From: Polaromonas sp.
GTDB lineage: Bacteria > Pseudomonadota > Gammaproteobacteria > Burkholderiales > Burkholderiaceae
Assembly (NCBI GenBank): GCA_013823505.1
Contig: PNMH01000156.1
Location: forward strand, 1-5,852
DNA: 5,852 nt
Direction: 5' to 3'
Shown: one piece after another, positions 1-5,852 of the stretch
Position numbering within the stretch: the stretch's first letter is position 1
Layout: each line of letters opens with the position of its first letter
The notes under the pieces: generated by a model
What the model saw: the letters and a program-made list of their open reading frames with translations, nothing else
Database searches by the model: none
Told to the model about the DNA's origin: nothing
Program-made: the position numbers and the translations under genes

Positions 1-1923
1 CGCATGGGCAAGACGCCGTACCAGGCGTCGATGGAAGCGGCCGACGAGATTGGCCTGGCGGTGATCGCCACCACCTTCGCCTTGATCGCAGTCTTCCTGC
101 CCACCGCCTTCATGTCGGGCATCCCGGGCAAATTCTTCAAGCAATTCGGCTGGACAGCGTCGTTCGCGGTGTTCGCCTCGCTGGTGGTGGCGCGCGCGCT
201 CACGCCCATGATGGCGGCCTACCTGCTCAAGCCGGTGGTGATGGCCAAAGACATGCCGCGCTGGGCGCGCAGCAACCGCGTGACGGGGGCCTTCTGGAAG
301 TGGATGACCAACCAGGACGAACCCGCCTGGCTCAACACCTACCAGGGCTGGGCGGCCTGGTGCATCCGCCACCGCTGGATCACCATGATCGGCGCGGGCG
401 TGTTCTTTGTCGGCTCGCTGATGCTGATTCCGTTGTTGCCTCAGGGCTTCATTCCGCCCGACGACAACTCGCAGACGCAGGTCTACATTGAACTGCCACC
501 GGGCTCCACGCTGCAGCAGACCGTGGCGAGTGCCGAGCGTGCGCGTCTGCTGGTGATGGAGGTGCCGCACGTGAAGTCGGTCTACACCACCATCGGCTCC
601 GGGTCGGCTGGCTCCGACCCCTTTGCGCCGCAGGGCACAGCCGAGTCGCGCAAGGCGGCGCTGACCATCCAGCTCGATGCGCGCGGCACGCGCCCGCGCA
701 AACAGATCATCGAAAACCAGATGCGCGCGGCCATGTCCAATCTGCCAGGCGTGCGCAGCAAGGTGGGGCTGGGCGGTTCGGGTGAAAAGTACATCCTGAC
801 GCTGACCGGCAACGACGCCGCTGCGCTCACCACGGCGGCCACCGGGATTGAACGCGACTTGCGCACCATCCAAGGGGTGGGCAGCGTGCAGTCCACCGCC
901 TCGCTGGTGCGCACCGAGATCAGCGTCACGCCCGACCTTGCGCGCGCTGCCGAGATGGGTGTCACCAGCAGCGCCATCGCCGAGACACTGCGCATCGCCA
1001 CCGTGGGCGACTACGACACAGCCCTGCCCAAGATGAACCTGCCGCAGCGGCAGATCCCCATCGTGGTCAAGCTCGATGCCGCGGCGCGTGGTGATCTGGA
1101 CCTGCTGGCCAGGCTGTCAGTGCCGGGCAGCAAGGGCCCGGTGATGTTGGGGCAGGTGGCCACGCTGAGTTTTGGCGGCGGCCCGGCCGTGATCGACCGC
1201 TACGACCGCGCGCGCAACATCAACTTCGAGGTGGAGCTGGCCGGCATTGCGCTGGGCGACATGAAGAACGCGGTGGAGAAACTGCCGAGCTTGCGCAACC
1301 TGCCACCCGGTGTGTCGGTGCTGGAGATTGGCGACGCCGAGGTGCAGGGTGAGCTGTTTGCCAGCTTCGGCCTGGCGATGCTCACTGGTGTGCTGTGCAT
1401 CTACATCGTGCTGGTGTTGCTGTTCAAGGCTTTCCTGCACCCGGTCACCATCCTGGCGGCGCTGCCGCTGTCGCTGGGTGGAGCGTTTGTGGCGTTGCTG
1501 CTGGCGAACAAGAGCTTCTCGATGCCGTCGCTGATCGGTCTGATCATGCTGATGGGCGTGGCGACAAAGAATTCGATTTTGCTGGTGGAGTACGCGATCG
1601 AGGCGCGGCGCGAGCACGGCATGAACCGGCTGGACGCGATCCTGGATGCCTGCCACAAGCGCGCACGTCCGATCGTGATGACGACGATTGCCATGGGGGC
1701 GGGCATGTTGCCGATCGCCATTGGCTGGGGCGCTGCCGACAGCAGTTTCCGCTCACCGATGGCGGTGGCGGTGATCGGCGGTTTGATCACGTCCACCTTC
1801 CTGAGCTTGCTGGTGATCCCGGCGGTGTTCACGCTGGTGGACGATGTGTCGATCTGGTTTGGGTCGCTGTTTGGGCGCAAACCTTCTGGGGCCGAGTCGC
1901 CGTCGGAGGCCCTGCGCGCTTAG
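1..1923 (+). CDS. RND efflux transporter permease subunit (HAE1/AcrB-type), 3' part only
   Basis: Inner-membrane proton-driven export pump subunit that works with a periplasmic adaptor and an outer-membrane channel. The reading frame is open from base 1, so the visible 640 codons are the C-terminal part of a protein usually about 1,030-1,070 residues long. Roughly the first 400 residues, including the conserved Asp pair of TM4, lie upstream of the window. Counting from the Met at base 4, probable membrane segments are near residues 17-40 (TM5), 50-72 (TM6), 124-146 (TM7), 452-474 (TM8), 478-501 (TM9), 505-531 (TM10), 556-577 (TM11) and 585-612 (TM12). The large periplasmic porter/docking region lies between TM7 and TM8. 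The TM10 motif GVATKNSILLVEYA carries the Lys (K522) equivalent to the proton-relay Lys of AcrB. The Met at base 4 is internal, not a real start. No outer-membrane factor gene follows, and substrates cannot be inferred. The hydrophilic tail is short and ends at TAG 1921-1923. Confidence 0.95.
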   Translation, partial: RMGKTPYQASMEAADEIGLAVIATTFALIAVFLPTAFMSGIPGKFFKQFGWTASFAVFASLVVARALTPMMAAYLLKPVVMAKDMPRWARSNRVTGAFWKWMTNQDEPAWLNTYQGWAAWCIRHRWITMIGAGVFFVGSLMLIPLLPQGFIPPDDNSQTQVYIELPPGSTLQQTVASAERARLLVMEVPHVKSVYTTIGSGSAGSDPFAPQGTAESRKAALTIQLDARGTRPRKQIIENQMRAAMSNLPGVRSKVGLGGSGEKYILTLTGNDAAALTTAATGIERDLRTIQGVGSVQSTASLVRTEISVTPDLARAAEMGVTSSAIAETLRIATVGDYDTALPKMNLPQRQIPIVVKLDAAARGDLDLLARLSVPGSKGPVMLGQVATLSFGGGPAVIDRYDRARNINFEVELAGIALGDMKNAVEKLPSLRNLPPGVSVLEIGDAEVQGELFASFGLAMLTGVLCIYIVLVLLFKAFLHPVTILAALPLSLGGAFVALLLANKSFSMPSLIGLIMLMGVATKNSILLVEYAIEARREHGMNRLDAILDACHKRARPIVMTTIAMGAGMLPIAIGWGAADSSFRSPMAVAVIGGLITSTFLSLLVIPAVFTLVDDVSIWFGSLFGRKPSGAESPSEALRA

Positions 1924-1937
1924 TTGGTGGGCGGGCG

Positions 1938-2030
1938 CGTGAGTGAGTGGCGCTCTGCTCCGCGGCTGTCCCCCGGCGGCTGGTGCCGCCTCCTCCTTTA
2001 TGCCGCTGCGCAGAGCGCCACTCACTCACG
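1938..2030 (-). repeat. Hairpin repeat element, copy 1 (conserved core, private stem)
   Basis: A long inverted repeat: 1938-1958 pairs perfectly with 2010-2030 (21 bp). It encloses a 51-nt core, 1959-2009, that reads on the minus strand like the core of the second copy at 2074-2179. In minus-strand order the core contains a 3x3 internal loop GCA/GGA (2009-2007 and 1961-1959) and a 5-bp stem GCGGC/GCCGC (2006-2002 with 1966-1962). Next comes a purine-rich internal loop ATAAAGGAGGA / GGGGGACA (2001-1991 and 1974-1967), then a terminal 6-bp GGCGGC/GCCGCC stem (1990-1985 with 1980-1975) with a 4-nt loop. No T-tract follows on either strand, so it is not a textbook intrinsic terminator, though it lies just after the efflux gene stop. 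The family is not recognised. A structured RNA, a REP-like palindrome or a small non-autonomous mobile element are all possible. Confidence 0.9.
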
Positions 2031-2073
2031 AGCTTGAAGTGATGTTGGAGCGAGCAGTTGACGAGTGCAACGA

Positions 2074-2179
2074 GGTTATCGGCGGCCACGGGGCACGGCG
2101 CAGCGAAATAAAGGAGGAGAGGCGGCAAAGCCGCCTCGGGGGACATTCGCGGAGCCGTGCCCTGTGGTCGCCGATGACC
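2074..2179 (+). repeat. Hairpin repeat element, copy 2 (conserved core, private stem)
   Basis: A long inverted repeat: 2074-2099 pairs with 2154-2179 over 26 positions. Of these, 23 are Watson-Crick and three are G·U-type when read as plus-strand RNA (2077/2176, 2085/2168, 2090/2163). The 54-nt core at 2100-2153 matches the minus-strand core of copy 1. It has a GCA/GGA internal loop (2100-2102, 2151-2153), a 5-bp stem GCGAA/TTCGC (2103-2107, 2146-2150) and the loop ATAAAGGAGGA / GGGGGACA (2108-2118, 2138-2145). The terminal stem is 8 bp, GAGGCGGC/GCCGCCTC (2119-2126, 2130-2137), with an AAA loop. The outer stem shares no evident sequence with that of copy 1. The element lies about 40 nt from the glnD stop codon and in opposite orientation to copy 1. 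No start codon lies at a usable distance after AAAGGAGG, and I see no ORF in it. Confidence 0.9.
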
Positions 2180-2221
2180 GGAGCAACCGGAGAGAAACAC
2201 GAGCAAAGCCGGAGAAAAGCC

Positions 2222-4939
2222 TCAGCCCTCCAGCGTCTCCAGCAACTCCGTCTCGATCTCGATCTGCCGCTTGTTCATCTGCAGCTGCGCGCCACAGATG
2301 AGGAACGTGTCTTCCACCCGCTCGCCCAGCGTGGTGATCTTGGCCAGCTGCACGTTGATGTCGTAACGCGCCAGCACCCGCGAGATGCCGTAAAGCAGAC
2401 CGGCTCGATCGCTTGCCGAGACCGACAACAACCAACGCTGCGCCTTCTCGTCCGGCCGCAGATCCACCCGCGGCGTGACCGGGAAACTCTTGACCCGGCG
2501 CGAGAGCCTGCCCTTCATGGGCGCCGGCAACGGGCCGCACTCGTCGATGGTCTGCGCCAGGTTGTTCTCCACCATGGCGATCAATTCGCGGTAGTGCTCG
2601 GACAGCGTGGGCGCCACCACCTGGAAGGTGTCGAGTGCGTGGCCGGTGAGCGTGGTGTGCACGCGGGCGTCCAGGATGCTGAAGTTGGAGCTGTCGAAAT
2701 AGCCGCAAATGCGGGCAAACAGATCGTTTTGGTCGGGCGCATACACCAGCACCTGCAGGCCTTCGCCTTCGGGCGAGAGGCGGGCGCGCACGATGCAGCG
2801 GTCGATCACAACGTCATCGCCTTCTGGCGCAGGCTTGCCTGCCGCTTTGGTCGCGGTCTGGGCGATCTGGCGCGTGAGCACGCGGGTGTGCCAGGCGATC
2901 TCGTCGGCCTGGTGGCGCATGAAGTAGCTCACGTCCAGCGTGTCCCAGAGCGCCTTGTGGGCCATGTGCGGCAGCGCGTGCAGCGCCAGCATGGACAGCG
3001 CCTCTCGCTTGCGCGCTTCGATCACGGCACCCGGGTCGGGCGCTCGGCCGCCGAGCGCACGCAGGGTGTAGCGGTACAGGTCTTCCAGCAGCTTGCCCTT
3101 CCAGGCATTCCACACCTTGGGACTGGTGCCGCGAATGTCGGCCACGGTGAGCAGGTAGAGCGCCGTGAGGTAACGCTCGTTGCCCACGCGTTGGGCAAAG
3201 GCGGCGATCACGTCCGGGTCGCTGAGGTCTTCCTTTTGAGCCATGCGGCTCATGGTCAGGTGCTCGGACACCAGGAACTCGATCAGCTTGCTGTCTTCGC
3301 GCTCGATGCCGTGTTGGCGGCAGAAAGTGCGAACGTCCTTGGCGCCGAGATCGGAGTGATCACCGCCACGGCCCTTGGCGATGTCGTGGAAGATCGCCGC
3401 GATGTAGAAGATCCAGGGCTTGTCCCAGCCGGCGGCCAGCTGCGAGCAGAACGGGTATTCGTGTGAATGCTCCGCAATGAAGAAGCGGCGCACGTTGCGC
3501 AGCACCATCAGGATGTGCTGGTCCACGGTGTAGACGTGGAACAGGTCGTGCTGCATCTGGCCCACGATGTGGCGGAACACCCAGAGGTAGCGCCCGAGCA
3601 CCGAGGTCTCGTTCATCATGCGCAGCGCGTGCGTGATGCCTTCGGGCTCCTGCAGGATCTGCAGGAACTGCGCGCGGTTGACCGGGTCGGCGCGGAACTT
3701 GGCGTTCATCACAGGCCGGGCGTTGTAGAGCGCACGCAGCGTGCGGGCGGAAAACCCCTTGATGCCCACCGTGGTCTGGTAGATGTGGAACGTCTCCAGG
3801 ATCGCGTGGGGCTGCTGCACGTACAGGTCGTCGCTGGCCACCTCCAGCATGCCGCCCTTGTCGAAAAAGCGCGCGTTCAAGGGCCGCAGGCGGTCCACGC
3901 CGGCCATGTCGTCCTGCAGGCGTTCCTGGATGTTGAGCAACAAGATCTGGTTGAGCTGGGTCACCGCCTTGGCTGCCCAGTAGTAACGCTTCATGAGCGC
4001 TTCGCTGGCGCGGCGCGTGCCTTTGGCGGTGGGTGCCACGTGGGGCGCTCCGGGCGGGCCGGCGTTGATGACAGCCGGCACCTGCGCCTTGAAGCCGAAC
4101 GATTCGGCCACGGCTGTCTGCAGGTCGAACACCAGGCGGTCTTCGCGCCGGTTGGCCAGCAGGTGCAGGCGCGCACGGATCAGGCTGAGCAGGGCTTCGT
4201 TGGCCTTGATCTGCCGGGCTTCCAGCGGCGTGGCCAGACCCTTGCGGGCCAGGTCGTCCCAGCTGCGACCCAGGCCAGCCGCCTTGGACACCCACAGGAT
4301 GATCTGCAGATCGCGCAGGCCGCCGGGTGACTCCTTGCAGTTGGGCTCCAGCGAATACGGGGTGTTTTCGTACTTGGTGTGGCGCTGGCGCATCTCCAGC
4401 GTCTTGGCCACATAAAAGGCCTTGGGGTCCATGGCCTCGCCAAGCTGGGTCACCAGGCGGTTGAAGGCGTTCTTGCTGCCGCAGATCAGCCGGCTCTCCA
4501 GCATGGAGGTCTGCACCGTCACGTCTTTGGCCGACTCCTCCACGCAGTCGGACACCGTGCGCACGCTGGAGCCGATTTCCAGGCCGAGGTCCCAACAGGC
4601 GCCGATGAACGCCTCGAGCTGCTTCTTGAGTTCTGCGTCGTCGTCGGGCTGCGCACCGTCGGGCAGCAGCACCAGCACGTCCACGTCGGAATAAGGGAAG
4701 AGTTCGCCGCGGCCGTAACCGCCCACCGCAATGAGCGAGCAACCGCCCGCAAACCCGGCACGGCCCCAGAGTTCGCGCAGGGTCTGGTCGGTCAGGCGCG
4801 AGAGCTGCTGCAGCGCCTGGCGCACGCCCCGGGTGGAAGCACCCTGGTCGCGCAGCAGGGCAAAGAGGGCAGTCTTGTCGTCGCGGTAGCGCTGGCGCAG
4901 CGCGCCGATGTCGCCCGCCGGCGCCAGTGGGGCGTCCAT
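2222..4939 (-). CDS. glnD: Bifunctional PII uridylyltransferase / uridylyl-removing enzyme GlnD
   Basis: Cytosolic nitrogen sensor that uridylylates PII proteins (GlnB/GlnK) when glutamine is low and removes UMP when glutamine is high, thereby steering glutamine synthetase adenylylation and the NtrBC response. The 905-residue product is close to the usual ~860-900. The nucleotidyltransferase domain has [17 protein letters not shown] at residues 73-89, with catalytic D85 and D87. A helical GlnD linker region follows. The HD hydrolase domain shows TVDQH (H475), [13 protein letters not shown] (H518, D519), SEH (H560) and AD (D601). Two glutamine-sensing ACT domains lie at about 727-795 and 836-905. 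The ATG at 4937-4939 is 4 nt after the map stop. It lacks a clear Shine-Dalgarno, which points to translational coupling. Residues ~285-311 form a Gly/Pro/Ala-rich stretch that looks longer than I expect at this point in the family. All catalytic residues are present, so it should be active in both directions. Confidence 0.98.
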
Positions 4940-4943
4940 CGGC

Positions 4944-5771
4944 TCAGGCGGCCACGGCGGCCTGGGCTGTCACGAAGGCCGGTGGCGCCAAACTGCCGGC
5001 CGACAGCGTGAGCACTTCGTAGCCGGTTTCGGTGACCAGCACCGTGTGTTCCCACTGGGCGGAGAGCGAACGGTCGCGCGTGACGATAGTCCAGCCGTCG
5101 CCGGCTTCCTTGATGTCGCGTTTGCCCGCGTTGATCATGGGCTCGATGGTGAAGGTCATGCCCGGCTTGAGTTCTTCCAGCGTGCCCGGGCGGCCGTAAT
5201 GCAGCACCTGGGGGTCTTCGTGAAACTTCTGGCCGATGCCGTGGCCGCAGAATTCGCGCACCACCGAGAAGCCGTTGCCTTCGGCAAAGGTCTGGATGGC
5301 GTGGCCGATGTCGCCCAGGCGGATGCCGGGCTTGACCATCACGATGCCTTTCCACATGGCCTCGTACGTCACCTGGGTCAGCCGGCGCGCCTGCACCGAG
5401 CAGGCGGCTTCGCCACCGATCATGTACATGCGGCTGTTGTCGCCAAACCAGCCGTCCTTGATGACGGTCACGTCCACGTTGAGGATGTCGCCCTTCTTGA
5501 GCGGCTTCTCGTTCGGGATGCCGTGGCACACCACGTGGTTGATGGAGGTGCACAGGTGGCCGGGGTAGGGCGGGTAACCGCTGGGCTGGTAGCCGATGGT
5601 GGCCGAGACCGTGCCCTGCTGTTTCATGAACTCGGCCGCGAGGCGGTCGATCTCCAGCGTGGTCACGCCCGGCTGGATCAGCGGCGTGAGGTAGTCCAGC
5701 ACTTCGGAGGCCAGGCGGCAAGCCACCCGCATGCCTTCGATGCCCGCTTCGTCTTTGTAGGTGATGCTCAT
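4944..5771 (-). CDS. map: Type I methionine aminopeptidase
   Basis: Removes the initiator Met from nascent proteins whose second residue is small; cytosolic and usually essential. The 275-residue product has the pita-bread fold signatures. CHGIPN contains H83. The metal ligands are D100 (NVD), D111 (FGDNS), H177 (CGHGIG), E210 (TIEPM) and E241 (WEHT); H184 (KFHEDP) and W227 (GDGWT) are also conserved. There is no N-terminal extension, as in the bacterial type Ia class. The N-terminus [17 protein letters not shown] aligns well with the family, which supports the ATG at 5771. The C-terminus carries an extra Ala/Pro-rich tail of about 12-15 residues compared with the E. coli protein. It is first in the unit with glnD downstream. 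The bases before the ATG are pyrimidine-rich (C-tract) with no Shine-Dalgarno, and a -10 element lies only 8 nt upstream (see promoter). Confidence 0.98.
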
Positions 5772-5779
5772 GGGGGAGG

Positions 5780-5788
5780 ATTATCCCA
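5780..5788 (-). promoter_or_regulatory. Extended -10 promoter for map-glnD, possibly giving a leaderless mRNA
   Basis: The minus strand reads TGG-GATAAT (5788 to 5780), which fits the extended -10 consensus TGn-TATAAT with five of six hexamer matches. No good -35 is present at 16-18 nt upstream, as is common for extended -10 promoters. The hexamer ends 8 nt before the A of the map ATG, so the transcription start would fall between 5773 and 5771, at or within two bases of the start codon. The intervening bases are almost all C/T, and the A of the ATG is the first purine. Confidence 0.55.
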
Positions 5789-5793
5789 CCGGG

Positions 5794-5821
5794 CCCTGCA
5801 GCGCAGGGTATCGCTGGCGAT
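5794..5821. promoter_or_regulatory. Two short dyads between the divergent promoters
   Basis: CCCTGC (5794-5799) and GCAGGG (5803-5808) form a 6-bp inverted repeat with a 3-nt gap just upstream of the map -10. ATCGC (5810-5814) and GCGAT (5817-5821) form a 5-bp inverted repeat touching the divergent -35. Either could be an operator, but arms this short are frequent by chance in GC-rich DNA. Confidence 0.2.
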
Positions 5822-5847
5822 GACTGGGCGGGCCGCGCGGGTAAAAT
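5820..5847 (+). promoter_or_regulatory. Divergent sigma70-type promoter for a gene right of the window
   Basis: The plus strand has ATGACT (5820-5825, four of six matches to TTGACA), a 16-nt spacer and TAAAAT (5842-5847, five of six matches to TATAAT). It would drive a gene beyond 5852. In many proteobacteria the gene divergent from map is rpsB (ribosomal protein S2), so that is the likely target, but no part of it is visible here. The call rests only on hexamer similarity and position. Confidence 0.45.
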
Positions 5848-5852
5848 CGCCA

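Follow-up and report, generated by a model that had tools for sequence, protein, structure and literature searches.

ERIC/IRU and NEMIS/Correia sequences are imperfect palindromes of about 100 bp that lie outside genes, often near gene ends, and their arms are conserved within each family. We know of no lineage-specific covarying arms or twin outward-pointing hairpins in either group. REP sequences are described as palindromes of 20-40 bp with a GTAG or CGTC tag at one end (PMC3733652), and a rayt gene flanked by two inverted REPs has been reported (PMC2817692). According to a further account, the Y1 transposase reads the REP as folded single-stranded DNA by way of irregularities in its stem (PMC8266576). 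The BRE of betaproteobacteria (Hot et al. 2011) is G+C-rich and mostly intergenic, about 90 bp long or present as partial copies of 40-60 bp, and in Table 3 of its description never lies between divergent genes. It was defined in Bordetella, occurs in Polaromonas, Rhodoferax, Delftia and others, and forms variable-number tandem arrays whose copies are separated by few nucleotides or none (PMC3110155). Finally, the MRSC-65-2 motif (Narunsky et al. 2024) is presented as a single long stem with a conserved UYCCGG (PMC11109978).

The element analysed here resembles each of these systems in part. With REP, BIME and REPIN sequences it has in common many extragenic copies, irregular imperfect hairpins, inverted pairs and a strand-specific fold, but its hairpins are much longer, have no GTAG or CGTC tag and enclose a conserved purine loop of 11 × 8 nt; moreover, no element lies beside the Y1 genes examined and the two do not co-occur. 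The logic is similar to that of the REP read by a Y1 transposase, with a much larger stem irregularity. It is like ERIC/IRU and NEMIS/Correia in size and extragenic location, and unlike them in having lineage-specific covarying arms and twin outward hairpins. As described in PMC11109978, MRSC-65-2 also has a long covarying stem, dozens of copies per genome and a suspected selfish nature, but its UYCCGG core is absent from the twin-hairpin element. The nearest published repeat is BRE, which we compared with the element by description. A literature search found no description of this twin-hairpin element, and a term search of PMC4666352 for six taxon names found none of them; the family is apparently undescribed.

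A twin-hairpin unit between convergent genes

The window, by which we mean the whole 5,852-nt stretch of Polaromonas sp. DNA that was analysed, contains two hairpins in the 298-bp gap between convergent genes (Table 1). An earlier note had described them as two elements with a common core and distinct self-complementary stems. Both are present, with fold z-scores of -10.4 (half 1) and -10.7 (half 2) against 200 dinucleotide shuffles, none of which folded as well, and minimum free energies of -72.5 and -80.6 kcal/mol; folding is strong on the opposite strands too (z -9.6 and -9.1). The halves are the two longest closely spaced inverted repeats of the window (I1 and I2), a third (I3) being longer but with its arms 4 kb apart. 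From the outside in, each hairpin consists of a long stem, P1 (at least 19 pairs), a 3 × 3 loop, GCA/GGA, a 5-pair stem, P2, an asymmetric purine-rich internal loop, and a variable hairpin, P3. In the internal loop, which is nearly invariant, AUHAAGGRGGA (11 nt) stands opposite GGRGGACA (8 nt).

Table 1. Features of the window, with the parts of each half in 5′ to 3′ order
Feature	Position	Strand	Remarks
Flanking gene, 3′ part	4..1923	+	presumably the 3′ part of an RND-type efflux transporter gene; stop 11 nt from unit
Composite twin-hairpin unit	1935..2179		back to back (<- ->), about 245 bp, flanked by the stop codons of two convergent genes
Half 1 (copy 1 of the earlier note)	1935..2033	-	98.4 bits against model R1, whose training set includes this copy
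Half 1, P1 5′ arm	2033-2010	-	
Half 1, GCA	2009-2007	-	
Half 1, P2	2006-2002	-	
Half 1, loop ATAAAGGAGGA	2001-1991	-	
Half 1, P3 hairpin	1990-1975	-	
Half 1, loop GGGGGACA	1974-1967	-	
Half 1, P2	1966-1962	-	
Half 1, GGA	1961-1959	-	
Half 1, P1 3′ arm	1958-1935	-	
Spacer separating the halves	2034..2073		
Spacer end CAACGAGGT	2068-2076		reaches into half 2; recurs in units of Hydrogenophaga intermedia elsewhere (by eye)
Half 2 (copy 2 of the earlier note)	2074..2179	+	88.8 bits against model R1, whose training set includes this copy
Half 2, P1 5′ arm	2074-2099	+	
Half 2, GCA	2100-2102	+	
Half 2, P2	2103-2107	+	
Half 2, loop ATAAAGGAGGA	2108-2118	+	
Half 2, P3	2119-2137	+	
Half 2, loop GGGGGACA	2138-2145	+	
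Half 2, P2	2146-2150	+	
Half 2, GGA	2151-2153	+	
Half 2, P1 3′ arm	2154-2179	+	
Outer flank GGAGCAACCGGAGAG	2180..2194	+	similar sequence behind Hydrogenophaga units (by eye), so probably part of the dispersed unit
Convergent flanking gene	2222..4939	-	taken to be glnD-like; stop 42 nt from unit
Third gene	4944-5771	-	taken to be methionine-aminopeptidase-like

The identity blocks claimed for the core, namely GCAGCG, ATAAAGGAGGA, GGCGGC/GCCGCC, GGGGGACA and CGCGGA, are common to both halves, and the outer arms of the two are unrelated in sequence, as had been stated. The two bases 3′ of GCAGCG and 5′ of CGCGGA differ between the halves yet pair in each (GC/GC versus AA/TT). Of the stem lengths given earlier, the 26 bp for half 2 is what we find if G-U pairs are included; the 21 bp for half 1 is right for the contiguous pairs, but that stem continues for two more pairs past a mismatch, its 24-nt arms forming 23 Watson-Crick pairs and one mismatch. 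The closest match to the C-terminus of GlnD, 97% identical, came from the genus sample around Hydrogenophaga sp. IBVHS1, which points to Hydrogenophaga or a near relative as the source of the window. When the Rfam 15 covariance models were run on the window, as had been proposed, no credible match appeared; the best was the microRNA family RF03240, with 22.7 bits against a cut-off of 79 (E 0.8).

The two hairpins belong together. In two sets, both of which include the window unit, every pair of neighbouring halves is arranged back to back (37 of 37 and 43 of 43); in two lower-scoring sets this is so for 9 of 11 and 14 of 15 pairs, and the remainder point in the same direction (the 9 of 11 become 8 of 10 distinct pairs because L049 and L137 represent a single locus). 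At L342 the minus-strand match overlaps the plus-strand one and was left out of this count. Four same-direction neighbours were seen in all, none of them abutting; at the Variovorax junction L277 two cores have the same direction, and L352 (641-1593), from the Pseudoxanthomonas NC8 genus sample, holds four clustered matches, three of them in one direction, which form an array and not a pair. Spacers fall into classes of 46-65 nt (29 of 43 pairs), 78-108 nt (5) and 147-159 nt (9), the last being longer than the first by about one half of a unit; the spacer of L297, of the roughly 150-nt class, looks as if it contained a duplicated half.

By eye and without counts, most Variovorax units combine one A-type arm (GTGCACAGGGC...) with one B-type arm (GCTCACGTCGGC...), some carry another pair of arm types, and in H. 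intermedia two or more sets of arms can be told apart; the spacer, judged in the same way, is similar from unit to unit in Variovorax. Since arm types recur between units, the outer arms are repeats common to units. Arms diverge between lineages and recur among the units of one lineage, and they look unrelated in comparisons of left arms with right ones, of different lineages or of different subfamilies. The argument that dissimilar arms set the element apart from MITEs is thus not supported, the two copies being halves of one unit. In one Variovorax MAG (L025, L069, L083 and L111) a half has a 5′ arm of one type and a 3′ arm of the other (A and B), as though the spacer had been inverted between cores or copies had been mixed in the assembly. 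The outward flank in L211, L219, L221 and L222 (Variovorax) is made of short A- and C-rich repeats of about 13 nt, GCGCCCYGAACAA.

Covariation, the G-rich loop and the folded strand

We aligned 47 elements chosen for diversity (A1) and built model R1 from them. Changes on both sides were found in 25 of 30 pairs, which constitutes strong compensatory change, and 96.2% of cells were paired, versus 67.7% after shuffling and 35-44% in slid controls. Conserved loops within arms that change and still pair, as the earlier note had anticipated, are therefore seen across diverse copies. Its view that the stem is kept as structure and not as sequence holds for these covarying pairs but not throughout, since 46 of 47 elements have G-C at the ninth pair outward of the loop junction (the remaining one has G-U), and strong biases affect several neighbouring pairs. 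In A2, an alignment of 109 matches from 33 genomes or single loci that was fitted to R1 (matches to which are 77-121 nt long), 96.5% of cells are paired, all 29 pairs show two-sided changes, and the 3 × 3 loop is exactly GCA/GGA in 98 of 109 elements. Among 35 lower-scoring matches from 9 genomes (A4), P1 pairing reaches 99.2%, and the middle of P2 is a tandem G-A in 33 of 35 rows, flanked by covarying pairs. Some copies from the Pseudoxanthomonas genus have P2 and the 3 × 3 loop altered further, with the big loop kept.

The internal loop brings together two GGRGG motifs, and all eight Gs are present in 104 of the 109 A2 elements. A stricter text match places 9 of 109 (A2), 9 of 26 (A3) and 6 of 35 (A4) elements off the pattern, a comparison in which gap-shifted rows can be missed; L116 and L049 have just four Gs (GGGG) on the 3′ side. 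The two middle linkers (A2 columns 37 and 106) vary in a coupled, non-Watson-Crick fashion: A/G in 93 elements and G/A in 10, with A/A in 3, C/G in 2 and a gap in 1 (Fisher p 9e-12 on purines, kinship ignored). The ten swapped copies come from nine genomes, and some have different arms and P3, while three look alike. Of the 29 A4 rows that fit, 24 are A/G, 3 C/G and 2 A/A; with no swapped copy in this set, the coupling is not seen there. The coupling suggests direct contact or a quadruplex. A tentative idea, on the unlikely side in our estimate, is that the core forms a natural G-quadruplex of two layers (GG-R-GG, P3, GG-R-GG) held between two helices, and that an enzyme reads this folded strand; the G4 option of ViennaRNA did not choose a quadruplex for two test sequences. 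The linker coupling could alternatively reflect a direct A-G contact in a purine-purine loop.

Imperfections in P1 bear on which strand folds. If neither strand were under constraint, no bias between G-U and A-C would be expected. In a symmetric arm alignment of 156 of 164 elements (eight being too near an end or containing N), G-U mismatches outnumber A-C by 343 to 36, with 145 other mismatches; counted by element the bias is 139 to 3, and over 37 arm clusters it is 69 to 8. In two sets, the ratio is 93:10 and 96:2 for sense halves in tandem gaps, 89:13 and 93:10 for antisense halves, and 79:9 and 57:7 for halves in convergent gaps. The excess is independent of transcription direction, and we conclude that one strand folds; its presence in antisense halves argues against selection on, or mutation in, the local transcript alone. 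The bias could be inherited from source copies.

Distribution, genomic position and turnover

Further copies, predicted by the earlier note, are abundant. In 11 genomes picked because their loci hold elements, R1 finds from 2 to at least 112 hairpins each, and 2 more on one plasmid; these are lower bounds, with at most 150 candidates scored at E ≤ 1e-3. The counts are at least 112 in V. paradoxus NBRC 15149, 73 in Variovorax J22R193, 64 in a Polaromonas MAG, 55 in H. intermedia, 53 in a Ramlibacter MAG and 22 in Hydrogenophaga IBVHS1. Within the family of V. paradoxus, 111 of 250 genomes have a match and 139 do not (E ≤ 1e-5), a survey that scored 17 candidates per genome, listed 1 to 17 matches and may miss genomes with weak elements. 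The wider samples gave 13 of 300 genomes for the order (E ≤ 1e-6), eight of them new relative to our earlier lists and lower in score (best 67-76 bits), and 3 of 274 for the class (E ≤ 1e-5); in the genus of Pseudoxanthomonas NC8, 13 of 17 genomes match (E ≤ 1e-5).

One pattern scan of genome contigs returned at least 120 stretches, and among those listed nearly all are Comamonadaceae by record title (Variovorax, Hydrogenophaga, Rhodoferax, Ramlibacter, Polaromonas, Xylophilus and Pseudorhodoferax), the others listed being Pseudoxanthomonas NC8, a Stagnimonas MAG and a few MAGs of wider label. BLAST searches against plasmids gave 43 and 18 records at E ≤ 10, convincing only on three Variovorax megaplasmids, and a search of viral contigs with one pattern gave no match. 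In Variovorax KBW07, elements stand at contig ends in L009, L014, L017, L019, L037, L052, L064, L065, L075, L077, L094, L095 and L113; given this placement and the near-identity of many copies, they probably cause breaks in the assembly, and the near-identity may reflect recent spread or gene conversion in this strain.

Genes were called with our own codon-usage caller, a simple one that does not replace curated annotation. By these calls, 126 of 127 assessable elements lie outside genes, 37 of 164 having been left out because no gene was called on one side. Divergent gaps hold 1 of 126 elements, versus 96 of 715 background gaps in the same loci (p 1.4e-6), and convergent gaps hold 40 of 126 (p 2.4e-6); both p values are too small because the two halves of a unit were counted separately. 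In a second set, 0 of 60 groups lie in divergent gaps versus 12 of 138 (p 0.02), and with halves classed singly the figure is 1 of 104. In 39 of 42 tandem gaps the unit begins 15-142 nt past the upstream stop (median about 54), and the next start lies a median of about 100 nt beyond the unit.

Orthologous sites differ in whether they carry a unit. At one Variovorax junction of co-directional genes it is present in 8 of 26 aligned orthologues; in L256, L258, L259 and L265, which are 90-95% identical (L256, 95%), the genes are, by eye, 7-11 nt apart. Six of the filled sites have a common altered stop region, and these may therefore descend from one old insertion. No target-site duplication is readable at the Variovorax junctions because the empty gaps are too short. 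At the window's glnD site, units occur in L156, L163, L181 and L185, the last three with other arms, and the L185 unit appears inverted relative to that of L181. L161 and L164 seem to hold remnants, and gaps without a unit measure 34 nt (L166), 14 nt (L171) and 16 nt (L174). The apparently empty L161 keeps the likely outer flank of a unit, and L269 may do so too, which indicates that some absences are deletions. Units are gained, lost or both at orthologous sites, a pattern that a dispersed repeat fits better than a fixed RNA gene does.

Competing explanations and a proposed mode of spread

We consider it probable that the twin hairpin represents an undescribed family of small, non-autonomous, extragenic dispersed elements, organised like REPINs or BIMEs but differently built, whose core is read as a folded strand. 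The direct evidence is copy number, twin layout, covariation, the strand-biased fold, the position behind stop codons, and the variable occupancy of orthologous sites. Between distant genomes the loop is more constant than a selfish repeat would obviously require, and this would fit a host RNA function too.

One such function would be that of a 3′-UTR RNA, in which the sense hairpin at an mRNA 3′ end blocks 3′-5′ exonucleases or marks a site of processing once Rho has terminated transcription in the A+C-rich tract that follows. The placement of units past upstream stops in tandem gaps and the avoidance of divergent gaps favour this idea, as does the geometry of the back-to-back unit, in which the last hairpin that any entering transcript reaches is a sense one. 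Outward of the sense hairpin, the next 60 nt are A/C-rich (28% A, 36% C and 23% G, versus 17% A, 34% C and 31% G behind called stops, a comparison that includes coding sequence). An intrinsic terminator is not apparent there, with no U-run by eye and 12-13% T in the 60 nt behind P1 in two sets. Intact single halves lean toward the sense orientation, 17 to 9, but the lean is not significant (p 0.17) and becomes 4 to 4 in a second set; we rejected it as proof of an mRNA role. Antisense halves, moreover, show the G-U bias about equally strongly, and close relatives manage without the unit. A role at mRNA 3′ ends is possible, though the orientation data do not favour it, and as the primary explanation we hold it unlikely.

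It is less probable still that the hairpin is a new structured RNA with an activity of its own, such as a ribozyme or a ligand- or protein-binding RNA (for example, a CsrA or ribosome decoy), spread through selection as well as copying. Conserved loops inside variable stems are what such an RNA would show, as are the coupled non-Watson-Crick columns of A2 and the tandem G-A in P2 of A4; AAAGGAGG can also pair with the 3′ tail of 16S rRNA over 8 pairs at -12 kcal/mol. Set against these points are the lack of an Rfam match for the window and a sense orientation bias that falls short of significance.

We likewise doubt that the element is simply BRE, and thus already known. The two match in size, G+C content, host group and avoidance of divergent gaps, and they may overlap. 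Compared by description, however, BRE forms tandem arrays and our units are back-to-back pairs, mostly with spacers of 46-65 nt. In an indirect test, R1 found nothing at E ≤ 0.1 in any of five Bordetella-like genomes (150 candidates scored in each), which may themselves lack BRE and whose genus we deduced from BugE identity alone: the marker search gave 0 of 399 genomes at E ≤ 1e-130, and then five matches among 300 genomes, 77-95% identical to Bordetella BugE.

A classical REP/REPIN family served by a host RAYT (Y1 transposase) is, for all its resemblance in inverted twin layout, copy number and extragenic position, and with a Y1_Tnp match in 8 of 9 genomes (just one in six of those), very improbable given that 11 Y1_Tnp loci, searched to about 1.5 kb on each side, contain no element at E ≤ 1, that PF01797 is missing from 10 of the 40 genomes for which 10 or more matches were listed, and that the 77-121-nt matches carry no conserved tag at the modelled base of P1, neither GTAG nor CGTC, the strongest bias there being a single G (85%). 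Across 250 genomes, a link between the two was tried and rejected: PF01797 occurs in 85 of 111 element genomes versus 102 of 139 element-free ones (85 genomes have both, 26 the element alone, 102 PF01797 alone and 37 neither; p 0.66). Since the presence of the element and that of a Y1 transposase are unrelated, another enzyme seems to be involved; our search for a mobilising enzyme, with PF01797 as the candidate sought, found none. A Y1_Tnp-like gene with similarly arranged neighbouring genes and no adjacent element occurs in L147, L148, L150, L151 and L152; it is possibly a domesticated transposase.

For the non-autonomous dispersed element that we favour, the core would be recognised by an enzyme that acts on the element as a single strand in its folded state during its spread. 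This strand may be single-stranded DNA or, less likely, RNA. Pairing in P1 would be maintained because the enzymatic step needs the fold, and units would survive where they are least harmful, behind genes; effects on mRNA 3′ ends, if any, would be secondary.

The family fills intergenic space in many environmental Comamonadaceae. Its units can part neighbouring co-directional genes, and at least one draft genome has contig ends that coincide with them. It offers a clean example of a repeat in which sequence drifts and structure stays, and in which the strand matters and the direction of transcription does not. The conserved loop, in which one position shows non-Watson-Crick coupling, lends itself well to structural study, and the family makes testable how REP-like repeats without a RAYT spread.
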